Origin: Oscillospiraceae bacterium
Lineage (GTDB): Bacteria > Bacillota > Clostridia > Oscillospirales > Oscillospiraceae
Assembly: GCA_022795905.1 (NCBI GenBank)
Contig: JAAWHO010000002.1
Coordinates: forward strand, 1-45,095
Length of the DNA: 45,095 nt
Direction: 5' to 3'
The notes beneath the pieces are model-generated. The model was not told the DNA's origin. It did no database searches and saw nothing but the letters and a program-made list of their open reading frames with translations. The first letter of the stretch is position 1, and every line of letters begins with the position of its first letter. Shown here piece after piece: positions 1 to 45,095 of this stretch. The translations under genes were made by a program, and so were the position numbers.

Positions 1-134
1 TGGCAAATACGGCGAAAAAGCATCGAAACAGGACAAACCAGCCGCGCCGGAGCACCGCCGCTCTATGTCGTGCGGCACCGGCATTTTCCGGCGCGGCTGG
101 TCTTTATGGATAGCTTTTACACAGGAGGTATTCT

Positions 135-305
135 GTGAATAGTAATCAATCTAAAAAAACGATTTGCGTTGATGGGCATGAAATATCCATCAGCTTTAAC
201 GATACTCCCAACACTGTCGTAATCAATCAGGTCAAGCAGATTCTCTTGGCGTCTTTCATCGCCAACTCATCCAAGCCGCAGACCAGCGGCATCCTTGCAA
301 TTTAA
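135..305 (+). CDS. Small hypothetical protein (56 aa, GTG start) upstream of the recombinase, probably mobile-element encoded
   Basis: AGGAGG-like RBS at 122-128, GTG at 135; reads VNSNQSKKTICVDGHEISISFNDTPNTVVINQVKQILLASFIANSSKPQTSGILAI*. Confidence 0.55.
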   Translation: MNSNQSKKTICVDGHEISISFNDTPNTVVINQVKQILLASFIANSSKPQTSGILAI

Positions 306-426
306 CGGGAATTGAGAGATACTGATAGCGGGGTCATTCCTCGTGTACCTTGACAATCTATCTCTCCTGCGCATTGATTACGTCTTTTGTCCCAGAGATT
401 ATATGAATGAAAGGACGGATCAGTGC

Positions 427-2028
427 ATGGAAAACCGTGTTTATTGCCTTTACAGAGTGTCCACCGACAAGCAGGTGGACTACAACGACAAGAGCCAGGC
501 TGACATCCCTATGCAGAGAAAAGCCTGCCACCGCTTCGCGGAGGAAAAGGGCTGGACCATTATTCACGAGGAACAGGAAGATGGCGTGTCCGGCCATAAG
601 GTCAGAGCTGAGAACCGGGACAAGCTCCAAATCATCAAGGAACACGCCCGCCAGGGGAAGTTCGACATCCTGCTGGTGTTCATGTTTGACCGCATTGGCC
701 GTATCGCAGACGAGACCCCCTTTGTAGTGGAGTGGTTCGTCAAGAACGGCGTACAGGTTTGGAGCACACAGGAGGGGGAGCAGAGGTTTGACAATCATAC
801 CGACAAGCTCACCAATTACATCCGCTTCTGGCAGGCTGACGGTGAGAGCGAAAAGACCTCTATCCGCACCAAAACGGCCCTGGGTCAGTTGGTAGAGGAC
901 GGCGGCTTTAAGGGGGGAATGGCTCCCTATGGCTACGATCTCGTAAAAAACGGGCGGATGAATAAGCGTAAGCATGAACTGTACGAGTTAGCGGTGAATG
1001 AGGCCGAGGCCGCTGTTGTGCGTATCATCTTTGAGAAATACGTCAACGAGGGCTTTGGAGCACAGCGGATCGCCACCTACTTGAACCGTCTGGGCTACCG
1101 AGCCAGGACGGGCAAGAACTGGCATCACGCCACCATTCGGGGTATCATCTGCAACTTGACCTATACTGGTGTTCTGCGCAGTGGCGAGAGCCGTTCCCAG
1201 GTGCTGCCGTATCTACAACTGATTTCACAGGAAATGTTCGATTCCGCACAGCGTATCCGCACGTCTCGTGCCAATGCCGCTGAACAGGACAGGACCGTCC
1301 CCCGGAACATCGGTGGACAGTCCCTTTTGTCGGGCAATGTATTCTGTGGCCACTGCGGGGCGCGGCTGGCACTTACGACTAATGGAAAAGCCTATCCCTG
1401 CGCAGAGGACCCGAACCGGGTCGTGAAGCGTGTCCGCTATATCTGCTATGGCAAGACCCGCAAGCAGACGGAGTGTGATGGACAGACCGGCTACACAGCC
1501 CATATCCTGGATGGTATCATCGACAAAGTAATACGGCAAATCTTTGAGCGGATGAAATCCGTTCCCAAGAGTGAAATCGTCAATGCCCGGTATCGGGATA
1601 AAATGGAGGAGCGGAAGCTGCTGCTCCAGTCCATCCGGGCTGAACACGCGAAAGCCGCCGCAGAATTGGATATGCTGAAAGCAGAAATCATCCAGGTCCT
1701 GCGAGGCGAGAGTACCTTTTCCAAGGAACTGTTGAGCGGCATGGTATCTGAGGCTGAGGCTAAAGCCGCCGCGCTGCAAAAACAGCTTACCACCGCTCAG
1801 ACTGCCTACAATGAGGGACAAGCTGTCCTAAATGCCCTCAACGCACAGTATGATGACATCATCTCCTGGGCGGATATGTACGACCAAGCAAACCTGGAAG
1901 CGAAAAAAATGATTGTCAACTGCCTGATTAAGCGGGTAGAAGTCTGTCGGGACTACAAACTGCATATCGACTTCAATATCGACCTGGAGCAGTTCAGTCT
2001 CGGAATGGATGTGACAGTTGCAGCATAA
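427..2028 (+). CDS. Large serine recombinase (resolvase catalytic domain + recombinase domain + zinc ribbon + coiled coil)
   Basis: ORF 343..2028; internal ATG at 427 (MENRVYCLYRVSTDKQ...) preferred. Motifs YRVSTDKQ, GVSGHKVRAENRDKLQ, FDRIGR, CGHCGARL zinc ribbon, C-terminal coiled coil. Confidence 0.9.
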   Translation: MENRVYCLYRVSTDKQVDYNDKSQADIPMQRKACHRFAEEKGWTIIHEEQEDGVSGHKVRAENRDKLQIIKEHARQGKFDILLVFMFDRIGRIADETPFVVEWFVKNGVQVWSTQEGEQRFDNHTDKLTNYIRFWQADGESEKTSIRTKTALGQLVEDGGFKGGMAPYGYDLVKNGRMNKRKHELYELAVNEAEAAVVRIIFEKYVNEGFGAQRIATYLNRLGYRARTGKNWHHATIRGIICNLTYTGVLRSGESRSQVLPYLQLISQEMFDSAQRIRTSRANAAEQDRTVPRNIGGQSLLSGNVFCGHCGARLALTTNGKAYPCAEDPNRVVKRVRYICYGKTRKQTECDGQTGYTAHILDGIIDKVIRQIFERMKSVPKSEIVNARYRDKMEERKLLLQSIRAEHAKAAAELDMLKAEIIQVLRGESTFSKELLSGMVSEAEAKAAALQKQLTTAQTAYNEGQAVLNALNAQYDDIISWADMYDQANLEAKKMIVNCLIKRVEVCRDYKLHIDFNIDLEQFSLGMDVTVAA

Positions 2029-2034
2029 AACAAA

Positions 2035-2064
2035 AATCTCACTTCCGAAGAAGCGAGATTTCTG
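2035..2064. terminator. Bidirectional intrinsic terminator between the recombinase (+) and tRNA-Ala (-)
   Basis: Hairpin AAATCTCACTTC-CGAA-GAAGCGAGATTT with one G.T pair, T-rich on both sides. Confidence 0.7.
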
Positions 2065-2081
2065 TTTCACTCTCTCAGTGA

Positions 2082-2157
<76 letters not shown>

Positions 2158-2216
2158 ATGTGTGGAAGAGAGTGAGTATTAAGTTTTTGCGGGGGTGGTT
2201 TAACGACTGTGCTGGG

Positions 2217-2240
2217 CTCCCAGCTGAGCTATACCCCCAT
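2217..2240 (-). repeat. Truncated tRNA-Ala 5' fragment, 24-bp direct repeat of 2136-2159
   Basis: CTCCCAGCTGAGCTATACCCCCAT identical at 2136-2159 and 2217-2240 (81-bp offset). Confidence 0.95.
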
Positions 2241-2273
2241 ATTCAATTTCTGCTTTCCTGCTCAACATTGCTT

Positions 2274-2302
2274 ATTATAGCACAGGCCTCAAAAAATGTC
2301 AA
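2274..2302 (-). promoter_or_regulatory. Consensus sigma-A promoter TTGACA-N17-TATAAT (proximal)
   Basis: Minus strand TTGACA TTTTTTGAGGCCTGTGC TATAAT. Confidence 0.9.
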
Positions 2303-2368
2303 GAAAAACTTTTTATCTTTTTTGACCTGTTCTGCTGTCTTAAACACCGGAGCCTCACAGTAATAGTT

Positions 2369-2397
2369 ATTATACGATAGTCCGCATCAAATGTCAA
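2369..2397 (-). promoter_or_regulatory. Consensus sigma-A promoter TTGACA-N17-TATAAT (distal)
   Basis: Minus strand TTGACA TTTGATGCGGACTATCG TATAAT. Confidence 0.9.
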
Positions 2398-2485
2398 GCC
2401 CCAATTTGAAATATTTTCTGCGTATTTATTGGCGTACAGTGCAGCTGCGGCGCCAGGGAGCCCCCTCCCGGGGGCTCCCCTCCCG

Positions 2486-3715
2486 TCACTCCCGCAGCAC
2501 TGCCACAAATTGGATCACGCCCTCCGCCGGACACTCCGCCCGGATAGTCCCCTTATGGGCCTCCACAATCCCCCTGACGATGGACAGCCCCACACCGAAG
2601 CCCCCGGTCTGCTTGGACCGGGAGCGGTCCGGCCGGTAGAAGCGGTCAAAAAGCCTGTCCAGCTCCGCCGTGTCCAGCCCGGCACAGGGATTGGACACTA
2701 TGAGCACCGGCCCCTTTTTCGACTTCTCCAGCGCAAGATGGATCACACTGCCCTCGTCGGCATATTTGACGGCGTTGTCCAGCAGAACCGACACCAGCTG
2801 CCGGATTGCGTACTCATCTCCGCAGCAGGAGAGGCCGGGGGCGGCGTCCGCCTCCAGCGCGTGCCCCCTGACGGCGGCAAAGTCCCGGAAGGACTCCGCC
2901 GTCTCCGTCACCACGCCGCTGATATCGAATCTGGCAAACCGTGCAGGCGGCTTCTCCTCGTCCAGCCGGGCCAGCGTGACCAGATCGTTCACCAGCTCCG
3001 ACAGTTTCTCCGTCTGGGCCTGGGCCTTGCCGATCCACTTCTGCTCCCCCACCTCCATCTCCAGTACCTTCAGGCTGGTGGCGATGACTGTCAGCGGCGT
3101 TTTCAGCTCATGGCTGGCGTCTGTAATAAACTGCTTTTGCTTTTCCACGCTCCTCACGGTGGGCTCGATGGCCTTTTTGGAGAAGAACCAAATCAGGAGA
3201 TAGACCAGGGCCACGCAGGCCGCCGCCACCAAAAGGGAGATAACCGCGAAGGTCCGCATGGAATGCAGCTCCCGCTGGCAGTCCAGAAAGACGGCCATAT
3301 ATCGGTCCTCCCCAGCGCGGATTACATAATATTTGTACTGCTCCCTGTACCCCATACCCTCCCCCCGGCCCAAGGCGGCGGCCAGGAAGCGGCCCGTGTC
3401 TTCCTCCGTGACAGCGGCGATATGCCGCATATCGGCCATATCCAGCGTGCCGTCTCCGCTGTAGTACAGCACGAAGTACCGGGTGGAATAGGGCGTCTCC
3501 GGCGTGAACTGCCCCCGGGGCGGCTGCCCCGGCCTCCCGCCGGGGAACTGGGGGATCATGCCCTGGTTGTCGCAGATCATCCGCAGGGTGTCCCCCAGGG
3601 TCTGGTCCGTGGACAGGAAATTGAACACGTTGATGGACAGGGCCATCAGAAGCACCACCAGGGTGACGGAGATCATGGCAATGACGATAAACTGGCGGCG
3701 CAGTCTGTTGATCAT
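2486..3715 (-). CDS. Membrane sensor histidine kinase
   Basis: ORF 2486..3961 trimmed to MINRLRRQF at 3715; TM segments, DASHELKTPLT H-box, N and G boxes; 4-bp overlap with the response regulator. Confidence 0.93.
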   Translation of the reverse strand: MINRLRRQFIVIAMISVTLVVLLMALSINVFNFLSTDQTLGDTLRMICDNQGMIPQFPGGRPGQPPRGQFTPETPYSTRYFVLYYSGDGTLDMADMRHIAAVTEEDTGRFLAAALGRGEGMGYREQYKYYVIRAGEDRYMAVFLDCQRELHSMRTFAVISLLVAAACVALVYLLIWFFSKKAIEPTVRSVEKQKQFITDASHELKTPLTVIATSLKVLEMEVGEQKWIGKAQAQTEKLSELVNDLVTLARLDEEKPPARFARFDISGVVTETAESFRDFAAVRGHALEADAAPGLSCCGDEYAIRQLVSVLLDNAVKYADEGSVIHLALEKSKKGPVLIVSNPCAGLDTAELDRLFDRFYRPDRSRSKQTGGFGVGLSIVRGIVEAHKGTIRAECPAEGVIQFVAVLRE

Positions 3716-4386
3716 CCCGCGTCCTCCAGGGAGTACCCCAGCCCCCGGCTGGCGCGGATGACGGCGGAGGCCCCCACGCCGGCCAGCTTCTTGCGCAAAT
3801 TGGAGATGTGGACCCACACCACGTTGATCTCCGCCTCTGCGTCCCAGCCCCACACCCGCTCCATAATTCGCTCCGCCGAGAGGATCACCCTGGGGGAGCG
3901 CATGAACAGCTCCATAACCTGGAACTCCCGGGCGCTGAGCCGCTCCGTCCGCTCCCCGCACCGGAGGGCGCCTGTCCCGCAGTCCAGCTCCAGGCCGCCG
4001 AAGCGGAGCACCGCAGGCTTGTAGTCCTCTGTCCGCCGCAGCATGGCCCGCACCCGGGCCAGCAGTTCATCTGGAGCAAAGGGCTTGGGCAGGTAGTCAT
4101 CCGCGCCGGAGTTGAATCCCGCCACCCGGTCGTCCTTCTCCCCTCTTGCCGTCAGCAGCATGACGGGCGTGGAGACGCCGCCCTCCCGCAGCCGGGTCAG
4201 CACCTGGAGACCGTCCAGCTTGGGCATCATAATATCCAGGATAATGGCGTCATAGCCGCCCGTGCCGGCGTAATCCAGGGCCGTCCTCCCGTCGTGGACC
4301 GCCTCCACGGTATACTGATTCTTCTCCAGGAACACGGTCAGAGCCTCCGCCAGGTCCAGATCGTCCTCCGCAATTAAAAGGCGCAA
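3712..4386 (-). CDS. OmpR/PhoB-family response regulator
   Basis: MRLLIAEDDLDLAEALTVFL receiver with LDIMMPKLDG, C-terminal winged helix (SAREFQVMELFMRSP...VHISNLRKKL). Confidence 0.95.
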   Translation of the reverse strand: MRLLIAEDDLDLAEALTVFLEKNQYTVEAVHDGRTALDYAGTGGYDAIILDIMMPKLDGLQVLTRLREGGVSTPVMLLTARGEKDDRVAGFNSGADDYLPKPFAPDELLARVRAMLRRTEDYKPAVLRFGGLELDCGTGALRCGERTERLSAREFQVMELFMRSPRVILSAERIMERVWGWDAEAEINVVWVHISNLRKKLAGVGASAVIRASRGLGYSLEDAG

Positions 4387-4412
4387 ATTGATCTCCTCCG
4401 TTTCATATGGGT

Positions 4413-4441
4413 ATTATAAGGCAGACGCCGGAGAACCGCAA
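4413..4441 (-). promoter_or_regulatory. Putative promoter of the response regulator / kinase pair
   Basis: Minus strand TTGCGG-N17-TATAAT; the -35 lies in the loop of the hairpin at 4420-4460. Confidence 0.6.
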
Positions 4442-4460
4442 CTGTTTTCCGGCGTCTGCC
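4420..4460 (-). terminator. 13-bp perfect hairpin after the DUF4956 gene (probable terminator)
   Basis: GGCAGACGCCGGA (4420-4432) / TCCGGCGTCTGCC (4448-4460). Confidence 0.55.
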
Positions 4461-4468
4461 CCCGCGGG

Positions 4469-5134
4469 CTAGAGCGCCTCCCTGGAGGCGATCCTGCCGC
4501 AGACGATATTCAGATTCCCGTTCCGGCAGCGCAGCTCGTCCAGAAACGCCTTGACAGCTCCGATGTCCTTGAGGACCACCCGGTACTCCAGCTCGTAGAG
4601 GGTGCCCATGCTGCTGGTCTTGACCCGGTCCAGCCGGGCGGAGCGGGTATACAGCTGGAACAGGTCGTCAAAAAGGCCCTCGTAGTCCAGGTTCTCCGGG
4701 ATGGTGATCTTCAGCTCCCGCTCGTTCTCGTCGCCTCCGCCGAAGCGCAGCCGGGAGAGGGTCACAATAAATACGGCCATCACGGCGAAAAACAGGGCCG
4801 CCAGCAGCACATACCCCATGCCGGTGGCCAGGCCGATGGTCATGCACAGGAAGATCATGCCGATCTCCCTGGCGGTGCCCGGGGTGGAGCGGAACCGGAC
4901 CAGGCCGAAGGCCCCCGCCACGGCCACGCCGGTGCCGATGTTCCCGTTGACCAGCATGATGATGACCTGCACCACCGCCGGGAGCATGGCCAGGGTGACG
5001 GCAAAGCTCTGGGTATAACTGCTCCTGTACATACACAGCATGGCGATCCCCAGCCCCAGCAGCAGGGAGGCCGCAGTACAGATAAAGAACGCGCTGATGG
5101 TAATTTCCGTTCCGGCAATAATCGAATCAAGCAC
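4469..5134 (-). CDS. DUF4956 domain-containing membrane protein
   Basis: Multiple TM helices then GTGVAVAGAFGLVRFRSTPGTAREIGMIF; overlaps the VTC gene by 8 bp. Confidence 0.85.
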   Translation of the reverse strand: MLDSIIAGTEITISAFFICTAASLLLGLGIAMLCMYRSSYTQSFAVTLAMLPAVVQVIIMLVNGNIGTGVAVAGAFGLVRFRSTPGTAREIGMIFLCMTIGLATGMGYVLLAALFFAVMAVFIVTLSRLRFGGGDENERELKITIPENLDYEGLFDDLFQLYTRSARLDRVKTSSMGTLYELEYRVVLKDIGAVKAFLDELRCRNGNLNIVCGRIASREAL

Positions 5135-5867
5135 AGGCGGGGACCTCCTTCCGGGCAGCTCCGGGCAGGACCCGGGACAGGATATTCCGCGTGTACCAGG
5201 CGCCGTACTTGGAGAAGGACGTGTGGAACGCGCCCAGCTCGCTGAGCAGATGAGCCAGCCAGACGGGAGCGGTGCCGGGGATCTTGATCTCCATGAGGAT
5301 CCGGTCGGAGGAGAGGATCGGCTCCCCGTAATCGCCGGCGCGCAGGTCCAGCTCCCGGTCCCGCCACCGCAGGTTCGTATCGAAGGTGACCCGCAGCTCC
5401 GGGTTCTCCAGCCCCGCGAAGGCGATCCGGTCGTAGGCGATGTACACCTTAGGCGACGGGCGGTAGGTGTGCATGAACCAGTCGATCTCCCGGCAGATCT
5501 GGTCCTCCCGGGCCGGCGCGGCTCCCTCGTGGAGGTAGGAGGCCGCGCCGGCAGCCGTCATAACCGTGCGGCGCTTATAGACGATGCTGTCATACTTCTT
5601 TTTCAGCTCTACAAAGACGTCGCTCCGGTCCTCCGGCACACCGTAGCTGCGCACCCGCAGCTTTTCCTTATAGATCGGCTTCTCCAGCGACGCCCGGATA
5701 AGCCGGTAGTCGTCTGTATCGTAATAGACGTTGCAGATGGTGTAGCGGCCAAACTCGTCGGCACGCATATGGCGCTCCATCCCTTTCAGCATTCCCGCAA
5801 ACTGCTCCGGCGTCAGCATATACTTTTTTTCATAGCGCTTGAAGCAGAACTGCATTTTTCCAGCCAT
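5127..5867 (-). CDS. VTC-domain polyphosphate polymerase-like protein
   Basis: RYEKKYMLTPEQ, YYDTDDYRLI, KEKLRVRSYG, VFVELKKKYDSIVYKRR, ILMEIKIPG. Confidence 0.88.
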   Translation of the reverse strand: MAGKMQFCFKRYEKKYMLTPEQFAGMLKGMERHMRADEFGRYTICNVYYDTDDYRLIRASLEKPIYKEKLRVRSYGVPEDRSDVFVELKKKYDSIVYKRRTVMTAAGAASYLHEGAAPAREDQICREIDWFMHTYRPSPKVYIAYDRIAFAGLENPELRVTFDTNLRWRDRELDLRAGDYGEPILSSDRILMEIKIPGTAPVWLAHLLSELGAFHTSFSKYGAWYTRNILSRVLPGAARKEVPACA

Positions 5868-5913
5868 AAATGAACCCCCTTGCTGTTTTCTTGGGACAGC
5901 ATACAGGCTCTTC

Positions 5914-5930
5914 CTAAAGGGAAGCTAAAG
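5914..5930 (-). promoter_or_regulatory. Direct-repeat box CTTTAG-N5-CTTTAG (minus orientation) upstream of the VTC gene
   Basis: Plus strand CTAAAGGGAAGCTAAAG; 11-bp period; second repeat starts 16 nt before the -10-like TATGCT (5903-5898). Confidence 0.65.
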
Positions 5931-5982
5931 ATCCGGCCCGAGGGCGTGAATATTTTGTAAACTCCCCGGAGCCGTCCCCCGC

Positions 5983-5999
5983 CTTTAGGTGCCCTTTAG
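5983..5999 (+). promoter_or_regulatory. Direct-repeat box CTTTAG-N5-CTTTAG (plus orientation) upstream of the DUF4353 gene
   Basis: CTTTAGGTGCCCTTTAG; 11-bp period; second repeat starts 16 nt before the -10-like TATAAA (6010-6015). Confidence 0.7.
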
Positions 6000-6058
6000 G
6001 TTTGCCGGATATAAATAGCGCAGTCCACGGGACAAAAAGCCACAAGGAGGTTTTCCAT

Positions 6059-8044
6059 ATGAAATATCCCAAGCGATGGACCGTGCCGCTCCTCTGCGCG
6101 GCCATGCTGCTCTCCGCCTGCGGGGCGGAGAGCGCCGAGACGGAGGGCATCCGCGGCACTTCCGGAGAGACGCCGGCGGAGCTCTCGGGCGCCGCCGAAA
6201 CGGAGGCGCGGACTCCCGCCGGCCTGGACCTGGCGGGGGCCACAGTCATCACTCTCTCCGGCAGCGGCGCTTCCATAGAGGGCGCGGGCGCGTCGGCAGA
6301 GGGCGGCGTCGTCACCATCACCGCCGCCGGCACCTACGCGGTCAGCGGCTCCCTGACGGACGGCCGCATCATCGTCAACGCCCCCGAGGAGGACGTGACG
6401 GTGGCGCTCAGCGGCGCGGACATCACCTGCTCTTACGGCAGCCCTCTGTACATCTATAAGGCCGGCACAGCCGCCGTGCACCTGGCGGAGGGGACGGAAA
6501 ACGCCCTGGCGGACGGCACAAGCTACACCTACGCCGACGAATACTCCTCGGCGGCGGACGAGGAGCCCAACGCCTGCCTGTACAGCAAGGCGGACCTGGT
6601 CATTGAGGGCGCGGGGAGCCTGACGGTGACGGCCAACTTCGACAACGGCATCACCAGCAAGGATACCCTTCAGATTTACGACAGCCGCATCTCGGTCACC
6701 GCGGTCAACAACGGCATCAACGGCAGGGACTCCAACACCATTGACAGCGCGTCTGTCACCGTGTCCTGCGGCGGCGACGCCATCCGCTCCACCAACGACA
6801 CGGACGGGACCCCGGGCTGGGTCAGCGTGTCCAACACCGTGCTGGAGCTGACCGCCGGGGAGGACGGCATCCAGGCGGAAACCGCCCTGGCCATGTCCGA
6901 TGGCAGCTATACGATTACCTCCGGCGGCGGCAGCGGCGTCCAGCCCACCGATGATATCAGCGCCAAGGGCCTCAAGGCGGGAACGTCGCTGACCCTGACC
7001 GGCGGGACCTACACCCTGGACTGCTCCGACGACGCGGTCCACTCCAACGGGGACGTGACGGTGACCGGCGGCAGCTATGTCATTTCCACCGGAGACGACG
7101 CCCTCCATGCCGATGAGGCCCTGGCGGTCTCCGGCGGGGAGCTCGACATTCTGACCTCCTACGAAGGCCTGGAGGGCACCTCCGTGACGATATCCGGCGG
7201 AACCATCCGCATTGTGTCCTCTGACGACGGGGTAAACGCGGCGGGGGGCGCGGACGGCAGCGGCTTCGGCGGCTTTGGCCGGGGGAACGCCTTCGGCGGA
7301 AGCTCCGACGCGTTTATGGAGATATCCGGCGGGTATCTGGTGGTGAAAGCCGGCGGCGACGGGCTGGACTCCAACGGGTCGATCACCATGTCCGGCGGCA
7401 CCGCCATTGTGTGCAGCACCGGCCAAGGCGACGGCGCCCTGGATTCCGACGGCTCCTTTGCCCTCACCGGCGGCACGCTGCTGGCGGTGGACAGCGGCGG
7501 AATGTCCCGGGTCCCCGACCGGGCGGAGCAGTATACGGTCGCCCTGGGGACAGGCGGGGTCCTGCCCGCCGGGACTCTCATGAGCCTGGAGGGCGATGGG
7601 CAGAGGATTGTCTTTCAGCTGCCGGTTGACGGGAGCTGCATCGTGTATTCCTCCCCGGAGCTTGCGGGGGGAGGCGCCTGCACCGTCTCCTATGGCGGCG
7701 ATTACAGCGGCGAGTCCGCTGACGGCCTCTGCTCCGGCGGCGTCTATTCCGGCGGCACGGAGCTGGCGGAGCTGACGCTGACAGACTATGTTACCACCTA
7801 TGGGAGCCTCGGTATGGGCGGACGGCCCGGCGGGAGCATGGGCGGCAGGCCAGACGATGCAATGGGCGGCGCGCCCCGGGGCGGCAGGGACGGCCTGCCG
7901 GCAGGGGACGGGGACTTCGCGGCTCCCCCCGACGGCGAGCCCCCTGAAAGCGGCGGTATGCAGGGCGGCCCGCAGGACCGGAGCGGCCGGGAAGGCCCTC
8001 CGTCGGAAAAGGGAGCGGGCCCGGGAGAGCCCTCCGGCGCATGA
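6059..8044 (+). CDS. Secreted DUF4353-type carbohydrate-binding-domain repeat lipoprotein
   Basis: ORF 6002..8044 trimmed to ATG 6059 after AAGGAGG; lipobox-like LLSACGAES; repeats GGTYTLDCSDDAVHSNGD / GGSYVISTGDDALHADEA; Gly-rich C-terminal tail. Confidence 0.85.
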   Translation: MKYPKRWTVPLLCAAMLLSACGAESAETEGIRGTSGETPAELSGAAETEARTPAGLDLAGATVITLSGSGASIEGAGASAEGGVVTITAAGTYAVSGSLTDGRIIVNAPEEDVTVALSGADITCSYGSPLYIYKAGTAAVHLAEGTENALADGTSYTYADEYSSAADEEPNACLYSKADLVIEGAGSLTVTANFDNGITSKDTLQIYDSRISVTAVNNGINGRDSNTIDSASVTVSCGGDAIRSTNDTDGTPGWVSVSNTVLELTAGEDGIQAETALAMSDGSYTITSGGGSGVQPTDDISAKGLKAGTSLTLTGGTYTLDCSDDAVHSNGDVTVTGGSYVISTGDDALHADEALAVSGGELDILTSYEGLEGTSVTISGGTIRIVSSDDGVNAAGGADGSGFGGFGRGNAFGGSSDAFMEISGGYLVVKAGGDGLDSNGSITMSGGTAIVCSTGQGDGALDSDGSFALTGGTLLAVDSGGMSRVPDRAEQYTVALGTGGVLPAGTLMSLEGDGQRIVFQLPVDGSCIVYSSPELAGGGACTVSYGGDYSGESADGLCSGGVYSGGTELAELTLTDYVTTYGSLGMGGRPGGSMGGRPDDAMGGAPRGGRDGLPAGDGDFAAPPDGEPPESGGMQGGPQDRSGREGPPSEKGAGPGEPSGA

Positions 8045-8071
8045 CGGGCGCCTCCGGCAGGATACTTCAGA

Positions 8072-8114
8072 AAACCACCTGCCCCGCGGCCTGTGGCCGC
8101 GGGGCAGGTGGTTT
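8072..8114. terminator. Bidirectional hairpin, 20-bp perfect stem, 3-nt loop
   Basis: AAACCACCTGCCCCGCGGCC-TGT-GGCCGCGGGGCAGGTGGTTT between convergent genes. Confidence 0.9.
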
Positions 8115-8142
8115 GGCCGGAGAGGCCGCCTCTGTCAGCCGC

Positions 8143-8700
8143 TTACTCGCAGTACTCCACGTAGTCGAAGGCCCCGATGGCCCCGCAGGTGTCGCACACG
8201 TCGGGACGCTGCTCAAACACAGCGCCGCAGAACTGGCAGCGGTAGCCCTCCTTTTTCTGCTTGGGGGCGGGCTCCTGCTCCTCGGCGTGTACGGGGGCGC
8301 TGCCGGCCCTGTTCAGCTGCGCGAGCAGGGTCATGAAGCGATTTTCGTGGCTGCGCTCGATAGCGGCCACCTTTTCAAACATAACCGCCAGCTCCTCCAG
8401 CCCGTCCTCCCGGGCCTGGCGGGCGAACTCCGGGTACATATTGTGCCACTCGTCGTACTCGCCCCGGGCGGCCTGCGCAAGGCACTCCCGGGTGTCGGAG
8501 GGCTTGCCGAAGAGCTGCTCGAACCAGAATCTGGCGTGGATCATTTCGTTCCGGGCCATCTGCTCAAAGGCGGCGGCGATCTCCTCGTCGCCGCAGGCCC
8601 GGGCGGCCTGGGCGAAATAGGTATACTTGTTCCGGGCGATGGACTCCCCGGCCAGGGCCCTGCGCAGGTTCTCCGCTGTTTGTGTGTTTTCGATGGACAT
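8143..8700 (-). CDS. Rubrerythrin family protein
   Basis: Ferritin-like ExxH motifs (NEMIHARFWFEQLF, AIERSHENRF) and C-terminal rubredoxin-like CQFCG...CDTCGA. Confidence 0.92.
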   Translation of the reverse strand: MSIENTQTAENLRRALAGESIARNKYTYFAQAARACGDEEIAAAFEQMARNEMIHARFWFEQLFGKPSDTRECLAQAARGEYDEWHNMYPEFARQAREDGLEELAVMFEKVAAIERSHENRFMTLLAQLNRAGSAPVHAEEQEPAPKQKKEGYRCQFCGAVFEQRPDVCDTCGAIGAFDYVEYCE

Positions 8701-8772
8701 GGTACCGTCCTCCTCCCTGTAATGGGTAGAGCATAACACAGGGTGGGAAAAAAGTCAAATCAAGGAGGCCTC

Positions 8773-10485
8773 TCACAGCTCCCGCATCAGGTGGAAGCTC
8801 CGCATCAGCTGCACGGAGCCGTAGCCCCACTGGTTGTTGGGGTAACTCATGTCGTCCCGGCGGAGGCAGCCCCGGATGAGGTAGGCCCGGACCTGATATG
8901 TCCCCATGGACGGGTCGTTGCCCTCCCGAACGCCCCACTGGAGCAGGAGGGCGCAGATGCCCGCCAGCACCGCCGCCGCCGCGCTGGTGCCGCTCATGAG
9001 GCCGGGGCCGTAGGGGTAGATACCCCGGACTCCCACGCCGGGGGCCACCAGGTCCGGCAGCATCCGGCCGTCCCAGGCCGGGCCCCGGGAGGACTTGGCG
9101 TACAGGCTCTTCCCCGCGCTGTCGTAGGCCCCGCAGCAGATGAGCCCCACGGCGGAGGCGGGGCTGGTGATGGTACATTCCGGCGTGGCCGCCAGGAACT
9201 CCACCGTAGGCGAGACAAAGCCCGTCATGGGCAGCCACACCTGGTACTGTCCGTTGAGCACGATGTCCCCGTGGAGCTGGATGGTCCACACCCCCGGCGT
9301 GATCCCCAGAATCCGGATGACCGACAGCTGCCCCCCGCTGCCCTCCACCGGGAAGTGGTATTCAATCTGCACCCGGGCCGCCTCCAGCACCAGCTTTACG
9401 TCGGCTGCGGGGGACGCCCCGGGCCGGGCGGGCACCCGGCCCACCAGCTCCCCGGAGGGGGAGCGCACCGACAGGGAGATCCGGTCTGCCACGGTGTTCC
9501 AAACCGCCAGGTACACGTCCCCCGCGTTCTCACCCGCCTTCAGGTCGATCTGCGCCGGCTTCTCCCCGGGCTGAAGGACGCCGCTGGTGTGGTGCCGGGC
9601 CTCCGCCTCGTTGCCCGCCGCCGCGCACAGGCACACCCCCTTCTGGATGGACACGCCCCCCAGGTACTCCTCAAAGACACTGTACCCGTTGTGGCTCCCG
9701 GCGTTGGTGCCCAGGCCGATGCAGATGGCCACCGGGCGGCCCAGCTCCCGGGCCTTGCGGAGGATGTACTCCACCCCCAGCATGACCGCGCTGGACTCAT
9801 AGGCGTACTCCTGGTCCGCCGGGACGCAGTACTTCTCCCGGTAAAAGGGCCGGGCCTTTTTCAGCTTCACGGCGATGATCTCCGCATCCGGGGCCACGCC
9901 GGAGAAGTCCTCCGTCTGCTTCCCGGCGGCCACCGAGGCCAGAAAGGTGCCGTGGCCCGACTCGTCCCGCGCCGGCACCAGGGAGTAGGGGTCCTCCGAG
10001 GCCAGGGCCGCGTCGAGCTCCGCCTTGCTGTACTCCCGGCCCAGGAGGAAGCCGGGGGGTGGGTCCCCCTCGGCAGTCTGGTCATAGATGTACTGGATCC
10101 GGCTGCTGCCGTCGGCGTAGCGGAAGATATCCTGGGTGTAGTCGATGCCGGTATCCACAAAGCCCAGCAGCACGCCCCGGCCCTTCAGGCTCAGGTAGGG
10201 CTGGCTGTGGACCTGGGAGACCCCCGACGCCTCCAGGGCCGGCCGGTCCAGCAGCCCCAGGACCACGGAGGCCGAGCTGACGAAGGCCGCGCCCAGCGCC
10301 TCCTCCAGCCGGTGGAAATTTTCCGCCTTCACATACCCCAGGACATAGCGCCCCGAGAGCAGCTGCCCCACCACCACCTCGTCGGAACTGTGGGCATAGT
10401 CGAAAAAGGCGTCGGTGGCCCGGGTGACGAAGTCCACGGTGTCCGGCGCGTGGATGAATGTCAGCATCTCCGGCGACAGGCGCAT
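8773..10485 (-). CDS. S8 subtilisin-like protease, Csp (germination protease)-like
   Basis: Intact triad motifs GFVDTGID, SGHGTFLAS, MSGTSAAAAV; Csp-like spacing and inserted domain. Confidence 0.85.
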   Translation of the reverse strand: MRLSPEMLTFIHAPDTVDFVTRATDAFFDYAHSSDEVVVGQLLSGRYVLGYVKAENFHRLEEALGAAFVSSASVVLGLLDRPALEASGVSQVHSQPYLSLKGRGVLLGFVDTGIDYTQDIFRYADGSSRIQYIYDQTAEGDPPPGFLLGREYSKAELDAALASEDPYSLVPARDESGHGTFLASVAAGKQTEDFSGVAPDAEIIAVKLKKARPFYREKYCVPADQEYAYESSAVMLGVEYILRKARELGRPVAICIGLGTNAGSHNGYSVFEEYLGGVSIQKGVCLCAAAGNEAEARHHTSGVLQPGEKPAQIDLKAGENAGDVYLAVWNTVADRISLSVRSPSGELVGRVPARPGASPAADVKLVLEAARVQIEYHFPVEGSGGQLSVIRILGITPGVWTIQLHGDIVLNGQYQVWLPMTGFVSPTVEFLAATPECTITSPASAVGLICCGAYDSAGKSLYAKSSRGPAWDGRMLPDLVAPGVGVRGIYPYGPGLMSGTSAAAAVLAGICALLLQWGVREGNDPSMGTYQVRAYLIRGCLRRDDMSYPNNQWGYGSVQLMRSFHLMREL

Positions 10486-10486
10486 A

Positions 10487-12043
10487 TCAGAGCCCCCTTT
10501 CCAGCTGGTTGACCAGCTCGTTCATCGTTCCGCACAGGTTCAGCCGCCCGTAGCCCCACTGGGGGTTGGGATAGGCCATGAAGGGGCTGCGGACCGCGCC
10601 CTTGCACAGAAACGCCTTCACCCGCTGGTTGTAGAGCAGCAGGTCGTTTCCCTGGACGATGCCCCACTCCATCATCAGCGCCGCCGCCCCGGAGACGAAG
10701 GGGGCGGCCATGCTGGTGCCGGTGAACACGTCGTAGCCGCCCCCGGCCCTGGCGGAGCGGACGCCCTCCGCCGGGGCCGTGATGTCCAGCAGGGACCGGC
10801 CCGCACAGTCCTGGACGCCCCGCCCGGAGAAGGGGCTGATGGTCTCCGTGTCCGGCCGGAAGCCCCCCACGGAGATGGGGTAGAGGGCCGTGGCCGGGAG
10901 GGTGATGGTCAGGTCCGGCTCCGGCTGGAGAAAGGCGGTGCGGTCGGTGACCTCCTCCATGGTGGGCAGCCAGACGTTGAAGCGCCCGTCGGAGACCCGC
11001 CGCCCGTGGCAGCGCAGCCTCCACAGGCCGTCCAGCCCCCCGGCGGGGGCCTCCAGGAGCATCAGCACCTCCTGGGAGGTGCTGTAGTGGGTGGGGACGC
11101 CGTAGAGCACCGACACCCGGACGGCCCCGAAGCGGAGGGACCGGGCCCCCTCCGTCAGCGGCCCGGTGCTCTGCCCGCTGGGCAGGACCAGCTCAAAGGC
11201 CGCCTCGTCGGCGAAGCTCTTCCACAGGGACAGACAGACCTGCTCCCGCCGGGTGGAGACGGTGAACTCCGCGTCCACGGCGCCCCCCTCCGTCAGCCGC
11301 CCCTGGAAGTGGTGGGCGCCGCTGCCCTCGTTTCCGGCGGCGCAGACCACTACGCTCCTCCCCCGTTGGGCGGACTGGTCGATGTAGGACTCAAAGAGGG
11401 TATGTCCCCAGTGGGAGCCGCAGTTGGTGCCGTAGCTGAGGTTGACGACGCAGGGCATCCCCCGCTCCTCCGCCTGGTCCAGCAGGAACTTGACGGCCCG
11501 CATGACGTCCGTGGTCCGGGAGCTGGCCAGCTTCACCGCCGCGATGGACGCGCCGGGGGCCACGCCGCTCCTCCCTGCGGCGATGGCGGCCACGGCGGTG
11601 CCGTGGCCGGACTGGTCCGCAGAGGAGACCAGCCCGGCGGCGATCTCCGCCCCGGAGAACACCGCCCCCTGGCGGAAGCCCTCCGGCGGCGTCCCCTCCG
11701 CCGTCATGTCCCAGAGGGCGGCTACCCGGCTGCTCCCGTCCTCCCGCTGGAACTCCGGGTGGGTCAGGTCCAGCCCTGAGTCCACAAATCCGATGAGCAC
11801 CCCCTCCCCCGTCAGCCCCAGCCCGGTCTCCCGCTGGACCGGCGGGACGCAGGCCGCCTCCATGCTCCGGTCCACGAAGCAGCTCAGCCGTCTGGCCGGC
11901 TCAAAGCAGGTCACCTGGCGGTGCGCCAGCAGCCCCTCCGCGGACTGCTCCCCCAGCTCCATGATGGCAAACTGCGCGTCCAGCAGCTCGGTGGGGTAGT
12001 CCAGGGAGAGGATATCGCCTGTATACTTGATGATGTACTCCAT
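10487..12043 (-). CDS. S8 subtilisin-like protease, Csp (germination protease)-like
   Basis: ORF 10487..12097 trimmed to MEYIIKYTGD; intact triad motifs GFVDSGLD, SGHGTAVAA, TGTSMAAPFVSG. Confidence 0.87.
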   Translation of the reverse strand: MEYIIKYTGDILSLDYPTELLDAQFAIMELGEQSAEGLLAHRQVTCFEPARRLSCFVDRSMEAACVPPVQRETGLGLTGEGVLIGFVDSGLDLTHPEFQREDGSSRVAALWDMTAEGTPPEGFRQGAVFSGAEIAAGLVSSADQSGHGTAVAAIAAGRSGVAPGASIAAVKLASSRTTDVMRAVKFLLDQAEERGMPCVVNLSYGTNCGSHWGHTLFESYIDQSAQRGRSVVVCAAGNEGSGAHHFQGRLTEGGAVDAEFTVSTRREQVCLSLWKSFADEAAFELVLPSGQSTGPLTEGARSLRFGAVRVSVLYGVPTHYSTSQEVLMLLEAPAGGLDGLWRLRCHGRRVSDGRFNVWLPTMEEVTDRTAFLQPEPDLTITLPATALYPISVGGFRPDTETISPFSGRGVQDCAGRSLLDITAPAEGVRSARAGGGYDVFTGTSMAAPFVSGAAALMMEWGIVQGNDLLLYNQRVKAFLCKGAVRSPFMAYPNPQWGYGRLNLCGTMNELVNQLERGL

Positions 12044-12128
12044 ATCGGCCTCCCGTCCTCTTGCGGCTGGGCGGAGCCGGACCGGCCCCGCCCGCATAGG
12101 ATAGTATACGGAAAGGAGGACTGCCGTT

Positions 12129-13361
12129 ATGAATCCAAACTACCTGGACAGAGGCAATCTGCAAATCTTTGTGACAGAGGGGGAGTCCCCCGTCCCCGGC
12201 GCGCAGGTCCGCATCAGTGACCCCCAGACCGGCAAGGTCCTGGAGGAGGCCGTCACGGACGAATCCGGCCAGACGCCCTTTGTGGAGCTGCCCGCGCCGC
12301 CCATGGAGTGGTCGGTGGTGGAGGGGGAGGCCGCCCAGCGGCCCTACGCCGTCTACAACGTCACCGTCTCCGCCGGGGGCTGGCAGACGCTCCACATCGG
12401 CGGCGTGGAGCTGCTGCCGGCGGGCCGCGCCGTCCAGCGGGCGGAGCTTCTAAGAGCCGCCCCCGGCGGCTTCAACGTCCGCAATGTGCTCCTCCCGCCC
12501 CACGCCCTCTGGGGGGAGCCCTCCGCCCGGGAGCCGGAGGAGGAGGTCAAGCCCCTGCCGGAGCCAGAGGGGCTTGTGGTGCTGCCGGAGCCGGTGATTC
12601 CCGAGTTCATTGTGGTCCACGACGGGCGGCCCGAGGACGCCTCCGCCGCCGACTACTGGGTGCGGTTCAAGGACTACATCAAAAACGTGGCCTGCAGCGA
12701 GATCTACTCCACCTGGCGCACCGAGGCCATCCGGGCCAATGTCCTGGCCATTCTCTCCTTTACCCTCAACCGGGTCTACACCGAGTGGTACCGGGGGAAG
12801 GGCTACCCGTTCACCGTGACCAGCTCCACCGCCTTCGACCAGTCCTACTTCCACGGCCGAACGATCTTTGAGGAGATCGGCGCCGTGGTGGACGATCTCT
12901 TCACCACCTACATCACCCGGGAGGGGATCTCCCAGCCCCTCTTCACCCAGTACTGCGACGGGCGGCGGACCCAGTGCGGCGGGCTGAGCCAGTGGGGCTC
13001 CCAGGCGCTGGGGGAGCAGGGGTGGGACGCGGTGAGCATCCTGCGGAAATACTACGGCTCGGACATCTATCTCAAAAGCGCCGAGAAGGTGGAGGGCGTG
13101 CCCATGTCCTACGGCGGCAAGGTCCTCTCCCGGGGCAGCGAGGGGGAGGCGGTGCGCACCGTCCAGGAGCAGCTCAACCGCATCGCCCAGAACTACCCCG
13201 CCATCCCCAAAATCCCGGCGGACGGGGCCTACGGCCCGGCCACGGAGGAGGCCGTGACGGAGTTCCAGAGGATCTTCCACCTGCCCCAGACCGGGAGTGT
13301 GGACTTCGCTGGCTGGTACGAGATCTCCAACGTGTTCGTGGCGGTGTCCAAGATGGCCTGA
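12129..13361 (+). CDS. sleC: SleC-like spore cortex-lytic enzyme (N-terminal pro-region, SpoIID-like domain, C-terminal peptidoglycan-binding domain)
   Basis: RPYAVYNVTVSAGGW and NVLLPPHALWGEP pro-region, central SpoIID-like LSQWGSQALGEQGWDAVSILRKYYGSDI, C-terminal SRGSEGEAVRTVQEQLN...DGAYGPATEEAVTEFQ; divergent from two Csp-like genes. Confidence 0.75.
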   Translation: MNPNYLDRGNLQIFVTEGESPVPGAQVRISDPQTGKVLEEAVTDESGQTPFVELPAPPMEWSVVEGEAAQRPYAVYNVTVSAGGWQTLHIGGVELLPAGRAVQRAELLRAAPGGFNVRNVLLPPHALWGEPSAREPEEEVKPLPEPEGLVVLPEPVIPEFIVVHDGRPEDASAADYWVRFKDYIKNVACSEIYSTWRTEAIRANVLAILSFTLNRVYTEWYRGKGYPFTVTSSTAFDQSYFHGRTIFEEIGAVVDDLFTTYITREGISQPLFTQYCDGRRTQCGGLSQWGSQALGEQGWDAVSILRKYYGSDIYLKSAEKVEGVPMSYGGKVLSRGSEGEAVRTVQEQLNRIAQNYPAIPKIPADGAYGPATEEAVTEFQRIFHLPQTGSVDFAGWYEISNVFVAVSKMA

Positions 13362-13455
13362 GCCCTGTCGGCGGGAACCCGGGCTCTGTCTATTTTGCCA
13401 TAGGCGCAGGCGGCCGGCGGCGCGGTTTTTTGGTTGATATTTTTCAGTTGTGGCG

Positions 13456-13484
13456 TTGATACACGGACAGTTTTGGGCTATACT
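13456..13484 (+). promoter_or_regulatory. Promoter TTGATA-N17-TATACT upstream of the aminopeptidase
   Basis: Sequence match, correct spacing. Confidence 0.75.
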
Positions 13485-13530
13485 GTCCGCGGATGCCGCC
13501 AGCGAGGCGGCGGGAAAAGGAGGAAACCAC

Positions 13531-14880
13531 TTGAAACGATATCAGCAAGAGGCTGTTGAGGCGGAGATCCGGCCTGTTGACGGGCCCTACCTCAGGGTCC
13601 GTCAACAGGCCGGGGAGAACAGCCCGGCGGTCATCACGGTCTGCCGCGGGGAGGAGTGGACGCCCCTGGCCTGCAAGGAGGTCTACGGCAGGGCCGTAAA
13701 GGCGGCCATGGAGCAGGACTTCAAGAGCTGTCTGTTTGATCTGACCGCCGCCGGGGAGCTGGGACTGCCGGGCCTGTGCGCGGCGGTGGAGGGCGTCTAT
13801 GGCGGCGCGTACCGGAAGCATTTTACCCTCACGGACCAGTGGGAGCCGGACATGGTCTGCTATGCCGGGGGCGCCGGCTGGACGGACGAGGACCTGCGGG
13901 CCGCCGTGGAGCTGGCCCGCTCTGTGATGGAGGTCCGGAACCTGGTCAACCGTCCCGCCAACCTGCTGCCCTCCGACGGGCTGGCCAGGGCCCTGGCGGC
14001 GCTGGTGGAGGGCCTGCCCGTGGAGACCAGGCTGTACGGCGTCAGCGAGCTGGAGGAGAAGGGCCTGGGCGGTCTGCTGACCGTGGGGAACAGCAGCGGC
14101 CATCCCCCCATGCTGGCGGTGCTGCGCTACAACGGCGCGCCGGAGTCCCCGGAGCGGCTGGGTTTTGTCGGCAAGGGCGTGGCCGTGGACACCGGCGGGT
14201 ACAGTCTCAAGTCCCCCTCCGTCATGGCGGGCATCAAGGGGGACATGGCCGGCGGCGCTGCCGCGGCGGCGGCGGTGCGCGCCCTGGCCGCCTGCGGCGC
14301 GCGGGTGAACGTGACCGCCGTGGCGCCCTGCTGCGAGAACCGCATCTCGCCGGAGAGCGCCGTGCCGGGGGATCTGATCCGCTCCTTCTCCGGCAAAACC
14401 ATCGAGATTCTGAACACCGATGCCGAGGGCCGGCTGATCCTGGCCGACGGCCTGACCTGGGCCGTCCGGGAGGAGAAGTGTACGCGTTTAGTGGATATAG
14501 CCACCCTCACCGGCGCCATCGCGGCCATGCTGGGCCAGGTGGCCTCCGGCGTGATGGCCAATGACGACGGGTGGTACGGCTGCCTGGAGCAGGCGGCGGC
14601 GCTGTCAGGGGAGAAATTCTGGCGGATGCCGGGCTACCGGGAGTACGAGCAGCTCATCGAAAGCGACCTAGGGGACCTGCGCAATACCAGCAAGGAGGGC
14701 TGCGGCTCCGTGACGGCGGGGCTGTTCCTGCAGCACTTCACCGAGGGTCTGCCCTGGCTGCACCTGGACATCGCGGGCACCGCAGATGTCGCCAAGCCGG
14801 TCTGGCAGCACCAGGGCCGCGGCGCCACAGGCACGGCGGTCAGCACGCTTTTCTATCTGGCAAAGCAGATGGCGTCCTGA
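13531..14880 (+). CDS. M17 leucyl aminopeptidase family protein (TTG start)
   Basis: AAAGGAGGAAACCAC RBS before TTG; VGKGVAVDTGGYSLKS, NTDAEGRLILADGLTWA motifs. Confidence 0.9.
   Translation: MKRYQQEAVEAEIRPVDGPYLRVRQQAGENSPAVITVCRGEEWTPLACKEVYGRAVKAAMEQDFKSCLFDLTAAGELGLPGLCAAVEGVYGGAYRKHFTLTDQWEPDMVCYAGGAGWTDEDLRAAVELARSVMEVRNLVNRPANLLPSDGLARALAALVEGLPVETRLYGVSELEEKGLGGLLTVGNSSGHPPMLAVLRYNGAPESPERLGFVGKGVAVDTGGYSLKSPSVMAGIKGDMAGGAAAAAAVRALAACGARVNVTAVAPCCENRISPESAVPGDLIRSFSGKTIEILNTDAEGRLILADGLTWAVREEKCTRLVDIATLTGAIAAMLGQVASGVMANDDGWYGCLEQAAALSGEKFWRMPGYREYEQLIESDLGDLRNTSKEGCGSVTAGLFLQHFTEGLPWLHLDIAGTADVAKPVWQHQGRGATGTAVSTLFYLAKQMAS
13569..13613 (+). repeat. 20-bp inverted repeat (one G.U) with 5-nt loop inside the aminopeptidase coding region
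   Basis: CCGGCCTGTTGACGGGCCCT-ACCTC-AGGGTCCGTCAACAGGCCGG. Confidence 0.9.
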
Positions 14881-14889
14881 GCGATGAGA

Positions 14890-14919
14890 GGGAGGCGGCC
14901 TTTTTAGGCCGCCTCCCCT
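14890..14919 (+). terminator. Intrinsic terminator after the aminopeptidase
   Basis: GGGAGGCGGCCT-TTTT-AGGCCGCCTCCC, 12-bp stem. Confidence 0.8.
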
Positions 14920-14943
14920 TCGCCGTGAACGGAAGCTTTCCTG

Positions 14944-15034
14944 CTTCAATTCGCAAAGCAGCGTTTGCAGGGGCGGATATCATCCGCCCCTGCAAAGATT
15001 TCCTCTTTTCCAGGCATTCCTCTGCGAATTGAAG
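14944..15034. mobile_element. Small MITE-like element (91 bp) with terminal inverted repeats
   Basis: CTTCAATTCGCA (14944-14955) / TGCGAATTGAAG (15023-15034), central palindrome TTTGCAGGGGCGGAT-ATC-ATCCGCCCCTGCAAA (14964-14996); related half copy at 34143. Confidence 0.6.
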
Positions 15035-15144
15035 GTTTTCCCGGAAAACGGTGGAAATCCGCGGCAGAATATGCTATACTGTCCATTCAGATAGAAAACG
15101 ATGCGGCCCCGGCGGCGGCGCGGGGCGCGGGACGGGGGCTGACA

Positions 15145-16797
15145 ATGGAGCGAGTGAAAAAGAGCGGGCTGACGCTGGAGGAGGCCCTGAGTCGGATTGA
15201 GGCGCTGGAGGCGAAAAACAGGGCGCTGGAGGCCGCTCTGGCGTCGTCGGAGGAGGTCAACCAGGCGAAGAGCCGGTTCCTCTCCAATATGTCCCACGAC
15301 ATCCGCACCCCCATGAACGCCATTATGGGCATGACGGCCATCGCCCTCAGCCATATTGACGAAAAGCCCAGGGTCCGGGACTGCCTGGACAAGGTGCGCA
15401 CCGCCTCCGTCCACATGATGAGCCTGGTCAACAATGTGCTGGACATCTCCCGCATTGACAGCGGCCGGCTGGTCCTGGGGGATGAGGAGTTCTCCCTGGC
15501 GGACCTGGTCCACGACATCGCGGTCATTGTCCGGCCCCAGGCCCAGCAGAAAAGCCAGGAGCTGAAGCTGGAGATCGGTCCCGTCACGGCGGAGCGCCTG
15601 ACAGGGGACCCCCTGCGGCTGCGGCAGATTCTGGTGAACATCATCAACAACGCCGTAAAGTACACCCCGGCCGGCGGCGCCATCCGGGTCCGCTTCGCCC
15701 AGGACCCCCCGGCGGAGGGGTGCGCGCGCCTGCACTTTCTGTGCGAGGACAACGGCATCGGCATGAGCGAGGCCTTTCTGGAGCGGATCTTTCTGCCCTT
15801 TGAGCGGGCGGAGGACCAGGTCGCCCAGATCGAGGGCACCGGCCTGGGGATGTCCATTGTCAAGAGCCTGGTGGACCGGATGGGCGGGACGATCTCCGTG
15901 GAGAGCCGGGAGGGGGAGGGGAGCCGCTTCCGGGTGGAGCTGCCCGTCTCCGTCTCCCGGCAGGAGCGGCCGGCGCCGGTCCTCCCCGTCGGCCGGACCG
16001 CCCTGGTGGCGGAGAACCGGCCGGAGGCCGCGGGGCTGATGGCGGCCTACCTGGAGGAGGGCGGCCTTGTACCGGTGTGCCTGTCCTCGGGGATGGAGGC
16101 GGTGGCCTGGCTGACGGAGGCGCGGGTGGAGGGCCGGAGTCCCTGCGCCGTGCTGCTGGGCCAGGAGCTGTCGGATATGTCGCCTCTGGACCTGGCCTCC
16201 CACCTGCGGGAGGTCACGGGGCAGGCGCTGCCCATCCTGCTGGTGAGCGAGGAGGACTGGGCCCGGCTGGAGTACCGGGCGGGCCGGGCGGGAATCAGCG
16301 CCTTTGTCCCCTGTCCCCTGTTCCCCAGCCGGTTTCTGGGAGCCATTTCCGACCTGCTGGCCGGCGGCGGGGAGACCGGCGGCAGCCGGGATATCGACTG
16401 CAGCGGCCTCCGGGTGCTGCTGGCGGAGGACAACGAGCTCAATCTGGAGATCGCCGTGGAGCTGCTGGGCATGACAGGGGCCAGGGTGGAGACCGCCGGA
16501 AACGGGCAGGAGGCCCTGAACCGCTTCCGGGCCGCGCCGGAGGGCTGGTATGACCTCATCCTCATGGACATCCAGATGCCCGTCATGGACGGCTACGAGG
16601 CCGCCCGGCGCATCCGGGCCCTGGACCGGCCCGACGCCAGGAGCGTCTGCATCGCGGCCATGACGGCCAACGCCTTTGTGGAGGATGTGCGCCAGGCCCG
16701 GGAGGCGGGCATGGACGAGCATATCGCCAAGCCGGTGGACCTGGACCGGCTGCGGGAGCTTCTGTACAGCCGCCTGGAGGGGCGGACGGAGAAATAA
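15145..16797 (+). CDS. Hybrid histidine kinase (soluble, coiled coil + HisKA/HATPase + degenerate receiver + receiver)
   Basis: ORF 14965..16797 trimmed to MERVKKSGLT; SNMSHDIRTPMNA, HATPase motifs, final REC VLLAEDNELN...LILMDIQMPVMDG...KPVD. Confidence 0.92.
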   Translation: MERVKKSGLTLEEALSRIEALEAKNRALEAALASSEEVNQAKSRFLSNMSHDIRTPMNAIMGMTAIALSHIDEKPRVRDCLDKVRTASVHMMSLVNNVLDISRIDSGRLVLGDEEFSLADLVHDIAVIVRPQAQQKSQELKLEIGPVTAERLTGDPLRLRQILVNIINNAVKYTPAGGAIRVRFAQDPPAEGCARLHFLCEDNGIGMSEAFLERIFLPFERAEDQVAQIEGTGLGMSIVKSLVDRMGGTISVESREGEGSRFRVELPVSVSRQERPAPVLPVGRTALVAENRPEAAGLMAAYLEEGGLVPVCLSSGMEAVAWLTEARVEGRSPCAVLLGQELSDMSPLDLASHLREVTGQALPILLVSEEDWARLEYRAGRAGISAFVPCPLFPSRFLGAISDLLAGGGETGGSRDIDCSGLRVLLAEDNELNLEIAVELLGMTGARVETAGNGQEALNRFRAAPEGWYDLILMDIQMPVMDGYEAARRIRALDRPDARSVCIAAMTANAFVEDVRQAREAGMDEHIAKPVDLDRLRELLYSRLEGRTEK

Positions 16798-16830
16798 CCG
16801 CGCCGCGGGAGGAGAGAGGGAGGAGCGCGT

Positions 16831-18678
16831 ATGCGGCCATACCAGGAGGAATACATCGCCAATCTGCAGGAGATTGCCGCCCTCACCCTCGGCCGCAGGC
16901 CGGAGGACGGGACCCTGGCGGACTACCTGGACCGCCAGGAGCGGGAGGAGGCGCGGCAGCTGGCGCTGGTGGACCGGAATATGGAGCTGCTGCGGGGGGA
17001 GCTCTTCCCCCTGCTGGACCACCTGCCCGACGCGGACGGGGAGACGCTGGAGGAGTTGGGGCGCTTTGCCTCCCCGCTGCTCAAGGAGCTGGACGCGGAC
17101 CTCTTCTGCCTCATCCACCAGGCGCTGCTGAGCCTGGCCCGGCAGCGGCGGGACCGGGACGGCGTGATCCGGGAGCTCTACTGGCTGGGCATCGGGCGGC
17201 ACGCCCGGTCCGGCCAGCTGGTGGGGCTGGAGGTGGAGGTGCTGGAGTCCGTCTTTTCTCAGATCCGCCTGTGCTTCGCGGAGGCGGCGGCCTACCTCAA
17301 GTACTTCGGGGAGATCGAGAATCCGGATACCCGGAACTATATCCTCCGCTCCCTGGCCAACCGCTCCCTGGGACAGTTCAAATCCGTCAGCGCCCGGGTT
17401 CGTCTGCTCAAAAACGCCCTGGAGGTCTTCCGGGACCCCTTCTACCGGAGCATGGACCCGGAGATCCCCTGGGACCGGTTCGTCATGCAGACCCACCGGC
17501 TGATGGCCTCCAGTATTACCTACAGCCGGGAGAGCACTATGACGTCTCAGGATGTGGCCGACATCATGGAGTCGGTCTACATCGTCTATGACGAGCAGCT
17601 CAGGGCTGCGGCGGAGGGGAAGCGGACGGCGCTGCGCCCGGTTTTTCACTACCACGCCATTGCGTACTACTGCGGTCTGGACAGCCTGAACGGCCTGATG
17701 GGGAAGGTGGAGCTCCTGATAGACGGGGCGGACAGCGGGGACTTCTCCCTGGAGGGGATGTACGCGGCCATCTCCCTGCCGGCCTTCTACTGCCAGTACC
17801 TTCAGCAGTACCCGGAGCTGCTTCAGGGGCGGGAGGCCTACGTGGAGGAGCTGTACCGGCGGGTGCTGGCCTATATGGAAGCCTTTCCCGCCGGGGCGGA
17901 GAACAGCACGCTGTTTCTCTACCTCTGCCAGCTCTCCTACACCTTTGTGGAGACGGCCCGCAGCGTGCCCTACGGGGTATTTCTTGAGAGGCTGCTCATC
18001 CGCTTCGCCCCGGAGATCTACCTCCACTCCCGGACAGTCACCGAGGCGGCGGAGGTGTTCAGCGAGATTCTTCTGGCGGAGGAGCCGGGATTCTTTGACG
18101 ACATAGACGACATCCGGGCCATCGCGGACCCGGCGGAGAAGCGGCGGGAGGTGCTGCGCTTCGCCCGGGGGTGCGGGATGTTCCACGACGTGGGGAGGCT
18201 CAACCTCACCGGCCTCTACGCCCACGCCGGACGCCACTGGCTGGAGGAGGAGTACGAGCTCTCCCGGCTCCACACGGTGTCCGGGGAGGCGATGCTGGCC
18301 GCCCGGCCCTCCACCCGGCGGTACGCTTCCGCCGCCCTGGGCCACCACGCGTGGTACGGCGGCGGAGAGCGGAGCTACCCGGACAGCTACCAGCGGCTGG
18401 CCTGCCCGGAGCGGCAGATGGTGGACATCATCAGTCTGCTGGACTGGCTGGAGAACATCGTTTACAGCTCCCATCTGTTTACGGGCACTGCCCAAACCTT
18501 CTGCCAGGCCGCGGAGAATGCGGTATCCCTGGAGGGCCGGCGCTTCTCGCCGGTGCTTATCGAGCGCCTGCGGATTCCGGAGACGGCGGAGCGGCTGCGG
18601 CTGGCCCTGGAGCGGGGACGGCGGCTGGCGCTGGAGCGGATGTATACCGGCGCGGGAGCGGAGGTCCAGGGCGAGTAG
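16831..18678 (+). CDS. HD-domain protein, degenerate HD-GYP-like, with a long uncharacterised N-terminal region
   Basis: MFHDVGRLNL ... ALGHHAWYGGGERSYP ... VDIISLLDWLENI. Confidence 0.8.
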   Translation: MRPYQEEYIANLQEIAALTLGRRPEDGTLADYLDRQEREEARQLALVDRNMELLRGELFPLLDHLPDADGETLEELGRFASPLLKELDADLFCLIHQALLSLARQRRDRDGVIRELYWLGIGRHARSGQLVGLEVEVLESVFSQIRLCFAEAAAYLKYFGEIENPDTRNYILRSLANRSLGQFKSVSARVRLLKNALEVFRDPFYRSMDPEIPWDRFVMQTHRLMASSITYSRESTMTSQDVADIMESVYIVYDEQLRAAAEGKRTALRPVFHYHAIAYYCGLDSLNGLMGKVELLIDGADSGDFSLEGMYAAISLPAFYCQYLQQYPELLQGREAYVEELYRRVLAYMEAFPAGAENSTLFLYLCQLSYTFVETARSVPYGVFLERLLIRFAPEIYLHSRTVTEAAEVFSEILLAEEPGFFDDIDDIRAIADPAEKRREVLRFARGCGMFHDVGRLNLTGLYAHAGRHWLEEEYELSRLHTVSGEAMLAARPSTRRYASAALGHHAWYGGGERSYPDSYQRLACPERQMVDIISLLDWLENIVYSSHLFTGTAQTFCQAAENAVSLEGRRFSPVLIERLRIPETAERLRLALERGRRLALERMYTGAGAEVQGE

Positions 18679-18681
18679 TGT

Positions 18682-18743
18682 TGGGCTTCGCCCAAACCCA
18701 CCAGGGCTTTGCCCTGGACCCACCGCCCTTTGAAAAGGGCGGC
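18682..18743. repeat. Cluster of three short intergenic palindromes
   Basis: TTGGGCTTCGCCCAA, CCAGGGCTTTGCCCTGG, GCCCTTTGAAAAGGGC in series. Confidence 0.7.
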
Positions 18744-18771
18744 CCTAAACTTTGTTTTTGGGGCAAGAATA

Positions 18772-18805
18772 GAGGGGAGACGGCCATAAGGTCGTCTCCC
18801 CTCTG
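18772..18805. terminator. Bidirectional terminator hairpin
   Basis: AGAGGGGAGACGGCC-ATAA-GGTCGTCTCCCCTCT with one G.U. Confidence 0.75.
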
Positions 18806-18821
18806 TTCTTTTGCCTGCCGG

Positions 18822-20315
18822 TCAGCCGGAAAATCTGGCGGCCCGGGCCGCCGAAACGCTCCAGGTGACCCAGCGCCCGCAGTCGTCCGCGGCCATCTCC
18901 CCAGCCCACCGGAGGACCTCGGCGTCCGGCCCGTCCATGGCGCCGGCCAGCGCGGAAAGCCCGTCATAGCCCTGCCGGCTGTAGAAAAGGGCCGTCACCG
19001 CGCTCCCGGACAAATTCCCCCGCTCCACCTGCCAGGCGTTGTACCGGGCGGCAATGTTGTCGATATTGGCGTAGTTGAGCAGCAGCCATCCTGCCAGGGC
19101 GATGGGAGCCGCCGTCCGGAAGAATCGGAATTCCCGCCGCCAGACCTTCCGCACAATAAGGGCCAAGGCAACAGACAGCATCCCCATGCCCCAGTAGGTG
19201 AGGCACCGCTTGAAGGACAGGCCGTAGACGGAGACATACAGCGTCATCCGCCACCCGGCGGACACCAGCAGCACCGCTGTCAGTCCCACCAGAGCCGTGG
19301 AGAGAACCCGGAGCCGCTTATCCTCCCGGCACAGCCACACCGCCGCCAGAATCACCGCCCCGTTGAACCCCGCCAGTCCCACCAGCTGGAAGAAGCCGCT
19401 GCGGGCGTACTCGGCGTAGGAGATGCCCACCCTGGCCAGGTAGCTCTTGTCACCGAAGAGGGCGGCGGACTGGACCGCCAGGAACAGGACGTACAGCCCG
19501 TCCAGCGCCCCCAGCAGCATCACCGCCGGGAGGGGGCTCCGGCCTGCCCAGGCCCTTTCGGCCCTCGGCTTCTGCTCCGTGTGGGCGGCGAAGTACAGCA
19601 GGGAAAAGCAGAAGGGCGTCAGGAGCACCGTCAGCATCAGCCGCACCGGCCCCTCGCTGAAGCTCACATCCAATTTCCCCAGCACATCCCCGGCTACCAT
19701 GGCAAACACCGCGTCCGCGTCCATGAGCACCGCCGTCACGATGCCCAGCACCGGCAGCGTCACCGCCAGGCCGATGAGCACCGGCAGGCTGCGGGCAAAG
19801 CCCTTCCCCCCTCTCTCGGCGCGCAGGGTGTCGTACAGCGCGCCGCACCGGACAAAGGGGCCCTTGATGAGCAGCCACAGCCGCTCCGGGAGCATCCCGG
19901 CCCGGTCCCAGGCCAGCCGCCCGCCCCCGCACAGCTCCCAGGTATGGACCGCCACGAGCAGGACCAGCGCCCCGCTGTTCCAGAACCGAAACCACTGGTT
20001 GGAGAAGACGGCAAAGGTCAGCGCCAGCAGAGCCGCGGCCCCCATAAGGACCCGATTGACCCGACGCTCCATACCGCCGGTCCCCCGGTAGAGGAAGAGA
20101 ACCGCATACCAGGCGGCGGTAAGCAGCGTAATTCCCAGCCCCGGCAGGACCCGCCAGCTCCAATCCCGCAGAAAACTCACCCCCAGAAAGGCCAGGGCCG
20201 CCGACAGCCACACCAGCCGCCGCTCCCGGGCCCCCACCTTCCACGGCTCCCGGGAAGGCGGCGCGGCGGGAGGGACCGCGGGTATCTGGGGCATCCCGGT
20301 ATTGGATTCTGTCAT
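18822..20315 (-). CDS. DUF4173 domain-containing membrane protein
   Basis: ORF trimmed to MTESNTGMPQ; many TM helices, LLLNYANIDNIAARYN near the C-terminus. Confidence 0.8.
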   Translation of the reverse strand: MTESNTGMPQIPAVPPAAPPSREPWKVGARERRLVWLSAALAFLGVSFLRDWSWRVLPGLGITLLTAAWYAVLFLYRGTGGMERRVNRVLMGAAALLALTFAVFSNQWFRFWNSGALVLLVAVHTWELCGGGRLAWDRAGMLPERLWLLIKGPFVRCGALYDTLRAERGGKGFARSLPVLIGLAVTLPVLGIVTAVLMDADAVFAMVAGDVLGKLDVSFSEGPVRLMLTVLLTPFCFSLLYFAAHTEQKPRAERAWAGRSPLPAVMLLGALDGLYVLFLAVQSAALFGDKSYLARVGISYAEYARSGFFQLVGLAGFNGAVILAAVWLCREDKRLRVLSTALVGLTAVLLVSAGWRMTLYVSVYGLSFKRCLTYWGMGMLSVALALIVRKVWRREFRFFRTAAPIALAGWLLLNYANIDNIAARYNAWQVERGNLSGSAVTALFYSRQGYDGLSALAGAMDGPDAEVLRWAGEMAADDCGRWVTWSVSAARAARFSG

Positions 20316-20319
20316 CGTG

Positions 20320-20730
20320 TCATCCCTCCTGTTCAATAATTTGCAGTTGATCCAGGCGGAGCTCGCTGTCCATCTCATAGATCCCCTGATAGGGCTGTTC
20401 CAGAAACAGCCTCGTGCCCTCCCGGTAGAGGAACACTGTGCCGGCGCCGCCGGCCCGGAAGCCGAAGTCGATCCGCGCCAGCCCGGCTCTCTCGGCGGGG
20501 ATGTCCTGTACGCTGGGCCGTCCGGTATTTTCCTTGACGGACCGCCGGAGCAGGTCCAGAAGCCGGGCAATCGAGTCCCCGCCGGTGACGGTCAGGTCCA
20601 GCTGATCCACGGTAATGGTGACGCTCTCCAGGTCCTCCGCCGCTGGGAGGACCAGCTTCCCGGCGGACAGCACGCCGCAGGAGGTCAGAAGCAGCAGAGC
20701 GGCAATCGCCCCCGCCAGCCGCGTTTTCAT
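20320..20730 (-). CDS. Hypothetical lipoprotein
   Basis: MKTRLAGAIAALLLLTSCG lipobox. Confidence 0.75.
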   Translation of the reverse strand: MKTRLAGAIAALLLLTSCGVLSAGKLVLPAAEDLESVTITVDQLDLTVTGGDSIARLLDLLRRSVKENTGRPSVQDIPAERAGLARIDFGFRAGGAGTVFLYREGTRLFLEQPYQGIYEMDSELRLDQLQIIEQEG

Positions 20731-20948
20731 CGTGTTCCTTCCTCCTCCGGCACATATTCCAGGATATCCCCCGGCTGGCAGTCCAGGGCCTGGCAGATGG
20801 CCTCCAGGGTGGAGAAGCGCACCGCCTTGGCCTTGTTGGTTTTTAAGACGGACAGGTTGGCGATGGTCACCTCCACCTGCTCCGATAGCTGGCTCAGGCT
20901 CATTTTCCGCTTGGCCAGCATGACGTCCAGATTGACCACAATCGGCAT
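20727..20948 (-). CDS. Small XRE-family HTH regulator (YozG-like)
   Basis: LDVMLAKRKMSLSQLSEQVEVTIANLSVLKTNKAKAVRFSTLEAICQALDCQPGDIL. Confidence 0.9.
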   Translation of the reverse strand: MPIVVNLDVMLAKRKMSLSQLSEQVEVTIANLSVLKTNKAKAVRFSTLEAICQALDCQPGDILEYVPEEEGTR

Positions 20949-20961
20949 TCCACTCCCCTCC

Positions 20962-21435
20962 CTATATGGTCAGATCGTTCTCCGCCTTCAGGTCGGCGGC
21001 CTTCAGCACCAGATGGCTCAGCAGGAACGCCGCCAGGGCGATGGCCAGCCCTACCACGCACACCGCCGTCCCCAGCAGCCACACAGGGGAGCCCGCCAGG
21101 ATCTCCACCGTTACGGTACCCACCGCGCAGTAGCCCGTATCCACCAGGGCGCAGAAGCCGATGCCGCTGAGCCAGCGGGCGTTTTTGTGGCAGAAGGAGT
21201 TGTCCTTCCCGATCTCCGTGCAGATTTTCCAGAACAGCACCAGGGCGATGACAATGGGCGCCGCGCTGACGCTGACCGCCGCGATCCCCGGCGCCACCAG
21301 CCACGCCAGCTCCGGGAGCCGCGCCCCGGCCTCCTGTATCCGCGCGGGAAAGATCTCAACGTACCATACCGCCACCAGCACCGCCAGAAACAGGATGGTC
21401 CCTTTCAAGGTCCGTACCAGTCCTACACGCTTCAT
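20962..21435 (-). CDS. DUF2975 domain-containing membrane protein
   Basis: Four TM helices, adjacent to a YozG-like HTH gene; start MKRVGLVRTLKG. Confidence 0.8.
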   Translation of the reverse strand: MKRVGLVRTLKGTILFLAVLVAVWYVEIFPARIQEAGARLPELAWLVAPGIAAVSVSAAPIVIALVLFWKICTEIGKDNSFCHKNARWLSGIGFCALVDTGYCAVGTVTVEILAGSPVWLLGTAVCVVGLAIALAAFLLSHLVLKAADLKAENDLTI

Positions 21436-21590
21436 ATCGAAGCCCTCCTTCCAGATCTTGCCCACATGATACCAGCTTGATTTCCGTTTGTCAATATATT
21501 TTTATTGTTTTTCGATAAAACTTTTTTCTTTACCCAAAACAGACATTGTGCTATAATAGGAACCATCAAGAATCAGCGGGAGGGCTTGCT

Positions 21591-22274
21591 ATGACCATCG
21601 GACTGGCCTACGCCATGGGCGGGGAAATTGAGAGCATTCTGAACACCACGGACGCCAAGCTGCTGGAGACAGTGTGCGGCGTATCCGTCTATGAGATCGA
21701 GCCGGGGCTGCTGGCCTACCTGGGCGGCGTGGGGAAGGTGAACGCCGCTATGGGCGCGCAGCTGTTTATCGACCGGTACCACCCGGACTGGCTCGTCAAC
21801 GCCGGCGTGGCCGGGAGCTTCCTGGATTTGTCCATCGGGACCATCGTGTTGGCCGATTGCTTCGTCCAGCACGACGTGGACACCACCCCCATGGGGGACC
21901 CCATTGGGCTGGTGTCTACAGTAAACAGGGTGGACTTCCCCACCAGCGAGACAGAGCGGCTGAGCGGCATCCTGACTGCCCAGGGCGTGGAGCACAGGGT
22001 GGGAAAGGTGGCTACCGGCGAGGTGTTCATGACCAAGGGGGAGCGGGCGGACTGGGTGGCAAGGACCTTCGCGCCTGCCCTCTGCGAGATGGAGGGCGGG
22101 GCCATCGCCCAGGTGTGCCTGCGCAACGGGGTGAAATTTACCGCGCTGAAATCCGTCTCCGACCGGCTGTGCCAGGAGAACAACGCCGAAGAGTTCTTCA
22201 ATTACGCCGAGGCGATGGAGAAGCTGAATGGCATTGTCTTACCCTTCGCCCGCGCGCTGAGGGACGGGAAATAA
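21591..22274 (+). CDS. mtnN: 5'-methylthioadenosine/S-adenosylhomocysteine nucleosidase
   Basis: MTIGLAYAMGGEIESIL, VAGSF, CEMEGGAIAQVC, KSVSDRL; directly upstream of luxS. Confidence 0.92.
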   Translation: MTIGLAYAMGGEIESILNTTDAKLLETVCGVSVYEIEPGLLAYLGGVGKVNAAMGAQLFIDRYHPDWLVNAGVAGSFLDLSIGTIVLADCFVQHDVDTTPMGDPIGLVSTVNRVDFPTSETERLSGILTAQGVEHRVGKVATGEVFMTKGERADWVARTFAPALCEMEGGAIAQVCLRNGVKFTALKSVSDRLCQENNAEEFFNYAEAMEKLNGIVLPFARALRDGK

Positions 22275-22293
22275 TCATAAAGGAGCAACGACT

Positions 22294-22752
22294 ATGGAAC
22301 GAATCGCAAGCTTTCAGGTGGACCACAACAAGCTGGAGCCGGGGCTGTACCTCTCCCGCCGGGACGGGGAGGCGACCACCCTTGACCTCCGCTTCAAGAA
22401 GCCCAACACCGGCGATCTTCTCTCCAACGCGGAGATGCACTCCGTGGAGCACGTCATCGCCACCCTCCTGCGCAGCGGCAGGGCCAAGGACGCCATCATC
22501 TACTTCGGCCCCATGGGCTGCCAGACCGGGTTCTATCTGCTCTTTGACAGCCGCCAGCTCACCGACGGGCAGGCGGTGGAGCTGGTAAAGGAGACCTTTG
22601 CCGCCGGCGCGGCCTTCGACGGCCCCATGCCCGGGAAGAGCGCCGCCGAGTGCGGGAACTATATCAACCTGGATATTGAACTTGCCAAGGCCCAATGCGG
22701 CTTTTACAGCGAGCTTATCAGGGACTGGTCCGAGGCGAAGCTGGCCTACTGA
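22294..22752 (+). CDS. luxS: S-ribosylhomocysteine lyase LuxS
   Basis: SFQVDHNKLEPGLYLSRRDG, MHSVEHVIATLLR, GPMGCQTGFYLL. Confidence 0.97.
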   Translation: MERIASFQVDHNKLEPGLYLSRRDGEATTLDLRFKKPNTGDLLSNAEMHSVEHVIATLLRSGRAKDAIIYFGPMGCQTGFYLLFDSRQLTDGQAVELVKETFAAGAAFDGPMPGKSAAECGNYINLDIELAKAQCGFYSELIRDWSEAKLAY

Positions 22753-22930
22753 ATGTTGAGAAGCCTGACAAACAGGCCGGCCCCCGCAAACCGCCATTAA
22801 GGGCCGCCGCCCTCTGCAATCTTGATGGCCGCAGGAAAAACCGCAGGAATATTCCGTCAGCTCTTCACATATGCTGGAGCGTCGGCACAGGGGACATCCC
22901 TGCCGAACTACCAATGAGGTGAACGTACAT

Positions 22931-23536
22931 ATGGAAGAGACCTGCAACCTTGTCCAGCTCCGGGGCGCCGCCGCCGGTGAGCCCGTCCTGTCCCATGAGA
23001 ACCACGACCAGCGGTTCTATCGCTTCCCCTTCTCCGTCCAGAGGCTCTCCGGCCAGGCGGACGTCCTCTACGTCATCGCCACCGGGCAGCAGCTGGAGGG
23101 CCTGCTGCCCCTGGAGGGTCGGCGGCTGGCCATCAGCGGGCAGCTGCGCTCCTTCAACAACAAGAGCGGCACGGGCAGCCGCCTGGTCATCTCGGTCTTT
23201 GCCCGGTCCCTGGCCCCCACCGGGGAGGACGACTACAACTGCATCCGCCTGCGGGGGGTCATCTGCAAGCCGCCGGTGCTGCGGCGGACGCCCCTGGGGC
23301 GGTGCATCTCGGACATGATGCTGGCGGTGAACCGCCGGTACGGCCGGGCGGACTACCTGCCCTGCATCGCCTGGGGCCAGGTGGCCATGGTCACCGGCCG
23401 CATGGCGGTGGGCTCTCCCCTGGCCCTGGAGGGCCGGGTCCAGAGCCGGATCTATACCAAGGTGGTGGACGGCCAGGCCGAGGAGCGGACCGCCTATGAG
23501 GTCAGCGTGATGCAGCTTGTCAAGGAGGAGGTCTGA
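22931..23536 (+). CDS. Single-stranded DNA-binding (tandem OB-fold-like) protein
   Basis: RFYRFPFSVQRLSGQADVLYVIATGQQLEG and LPCIAWGQVAMVTGRMAVGSPLALEGRVQSRIYTK. Confidence 0.75.
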   Translation: MEETCNLVQLRGAAAGEPVLSHENHDQRFYRFPFSVQRLSGQADVLYVIATGQQLEGLLPLEGRRLAISGQLRSFNNKSGTGSRLVISVFARSLAPTGEDDYNCIRLRGVICKPPVLRRTPLGRCISDMMLAVNRRYGRADYLPCIAWGQVAMVTGRMAVGSPLALEGRVQSRIYTKVVDGQAEERTAYEVSVMQLVKEEV

Positions 23537-23562
23537 GCGCGGGCTCAGACCTCCTCCGCGTT
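23524..23562 (+). terminator. Terminator overlapping the SSB-like stop codon
   Basis: GGAGGAGGTCTGAGC-GCGG-GCTCAGACCTCCTCC then GCGTTTTAT. Confidence 0.85.
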
Positions 23563-23627
23563 TTATCCTTGTAACCGGCCCGGAATTGTGCTATGATAAA
23601 GAAAAAACGGGAGGTCCCACAGGTCCC

Positions 23628-24470
23628 ATGAAAAACATAAAGCTGAATTGGAGGCGGATTGCTCTTTTTTTCTGCATCGCCGTGTTCCTGGTCTCCGGCG
23701 CGCTCCTGCTCCGGGATCTTATCCAGGCCAGCCAGGAGCGGGCCGCCAACGAGGCGCTGGCGGCCATGGTCCGCGCCGCCCGGGGCGGAGACAGCGGCCC
23801 CTCCGGGCCCTCGGGCAGCGGGACGGGCCTCCAGGACGGGACATCCCAGCCGGTCTTCCCCAAGTATGCCGCCAGCGGCCTTCTCTACCGGTACGACGCC
23901 CTCTACAACATGAACAATGATATGGCCGGCTGGCTCTACATCGAGGATACCCAGATCGACTACCCGGTCATGTTCACCCCGGACGACCCGGAGTACTACA
24001 TCCACCGGGGCTTTGACAGGAAGTACGCCGCCAGCGGCTGCCTGTTCATCGGCGCCGGCAGCGCCCCGGACGGCTCCAACGTCCTCATCTACGGCCACCA
24101 CATGAAAAACGGCTCCATGCTCGCCGGCATCATGCAGTACGCCGACGCCGCCTTCGCCCAGGCCCACCCCGTTATCCACTTCGACACCCTGACGGAGGAG
24201 GGCAGCTACGAGGTGGTGGCCGCCTTCTATACCAAGGCCTACACCAGCAAATTCCAGTACCAGACCTACACCGACCTGACGGAGGAGGAGACCTTCAACA
24301 GCTATATCAGCCAGGTCCGCCGCGCCGCCGCCTACGACGCCGGCACGGAGGTGAGCTTCGGCGACCAGCTCCTCACCCTGTCCACGTGCAGCTACCACAC
24401 CGATTACGGGCGCTTCGTCGTGGTGGCCCGGCGGATCCCGGAGGAGGCTGCGCCCGCGGAAGGGAAATAA
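23628..24470 (+). CDS. Class B sortase
   Basis: N-terminal TM, GHHMKNGSML, LLTLSTCSYHTDYGRFVVVARRI. Confidence 0.92.
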   Translation: MKNIKLNWRRIALFFCIAVFLVSGALLLRDLIQASQERAANEALAAMVRAARGGDSGPSGPSGSGTGLQDGTSQPVFPKYAASGLLYRYDALYNMNNDMAGWLYIEDTQIDYPVMFTPDDPEYYIHRGFDRKYAASGCLFIGAGSAPDGSNVLIYGHHMKNGSMLAGIMQYADAAFAQAHPVIHFDTLTEEGSYEVVAAFYTKAYTSKFQYQTYTDLTEEETFNSYISQVRRAAAYDAGTEVSFGDQLLTLSTCSYHTDYGRFVVVARRIPEEAAPAEGK

Positions 24471-24575
24471 AAATAAGCTGTGAATTTTTCATTTTTCCGT
24501 TGTGTTTCCGGCTCAGCTGTGATATGCTGTATCTACCCATAGTCAGAACCAAATGCAGAAAAGGAGTGATATCAT

Positions 24576-24986
24576 ATGGTTAGACTGATCATGAGCGGCT
24601 CGGGTGAGGGTAAGACCAAGCAGCTGCTCGAGCTGATGAACGCCGCCGCCGATACGGAGACGGGGTGCATGGTGTGCATCGAGCCCACCAGGAATATGAG
24701 CTTCAGCCTGCGGCATCAGACCCGCCTGGTGGACGCCTCTGAGTTCGGCATCGACAGCTTTGAGTGCCTGCGGGGCTTTATCTGCGGTATGTACGCCGGC
24801 AATTACGACATTTCCCACGTTTTCGTGGACAATCTGTGCAAGGTGGCCCACGACACGGACGAGCGGAATGTCGGCGCGTTCCTCAACTGGATGGAAAAGT
24901 TCTGTGCGCCCTTGAACCTGAAGATCACCGTCACGGTCAGCGGGGACCCGGGTTCCGCCACTGACACCATGCGGAAGTATATGTAA
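24576..24986 (+). CDS. Hypothetical P-loop protein (137 codons)
   Basis: Walker A GSGEGKTKQ; otherwise uncharacterised. Confidence 0.75.
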   Translation: MVRLIMSGSGEGKTKQLLELMNAAADTETGCMVCIEPTRNMSFSLRHQTRLVDASEFGIDSFECLRGFICGMYAGNYDISHVFVDNLCKVAHDTDERNVGAFLNWMEKFCAPLNLKITVTVSGDPGSATDTMRKYM

Positions 24987-25010
24987 GCGCCCCTTTCCAA
25001 TATGATACCC

Positions 25011-25047
25011 GCCCGCCGCAGGGGCTGACCCTTGCGGCGGGCTTTTT
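25011..25047 (+). terminator. Intrinsic terminator
   Basis: GCCCGCCGCAGGG-GCTGA-CCCTTGCGGCGGGCTTTTT (1-nt bulge). Confidence 0.85.
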
Positions 25048-25077
25048 CACATACACACAGACAAAGCAGGAGGAAAT

Positions 25078-25698
25078 ATGATGGAACCGATTGTTGTCAA
25101 CGCCGTAGGCGAGCAGTGCCCCATCCCCGTTGTCAAGACCGCCAAGGCCCTGGAGGCCATGACCGGCCCCGGCGCCCTGGAGATTCATGTGGACAATGAG
25201 ATCGCCGTCCAGAACGTCAGCCGCCTGGCCTCCGGCAAGGGGCTCCAGGCCGTCAGCGAGAAGCTGGAGGAGAAGCACTTCATTATCCGCATCGCCGTGG
25301 ACACGCCCCTGAGCCCCGCCAAGCCCCAGGAGGCGGAGGCGGTCTGCACCCCCGACGCCCGAGGGGACTTCGTGGTGGCCGTCAGCTCCGCCGGCATGGG
25401 CTCCGGGGACGACGAGCTGGGCAGGACGCTGATGAAGGGCTTTATTTTCGCCCTCACCCAGCTGGAGAAGCTGCCTAAGACCATCCTTTTCTACAACGGC
25501 GGGGCCGCCATCACCACCGAGGGCTCCGTCAGCCTGGAGGACCTGCGGAGCCTGGAGGCCCAGGGGGTGGAGATTATGACCTGCGGCACCTGCCTGAACT
25601 ACTACGGCCTGACGGACAAGCTGGCGGTGGGCTCCGTCAGCAATATGTACACGATAGTGGAGACCCTGGCCAGGGCCGGAAAGGTCATCCGGCCGTGA
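25078..25698 (+). CDS. yedF: Sulfurtransferase-like selenium metabolism protein YedF (TusA + DsrE-like)
   Basis: GEQCPIPVVKTAKAL TusA motif; C-terminal VAVSSAGMGSGDDELGRTLMKGFIFAL. Confidence 0.9.
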   Translation: MMEPIVVNAVGEQCPIPVVKTAKALEAMTGPGALEIHVDNEIAVQNVSRLASGKGLQAVSEKLEEKHFIIRIAVDTPLSPAKPQEAEAVCTPDARGDFVVAVSSAGMGSGDDELGRTLMKGFIFALTQLEKLPKTILFYNGGAAITTEGSVSLEDLRSLEAQGVEIMTCGTCLNYYGLTDKLAVGSVSNMYTIVETLARAGKVIRP

Positions 25699-26828
25699 TC
25701 TATCTGGATTCCGCCGCTACCGCTCTCTGGCGTCCGCCTCAGGTGGTTCAGGCGGTAACGGCGGCGATGACCTCCTTGGGGAACGCCTCTCGAGGGGTTC
25801 ACGGGGGGAGTCTGGCCGCGGACCGGACAATCTATGGAGCCAGGGAGAAGCTGGCCCGCTTTTTCGGCTGTCCCAGGCCGGATCATGTGGTATTTACCTG
25901 CAACGTCACCGAGGCGCTGAATATCGCTATCCACGGCCTGCTTGGCCCCGGGGACCATGTGCTCTCCACCGATTTGGAGCACAACAGCGTCCTCCGCCCT
26001 CTCTACCGCCTGGAGAAGGACTGCGGCGTCGCGGTTGATTTTGTTCCGGCGGACCGGCTTGGACGGCTGGACTACGGCGCCTTCGGGCGGCTTCTCCGGC
26101 CGGAGACGAGGGCGATTGTCTGCACCCACGCCTCCAACCTCACTGGGGAGCTGGTGGACATCGCCTGGATAGGCCGGTTTGCCCGGGAGCACGGCCTGCT
26201 GCTGGTGGTGGACGCCGCCCAGACCGCCGGGGTGTTCCCCATCGACATGACGGCTATGGGGATCGACGTCCTCTGCTTCACCGGACACAAGGGCCTCCTG
26301 GGCCCCCAGGGCACCGGCGGGCTGTGCGTCCGCCCCGGCGTGAAAATCCGCCCCTGGAAGGTGGGGGGTACCGGCGTACAGACCTACAGCCCTGTCCAGC
26401 CGGCGGAGTATCCCGTCTGCCTGGAGGCCGGGACTCTCAACAGCCACGGCATTGCCGGCCTCTCCGCCGCCCTGGACTTCCTGGAAGAGACGGGCATTGA
26501 TGCCATCCGGACTCGGGAGCGGGCTCTCATGGAGCGCTTCTATGGGGGCGTCCGGGACATCCCCGGCGTCACCATCTACGGCGATTTTTCCAGGGAAAAG
26601 GCCGCTGTTGTGGCCCTGAACCTGGGGGAGGAGGACGCCGGAGCGGTGGCGGACGCCCTCTTCGAGGAGTACGGCATTGCCGTCCGGGCCGGAGGCCACT
26701 GCGCCCCCCGGATGCACCGGGCCCTGGGCACCGGGGAGCGGGGGGCGGTGCGCTTTAGCTTCTCCCGGGCCAACACGGAGGAGGAAATTGACGCCGCTGT
26801 CCGCGCTCTGGAGGAGCTGAGCCGATGA
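25695..26828 (+). CDS. Class V aminotransferase / cysteine desulfurase family protein (GTG start)
   Basis: YLDSAATALWRPP, VVDAAQTAGVFP, CFTGHKGLLGPQGTGGL, RAGGHCAP. Confidence 0.92.
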   Translation: MIYLDSAATALWRPPQVVQAVTAAMTSLGNASRGVHGGSLAADRTIYGAREKLARFFGCPRPDHVVFTCNVTEALNIAIHGLLGPGDHVLSTDLEHNSVLRPLYRLEKDCGVAVDFVPADRLGRLDYGAFGRLLRPETRAIVCTHASNLTGELVDIAWIGRFAREHGLLLVVDAAQTAGVFPIDMTAMGIDVLCFTGHKGLLGPQGTGGLCVRPGVKIRPWKVGGTGVQTYSPVQPAEYPVCLEAGTLNSHGIAGLSAALDFLEETGIDAIRTRERALMERFYGGVRDIPGVTIYGDFSREKAAVVALNLGEEDAGAVADALFEEYGIAVRAGGHCAPRMHRALGTGERGAVRFSFSRANTEEEIDAAVRALEELSR

Positions 26829-27061
26829 TCGCGAAAAGGACCAGGCTGATCGTCGCCTTCCACACCACCGCCGCCGCCATGGCCATGGAGAGCGCCTGCG
26901 CCCGGCTGGGCGCGCCGGGGCGGCTCATCCCGGTGCCCCGGGCCATCACCGCCGGGTGCGGAATGTGCTGGGCCGCCCCGCCGGAGGACGGCGAGACTGT
27001 CCGGGACGCCGCCCGGGAGGCCGGGGTGGAGGTGGCCGGGTGGTATGTGGCGGAGATCTGA
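26825..27061 (+). CDS. DUF3343 domain-containing protein (putative Se/S carrier-like)
   Basis: VAFHTTAAAMAMESACARLGAPGRLIPVPRAITAGCGMCW. Confidence 0.85.
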   Translation: MIAKRTRLIVAFHTTAAAMAMESACARLGAPGRLIPVPRAITAGCGMCWAAPPEDGETVRDAAREAGVEVAGWYVAEI

Positions 27062-27371
27062 GCGGACCGTTTTTCTTGACAGGAAGGGAAAACAGTGTAA
27101 ACTGGAGACGGCCAGAGCCGGATTGTATATATCGCCGAGGCGTCCGGCCAGGAGGGGACCAGCTGGAAGAAAATGGATTGCTGACAATTTATCTCGATGG
27201 CGAGTATTGTACGGAATACGGGCTTGATTGGAGTGCGGGAGTTCAGACGATCACGGTTCCCCTGAGCTATGCCGCCAATGTGAACATGGCACTCAATGGA
27301 TGCACGCCTGGCGGCAATAATCGCAGTGAATGCACAGCGTTCGGGGGCTTTGCTTCTCCTGATCTGTCTCT

Positions 27372-27403
27372 CCCGCCCCGGGCTGCCCTGGGGCGGGATT
27401 TTT
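27372..27403 (+). terminator. Intrinsic terminator
   Basis: CCCGCCCC-N10-GGGGCGGG ATTTTT. Confidence 0.85.
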
Positions 27404-27414
27404 CCGCTTTTCCA

Positions 27415-27443
27415 TTGACAATTTCCCCCGGGAGGTCTATACT
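27415..27443 (+). promoter_or_regulatory. Promoter TTGACA-N17-TATACT upstream of tdh
   Basis: Sequence match, correct spacing. Confidence 0.85.
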
Positions 27444-27497
27444 GTCCATAGCAAAAAAACGTAACTCTCAACAAATGTATTTTATAGGAGGACAAGT

Positions 27498-28535
27498 ATG
27501 GCACAGCTCATGGACGCACTGGTCAAGCCCGCCGCCGGCCCCGGTCTGGAGCTCCGGCAGGTCCCTGTTCCCAAGCCCGGCCCCGGCGAGGTGCTCATCA
27601 AAATCCACAAGACCGCCATCTGCGGCACCGACGTACATATCTATAACTGGGATCCCTGGTCCCAGGTCCACATCAAGCCCCCCATGGTCATCGGCCACGA
27701 GTATGTGGGCGAGGTGGCGGAGCTGGGCGCGGGCGTCACCGGCCTCCATGTGGGCCAGCGGGTGAGCGGCGAGGGCCACATCACCTGCGGCCGCTGCCGC
27801 AACTGCCACACCGGCAACATCCAGTGGTGCAAGGACACCAAGGGCGTGGGCGTGGACCGGGACGGCGCCTTTGCCGAGTACGTCTGCATCCCTGAGAGCA
27901 ATGTCATCATCATCGACGAGAGCCTGCCCGAGGACGTGGTGGCCTTCTTCGACGCCTTCGGCAACGCCACCCACACCGCCCTGATGTGGAACCTGGTGGG
28001 AGAGGACGTGCTCATCACCGGCGCGGGCCCCATCGGCATCATCGCCGCCGGGGTGTGCAAATACGCCGGGGCCCGCCGGGTGGTCATCACCGATATGAAC
28101 GAGTACCGCTTAGACCTGGCCCGGAAAATGGGCGTGGACGCGGCGGTGAACGTCCAGAACGAGGATCTGAAGGAGATCATGCACAAGCAGGGCCTGGTGG
28201 AGGGCTTCGACATCGGCCTGGAGATGAGCGGCAACGGCGCAGGCTTCCAGCAGATGATCTCCGTCATGCGCAACGGCGGCAAGATCAGCCTCCTGGGCCT
28301 CTCCGGCAAGCCCCTGTCCCTGAATATGAATCAGATTATTGAGAAGGGCCTGACCCTCCAGGGCATCTACGGCCGGAAGATGGACAACTGGCACCAGATG
28401 AGCTACATGGTCCAGGGCGGCCTGGACCTGACCCCGGTGATCACCCACCGGTTCCACTACACCCAATTTGAGGAGGGCTTCGCCGCCATGAACAGCGGCA
28501 AGTCCGGGAAGGTTATTCTGGATTGGACCAAATAA
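27498..28535 (+). CDS. tdh: L-threonine 3-dehydrogenase
   Basis: Zn-dependent MDR motifs [21 protein letters not shown], followed by kbl. Confidence 0.95.
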
Positions 28536-28554
28536 GAATAAGGAGGAAGATACC

Positions 28555-29742
28555 ATGAAGCAGGCACTGGAAAAATACCGCAGGGAGCTGGACGCCATCC
28601 GGGAGGCCGGCACCTGGAAGGGCGAGCGCATCATCACCACCCCCCAGCGCTCCCGCATCGACACCACCGAGGCCCGGCAGGTAGTCAATATGTGCGCGAA
28701 CAACTATCTGGGCCTCTCCAACAACCCGGAGCTCATCGCCGCCGCCAAGGCCAGCTATGACAAGTGGGGCTTCGGCCTGAGCTCTGTGCGCTTTATCTGC
28801 GGCACCCAGAATATCCACAAGGAGCTGGAGCAGAAGCTGTCGGCGTTTTTGGGCATGGACGACACCATTCTCTACTCCTCCTGCTTCGACGCCAACGGGG
28901 GCCTCTTCGAGACGCTGCTGGGCCCCGAGGACGCCATCATCTCCGACGAGCTCAACCACGCCTCCATCATCGACGGCGTGCGCCTGTGCAAGGCCAAGCG
29001 GTTCCGCTACAAGAACAACAATATGGAGGACCTGCGGGCCCAGCTCACCGCCGCCCAGGAGGCAGGGTGCAAAATCAAGCTCATCGCCACCGACGGCGTG
29101 TTCTCCATGGACGGCTACATCGCCAACCTGAAGGGCATCTGCGGCCTGGCCGACGAGTTCGACGCCCTGGTGATGGTGGACGACAGCCACGCTGTGGGCT
29201 TCATGGGCGACACCGGCCGGGGCACCCCGGAGTACTGCGGCGTACAGGACCGGGTGGACATCATCACCGGCACCTTCGGCAAGGCCCTGGGCGGGGCCTC
29301 CGGCGGCTACACCTCCGCCCGGCAGGAGATCGTGGACCTGCTGCGCCAGCGGAGCCGGCCCTACCTGTTCTCCAACACCGTGGCCCCCGCCATCTGCGCC
29401 GCCACCATCAAGACCATCGAGCTGCTGACGGCCTCCACCGAGCTGCGGGACCGGGTCCATGAAAATACCGCCTATTTCCGGGAGAAGCTGGGCAAGGTGG
29501 GCTTCGACGTCCTGGAAGGGAGCCACCCCATTGTGGCCGTCATGCTCTACGACGCCAAGGTGGCCGCGGAGTTTGCCGCCCGGATGCTGGAGAAGGGGGT
29601 CTATGTGGTCAGCTTCAGCTACCCGGTGGTCCCCCAGGGCAAGGCCCGTATCCGCACCCAGGTTTCCGCCGGGCACACCAGGGAGGACCTGGACTTCGCC
29701 GTCCGGTGCTTCCAGGAGGTCAAGCAGGAGATGGGCATTTGA
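28555..29742 (+). CDS. kbl: Glycine C-acetyltransferase (2-amino-3-ketobutyrate CoA ligase)
   Basis: [56 protein letters not shown]. Confidence 0.97.
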
Positions 29743-29755
29743 CCGCATAAAAATC

Positions 29756-29792
29756 CCGCCCCGGGAGCCGCGCGCTTCCGGGGCGGTTTTTT
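29756..29792 (+). terminator. Intrinsic terminator after kbl
   Basis: CCGCCCCGG ... CCGGGGCGGTTTTTT. Confidence 0.85.
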
Positions 29793-29877
29793 CGCCCCGC
29801 GGCTCTGGAAATAGAGCTGGAAAAATGGGGCGGATTGGGGTATACTGTTTTCAAACCTATAAGCAACGGAGGCTGTC

Positions 29878-30417
29878 ATGGACGAGAAAAAACTGCTGGA
29901 GACGGCGCTGGAGATGGGCTTTGCCAACGCGGCGCTGATTGATACGGAGGAGCTGACATTTATCCCCGCCTTCCGCCCCCTGTGCGAGGAGAACCTGTGC
30001 GGGAAATACGGGGTCAACTACGCCTGTCCCCCGGACTGCGGCACAGTGGAGCAGATGCGCCGGAAGGTCCTCCGCTGGCGGCGGGCCCTGGTGATGCAGA
30101 CCATGTGGGACATTGAGGACCCCTTGAACAACGAGGAGATCAAGCCCGCCAAGGCCCAACACAATCGCCTGACCCGCCAGCTCATCGACCGGGCGGGGGA
30201 GCCGGGGCTGATGATCGGGGCCAGCGGGTGCAGCCTGTGTACGCCCTGCGCCATCACAGAGGGGAAGCCCTGCCGCTTCCCGGAGCTGCAATACTCCTGT
30301 ATGTCGGCGTACTGCATCTTTGTGGAGGAGCTGACCAAGCGCTGCGGGATGGAGTACGACTGCGGCCCCGGCGTGACCGCGTTTTTCAGTATGTACTGCT
30401 TCCAGCCCCGGGATTGA
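29878..30417 (+). CDS. DUF2284 domain-containing predicted metal-binding protein
   Basis: Cys-rich CEENLCGKYGVNYACPPDCGT, GCSLCTPCAITEGKPCRFP. Confidence 0.88.
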   Translation: MDEKKLLETALEMGFANAALIDTEELTFIPAFRPLCEENLCGKYGVNYACPPDCGTVEQMRRKVLRWRRALVMQTMWDIEDPLNNEEIKPAKAQHNRLTRQLIDRAGEPGLMIGASGCSLCTPCAITEGKPCRFPELQYSCMSAYCIFVEELTKRCGMEYDCGPGVTAFFSMYCFQPRD

Positions 30418-30447
30418 CGGGCCGGCAGCCCCGGCGCGGGAAAAAGA

Positions 30448-30482
30448 GGGAGGATCAGGCTTCCGCCTGGTCCTCCCCTTTT
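30448..30482. terminator. Bidirectional terminator between convergent genes
   Basis: GGGAGGATCAGGC-TTCC-GCCTGGTCCTCCC flanked by A5 and T5 runs. Confidence 0.8.
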
Positions 30483-31786
30483 TGCGCCCCCATCGGCTTA
30501 TCGCCTGTGGCGGGATTGTCGAGGAGCGCCCCGTCCTCCCCGAAGCGGGAGCCGTGACAGGGGCAGTCCCAGGACCGCTCCTGCGCGTTGTACCGCAGGG
30601 CGCAGCCCATGTGGGGGCACCGCGGGACAGTGGGCGTCAGCAGGCCCAGGATGGATTCCAGTCCGTTGACGGCCAGCTGTGGACGGAGGATCGTCCGGGA
30701 CGGGGAGAAGAGCTCGGCATAGGGGCTGTCCCGCCCCAGCACAAGGTCCGTCAAAACCATGGCGGCCGCCATGGAGGAGGTCATCCCCCACTTGTTGAAG
30801 CCGGAGGCCACGTACAGGCCGGGCGTGTGCCTGGAGTACTGGCCGATATAGGGGACGCCGTCCAGGCTCATGCAGTCCTGGGCAGCCCAGCGGGAGACCA
30901 CCCGGGCCTCCGGGTACCAGCGCCGGGCAAGGCCCTCCAGCGCCTGCCAGCCGCCGCTCTTCTTGCCCGTGCGGCGGCCCTCGCCGCCCAGCAGGAGGAG
31001 GTCCCCATAATTGCGGAAGGACAGGCCCTTCTCGTCCCCGTCCACATACATACCGCCCACATCCGGCGCGCCCTCCAGGGCCACGACATAGGAACGGCTT
31101 TGGTACAGCTTCAAAAAATAGCTGCCGTGCCTGTTGAGGAAGGGAAAGTGGGTGGCCACGATGATCTTCTCTGCCGTAATGGTCCCGCCGCCGGTCACCG
31201 CCCTCCCGGGGGCAAGGGCCAGCACCCTCGTATGCTCATACGCCGGTATTTCCCTGGCGATAGCGGCAGCAAACCGGAGGGGGTGGAACTGCGCCTGACG
31301 GGGGAAGCGCACCGCCCCCGCTGTCGGGAAGGGCAGAGGCAGCTCCGCCGCGAATTCCGCCGGAAACCCCAGCAGCTCCAGCGCCTCCAGCTCCGCGTCA
31401 AGCGCCCGCCGGCTGTCCAGGGCGTAGGCAAAGGCGTCCCGCTCCTGGAAATCGCAGTCGATGTCCCGGCACATGGCCCGATACTGCTCCAGGGCCGCCA
31501 GGTTTGCCTCCAGGTACAGGCGGGCCTTCTCCCTGCCCAGCCGCCGGAGCAGCTTGTGGTAGAGCAGACCGTGCTGGGCGGTGATCTTCGCGGTAGTATT
31601 TTTCGTGATGCCGCCGCCGAGCCGCCCCGCCTCCACCAGGGCGCAGTCCACCCCGGCCCGGGAGAGCCGCCAGGCGCACAGCAGTCCGGCCATCCCCCCG
31701 CCGACCACCAGCACGCCGGTTTTCAAATCCCCCCGCAGGGGGGCCAGTCTGGGCAGCCGTGCCGTCTGCGCCCACAGAGAGTCCAT
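30455..31786 (-). CDS. FAD-dependent oxidoreductase with C-terminal Rieske [2Fe-2S] domain
   Basis: VLVVGGGMAGLLCAWRLSRAG; C-terminal CPHMGCALRYNAQERSWDCPCHGSRF. Confidence 0.93.
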   Translation of the reverse strand: MDSLWAQTARLPRLAPLRGDLKTGVLVVGGGMAGLLCAWRLSRAGVDCALVEAGRLGGGITKNTTAKITAQHGLLYHKLLRRLGREKARLYLEANLAALEQYRAMCRDIDCDFQERDAFAYALDSRRALDAELEALELLGFPAEFAAELPLPFPTAGAVRFPRQAQFHPLRFAAAIAREIPAYEHTRVLALAPGRAVTGGGTITAEKIIVATHFPFLNRHGSYFLKLYQSRSYVVALEGAPDVGGMYVDGDEKGLSFRNYGDLLLLGGEGRRTGKKSGGWQALEGLARRWYPEARVVSRWAAQDCMSLDGVPYIGQYSRHTPGLYVASGFNKWGMTSSMAAAMVLTDLVLGRDSPYAELFSPSRTILRPQLAVNGLESILGLLTPTVPRCPHMGCALRYNAQERSWDCPCHGSRFGEDGALLDNPATGDKPMGAQKGEDQAEA

Positions 31787-31828
31787 CCCATCACCTCACT
31801 GGCCTTAGGGTGGCCCTGTTCCCGGGGA

Positions 31829-32680
31829 TTATACTCCGCCGCCGGACAAAAATGCCTGGACCGCCCGGCCGTCCCGGAGGCCCTTCCGGTACAGCAGCTT
31901 GAGCGCCGCCTTGTCCCGGGTCAGAGTGTCAACGCCGCAGGTGTCGTCCGGCGCCACGATAAGCACCCGGCCCTCCGCCGCATACCGCTTCGCCAGGGCC
32001 ACGCTGGCGTTGTACCGCTCCGCCCTGGTCCGGAGCTTCCTGGCCGCAAAGGGGTACCGGCGCTGGATCCGGCGGGCGAAGAAATCGTCCTTTCCCACAG
32101 CCCGAAGCCTGTCGGCGGGCCTGGTCAGCAGCAGCACCACCCTGTCGCAGCCGCACTCAATGGCCTTGGCGATAGGGACCGGGTCCGCCAGGGCCCCGTC
32201 GTAGTAGGGCATCCGGCTGATGACATAGGGGGCGCAGACGAAGGGGAGGGCGGAGGACGCCTTGAAGATGTCATACCGGTCCTGGGCCATATCGGACTTG
32301 TCAAAATACTTGGCGCCTCCGGTCAGGGCGTTGGTGGCCACCACCAGGAGCTCCGCCGGATTGTCCGCCAGGGCCCGGTAGTCCAGAGGGGACTCCCCTC
32401 CGGAGGCGCTCAGCGTCCCGTAGATATAGTCCAAATCAATATAGGAGCCCCTGGTGAGCATATTTTTCGCCCCCATATACTCCTTGCGAAAGGCGTATTC
32501 GGTGTAAAACCGATAGTTCCGGCCCCGCTGACCCGCCAGATAGGACGCGATATTCGCGCTGCCCGCCGAGACGCCTATAGCCATATCGAAGCGAATCCCC
32601 ACGTCCAGACAGCAGTCCAGCACGCCCGCCGCGTAGATCCCCCGAAGACCTCCGCCCACATCCACAATTCCGGTTTTCAT
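31829..32680 (-). CDS. Patatin-like phospholipase family protein
   Basis: GGGLRGIYAAGVLD, GVSAGS nucleophile elbow, DGALADPVP. Confidence 0.93.
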   Translation of the reverse strand: MKTGIVDVGGGLRGIYAAGVLDCCLDVGIRFDMAIGVSAGSANIASYLAGQRGRNYRFYTEYAFRKEYMGAKNMLTRGSYIDLDYIYGTLSASGGESPLDYRALADNPAELLVVATNALTGGAKYFDKSDMAQDRYDIFKASSALPFVCAPYVISRMPYYDGALADPVPIAKAIECGCDRVVLLLTRPADRLRAVGKDDFFARRIQRRYPFAARKLRTRAERYNASVALAKRYAAEGRVLIVAPDDTCGVDTLTRDKAALKLLYRKGLRDGRAVQAFLSGGGV

Positions 32681-33681
32681 TCCTGTTCCTGCCTCCGTTG
32701 AAATTGTTTTCGGTACGCCGTAGGGAGGACCTGAAAGACCTCCTTGAACGCGGCGGAGAATTTGCTCTGGCTCTCATAGCCCACCGCCGCTGCCACCTCC
32801 GCGATGCTCCCGCCCTCCTCCCGCAGCAGCCGCGCCGCCTCCCGGACCCGGTACTCCCGCATATAGGCGGCGACGGGCTGGCCGTAAACGGCCTTGAACG
32901 CGGCCTTCAGGGCGGAGGTGTTGATAAGATGCTGCCTGGCCAGCTCCTCGATCGTATACCGGCGGTCCAGCCGCTCCGTCAGCTGGGCGTGGATGGCCCG
33001 GACGGTCTCCACCTGCCGGGTGTGGTACCGGTCCGGCTGGGGCGTCCCGGCCGCCTCCGGCATACTCAGAAACAGCAGGAGCTCCTGGAACTTCAGCTTG
33101 AAATAGGGCATCCGGAGGCGGGGCGGCAGGTCGTAGAGCTCCGAGAAGATGTGCTCAATCTGCGCGCTGGCCGGCATGGCGGCGTATCCGCTCTGTCCGC
33201 ACAGCTTCTCTGCCAGCTGCCGTCCCTCAATGCCGGCCTCCCGGAGGATCTCCGGCGGCTCCCGCTCCAGGATCTCCAGGTCCGCCGAGATAGAAATGCC
33301 CTCGTAAAAGCCCAGAGGGAAGCTCACCACCGGCTCGCAGGCGCCCGCGGCGTGCAGCAGCAGGTCCCCCGGCCCCAGACAGGCCGTCCTCCCGTTGGGC
33401 GTCTCCCAGCCGGCCCGCCCCTGGCGGCAGTGGTTGACCTCCAGGGCGGGCCGGAGCGGGCCGGAGCGGAAGCCGCACTGCCTCGCGCTGTAGCAGCCGT
33501 GGAGCAGCACGACGCCGGGGAAAACCGTCCAGAGCTCCGCCAGCCCTCTGCCGGCGTCAAAGCCCACCTGCTCCATGCACACCCCTGCCGCCGGCTCCGT
33601 GCCGTGCCGCTTCACCAGCAGCTTCCCCTGGGGCGCCTCCGCCAGCTTCTCCTCCAGCTCACACAGACGGCTCATCCCCAC
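32677..33681 (-). CDS. AraC family transcriptional regulator
   Basis: C-terminal HTH LARQHLINTSALKAAFKAVYGQPVAAYMREYRVREAARLL...IAEVAAAVGYESQSKFSAAFKEVF. Confidence 0.9.
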   Translation of the reverse strand: MGMSRLCELEEKLAEAPQGKLLVKRHGTEPAAGVCMEQVGFDAGRGLAELWTVFPGVVLLHGCYSARQCGFRSGPLRPALEVNHCRQGRAGWETPNGRTACLGPGDLLLHAAGACEPVVSFPLGFYEGISISADLEILEREPPEILREAGIEGRQLAEKLCGQSGYAAMPASAQIEHIFSELYDLPPRLRMPYFKLKFQELLLFLSMPEAAGTPQPDRYHTRQVETVRAIHAQLTERLDRRYTIEELARQHLINTSALKAAFKAVYGQPVAAYMREYRVREAARLLREEGGSIAEVAAAVGYESQSKFSAAFKEVFQVLPTAYRKQFQRRQEQE

Positions 33682-34063
33682 AGCCGGTCCCTCCCTTCGC
33701 CGGGCCGCCGGGACAGGTGATGGCGAACAGCTGCTCCACCAGCCGGTGCAGGAGCCGGACCTGGAGGTTGTCGGCCGCCTTATAGTACACCTCTTTCCCG
33801 TCCCGGCGGCTGACGATAAGGCTGCTGCCGCGCAGCTGCTTGAGGTGATGGGAAACCGCAGGGCTGCTCATGCCCATCATCGCCGAGAGGTTGATGACGC
33901 ACTCCTCGCAGTGACAGAGCAGCCAGAAAAGCCGCAGGCGGCTCCCGTCCCCCAGCTGCCGGAGCAGGTCGGAGAGCTGCTGGAACTCCTCCGGCGGCGG
34001 CATTTGCTCCAGCATATGCGTTGTGTCCTGCCCGTGGTCGTGGGGCAGATGAGTCGGAACCAT
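33659..34063 (-). CDS. ArsR/SmtB family metalloregulator
   Basis: QLGDGSRLRLFWLLCHCEECVINLSAMMGMSSPAVSHHLKQLR..GLIVSRRDGKEVYY-type winged helix. Confidence 0.92.
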   Translation of the reverse strand: MVPTHLPHDHGQDTTHMLEQMPPPEEFQQLSDLLRQLGDGSRLRLFWLLCHCEECVINLSAMMGMSSPAVSHHLKQLRGSSLIVSRRDGKEVYYKAADNLQVRLLHRLVEQLFAITCPGGPAKGGTGCGDEPSV

Positions 34064-34142
34064 TGCGCAGGCCCCCTTTCTTCCGTTCTTGCTCTAGTTT
34101 ACCACATTTTCGGCAAAAACGCCAGAGGCTTCCTATCTGGTT

Positions 34143-34190
34143 CTTCAATTCGCAAAGGAAGCGGCCCTGCAGGGGCGGGGCTGCGTTTTA
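34143..34190. repeat. Partial copy of the MITE-like element at 14944
   Basis: CTTCAATTCGCAAAG identical to 14944-14958, followed by GCAGGGGCGG. Confidence 0.55.
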
Positions 34191-34241
34191 TCCCAAACAG
34201 AAATAGATTTCGCCCAAACGGAAGAGGTTTGCCAAAAGCGG

Positions 34242-34269
34242 TTGACGTCCGGGCAAATCGTGCTATGAT
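34242..34269 (+). promoter_or_regulatory. Promoter TTGACG-N16-TATGAT of the metal-export genes
   Basis: Sequence match. Confidence 0.7.
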
Positions 34270-34278
34270 AGGGATACA

Positions 34279-34302
34279 ACGATTAAACAACCTTTTAATC
34301 GT
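34279..34302 (+). promoter_or_regulatory. Putative ArsR-type operator
   Basis: Inverted repeat ACGATTAAA-N6-TTTAATCGT just after the -10. Confidence 0.7.
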
Positions 34303-34331
34303 ATACAAGACAGTAAGGGAGTGGCTGAACA

Positions 34332-34550
34332 ATGAAGAAGACTTACAAGATCGAAGTGGACTGCGCCAACTGCGCCAACCTCATGGAGGAGGCCGCCCGC
34401 AAGACCGCCGGCGTCCAGGCTGCCACCGTCAATTTCATGACCCAGAAGCTCATCGTGGAGTTCGTCGAGGGGCAGGACCCCGCCGCCGTCATGGGGGAGG
34501 TCCTGCGGGCCTGCAAGAAGGTGGAGCCGGACTGCGAGATCTTCCTGTAA
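34332..34550 (+). CDS. Stand-alone heavy-metal-associated (HMA) domain protein
   Basis: YKIEVDCANCANLMEEAARKTAGVQAATVNF, CxxC motif. Confidence 0.93.
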   Translation: MKKTYKIEVDCANCANLMEEAARKTAGVQAATVNFMTQKLIVEFVEGQDPAAVMGEVLRACKKVEPDCEIFL

Positions 34551-34659
34551 GCAGGAACGGCCCAAGGGACTCCCTCAGGCCCGCAGGCACGGGTCTGAAA
34601 GGGAGTCTCTTTCTCTGAAATACGTAAACAGTTAAACAATATTAGAAGGGAGCGTTCCT

Positions 34660-36675
<2,016 letters not shown>

Positions 36676-36684
36676 TGGCCGCAA

Positions 36685-36720
36685 AAGGACCGCCCCGCCA
36701 GGTATGGCGGGGCGGTCCTT
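36685..36720 (+). terminator. Intrinsic terminator, 16-bp perfect stem
   Basis: AAGGACCGCCCCGCCA-GGTA-TGGCGGGGCGGTCCTT. Confidence 0.85.
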
Positions 36721-36742
36721 CAGACTGCCAAAAGCCTTTTTG

Positions 36743-37032
36743 CCGGAAAAGATTCGCCCTCCCGTGGGCGGGCCGAAGGCCCGCTTAGAGCTGGGGCCGG
36801 CGGAGCCGGCCTAACGCTTGACCCAAAAGGCAGATTCATCCTCTTGCCTCCCTTGTGAAAGGGAGGGGGACCGCCGGGCAAAGCCCGGTGGTGGTGGGAT
36901 TCGTCGCAGGGAACCTGCGTCTGCCGGAAATCTTCTGCTAGACGGAACATTGGGTGCGGGAATCCCCCCGCCACGCCTTCGGCGCGGCCCTCCCCCCTTT
37001 CACAAGGGGGGCGAGAGGCGAATCTTGTCCGG
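36743..37032. mobile_element. MITE-like composite repeat (290 bp) with 16-bp terminal inverted repeats and two inverted REP-like units
   Basis: CCGGAAAAGATTCGCC (36743-36758) vs GGCGAATCTTGTCCGG (37017-37032), 15/16; internal CCTCTTGCCTCCCTTGTGAAAGGGAGG and inverted CCCCCCTTTCACAAGGGGGGCGAGAGG. Confidence 0.65.
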
Positions 37033-37057
37033 GAAAGAGATTTTTTTGACAATCTGC

Positions 37058-38140
37058 TTAATAGTACGCCACCAGCAGCTCCACCACCGTGCCATAGCTC
37101 TGAATCCCGGCGGTCTGGCCGTAGGTGCGGAGCGTAGTGTCATAGACCTTGGTGCTGACATCGTTGGCAATCCCCTCGAACTGATCCCAGTAGGCGATGT
37201 CGTCCCGCAGGTCCGCAACCACCGTCTCCGGCAGCAGCGCGTACACAGCCGCCCACCGCTCCCGGTCCGCCCGATACAGGGCATTGGAGAGGTGGATATA
37301 CCCCATTAAATACCCGGAATACTGATACGCCGGGTCATCAGAGGCCGTGGACGCCGCCACCGCCAGGAAGTTACACTCCTGCTCCGAGGCGATCCCCCGC
37401 TGGTGGGCCAGCTCGTGGGCGATGGTGGCCGGCAGGAGACAGGCGGGGCAGTCCACGTTCAGGTTCGACTCCCCGGTGTAGGGACTGTAAAACCCGGTAA
37501 AGCCCATGGCGCTGAACAGGCGGGAGAAAACCATCCTCTTCGGCACCCGGTCCGTCCGGCGCAAAAACGGGAACTCCCGGGAGATATTCTCGTAAACCGA
37601 GGTGCTGCCGGCAAAAATCACATCCCGGGGCACGGCAAAAAGGCCGTTTTCATCCCGCTCCACCTGGTCCGACAGCTCCGCCAGGCGCTCCGCAAAGAGG
37701 TCCGCCACCCGCTCCAGCTCGTCTGCCGAAACCTCCGTCTGGGCATAGACGCCGCTCTTCTCCTGGAAGCCGTCGGCGTAGTAGTTCACCCCCCACAGCA
37801 GGCAGTAGAGCCCCCCGGCGGTGAGGAACATACAGGCCAGAACCATGACGCAGCCGTAAGCGCCCTCCAGCCGCCGCCCCCTCCAGCTCCGCAGCCGGCG
37901 AAGCAGCACCGCCAGCACTGCCAGCACGCCGACCGCGAAGGCCACATAGAACCACTCCACCACCGAGAAGGGAAAGAGGTACCAGAACCAGGCGTACCCG
38001 TCCTTGAGGGCCTGGGTGATGCCGGAGACGGCGTTGGCCGCCTCCCGGGAGGAGATGCCCAGCAGGTAGAGCCCATAGAACGCCAGCGCCGCCAAAAACC
38101 AGATATGGACAGCCAGGCGCCGCTTGAAAAACGCCTTCAT
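37058..38140 (-). CDS. DUF3810 domain-containing membrane protein (HExxH metallopeptidase-like)
   Basis: TM helices then ATIAHELAHQRGIASEQECNFLA. Confidence 0.88.
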   Translation of the reverse strand: MKAFFKRRLAVHIWFLAALAFYGLYLLGISSREAANAVSGITQALKDGYAWFWYLFPFSVVEWFYVAFAVGVLAVLAVLLRRLRSWRGRRLEGAYGCVMVLACMFLTAGGLYCLLWGVNYYADGFQEKSGVYAQTEVSADELERVADLFAERLAELSDQVERDENGLFAVPRDVIFAGSTSVYENISREFPFLRRTDRVPKRMVFSRLFSAMGFTGFYSPYTGESNLNVDCPACLLPATIAHELAHQRGIASEQECNFLAVAASTASDDPAYQYSGYLMGYIHLSNALYRADRERWAAVYALLPETVVADLRDDIAYWDQFEGIANDVSTKVYDTTLRTYGQTAGIQSYGTVVELLVAYY

Positions 38141-38655
38141 ACGTCAACTCCTTCTCCCATAATATCCCGGTATATCCTCCGGGCGGCGCCCCTGGCGGTG
38201 AGCTCCGCGGTCAGGATGGCCTCCGGAATAGAGCCAATCAGGTCCCGCTCCCGCCACCAGGAGCGCATATCCGCCTCCCCGAACTGAAACCGCTGGGGCC
38301 GCATGGCGTGGCGGCGCAGGGTCTCCTCAAAGGGAATATCGTAGTAGTAGGCCAGGATATTCTCCCCAAAGCGGCGCTGGACCTCCTCGAAAAGGGGGCC
38401 GTACCAGTCGGTGCGCAGAATCCCCTCCAGGATGGTCACCGGCGAGTGCCGCTGCCCGTAGCAGATGAGCTCCAGCAGCAGGGGGATGGCCCCGCCCTCG
38501 TCCCGGGCCCAGAGCATATCCCGGCGTACCACATCCTGGCTGACCACCAGCGTCCCCCGGCCGATGAGGTGCTGGAGGAAACGGGCCGCCGTGGTTTTGC
38601 CGCTGCCGGAGTTGCCCCGGAGCATCACCAGCCTGCTGTCCGCAGTAAAATCCAT
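38137..38655 (-). CDS. P-loop kinase family protein
   Basis: LVMLRGNSGSGKTTAARFLQ Walker A, VTILEGIL. Confidence 0.82.
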   Translation of the reverse strand: MDFTADSRLVMLRGNSGSGKTTAARFLQHLIGRGTLVVSQDVVRRDMLWARDEGGAIPLLLELICYGQRHSPVTILEGILRTDWYGPLFEEVQRRFGENILAYYYDIPFEETLRRHAMRPQRFQFGEADMRSWWRERDLIGSIPEAILTAELTARGAARRIYRDIMGEGVDV

Positions 38656-39879
38656 CTATTTTTTTGCCCCCTCCTTCTCCTTTTCCCCGCTCTCCTCCGG
38701 CCAGACCGGCTCATGGGTGGCATAGCTGGCGGAGGCGGTGGGGAGGCCCTTCCGCTTCAGACAGTAGGTGGAGTAGGCCCGCACCGCCGTACAGGCGCAG
38801 GCGAACAGCGGCACGCCGAAGAACATTCCCGCCACGCCCCACAGTCCGCCGCCCACCAGGATGGCCACGATAACCCAGAAGCTGCTCAGCCCCGTGCTGT
38901 CTCCTAGGATCTTGGGGCCCAGGATGTTGCCGTCGAACTGCTGGAGGGCCAGGATGAACACCAGGAAGTACAGGCACTTGATGGGGCTGTCCAGCAGGAT
39001 GAGGAACGCGCAGGGCACCGCCCCCAGGAAGGGCCCGAAGAAGGGAATTACGTTCGTTACCCCCACCACCACGCTGACCAGGGGGGCATAGGGGAACTGG
39101 AACCAGGAGGAGCAGATAAAGCACAGCACGCCGATAATCAGGGAATCGAGCAGCTTGCCCCGGACGAAGCCGGAGAAGATGCGGTCGGTGGCCTTGGCCC
39201 CCCGGATGAGCAGGGCAGCCTTGTCCTCGGGGAGGAAGGTGTAGCACAGCCGGCAGCCGGAGGCGGCGAAGCCCTCCTTGGTGGCCAGCAGGTAGATGGA
39301 GACGATAACGCCGATGAGGATATTCTTCAGGAACACCACCACGCCCACCACGCCGCCGGTGACGGCCTGGACGGCCAGCTGGATCTGGGGCGCCACGTTC
39401 TCCCGCAGCCAGGTCAGCCCCTCCTGATAGTACCGGTTGAAGAGGTCCACCGCCTGCCGGGCCAGCTCCGGATTGTTCTCCAGCAGGCGCTGGACCCACT
39501 GCGAGATGGTGCGGTAGTAGCCGTCCACGCTGCCGATAAGCTGGAGGACACTTTTGTACAGCTCCGGCAGCAGGATGCTCAGCAGCAGGTACAGGGCAGT
39601 TATGACCACCAGCCACGTCAGCGCCACGGAGATGCCCCGCAGGCGGCTGCGCCGGCCCTTCTGCCGGCGGAAGATGACGCCCTCAAACCAGTTGACCAGC
39701 GGGGCCAGCAGGTAGGCCATAAAGGCGCCGTAGAGCACCGGGGCCAGGATGTGGATGAGCTTGTCAACATAGGCCATGACGATGCTGCCCCGAAATACGA
39801 TGTCGTACAGGAGCAGAACCGCGCCCACCACGCACACCGCCGTCAGGCCCCATTGGAAATAGTGGCTGTCCCGTCTCAT
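38656..39879 (-). CDS. AI-2E family transporter
   Basis: Multi-TM; NVIPFFGPFLGAVPCAFLILL, QFDGNILGPKILGDSTGLSSFWVI. Confidence 0.92.
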   Translation of the reverse strand: MRRDSHYFQWGLTAVCVVGAVLLLYDIVFRGSIVMAYVDKLIHILAPVLYGAFMAYLLAPLVNWFEGVIFRRQKGRRSRLRGISVALTWLVVITALYLLLSILLPELYKSVLQLIGSVDGYYRTISQWVQRLLENNPELARQAVDLFNRYYQEGLTWLRENVAPQIQLAVQAVTGGVVGVVVFLKNILIGVIVSIYLLATKEGFAASGCRLCYTFLPEDKAALLIRGAKATDRIFSGFVRGKLLDSLIIGVLCFICSSWFQFPYAPLVSVVVGVTNVIPFFGPFLGAVPCAFLILLDSPIKCLYFLVFILALQQFDGNILGPKILGDSTGLSSFWVIVAILVGGGLWGVAGMFFGVPLFACACTAVRAYSTYCLKRKGLPTASASYATHEPVWPEESGEKEKEGAKK

Positions 39880-40021
39880 AGTCTCGCCTCCATAAAATTT
39901 GTGTATAATTTATCTTACTCAACTTCTTCTTCGATTGCAATAGTTTCTTTGGTGTGTTATACTGCCGCATAGAAAACTTTCATCAATTCTTAACAATTTG
40001 ACAGGAGGCCGCAGACATCCC

Positions 40022-40906
40022 ATGTCTAAAACACTGCTGTTTATCGTCAACCCAAGGGCGGGAAAAACCCGCTCCGCCGCGCCTCTGTTCGAGGCGGTCA
40101 CACTCCTCTCCGAGGCGGGATATCTCGTCTCCATCCGGCAGACGAGGGAGCGGGGCCACGCCGCCCGGATGGTCCGGGAGGAGGGCGGCCGCTTCGACCG
40201 CGTCGTCTGCTGCGGCGGGGACGGCACCCTCAACGAGACGGTGGCCGGGGCCATGGCCCTGGACGCTCCGCCGCCCATCGGGTATATCCCCTGCGGCAGC
40301 ACCAACGACTTTGCCGCCAGCCTCTGCCTGCCCGACGAGCCCCCCGCCGCCGCGCAGCGCATCAACGAGAGCCCGGGCCGAGCTCTGGATGTGGGGCGCT
40401 TTAACGGGCGGCCCTTCATCTACGTGGCGTCCTTCGGGGCGTTTACCCAGACCTCCTACACCGCATCCCAGAATATCAAGAATGATCTGGGCCATCTGGC
40501 CTATATCCTGGAGGGAGTGAAGGATCTGTCCACCCTGCGGCCCTACCAGGCCGCTGTCACCGCCGGCGAGGAGATCTTTTCCGGGGAATTCCTCTTCGGC
40601 GCGGTGACCAACGCCACCAGCGTAGGCGGGCTCATCACCCTCCAGGAGGACAAGGTGGTGCTCGACGACGGGCTCTTTGAAATGCTGCTCATCCCCTACC
40701 CCAAGTCCGCCGCGGAACTCCAGGCCCTTATCCGGAGCCTGCTGCTCCAGGACTACGAGGGGGCGGGGCTGATCTTCCGCCATGTCAGGCAGGTGCGGGT
40801 GGAGACCCCCGAGAGCTTCCCCTGGTCCCTGGACGGGGAGTACGCCCAGGGGGAGGAGGTTGTGGAGATCGTCAACCGGCAGAGGCGTCTGACATTTTTG
40901 CTGTAA
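40022..40906 (+). CDS. Diacylglycerol/lipid kinase family protein (YegS/BmrU-like)
   Basis: LFIVNPRAGKTR, VVCCGGDGTLNETVAG, YIPCGSTNDFA. Confidence 0.93.
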   Translation: MSKTLLFIVNPRAGKTRSAAPLFEAVTLLSEAGYLVSIRQTRERGHAARMVREEGGRFDRVVCCGGDGTLNETVAGAMALDAPPPIGYIPCGSTNDFAASLCLPDEPPAAAQRINESPGRALDVGRFNGRPFIYVASFGAFTQTSYTASQNIKNDLGHLAYILEGVKDLSTLRPYQAAVTAGEEIFSGEFLFGAVTNATSVGGLITLQEDKVVLDDGLFEMLLIPYPKSAAELQALIRSLLLQDYEGAGLIFRHVRQVRVETPESFPWSLDGEYAQGEEVVEIVNRQRRLTFLL

Positions 40907-40924
40907 ACGCAGGCGCCCAAGGGC

Positions 40925-41017
40925 AGAAAAATCCTCTCGCCTCCCCGTGGGCCGCCTTCGGCGGCCTCTACCTGTAAGGGCCGGCCAGGTGGCCGGCCCG
41001 TTCGTCCGGATTTTTGA
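40925..41017. repeat. Intergenic palindromic element bounded by AAAAATCC/GGATTTTT
   Basis: AAAAATCC (40927-40934), GGATTTTT (41008-41015), inner hairpins GGGCCGCCTTCGGCGGCC and GGGCCGGCCAGGTGGCCGGCCC. Confidence 0.5.
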
Positions 41018-41070
41018 CGTTCGCCTTAATCAGGCCGAAGGGCCGCCCCGGCGGGGGCGGCCCTCTCTTT

Positions 41071-42948
41071 TTACCACAGGCTGCAGATTAAATCGGTATA
41101 CGCCGACGGGTCCTCGATGGGCAGTCCGGCAATCATCTTCGCCTGGCCCAGGAGCACCTGGGCGTATTTTTTCGCCTTCTCCGGGTCGTCCTTCCGGGCG
41201 CTCTCCAGAGCGGCAAAGGCCGGGTGGTCCACATTCAGCTCCAGAATCCGCTTGGCCTTCAGGCCCATCTCCGGCTGGGTGGCGGTGAAGTAGCGCTCCA
41301 TCTCGAAGCTCATGCCCTCCCCGCTGGCCAGGCACACCGGGTGGGTCTTGAGCTTCCGGGAGATCTTCACCTCGTCCACGCTCTCCCCCAAAGCCTCCTT
41401 GACAAAGGCCAGGGCGTCCTTGTACTCCTCCGCGTTCTTCTCCTCGGGCATATCCTCCAGCTCCAGGTCCCCGTCCACGGCGGAGCGCAGGGGCTTCTCC
41501 TTATACTCCCGCAAAATCTCCATAAGCAGCTGGTCCGCCTGGTCGGTGAGGTACAGAATCTCCAGATTCCGCTCCCGCAGCAGCTCCGTCTGGGGCAGGT
41601 TCTCCATAGCCGCCAGGTTCTCGCCGGCGGCGTAGTAGATGCACTTCTGGCTCTCGGGCATCCGGTCCACGTACTCAGCGAGGGTGACCATCTTCTTCTC
41701 CGTAGAGGAGTAGAAGAGCAGCAGGTCCTGCAGCAGCTCCCGCTTGGCGCCGTAGTTGTTCAGGCAGCCCACCTTCAGCTGGCGGCCAAAGTTCTTGAAG
41801 AACTTCTCATAGCCCTCCCGGTCCTCCCGGAGCATCCGCTCCAGCTCGCCCTTGACCTTCTTCTCGATGTTGTTGGCCATGAGCCGGAGCTGCCGGTCGT
41901 GCTGGAGAAGCTCCCGGGAGATGTTCAGACTCAGGTCCGGGGAGTCCACCACGCCCTTGACGAAGCCGAAGTGCTCGCCGATGAGGTCCTGGCACTTGTC
42001 CATAATCATCACCCCGGCGGAGTAGAGCTGGAGACCCCGCTCATAGTCGGTGGTGTAGTAGTCGAAGGGGGGCCGGCCGGGGATATACAGCAGGGCCTTG
42101 TAGGACACCTGGCCCTCGGCGGAGACAGTAATCACCGACTGGGGCGGGGTGAAGTCGTTGAACTTCTCCTGGTAGAACTTGTCGTGCTCCTCCCTGGTGA
42201 CGTCGCCCTTCTTCCGCTGCCAGAGGGGGACCATGCTGTTGAGGGTCTCCTCCTCCCGGTAGTCCTCATACTCGGGCTTGTCCTCAGGGGAGTCCTCCTT
42301 CTTCCGGGACTTGGTGACCCACATACGGATGGGCCAGCGGATGTAGTCGGAGTACTTCTTAATGAGGCCCTTGAGCCGGTACTCTTCCAGGAACTCGCCG
42401 TACTTCTCCTCCTCGCCGTCGGCCTTGATGTGCATGATGATGTCGGTGCCCACGGTGTCCCGGCCGCAGGGCGTGACGGTATAGCCGTCGGCCCCGTCGC
42501 TCTCCCATTTGAACGCCTGGTCAGCGCCGTACTTTTTGGTAATCACCGTGATGTGATCAGCGACCATGAAGGCGGAGTAGAAGCCCACGCCGAACTGGCC
42601 GATGACATCCACATCCTCGCTGTCCTTGTCCATCTCCTGGCGGAACTGGAGGGTCCCGCTGGAGGCGATGACGCCCAGGTTGTTCTCCAGCTCGTTCTCG
42701 TCCATGCCGATGCCGTTGTCGGAGACGGTGAGGGTCCGCTCGTCCCTGTCCACGCTGACACTGATGCGGAAGTCCTCCCGCTTGAGGCCCACGTTCTCGT
42801 CGGTGAGGGACTTGTAGCAGAGCTTGTCAATGGCGTCGCTGGCGTTGGAGATGATCTCGCGAAGGAAGATCTCCTTGTGGGTGTAGATGGAGTTGATCAT
42901 CAGGTCCAGCAGGCGCTTGGATTCCGCCTTGAATTCTTTCTTTGCCAT
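41071..42948 (-). CDS. htpG: Molecular chaperone HtpG (Hsp90)
   Basis: FKAESKRLLDLMINSIYTHKEIFLREIISNASDAIDKL, IGQFGVGFYSAFMV. Confidence 0.97.
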   Translation of the reverse strand: MAKKEFKAESKRLLDLMINSIYTHKEIFLREIISNASDAIDKLCYKSLTDENVGLKREDFRISVSVDRDERTLTVSDNGIGMDENELENNLGVIASSGTLQFRQEMDKDSEDVDVIGQFGVGFYSAFMVADHITVITKKYGADQAFKWESDGADGYTVTPCGRDTVGTDIIMHIKADGEEEKYGEFLEEYRLKGLIKKYSDYIRWPIRMWVTKSRKKEDSPEDKPEYEDYREEETLNSMVPLWQRKKGDVTREEHDKFYQEKFNDFTPPQSVITVSAEGQVSYKALLYIPGRPPFDYYTTDYERGLQLYSAGVMIMDKCQDLIGEHFGFVKGVVDSPDLSLNISRELLQHDRQLRLMANNIEKKVKGELERMLREDREGYEKFFKNFGRQLKVGCLNNYGAKRELLQDLLLFYSSTEKKMVTLAEYVDRMPESQKCIYYAAGENLAAMENLPQTELLRERNLEILYLTDQADQLLMEILREYKEKPLRSAVDGDLELEDMPEEKNAEEYKDALAFVKEALGESVDEVKISRKLKTHPVCLASGEGMSFEMERYFTATQPEMGLKAKRILELNVDHPAFAALESARKDDPEKAKKYAQVLLGQAKMIAGLPIEDPSAYTDLICSLW

Positions 42949-43050
42949 AGCTGCTTGTTTCCTCCTGTGCAGGCGGGGCGGAAGGCCCCTGAAATTTTCT
43001 CCTCTATCATGCCTGCTAATTGTGAACAGAGTATGACGGAATTGTAAATA

Positions 43051-43077
43051 TTAGCACTCCGGATTCCGGAGTGCTAA
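43051..43077 (-). promoter_or_regulatory. CIRCE element (HrcA operator) upstream of htpG
   Basis: TTAGCACTC-N9-GAGTGCTAA exact match. Confidence 0.95.
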
Positions 43078-43117
43078 TAATCAATCGTCCTGTTCCGTTT
43101 CCGCCGGGGAGGGACCT

Positions 43118-43705
43118 CTAATATGTCCGCACGACGGCGACAACCTTCCCCAGAACCACCGCCTCATTGCCGTCAATGGGCTCGTAGTCGTCGTTCTCCG
43201 GCAGGAGCCAGACCTGGCCGTTCCGGAGGCTCAGCCGCTTCACCGTGGCCTCGTCCTCAAGGAGGGCCACCACGATGTCCCCGCTCCGGGCGGTCTGCTG
43301 CCGCCGGACCACCGCCAGGTCCCCGGGCAGAATCCCCGCGTTCAGCATGGACTCCCCACGGACCCGCAGGGCGAAGTGGCAGTCCTCCTCCCCGCCGCAG
43401 TCGAAGGTCAGGTAGTCGTCGATGCACTCCTGGGCCAGGATGGGTGAGCCCGCCGCCACGTCGCCCACAATGGGCACCTGGTGCTTCTTCTTGGGCTGGG
43501 TGAGCACGATGGCCCGGCCCTTGAAGTCCCCCTTCTCAATGAGGCCCTGCTCCTGGAGGCGCTTGAGGTGGAAGTGGACGGTGGAGGGGGAGCGGAGCCC
43601 TACCGCCGCGCAGATCTCCCGCACGGAGGGAGCATACCCCTGGGCGGGGATGACCTCCTGGAGATATTCGTAAATGCGCTCTGTCATCTGGGTCTTTTTG
43701 GGCAT
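43118..43705 (-). CDS. lexA: LexA repressor
   Basis: MPKKTQMTERIYEYLQEVIPAQGYAPSVREICAAVGLRSPSTVHFHLKRL; VAAGSP cleavage region, GESMLNAGILPGD, S24 motifs. Confidence 0.95.
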   Translation of the reverse strand: MPKKTQMTERIYEYLQEVIPAQGYAPSVREICAAVGLRSPSTVHFHLKRLQEQGLIEKGDFKGRAIVLTQPKKKHQVPIVGDVAAGSPILAQECIDDYLTFDCGGEEDCHFALRVRGESMLNAGILPGDLAVVRRQQTARSGDIVVALLEDEATVKRLSLRNGQVWLLPENDDYEPIDGNEAVVLGKVVAVVRTY

Positions 43706-43745
43706 GACACAGCCTCCTGTCGTCTCCCCAGAGGGATTTTTGTCT

Positions 43746-43774
43746 ATTATAGCACAGATTTTCGGGAAATACAA
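43746..43774 (-). promoter_or_regulatory. lexA promoter TTGTAT-N17-TATAAT
   Basis: Minus-strand match with correct spacing. Confidence 0.7.
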
Positions 43775-43919
43775 CGCCTGTTCCCTGTTCTTTTCTCGAA
43801 ATTATTTGCGGGAATCCCGGAAAAATGCGGACTGGCCCCTTGCAATCGCGGGAAAGATATGCTATGATGGCAATTACGTGAACCGCGTTTTGCACATTTT
43901 CTTTGGAGGTATGCGAGAG

Positions 43920-44150
43920 ATGACTCTGTTTGTTACGATTCTTCAGCTGCTGTGCGGCCTGGCCGTGATCCTGGCGGTGCTGTTCCAGTCCGGCAAGAGC
44001 GCCGGCCTCTCCGGCGCTATCGGCGGCATGGCGGACACCTTTATGGCCAAGGGCAAGGCAAAGACCTTCGACGCCAAGCTGGCCAAGGCTACCAAGTGGA
44101 TCGGCGCCGTGTTTATCGTGCTGACCCTGGTGCTGAATATCCTGCACTGA
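43920..44150 (+). CDS. secG: Preprotein translocase subunit SecG
   Basis: MTLFVTILQLLCGLAVILAVLFQSGKSAGLSGAIGGMADTF. Confidence 0.95.
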   Translation: MTLFVTILQLLCGLAVILAVLFQSGKSAGLSGAIGGMADTFMAKGKAKTFDAKLAKATKWIGAVFIVLTLVLNILH

Positions 44151-44156
44151 ACGGAA

Positions 44157-44187
44157 AATCCCCCGTCCATACGGACGGGGGATTTTT
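44157..44187 (+). terminator. Intrinsic terminator after secG
   Basis: AATCCCCCGTCC-ATAC-GGACGGGGGATTTTTT. Confidence 0.92.
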
Positions 44188-44257
44188 TGCGCCGGTTTTG
44201 CAGGTACCCATAAGCCCTGACGGACGGGACGGCCAGTCCGCAGGGTCTGGGCGCCCC

Positions 44258-45004
44258 CTACCCCGCCAGCGGCCGCAGCCTCGTGGGGGAGGCGTACAGC
44301 ACCCCATTCTCCGGCTCCACTCCTTGGATGCGGAACAGCTCTTCCACGGTCACGAAGGTATACCCCTCCATCTGAAGCCGGTCCACGATCTCCAGGGCCG
44401 CGTCCACGCTGGTGGGGTAGAAGTCGTGGAGCAGGATGATATCTCCTGGGGAGATGTTCTTCACCACGTAGTCCGCCACCTTCCGGGCGTCCAGGAGCTT
44501 CCAGTCCTCCGGGTCCAGGGACCAGTAGATCATAGGGGTGCCCACCAGGGACGCCCGGCCCTCGTCGATGAGCCCGTAGGGGGGCCGCAGCCACCAGCTC
44601 CCCTCCCCCAGGAGCTCGCTGAGGACCACCTCGGTCTTTTGGATCTCCTCGATGACCGTGTCCCGGTCCATCCGGGAGAGACGGGCGTGGCTGTAGGTGT
44701 GGTTGCCGATTTGGTGGCCCTCGGCCTTCATCCGGCCGATGAGCTCCGCGTTGCCCTCCACCTGCTCCCCGATGACGAAGAAGGTGGCTCGGACTCCCCG
44801 CTCCGCCAGGCCGTCCAGCAGGTGGGCCGTGGTGTCTGCCCGAGGCCCGTCGTCGAAGGTCAGGGCCACATATTTGACCTCGCTCTCCTCCGCTGCCGTC
44901 ACCTCCGCCGGGCCGGCGGTATAGGCGGACAGGTCCGGCTCCACCGGCTCGCAGCAGGCGGTGAGCAGCAGGAGCAGTACTGCCGCCGGGATGATTCGTC
45001 TCAT
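44258..45004 (-). CDS. Polysaccharide deacetylase family lipoprotein
   Basis: LLLLLTACCE lipobox, LTFDDGPRADTT, GHQIGNHTYSH NodB motifs. Confidence 0.93.
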   Translation of the reverse strand: MRRIIPAAVLLLLLTACCEPVEPDLSAYTAGPAEVTAAEESEVKYVALTFDDGPRADTTAHLLDGLAERGVRATFFVIGEQVEGNAELIGRMKAEGHQIGNHTYSHARLSRMDRDTVIEEIQKTEVVLSELLGEGSWWLRPPYGLIDEGRASLVGTPMIYWSLDPEDWKLLDARKVADYVVKNISPGDIILLHDFYPTSVDAALEIVDRLQMEGYTFVTVEELFRIQGVEPENGVLYASPTRLRPLAG

Positions 45005-45095
45005 AGGTGATTCGCCCTCCCTGTACATAACACATACTTAGCAATAGTATATCCAGTCCTGCGGAAAAAACACAAAAGGGGGTGCGGATCGCACC

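Follow-up and report, generated by a model that had tools for sequence, protein, structure and literature searches.

The window, as we call the whole stretch of 45,095 nt that was analyzed, contains on its minus strand, as judged by domain matches, the genes of a VTC-domain (polyphosphate-polymerase-like) protein (PF09359; 5127–5867), a DUF4956 membrane protein (PF16316; 4469–5134), an OmpR-family response regulator (RR; Response_reg plus Trans_reg_C; 3712–4386), and a sensor histidine kinase (HK; HisKA plus HATPase_c; 2486–3715). The recognition helix of the RR is INVVWVHISNLRKKL, and this protein is the presumed ligand of both of the DNA boxes considered below. On the plus strand, positions 6059–8044 encode a predicted secreted protein of the Cthe_2159 carbohydrate-binding type (PF14262, formerly DUF4353), which proteins form a beta-helix and bind cellulose and polygalacturonate (PMC6712302). 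The original prediction, which had placed an OmpR-family regulator at 3712–4386 and had named the VTC and DUF4353 genes as flanking the boxes, was thus correct in its description of the locus. As the simplest guess, the module may act at the cell surface or in envelope stress. A large serine recombinase (Resolvase, Recombinase, Zn_ribbon_recom) is encoded close to the HK gene at 343–2028 (plus strand) and possibly marks the edge of a mobile element; and two adjacent long ORFs at 8773–12097 (minus strand) resemble, as judged by eye, subtilisin-family (S8) proteases.

Boxes and promoters of the divergent region

Between the VTC and Cthe_2159 genes, two perfect direct repeats of the form CTTTAG-N5-CTTTAG were found. 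Upstream of VTC, the minus strand carries CTTTAGCTTCCCTTTAG (CTTTAG-CTTCC-CTTTAG) at 5930–5914, with half-sites at 5930–5925 and 5919–5914, which box is kept in orthologous loci; upstream of the Cthe_2159 gene, the plus strand carries CTTTAGGTGCCCTTTAG (CTTTAG-GTGCC-CTTTAG) at 5983–5999, with half-sites at 5983–5988 and 5994–5999. The second half-sites start at 5919 (minus) and 5994 (plus), in each instance exactly 16 nt before the start of a -10 hexamer: TATGCT at 5903–5898 (minus) for the VTC-DUF4956 promoter and TATAAA at 6010–6015 (plus) for the Cthe_2159 promoter, both with the same offset as in the conserved sites. Both the repeats and the hexamers are therefore exactly where they had been predicted. 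The further statement that the repeats sit at the -35 position needed amendment: since the half-sites begin 27 and 16 nt ahead of the -10 start and the place of a -35 hexamer is at 23 nt, the repeats do overlap the -35 region, but the half-sites straddle that place and are not themselves -35 hexamers. A sigma-70 scan of this intergenic region found no promoter, which result is consistent with the absence of a -35 element. Upon alignment of the 38 box sites described below, a CA was conserved at box positions 39–40 and is likely the start site, so that the transcripts are predicted to begin at about 5891 for VTC (5890–5892, minus strand) and at about 6022 for Cthe_2159 (6021–6023, plus strand).

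With up to two mismatches allowed, the only matches in the window were those two boxes, both having 0 mismatches, with 0.81 matches expected upon shuffling; and in the draft genome of 1,733,833 bases exact matches were restricted to the two window copies, a copy with 1 mismatch occurring at one other place. Between the boxes lies a second element of 11-bp period, TTTACA-AAATA-TTCACG (5945–5961, minus strand), that was partly conserved, in the closest relatives only. We take this pair to look like the PhoP/WalR-type sites of Firmicutes, and the element may be an UP-element or the site of a second regulator. In the closest relatives its TTCAC/TTAC part precedes the VTC box by 20 nt, and a short A/T tract occupies its place in distant relatives.

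The RR-HK genes, for their part, are preceded by a box-independent promoter, TTGCGG-N17-TATAAT (4413–4441, minus strand; hexamers at 4441–4436 and 4418–4413). In the loci bearing the box, the corresponding position mostly had a TATAAT with a TTG-type -35 located 17–18 nt upstream, which pattern points to a conserved, CTTTAG-independent promoter of the sigma-A type. Given this conserved promoter, the whole operon need not be simply co-regulated, and the claim of a full autoregulation is weakened. A GC-rich hairpin without a T-run (4420–4460, minus strand), located between DUF4956 and the RR gene, may in addition dampen read-through into RR-HK and thereby the feedback.

Conservation and genome-wide distribution of the box

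We gathered about 90 VTC loci by genome search plus a search of GTDB contigs and scanned them for CTTTAG-N5-CTTTAG, an RR being assigned to the window type (class A) if its phmmer score exceeded 300 bits. The box was present in all 17 loci in which a window-type RR lay downstream (16/16 without the window) and in none of the 15 with other RRs (Fisher 1.8e-9, a value that ignores phylogeny). With the exception of a single locus (L042), the box occurred upstream of VTC only where a window-type RR trails VTC-DUF4956 or where the contig stops before the RR position; and a second copy usually faced the divergent Cthe_2159 gene. Conservation, which had been set beforehand as a test capable of refuting the prediction, thus spoke in its favor, in that the box was kept on both sides wherever this type of RR was linked. 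The exceptional locus has a box with 1 mismatch at L042:2917, upstream of VTC and with a -10 at 16 nt, and neither an RR, nor an HK, nor a Cthe_2159 gene was seen beside it on that contig.

From 38 sites in 19 loci we derived the consensus CTTTAG-(G/C)TTCN-CTTTAG-GTT, with some CTTAAG variants. In 37 of those 38 sites the -10 began 16 nt after the second half-site began, the similarity to a -35 element was at most 3/6 at every one of the 38 promoters, and the DNA between the boxes differed from locus to locus, with gaps of 6, 15, 42, 52–53, and 97 bp. No box with up to 1 mismatch occurred in the remainder of these 19 loci, which comprised 279,186 strand-positions beyond the intergenic regions. 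What places the box beyond chance is accordingly its conservation across loci rather than its count within a single window. In the VTC tree, the regulator classes tracked the clades (7 changes versus a minimum of 5) and the class-A loci were found in few clades, so that the independent events are far fewer than the loci.

The bare box pattern was not enriched genome-wide, yielding 35 matches in 18 genomes versus 29 for the reversed control; the box plus -10 pattern gave 35 matches in 19 genomes, 33 of them at this module, versus 4 for the reversed-pattern control. Only the position and the -10-extended pattern, then, discriminate the true boxes on a genomic scale. When 396 genomes of the order, with several OmpR RRs per genome, were scanned blind, an orthologue of the RR (at least 326 bits; the next best scored 263) was retrieved in 4 of them; and the box plus -10 was present in 4/4 of these, always at this module, versus 4/392 of the others (Fisher 7e-8), two of these last four having sites that resemble MerR-type operators. 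The composite matches at L147 and L153 were rejected as members of the regulon, for they are MerR-like palindromes beside MerR-type ORFs: at L147:1501 and L153:591, CTTAAAGTTAACTTTA-type palindromes next to MerR-family-like ORFs imitate the box pattern. Those at L148, L152, and L158 may be the product of chance.

Association of the box with the regulator and its recognition helix

In one locus (L039) the Cthe_2159 gene sits downstream of the kinase, not divergently, and there has a box of its own; while in G259 the module is split, VTC and Cthe_2159 lying apart from DUF4956-RR-HK, with one box before VTC and a separate one before DUF4956-RR-HK. In G072 and G291, genes of related secreted repeat-type proteins (L145, L146) are likewise preceded, in trans, by a box whose -10 is perfectly spaced; and in G067 and G068 a CTTTAG box with a -10 at 16 nt lies ahead of a RelA_SpoT-domain gene, an RR gene being next in G068. 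In several genomes a gene of that domain, resembling a small alarmone synthetase, is located immediately 5' of an OmpR-type RR (L144:1908-3193; L196, L203). The regulon that emerged from the genome-wide motif scan proposed at the outset is small and mostly local, with trans targets in some relatives.

The core of the recognition helix, VWVHISNLRKK, was found in 17/17 class-A RRs of the VTC set. In three further loci with other VTC modules (L217, L218, L219) the RRs are only about 52% identical overall with VWVHISN(L/I)RKK kept, and the CTTTAG box is present with its -10 at 16 nt; and at L221 (G428) the box was predicted for the VTC promoter and then located there with one mismatch. The box is hence tied to the linked regulator, as anticipated: it follows the genes that have moved, and it tracks both the RR genome-wide and the recognition helix.

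Where the VTC module has another RR, the tandem hexamers of 11-bp period are different too—CTGAAA, TTTCGT, and TTCAAT—and their Fisher values are post hoc, the boxes having been derived from the very loci tested. The proposed pairs of hexamer and helix are CTTTAG with VWVHISN, CTGAAA with NNVEAYISF, TTTCGT with ATDDTVRRL, and TTCAAT with NNVEVYMTF. We would give even chances to the proposal that the VTC-DUF4956-Cthe_2159 module is served by at least four OmpR-type regulators, each with its own 11-bp tandem hexamer, the promoters having been rewired in step with the recognition helix; and the idea of repeated regulator swaps is tempered by the agreement of the regulator classes with the clades of the VTC tree. 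If true, the rewired module would supply naturally occurring data on the DNA-recognition code of the OmpR family, which code the paired changes of helix and box around a constant gene set would make testable.

Proposed switch and comparison with known systems

On these grounds we hold it highly probable that a tandem dimer of the linked, phosphorylated RR (3712–4386) occupies each box, across the -35 region, and that both divergent transcripts are thereby activated. Each CTTTAG-N5-CTTTAG would be one site for a head-to-tail dimer; after phosphorylation of the RR by the kinase (2486–3715), the dimer would take up the position where a -35 is lacking, 10 bp ahead of the -10, and would recruit RNA polymerase in a PhoB-like activation overlapping the -35. 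The VTC-DUF4956 and the secreted Cthe_2159 transcripts would in this manner be switched on together, and their genes presumably function together; the RR-HK genes would be expressed at a basal level from a -35/-10 promoter of their own, to which transcription that starts at the VTC promoter and reads through the hairpin may add a positive feedback. That the box promoters lack a -35 and that the RR-HK promoters mostly possess one fits with the need for an activator at VTC and Cthe_2159 and with a basal expression of RR-HK.

An opposite action of the same RR, which would bind the boxes and repress both genes through promoter occlusion, appears unlikely. The box does overlie the region contacted by the RNA polymerase, a repressor on a weak promoter would leave the same footprint, and OmpR-family RRs are able to repress, for which ability CiaR at manLMN provides a precedent (PMC8317062); but with a -35 similarity of no more than 3/6 in all the box promoters, their basal activity would be very weak if an activator were lacking, and the constant distance of 10 bp from box to -10 suits activation. 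Somewhat more improbable would be a recognition of the boxes by a regulator other than the linked RR, with its gene elsewhere in the genome, which possibility is suggested by the box at L042 on a contig with no RR and by the multiplicity of OmpR RRs per genome. The joint presence of RR orthologue and box in all 4 carriers among the 396 genomes argues against that attribution, as do the other boxes in the loci with other RRs and the agreement of helix with box, paralogues included. We give very little credence to CTTTAG as a -35 recognized by an alternative sigma factor, since 10 and 21 bp, and not 16–18 bp, separate the half-site ends from the -10, the -10 is an ordinary TATAnT, and both half-sites, 11 bp apart, are conserved, even though the spacing to the -10 is indeed fixed. 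Finally, chance repeats or a plain shared ancestry of the intergenic DNA count as already refuted: a shuffled window frequently yields a match at up to two mismatches, but diverged loci with wholly different spacers (gaps 6–97 bp) repeatedly have perfect copies at the same position and none elsewhere.

The activation by the linked RR that we favor has a well-known model in E. coli, where the tandem repeats of the pho box, bound by PhoB, replace the -35. RRs of the OmpR/PhoB family bind direct repeats as head-to-tail tandem dimers (PMC4832192), and PhoB boxes overlap the -35 (PMC3348028). The sites in the window have the following features of that family: a direct repeat with a period of about 11 bp, a -35 that is overlapped or replaced at a fixed distance from the -10, and a linked, co-occurring RR with receiver and winged-helix domains. 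The likeness to the pho box thus concerns the tandem-dimer direct repeats overlapping the -35 (PMC3348028), whereas the hexamer differs from CTTTAG; and the RR of the window is not a PhoB, having scored 175.6 bits versus the cut-off of 296.2 for NCBIfam TIGR02154. The closest known site is the streptococcal CiaR box, TTTAAG-N5-TTTAAG (PMC9603419, PMC8317062), likewise a 6-5-6 direct repeat of 11-bp period with a similar A/T-rich hexamer, recognized by an OmpR-family RR at activated promoters. In the window, however, the core is CTTTAG instead of TTTAAG, the regulon is small and mostly local, and the gene content is another; with the spacer consensus over the 38 sites written as CTTTAG-STTCN-CTTTAG, the boxes are not CiaR boxes by sequence. 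In a member of the same order (L201), an exact TTTAAG-N5-TTTAAG with a -10 at 16 nt was present upstream of a related RR whose helix is VWVYLSY. MerR-type operators, with the palindrome CTTAAAG-TTAA-CTTTAAG in the spacer, were discarded because the repeats of the window are direct and not inverted.

A literature search, which covered few subscription journals, retrieved no paper on CTTTAG with a response regulator and a direct repeat, nor any on a two-component system of VTC/DUF4956; the type of switch is well known, and the regulator appears to be undescribed, as do its DNA sequence and its targets. For a two-component system that occurs in Clostridia of gut and rumen, there is thus a defined candidate operator, a promoter geometry, and a small regulon, in which one proposed signal would link a polyphosphate-polymerase-like operon with a secreted protein of the carbohydrate-binding type. 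A comparable set of genes is SIR_1592-1594 of Streptococcus intermedius, beside the pel operon, encoding a polyphosphate-polymerase-domain protein, a membrane protein bearing an ACT domain at its C-terminus, and a CotH protein that is secreted (PMC12345266). That set differs in having CotH where the window has Cthe_2159, and the report on it mentions no two-component system; but it shares with the window the combination of polyphosphate-polymerase-domain, membrane, and secreted protein genes—the membrane proteins being matched by description—and two of its three genes affect aggregation and the level of Pel (PMC12345266).
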